Shown here piece by piece: positions 1 through 5,168 of a stretch of 5,168 bases of DNA. Below the pieces are notes generated by a model. The model saw nothing but the letters and a program-made list of their open reading frames with translations. It was not told where the DNA came from and ran no database searches. The translations under genes and the position numbers were made by a program. Source of the DNA: Candidatus Equihabitans merdae (lineage in GTDB: Bacteria > Bacillota > Clostridia > Lachnospirales > Lachnospiraceae); assembly GCA_018065025.1 (NCBI GenBank), contig JAGHUB010000161.1, positions 1 through 5,168 on the forward strand, read 5' to 3'. Numbering within the stretch: the stretch's first letter is position 1; every line of letters starts with the position of its first letter.

Positions 1-173
1 GCCTTTACATTGGCATTGCCCATCTGGATTTCTATAACGTCGCCGACTTTTACTTCGGCAGAGGCTTTTACGACTTTGCCGTTGATGCTGACGCGGCCGG
101 CATCGCAGGCTTCGTTGGCTATGGTGCGGCGCTTGATGAGTCTGGATACCTTTAAGAATTTATCGATACGCAT
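1..173 (-). CDS. rqcP: RqcP (YabO) S4-domain ribosome-associated quality-control factor, 3' end outside window
   Basis: Reading from the ATG at 173, 57 residues are visible, beginning MRIDKFLKVSRLIKRRT and continuing through an AGRVSINGKVVKAS segment to a GDVIEI strand. This is the compact S4 RNA-binding fold of the RqcP/YabO family, whose members are usually 80-90 residues, so roughly the last third is cut off by the window edge. A good ribosome binding site (AAAGGAG, 6-7 bases before the ATG) fixes the start. In Bacillus subtilis the homologue binds the large subunit and works with RqcH in adding alanine tails to stalled nascent chains. Here the gene follows the transporter operon but has its own extended -10 promoter and a terminator upstream of it, so it is probably transcribed independently. 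The family call is firm from the N-terminal match. The alternative, an HslR-type heat-shock S4 protein, fits less well. Confidence 0.9.
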   Translation of the reverse strand, partial: MRIDKFLKVSRLIKRRTIANEACDAGRVSINGKVVKASAEVKVGDVIEIQMGNANVK

Positions 174-214
174 GGTTTTCTCCTTTAAGTGACCTGCTTT
201 TTTGTATCACGCCT

Positions 215-223
215 ATCATACCA
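215..223 (-). promoter_or_regulatory. Extended -10 promoter of rqcP
   Basis: On the minus strand the sequence reads TGGTATGAT: a TGn extension followed by TATGAT, which matches TATAAT at five of six positions. No good -35 is seen at 16-18 bases upstream (the nearest is TTCATT), as is common for extended -10 promoters. The predicted start would leave a leader of roughly 35 bases carrying the AAAGGAG site of rqcP. Confidence 0.5.
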
Positions 224-252
224 TATATTCACGGAAAATGAAGTAGTTGTCG

Positions 253-378
253 CTGAAGGATCCATGCATGTTCCGTCGCAGGCACGCGTCGTCCCCCTCA
301 ACTAACTCCTTCGGAGTGGATTTTCGGGCTCCTTTGGCGAAATGCCTGCTTGCGGAATCATGCAGGCTCCTCAGCGCA
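253..378. repeat. Structured dispersed repeat, copy 1
   Basis: This non-coding segment of 126 bases is about 90% identical (12 substitutions and one gap by hand alignment) to 2807-2933, in the same orientation. It folds as a long hairpin. The outer stem is built from TGCATG (265-270) with CATGCA (359-364), TTCCG (271-275) with CGGAA (353-357), and GCAGGCA (278-284) with TGCCTGC (343-349). An inner hairpin is ACTCC (305-309) with GGAGT (313-317). The stretches between the stems are nearly invariant, for example CGTCGTCCCCCTCAACTAAC at 288-307 apart from its edge. No transposase or convincing ORF lies within it. It could be a small non-autonomous mobile element or a structured intergenic RNA/DNA element. 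It sits between the binding-protein terminator and the rqcP promoter. Confidence 0.85.
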
Positions 379-414
379 AAAAGAAGAACCGACTTCTTAA
401 GAAATCAGTTCTTC
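378..414 (-). terminator. Intrinsic terminator of the ABC transporter operon
   Basis: A nearly perfect inverted repeat covers 383-414 with its centre at 398/399. On the minus-strand RNA the two non-identical positions become U-G wobbles, whereas on the plus strand they would be C-A mismatches, so it is built for minus-strand transcription. It is followed by TTTTT (378-382). It starts about 28 bases after the TAA of the binding-protein gene. Confidence 0.8.
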
Positions 415-442
415 CTGATAAATTGCGTATTTCTCTGACTTA

Positions 443-835
443 TTATTCAGCTTCTGTGTAAAGAACACCAAGTTCAGAGATTGTGCCGTCTTCAAGCATC
501 TTTTCGATGGAAGCGTTGATCTTGTCCAGCAGTTCTTTGTTGCCCTTCTGAACAGCGATGGCATATTCTTCAGCTTCGAAGGCTTCCGGATCTTCTACGA
601 TAACGAGACCTTCGTTGTCGCTGACATACTTCTGAGCTGTAGCGGAGTCGATAACGACGACATCGCACTTACCGTTTACCAGTTCCATAACAGCTTCTGT
701 GCCCTTCTTGAAGGCCTGGTAGTCATAACCCAGATCCTGGACACAAACTTCACCGGTGTAACCCTGGATGACGCGAATTTCTTTGCCTTCCATGTCGGAA
801 GCCTTGGCGATGTCGGAACCTTCCTTAACGATCAT
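443..835 (-). CDS. Binding-protein C-terminal half, in the shifted frame (130 residues)
   Basis: This open frame carries lobe 2: MIVKEGSDI (first residues), the IQGYTGEV turn (23-30), and VVIDSATAQ (60-68), whose Asp63 matches the family's ligand amino-group contact. It ends with a C-terminal helix region reaching TEAE. Its ATG overlaps the TGA of the upstream half as ATGA, an arrangement that permits translational coupling, but there is no Shine-Dalgarno sequence before it. If made, it would have no signal peptide and would stay in the cytoplasm. It is most simply read as the displaced second half of the gene. Confidence 0.65.
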   Translation of the reverse strand: MIVKEGSDIAKASDMEGKEIRVIQGYTGEVCVQDLGYDYQAFKKGTEAVMELVNGKCDVVVIDSATAQKYVSDNEGLVIVEDPEAFEAEEYAIAVQKGNKELLDKINASIEKMLEDGTISELGVLYTEAE

Positions 836-1206
836 AACTGTGTGGCTGTGTAGTAAGGTGTTGAGAAATCAACGGCTTCAGCACGTTCTTCTGTGACTGT
901 CATACCGGCGATTGTTGCGTCGATCTGACCATTCTGCAGAGCAACGATCAGGGAGTCGAATTCCATGTTGGAGATTTCAGCTTCCATACCATTGTCTTCA
1001 GCGATCTGCTTAGCGATAGCAATATCGATACCATCGAATTCACCGATGACGCCTTCTTTTGTAACGAATTCGAAGGGCGGGAATTCAGCGTTTGTACCAA
1101 AAACGATCTTGTTATCAGCTGATTCTTTCTTACCGCAAGCGACAAGTGTTGTCATCATCATGGCACCAACCAGGACGAGTGACAGGATTTTAACTGCTTT
1201 TTTCAT
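832..1206 (-). CDS. Binding-protein N-terminal half as it would be translated (124 residues)
   Basis: This is the actual open frame upstream of the frameshift. It begins with a lipoprotein signal: MKK, a hydrophobic core, and the lipobox LVAC with Cys24 as lipidation site. Lobe 1 follows with GTNAEFPPFEF (residues 37-47), a GEFDGIDIAIAKQIAE segment (55-70) and the signature AGMTVTEER (100-108), whose Arg108 corresponds to the arginine that holds the ligand carboxylate in this family. It ends PYYTATQL at a premature TGA, where the family normally crosses into lobe 2. On its own it lacks the second lobe and is unlikely to bind ligand. Confidence 0.7.
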   Translation of the reverse strand: MKKAVKILSLVLVGAMMMTTLVACGKKESADNKIVFGTNAEFPPFEFVTKEGVIGEFDGIDIAIAKQIAEDNGMEAEISNMEFDSLIVALQNGQIDATIAGMTVTEERAEAVDFSTPYYTATQL

Positions 1207-1239
1207 AATACATTTCCTCTCTTTAAATTTTTATTTGCA

Positions 1240-1270
1240 TCGATGACGCTGCCCTTTTTCAGGTCATCGA
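1240..1270 (-). other. Intercistronic hairpin between ATPase and binding-protein genes
   Basis: A perfect 8-bp stem, TCGATGAC (1240-1247) with GTCATCGA (1263-1270), is extended by CTG/CAG (1249-1251 with 1260-1262) past one bulged base. It lies 11 bases after the ATPase stop and 33 before the binding-protein ATG. The sequence after it on the minus strand is A-rich rather than a T run, so it is not a classic terminator. A role in mRNA processing or stability, favouring the receptor message, is inferred. Confidence 0.55.
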
Positions 1271-1281
1271 CCATTTACTGA

Positions 1282-2004
1282 TTATAAAACCTTGCCCAGG
1301 AATTCTCTGGTACGTTCATTCTGTGCGTGCTCGAAGATTTCCTGAGGTGTGCCTTCTTCCTGAACCACGCCCTGATCGATGAAAAGCACGCGGGTGGCTA
1401 CTTCTCTGGCGAAGCCCATTTCGTGAGTAACGATAACCATGGTCATGCCACTTTCGGCCAGTTCTTTCATAACATCCAGAACTTCACCAACCATCTCAGG
1501 GTCCAAAGCGGATGTGGGTTCGTCAAAGAGCATAACTTCCGGATCCATAGCCAGAGCTCTGGCAATGGCCACACGCTGTTTCTGACCACCGGACAGCTGT
1601 GCCGGATAAGCCTCTGCCTTGTCTGCCAGACCAACGCGGTTCAAAAGTTCCATGGCACGTTTTTTGGCCTGCTCCTTATTCATCTTCTTAAGAAGTGTGG
1701 GAGCCAGAGTAATATTTTCCATGATGGTCAGATGGGGGAAGAGGTTAAACTGCTGGAATACCATACCCATCTTCTGACGGATTTTGTTGACGTCCGCCTT
1801 GCGATCTGTGATCAGCTCGTCATCTACGTAGATATCACCTTTGGTGACATCTTCCAGCAGATTCAGGCAGCGCAGGAATGTACTCTTACCGGAGCCGGAA
1901 GGACCGATTACAACGACGACTTCGCCCTTTTTGATGTGCTGGTCGATGCCGCGGAGAACTTCCAGTTCGCCAAAATACTTATGAAGATTCTTTACTTTGA
2001 TCAT
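1282..2004 (-). CDS. Polar amino acid ABC transporter ATP-binding subunit (GlnQ/HisP family)
   Basis: This 240-residue cytoplasmic ATPase powers amino acid uptake as a dimer on the membrane subunits. All hallmark motifs are intact: Walker [10 protein letters not shown] (34-42), the Q-loop FQQFNLFPH (83-91), the ABC signature LSGGQKQR (137-144), Walker B VMLFDEP (157-163) with catalytic Glu162, the D-loop SALD (165-168), and the switch His194 in [12 protein letters not shown] after the Q-loop is typical of the polar amino acid group. The start is secured by a strong GGAGGG site 7-8 bases upstream, and the permease stop codon lies against that site, with 12 bases between the two genes, so translation is probably coupled. 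The length is normal and no damage is seen. The family is certain but the substrate is not; a glnQ, artP or tcyC-like label would be a guess. Confidence 0.96.
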
Positions 2005-2016
2005 GTCTGTCCCTCC

Positions 2017-2706
2017 TTATCTCACATCAGACTTTCTGAGTTTCTTCTCAACTATGCTAAGAAGAAGGGTCAGGATCTTGATCAATACATAGTAAATGAT
2101 AGCGGTGCCGATCAGAGGCATGAAGGCTTCATAAGTAGCGCTCTTGATGAAGTCACCGGCCTTCTGAATATCCATCAGACCAACGTAACCAACGATAGCG
2201 GTTTCCTTGATCAGGACGATAAATTCATTACACAGAGCCGGGAAAATGTTTTTGATGGCCTGGGGTGCAATGATGCGGACCATGGTCTGTGAGGCACTTA
2301 AGCCAAGAGAGCGACCGGCTTCTGTCTGACCTTTATCAATGGACAAGATACCGGCACGGATGATCTCGGAGACGTAAGCACCGGAGTTAACGCCAAAGGC
2401 GATGGCTGCGATGATCCATTTATCCAGATTGACGGTGGCAAAGATAACGAAGTAGATGATCATCAGCTGGGTAACTGAAGGTGTACCACGGATGACGTCT
2501 GTATAAACACCACCGATGATCTTAAGGGGTTTCTTCTTGGACAGATTACACAGGGCAATCAGGAAACCGATGATGATACCGATGATGACGGCCAGCAAGG
2601 AAACCTTGATAGTAACACCGATACCGCTTAATAAGAGCTGCCAGCGATCATCTTTGATAAAGCACTTTGTGAAGGTGGCTGCCACTTCTGCAAACCATGC
2701 GTTCAT
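2017..2706 (-). CDS. Polar amino acid ABC transporter permease (HisM/GlnP family)
   Basis: This integral membrane subunit forms the translocation path with the adjacent ATPase. Numbering from the upstream ATG at 2715, hydrophobic segments lie near residues 28-56, 82-96, 99-122, 158-180 and 197-222, giving about five membrane spans, usual for the family. VIRGTPSVTQ (74-83) and the coupling loop EAGRSLGLS...IAPQA (132-153) are the family signatures, the latter docking onto the ATPase. Two in-frame ATGs exist. The only ribosome binding site (AAAGGA) is just 2 bases from the ATG at 2715 but about 10 bases from the one at 2706, so 2706 (MNAWFAEV) is preferred; the product then has 229 residues instead of 232. 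It is the first gene of the operon and lies behind a palindrome-controlled promoter. Confidence 0.93.
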   Translation of the reverse strand: MNAWFAEVAATFTKCFIKDDRWQLLLSGIGVTIKVSLLAVIIGIIIGFLIALCNLSKKKPLKIIGGVYTDVIRGTPSVTQLMIIYFVIFATVNLDKWIIAAIAFGVNSGAYVSEIIRAGILSIDKGQTEAGRSLGLSASQTMVRIIAPQAIKNIFPALCNEFIVLIKETAIVGYVGLMDIQKAGDFIKSATYEAFMPLIGTAIIYYVLIKILTLLLSIVEKKLRKSDVR

Positions 2707-2739
2707 AAGCTGCATATCCTTTCATGATAATGAGTATTA

Positions 2740-2755
2740 TTCAACATATGTTGAA
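2740..2755. promoter_or_regulatory. Perfect 16-bp palindromic operator at the transporter promoter
   Basis: TTCAACATATGTTGAA reads the same on both strands. It begins three bases after the -10 box and covers the expected transcription start of the permease operon, the classic position for a repressor. The symmetric CAAC/GTTG halves resemble sites of dimeric winged-helix repressors such as the MarR class, but no regulator gene is present here and the cognate protein is unknown. Confidence 0.6.
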
Positions 2756-2757
2756 CC

Positions 2758-2766
2758 ATTCTACCA
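2758..2766 (-). promoter_or_regulatory. Extended -10 promoter of the ABC transporter operon
   Basis: The minus strand reads TGGTAGAAT: TGn plus TAGAAT (five of six to TATAAT). The region where a -35 is expected is a T-rich tract with only a weak TTCTTT. The predicted start lies about 7 bases downstream, inside the palindrome at 2740-2755, leaving a short leader of roughly 45 bases with no room for a riboswitch. Confidence 0.55.
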
Positions 2767-2806
2767 CACATCAATATAAAAAAGAAGCCAGAATACTCAT
2801 CGTATA

Positions 2807-2933
2807 CTGAAGAAGCCTTGCATGTTCCGCCGCAGACACGCGTCGTCCCCCTCAACTAACCCCTTTCGGGGTGGTTTTTCGGGCTCCTTTGGCGAATTGT
2901 CTGCTTGCGGAATCATGCAGGCTCCACAACGCA
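2807..2933. repeat. Structured dispersed repeat, copy 2
   Basis: This 127-base partner of 253-378 has the same orientation. The outer stem pairs AGCC (2814-2817) with GGCT (2920-2923), TGCATG (2819-2824) with CATGCA (2914-2919), TTCCG (2825-2829) with CGGAA (2908-2912), and GCAGACA (2832-2838) with TGTCTGC (2898-2904). The inner hairpin is ACCCC (2859-2863) with GGGGT (2868-2872). Against copy 1, a G-C pair in the outer stem has become A-T and a T-A pair in the inner hairpin has become C-G, so both partners changed together. On the minus strand the inner loop is GAAA, a GNRA-type tetraloop. It lies between the dehydrogenase terminator and the transporter promoter. Confidence 0.85.
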
Positions 2934-2940
2934 TACAAAC

Positions 2941-2973
2941 GAAGAAAAGCTCCCCGGATTTTCCGGGGAGCTT
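2941..2973 (-). terminator. Intrinsic terminator of the alcohol dehydrogenase gene
   Basis: An 11-bp GC-rich stem, AAGCTCCCCGG (2947-2957) with CCGGGGAGCTT (2963-2973), closes a 5-base loop. On the minus strand it is followed directly by a T-rich tract (TTTTCTTC). It begins 22 bases beyond the dehydrogenase stop codon. Confidence 0.9.
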
Positions 2974-2995
2974 GTGAATGCATATTATGCAGAGA

Positions 2996-4210
2996 TTAGA
3001 AATCTACTTCTGTGTCGTAGTAGCAGCACTTCAGCAGAGCTTCCATCTGTTCCTGGTTGATAGCACGGGGGTTAGCACCTGTGCAGGCATCCAGAAGAGC
3101 GTTGGCAGCGATGCCGGGCAGTCTTTCCAGGAAGACTTCTTCAGAAACGAAGCCCTGTTCTGTCGGATAGCTGTCAGCACCATAGTTCTTGATGCAGTGC
3201 GGGATGTTCAGATCGTCGTTCATCTTACGCAGCATAGCGATAAGAGCAGCAACCTTTTCATCCTGTGTTTCGCCGCCAAGACCAAGACGATCAGCGATGA
3301 AAGCAAATCTCTTAGCAGCTCTTTCATCCTTAGCGTTGAAAGCGATAACCTTCGGCAGATACATAGCGTTGGCAGCACCGTGGATGATGTGAGCGCCCTG
3401 ATCTTCGAAGATAGCACCAGTCTTGTGAGCCATGGAGTGAACGATACCCAGCAGACCGCTTGAGAAAGCGATACCGGCCAGACACTGAGCGTTGTGCATA
3501 GCATCACGAGCTTCCATATCACCATTGTAGGACTTAACCAGGTTTTCCTGGATCATAGTCATAGCATGGAGACCCATAGCATCTGTGTAGTCACAAGCAG
3601 CTGTGGAAACATAAGATTCGATAGCATGAGTCATAGCATCCATACCTGTGTGAGCAACTAACTTCTGGGGCATTGTTTCAGCCAGATCCGGGTCAACGAT
3701 AGCGATGTCCGGTGTGATTTCGAAGTCAGCGATGGGATATTTGATACCCTTTTCATAGTCTGTGATGATAGAGAAAGCTGTTACTTCTGTAGCTGTACCG
3801 GAAGTAGAGGAAACAGCAACGAATTTAGCTTTCGTACGCAGTTTGGGCAGACCGAAAACTTTGCACATTTCTTCGAATGTGATTTCCGGATATTCATATT
3901 TGATCCACATAGCTTTAGCAGCATCGATAGGTGAGCCACCGCCCATAGCGATGATCCAGTCCGGACCAAACTCAAGCATCTTGGCAGCGCCGGCCATAAC
4001 TGTTGTAACAGACGGATCCGGTTCGATACCATCGATAACCATAACTTCCATACCGGCTTCTTTCAGATAGCTTTCAGCTTTGTCAAGGAAACCGAAACGC
4101 TTCATGGAACCACCACCAACACAGATGACAGCCTTCTTGCCTTCCAGAGTCTTCAGAGTTTCAAGAGCACCTTTGCCATGATACAGGTCACGGGGATTAG
4201 TAAATCTCAT
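2996..4210 (-). CDS. Iron-containing (group III) alcohol dehydrogenase, butanol dehydrogenase-like
   Basis: This 404-residue cytoplasmic oxidoreductase would interconvert an aldehyde and alcohol with NAD(P)H, typically to dispose of reducing power in fermentation. The N-terminal nucleotide-binding half shows a GGGSMKRFG loop (32-40) and the family motif GGGSPIDAAK (90-99). The C-terminal half holds the metal ligands Asp191 and His195 in HTGMDAMTHAIESY, His258 in HSMAH, and His277 in HIIHGAANA; His262 corresponds to the conserved active-site histidine. It resembles clostridial NADPH-dependent butanol dehydrogenases and the dehydrogenase half of AdhE (shared RFGF, MW-K/F-YE-PE and CTGANPR segments), but no aldehyde dehydrogenase half is attached. 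Relative to FucO, about five extra residues (269-273) lie before the last histidine. The start is fixed by AGGAGG 10 bases upstream. It stands alone between its own promoter and terminator. Substrate and cofactor preference cannot be decided from sequence. Confidence 0.93.
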   Translation of the reverse strand: MRFTNPRDLYHGKGALETLKTLEGKKAVICVGGGSMKRFGFLDKAESYLKEAGMEVMVIDGIEPDPSVTTVMAGAAKMLEFGPDWIIAMGGGSPIDAAKAMWIKYEYPEITFEEMCKVFGLPKLRTKAKFVAVSSTSGTATEVTAFSIITDYEKGIKYPIADFEITPDIAIVDPDLAETMPQKLVAHTGMDAMTHAIESYVSTAACDYTDAMGLHAMTMIQENLVKSYNGDMEARDAMHNAQCLAGIAFSSGLLGIVHSMAHKTGAIFEDQGAHIIHGAANAMYLPKVIAFNAKDERAAKRFAFIADRLGLGGETQDEKVAALIAMLRKMNDDLNIPHCIKNYGADSYPTEQGFVSEEVFLERLPGIAANALLDACTGANPRAINQEQMEALLKCCYYDTEVDF

Positions 4211-4256
4211 CTTTTTATTTCCTCCTAAATTTACATTATAAAAACATCAACCATCA

Positions 4257-4274
4257 TTGATATTTTTTTAACAT
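4257..4274. promoter_or_regulatory. Rex-like redox operator upstream of the alcohol dehydrogenase
   Basis: On the minus strand the 18 bases ATGTTAAAAAAATATCAA match the published Rex consensus TTGTTAANNNNTTAACAA at 11 of 14 defined positions. The site falls just downstream of the predicted -10 box, where a repressor would block initiation. Rex senses the NADH/NAD ratio and commonly controls fermentative alcohol dehydrogenases, which makes the match plausible. In AT-rich sequence it could also arise by chance. Confidence 0.35.
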
Positions 4275-4284
4275 TGCTGAGCTT

Positions 4285-4312
4285 ATTTTATAACAATCAA
4301 ATCTGAAATCAA
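4285..4312 (-). promoter_or_regulatory. Sigma-A type promoter of the alcohol dehydrogenase gene
   Basis: The minus strand has TTGATT (4307-4312), a 16-base spacer, and TAAAAT (4285-4290), predicting a leader of about 70 bases. A second perfect TATAAT at 4235-4240 lacks a recognisable -35 and would start transcription almost at the ribosome binding site, so it is the weaker candidate. The rest of the 258-base gap up to hup is AT-rich. It holds two low-symmetry dyads, TTTTTGC/GCAAAAA (4325-4331 with 4348-4354) and ATTGT(T)CAT/ATGACAAT (4369-4377 with 4385-4392), of unknown meaning. Confidence 0.5.
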
Positions 4313-4413
4313 CCCAAAACCACGTTTTTGCGTGTACATAATTCAATGCAAAAATAGCTTTAATGAAAATTGTTCATATAAAAAATGACAATCCCTCATT
4401 TTGGTATGTATAT

Positions 4414-4443
4414 AAAGAAAAAGGACCACCTTTCGGTGATCCT
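4414..4443 (-). terminator. Intrinsic terminator of hup
   Basis: The minus-strand RNA forms AGGAUCACC (4435-4443) paired with GGUGGUCCU (4422-4430), nine pairs including one U-G wobble, around a GAAA tetraloop. It is followed by a T tract (TTTTT then CTTT). The wobble would be a mismatch in plus-strand RNA, so it acts for hup, whose stop codon is 26 bases before it. Confidence 0.88.
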
Positions 4444-4469
4444 CATTTAACTTCTATAGTATTTCTATA

Positions 4470-4742
4470 TTAGTTGATAGCATCCTTCAGAGCTTTGCCG
4501 GCTTTGAACTTGGGAGCCTTTGTGGCAGCGATCTTCATGGTTTCGCCTGTTCTGGGGTTTCTCCCTTCGCGGGCCGGTCTCTGAGAAACTTCGAATGTAC
4601 CAAAGCCAACGATCTGGACTTTGTTATCAGCTTCGAGTTCTTTTGTTACGATAGATGTGAAAGCATCAAGTGCAGCTGCTGCGGCTTTCTTGTCAAGTTT
4701 TGTAGCGTCAGCGATAGCTGCAACAAGTTCTGTCTTATTCAT
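4470..4742 (-). CDS. hup: DNA-binding protein HU
   Basis: This 90-residue nucleoid protein is the standard bacterial HU length. It shows the N-terminal helix pair (MNKTELVAAIADATKLDKKAAAA...), the IVGFGTFEV core strand (44-52), the DNA-clasping beta arm REGRNPRTGETMKIAA (58-73) with the intercalating-proline motif RNPRTG, and the C-terminal FKAGKALKDAIN. It binds and bends DNA without sequence specificity as a dimer and compacts the chromosome. AGGAGG lies 7 bases before the ATG. It has its own strong promoter and terminator and is probably transcribed alone at high level. The generic HU sequence does not distinguish it from an IHF-like paralogue absolutely, but the GFGTF/RNPRTGE pattern and a Bacillota context favour HU. 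In this lineage hup is often close to rqcP; here rqcP is about 4.3 kb downstream. Confidence 0.97.
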   Translation of the reverse strand: MNKTELVAAIADATKLDKKAAAAALDAFTSIVTKELEADNKVQIVGFGTFEVSQRPAREGRNPRTGETMKIAATKAPKFKAGKALKDAIN

Positions 4743-4778
4743 GGTGTATCCTCCTAAAAATTACTTTAACTTTTATGC

Positions 4779-4792
4779 TCGCGGAAACGCGA
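4779..4792 (-). other. Small GC-rich hairpin at the 5' end of the hup leader
   Basis: A perfect 5-bp stem, TCGCG (4779-4783) with CGCGA (4788-4792), surrounds a 4-base loop and lies a few bases after the predicted transcription start. It stands out in an AT-rich leader. It may protect the 5' end of an abundant mRNA, or mark a short operator; neither is shown. Confidence 0.4.
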
Positions 4793-4801
4793 TAATTACC
4801 A

Positions 4802-4830
4802 TTTATATAGCATTTCCTTCATGGTGTCAA
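4802..4830 (-). promoter_or_regulatory. Near-consensus sigma-A promoter of hup
   Basis: The minus strand carries a perfect -35 TTGACA (4825-4830), a 17-base spacer, and TATAAA (4802-4807, five of six to TATAAT). This is the strongest promoter in the window and fits the high abundance of HU. No GC-rich terminator is visible between the upstream trmL-like gene (stop at 4884) and this promoter, so some read-through into hup is possible. Confidence 0.85.
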
Positions 4831-4883
4831 CCAAGAACCATCCCCCAAATGCAGTTTAGGAAATATTGCTTAAAATATAGCTA

Positions 4884-5168
4884 TCATTTCCCGGATTCTC
4901 GGTGATATCCCTCCAGATACTGCTCTTGAATAGCCGCATCGTGAAATGCACCGCCCTCTGCCTGAAGATGGGCAAAATTATGCTGACGAAGAGCTTCATA
5001 GGTAAGGATAGCCGCTGCATTGGACAGATTGAGTGACCGCTCTCCCTCCATCATGGGAATGCGGACGCACTTAGTAGGATTGGCGGCCAGGATCTCTTCC
5101 GGGATACCGGCACTCTCCTTGCCGAACATCAGATAGCAATCCTCCGGGTATTCAACATCGGTATACAA
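4884..5168 (-). CDS. trmL: TrmL-like tRNA (cytidine(34)-2'-O)-methyltransferase, 5' end outside window
   Basis: This is the C-terminal part (95 codons to the TGA at 4884) of a SPOUT-class methyltransferase. The frame stays open to the window edge, so the true start lies beyond it; the family is about 155-185 residues and roughly the first 75-80 are missing. The visible part has the SPOUT cofactor-binding knot: LMFGKESAGIPEEIL, then RIPMMEGERSLNLSNAAAILTYEALRQ, matching FGPE-RGLP and the RS-NLSNA motif that defines the TrmL/CspR group. These enzymes methylate the ribose of the wobble base in certain leucine tRNAs as dimers, using S-adenosylmethionine. A hydrophilic tail of about 33 residues follows EALRQ, longer than in E. 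coli TrmL. A paralogous SPOUT rRNA methyltransferase is the main alternative. Confidence 0.87.
   Translation of the reverse strand: MYTDVEYPEDCYLMFGKESAGIPEEILAANPTKCVRIPMMEGERSLNLSNAAAILTYEALRQHNFAHLQAEGGAFHDAAIQEQYLEGYHRESGK

Follow-up and report, generated by a model that had tools for sequence, protein, structure and literature searches.

The window, that is, the whole stretch of 5,168 nt that was analysed, is one contig of the Candidatus Equihabitans merdae genome (G000), a 1.86 Mb draft of 447 contigs that is 98% complete. It contains two same-orientation copies of a non-coding hairpin repeat (between 253 and 2933), which flank a transporter operon with solute-binding, ATPase and permease genes, and both copies are located directly behind a terminator-like hairpin (Table 1). 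The solute-binding gene (443-1206, minus strand) is split into two overlapping frames, 443-835 and 832-1206, each of them matching part of SBP_bac_3, which reflects a frameshift or an assembly error. In G014 and G021 the alcohol dehydrogenase and S4-domain genes adjoin each other and are element-free between them, in the place where G000 carries the transporter operon, and the repeats may have helped to bring this operon in.

A first-pass annotation of this DNA had described 253-378 and 2807-2933 as copies of a structured repeat, counting 12 substitutions and one gap between them and two compensatory changes in their stems. Global alignment gave the same count (the gap being of 1 nt), and the bases are as named (G282/C345 against A2836/T2900, and T307/A315 against C2861/G2870), both pairs being located in stems of the predicted folds. 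Of the extent given there, the repeat itself is real, but the hairpins are somewhat wider by local complementarity, reaching about as far as listed in Table 1; such complementarity extents give the element a length of about 95-215 nt. When the two copies were folded on both strands, all four folds were more stable than every one of 200 dinucleotide shuffles of each (z -3.9 to -6.1).

Table 1. Positions of the two element copies, their parts and the neighbouring hairpins in the window.
Feature	Position	Strand	Basis
Element copy 1, whole hairpin with arms	247..379	-	Complementarity extent and family match
Copy 1, inner part of the outer stem, GCAGGCA/TGCCTGC (278-284 with 343-349), including G282-C345, and the enclosed part	278..349	-	Predicted fold and copy alignment
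Copy 1, conserved loop strand GGACGAC	288..294	-	Read from sequence; conserved across copies
Copy 1, P2 3' strand GGG	295..297	-	Covariation
Copy 1, apical hairpin, including pair T307-A315	305..317	-	Predicted fold and copy alignment
Copy 1, P2 5' strand CCC, partner 295-297	326..328	-	Covariation
Copy 1, conserved loop strand CAAAGGAG	329..336	-	Read from sequence; conserved across copies
Copy 1, P1b 5' strand CGC, partner 285-287	337..339	-	Helix paired in 68.9% of alignment cells
Terminator-like hairpin following the solute-binding gene and immediately preceding copy 1	383..414	-	Hairpin position
Element copy 2, whole hairpin with arms	2796..2943	-	Complementarity extent and family match; outermost pairs weak
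Copy 2, conserved loop strand GGACGAC	2842..2848	-	Read from sequence; conserved across copies
Copy 2, conserved loop strand CAAAGGAG	2884..2891	-	Read from sequence; conserved across copies
Terminator-like hairpin following the alcohol dehydrogenase gene and immediately preceding copy 2	2947..2973	-	Hairpin position

Both repeats belong to a scattered, multi-copy family of non-coding hairpins present in several related bacteria. A DNA search of G000 gave 14 matches, truncated pieces included, and among 40 relatives DNA search gave a match in G014 only. A covariance model built from ten sequences (R1, E cut-off 0.01) matched 10 of the 42 genomes of the genus, namely G016 (41 matches), G014 (16), G044 (13), G000 (11), G042 (6), G021 (4), G053 (3) and G009, G006 and G024 (one each). 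The weak matches in G006 and G024 were not family members by reading and were left out, which leaves convincing copies in 8 of the 42 species, with up to 41 matches per genome, and none in the other 34. Among 392 genomes of the order, R1 found G000 and one weak match that does not resemble a family member on reading and was not counted. A second model (R2), built from 15 hand-chosen sequences, matched 8 of 397 genomes of the taxonomic family: G000, G016, G498 (2 copies, best E 4e-16), G628 (7), G452 (1), G614 (1) and two marginal ones that by reading are not members, the element thus being present in four species of other genera. The weak model matches read and not counted were those in G006, G024, G126, G605 and G679. 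The large genome searches score few candidates per genome, so that these copy counts are lower bounds, and each species is represented by one genome, mostly a draft. Further copies do therefore exist in the host and its relatives, where the first-pass annotation had suggested that they be sought. Rfam, also named there, gave no match to the element at the gathering score, either in the window or in 22 loci of the element, and a permissive search of 200-420 gave weak matches only, mostly at the terminator. Known ribozymes were considered and set aside, with no Rfam match. One pattern scan of viral contigs gave no match in phages, and an exact 20-mer found in Ameyamaea by a scan of genome contigs is a single match at about chance level. 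No publication on the element was seen in the literature searched, and the microbiome candidate-RNA lists (PMC8040213) may contain it.

The minus strand gives the best reading of the conserved loop. In this direction the element is built, from the outside inwards, of the arms, a 3-bp helix (P1b), an internal loop with the strands CAAAGGAG and GGACGAC, of which G016 and G021 have variants, and a helix of three pairs (P2, YCY/RGR), inside which GAA faces UGA and is followed by one more pair and by an apical hairpin of varying length. From the 74 cores collected, some of them truncated or partial, we set aside one unmatched core and 15 long-form cores (G042 and G044), in which GAA/UGA is replaced, by reading, by fully pairing GGAG/CUCC. 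The remaining 58, which are related copies and not independent events, have at the first P2 pair C-G 38 times, T-A 19 times, T-G once and C-A never, at the second C-G in all 58, at the third C-G 49 and T-A 9 times, and at the pair beyond the GA motif G-C 39 and A-T 19 times. In an alignment of 15 hand-chosen sequences (A3), 89.4% of the cells were paired (shuffles, 74.3 ± 2.2) and the covariation score was 0.392 (shuffles, 0.165 ± 0.028), neither value being reached by any of 500 shuffles; the number of further pair types was not above that in shuffles (440 of 500). P1b is paired in 68.9% of the A3 cells, and there is covariation in helices on both sides of the conserved loop (P1b and P2). The stems of the element covary, and the folded shape is likely to be under selection because the stem letters vary between copies and still pair, while the unpaired core is constant. 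The earlier reading as a selected structure rather than decaying junk is thus strongly supported by the covariation of P2 and of the pair at the GA motif in 58 of the 74 cores, together with the absence of equal scores among the 500 shuffles. Of the three identities offered in that reading, an uncharacterised structured RNA family, in line with the Rfam result, is the best. We also considered a kink-turn in P2 and rejected it, because the supposed tandem-GA base pairs with a covarying C or T; GAA/UGA inside a continuous helix fits better.

The arms are often copy-specific and yet complementary. When the arms were exchanged between copies (73 of the 74 cores, one being at a contig end), the mean energy of own arms was far below that of swapped arms in G044 (-44.7 vs -22.0 kcal/mol), G042 (-42.2 vs -22.1), G053 (-36.1 vs -14.7) and G000 (-44.0 vs -27.1), with a smaller gap in G016 (-43.4 vs -31.7) and G014 (-44.2 vs -36.2) and nearly equal values in G021 (-41.9 vs -40.9), whose arms are alike. 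In G000 some copies have arms in common and others have unrelated arms around the same core, and in G628, G452 and G498 every locus has its own, unique arms, which are nearly perfect and about 20-39 bp long. In 66 copies, 8 others being left out as truncated or partial, the inner 35 nt of the arms contain 22 G-T and 12 A-C pairs, an excess of G-T that is not significant as it stands (p 0.12); 8 of the 12 A-C pairs are one shared G014 site, and when this is counted once the numbers become 22 and 5 (p 0.0015). Leaving out G014 and G021 gives 19 to 0, and at 60 nt, with all copies, the counts are 42 to 33, the excess fading outward. The excess of G-T in the inner arms gives a weak hint that the folding molecule is RNA of the CAAAGGAG (minus) strand. 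Two other observations concern the shape of single copies. Partial tandem copies at four G014 loci (L016, L019, L020 and L021) start at CC|AAAGGAG, a recurrent breakpoint, and include the 3' arm and the flank that belong to the locus in question; and in L215 (G042:C89), a copy that the models missed, the apical part is much enlarged and the palindromic arms are long.

Neighbouring genes were called with a custom codon-usage gene caller in stretches that contained 67 cores, including 15 of the 41 G016 matches. These cores represent 60 distinct loci, 51 of them with both neighbours, 8 at contig edges and 1 overlapping a predicted gene. Among the 51, 18 lie between convergent genes, 31 between codirectional ones (18 sense and 13 antisense, no sense bias, p 0.47) and only 2 between divergent genes (convergent vs divergent, p 0.0004), so that 49 are behind at least one gene. 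Insertion always behind terminators, the arrangement of both window copies, was rejected as a rule, a terminator-like site pointing at the element being located before only 8 of the 67 copies. Pre-existing terminator loops as a general target fit the single copies L061 and L244, the arms of which resemble an intrinsic terminator, but not the five G042 sites described below. Locus L244 also carries a SAM riboswitch (L244:22-121, 75 bits) that is unrelated to the element.

Between G042 and G044, orthologous stretches share about 80-84% identity, and a comparison of these stretches revealed turnover. At the L117 site of G044 the core and arms are absent in G042; of six further G044 loci searched in G042, two had no match and four were found with both flanks, none of the four with the element. 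In total, five G044 copies, arms included, are absent at the orthologous sites of G042, an assembly that is 69% complete. The gap at L109 is clean; the left flank of L120 matches over no more than 54 nt, and the intergenic sequence of L113 and L116 fails to align. We infer that the five absences come from insertion rather than deletion, two events that the sites by themselves cannot tell apart, being also too diverged to reveal any target site duplication. Nesting was found as well: on contig C35 of G000 (L010, C35:134-360) one element is enclosed by the arms of another, L006 is contained in the second member of a tandem pair of hairpin repeats, and L116 and L120 are centred between inverted REP-like motifs. 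This second palindromic repeat (GGGGACGGTTCTCTTTGG) is near or around the element at L116, L120, L118, L113 and L109, that is, within 200 nt of 5 of the 13 G044 copies, against 0.095 expected per searched stretch from the rest of the loci (p 0.004, uncorrected for the motif being perhaps mostly intergenic); near the G042 copies it was found in none of 6.

We looked for an enzyme that could move the element in the eight carrier genomes, which are drafts, by seeking Y1 transposases and reverse transcriptases, and found neither in all of them. The Y1 transposase (PF01797) is absent in five (G000, G009, G021, G044 and G053) and present in G014, G016 and G042, and the reverse transcriptase (PF00078), which a retroelement such as a group II intron would need, is absent in six and gives a single match in each of G009 and G014. 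As far as draft genomes allow, neither is therefore likely to be the common mover. As Y1 is missing from the genome of the window itself and from four other carriers, and as reading of the copies revealed no constant GT(A/G)G head (GTAG or GTGG) beside a short palindrome, the REP or IS200 option of the first-pass annotation is not supported in the form in which it was put. An autonomous copy with a gene in its apical loop was also sought with a half-core pattern, which gave four sites outside the model matches, none with a gene; on reading, two were truncated copies, one had an enlarged apex and one was probably a chance match.

The element can be compared with several known systems. The repeats bcr1-bcr18 of the Bacillus cereus group are dispersed and intergenic, some of them MITE-like, and bcr10 and bcr18 have conserved RNA structure and are part of UTR transcripts (PMC3446304). 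Our element resembles them, by description and not by sequence, in being dispersed and intergenic in a Firmicute-type host, and differs from them as described in its free stems around a constant internal loop, its copy-specific arms and its nesting in palindromes (PMC3446304). Like the GTAG-type REPs, which are short, have a GT(A/G)G head and are moved by RAYT/Y1 transposases, it is palindromic, extragenic and present in many copies, but it is about 95-215 nt long and headless, and Y1 is missing from five of its eight carriers (PMC2817692). In the CGTC-tagged REPs a stem of 8-9 bp closes a loop of 4-5 nt, and the tag is located at an unpaired end on one side; they share with our element the location between unidirectional and convergent genes, the lack of a dedicated transposase and a CGTC, which the plus strand of the element reads inside the core, although in this case it is internal to a long hairpin and the arms are longer (PMC3733652). 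Insertion into palindromic repeats is also known for insertion sequences that target REPs, such as ISPpu9 (PMC8450116) and IS1397 (PMC2817692), which carry a transposase gene, unlike the element copies read, in which no gene was seen. By analogy, the element would work like the bcr1 and REP repeats, yet it lacks those REP features that were tested, and no Rfam family matches it.

On balance, we think that this dispersed hairpin, with covarying stems around a constant unpaired core, is probably a mobile element similar to REP and bcr1, which is predicted to move in trans through recognition of its fold. Its mobility is well supported, and the conserved centre, the free stems, the scarcity between divergent genes, the turnover and the nesting all fit a mobile element recognised by fold. 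The main rival is an RNA element that acts in place at 3' ends, as a terminator, an mRNA-end stabiliser or a protein-binding hairpin for the adjacent genes, in which selection would keep the fold and the spread would be incidental. The location behind a gene at 49 of 51 loci speaks for it, as do the terminator-like arms of L061 and L244, the apical hairpins of G628 (L239, L246, L249 and L252), which are terminator-like with an A-tract and a T-tract and differ in their letters in each copy, and the ordinary terminator-like hairpin that G456 has instead at the L249 site. Nevertheless, we find it rather unlikely in view of the lack of sense bias, the absence of core and arms at the five G042 sites examined, the separate terminator-like hairpin already present before both window copies and the 34 of 42 genus genomes that carry no convincing copy.

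Arms perfected by a mutational process, such as inverted duplication at insertion or template switching, would not require selection on arm complementarity. The near-perfect, locus-unique arms of G628, G452 and G498 and the partial tandem duplications that begin at or beside the hairpin in G014, G053 and L249 are consistent with such a process, which however leaves unexplained the covariation of P2 and P1b beside the conserved loop, and the G042 sites have, by reading, neither a hairpin nor an obvious single arm; we regard it as improbable. A classical MITE, mobilised by a DNA transposase that acts on its terminal inverted repeats and similar to the miniature transposon proposed by the first-pass annotation, is in our opinion very improbable. 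The arms common to copies in G000 would agree with it, as would the outer ends GTTACWGTTCACAC common to many of 27 aligned G016 copies, a feature of G016 only among the carriers, but elsewhere the outer ends vary between species and between copies in G044, G042, G053 and G628, conservation across species peaking in the middle and reaching its minimum at the ends, and no autonomous relative was seen among the half-core sites read.

If the hairpin is a mobile element recognised by its fold, the form recognised would be the folded minus-strand molecule, more likely RNA than single-stranded DNA, and the putative machinery would read the loop CAAAGGAG/GGACGAC and put new copies at hairpins and at the ends of genes. 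The strand, the enzyme and the function are all inferred here. Tentatively, it could even represent a new class, a mobile element that folds as RNA, homes to palindrome tips, be they those of terminators, of REP-like hairpins or of its own kin, is recognised through the conserved asymmetric internal loop, is moved by neither a Y1 transposase nor a reverse transcriptase and has its arms renewed at each site, a proposal that we hold as doubtful.

Small palindromic repeats that have no dedicated transposase still pose an open problem, as stated for the CGTC repeats (PMC3733652). The search for the mover of such repeats is narrowed by a family that covaries strongly, whose copies differ in position between close relatives and several of whose carriers lack Y1 transposases or reverse transcriptases. 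Furthermore, because within single genomes the stems change freely and the internal loop does not, this loop is usable directly as bait for whatever reads it.
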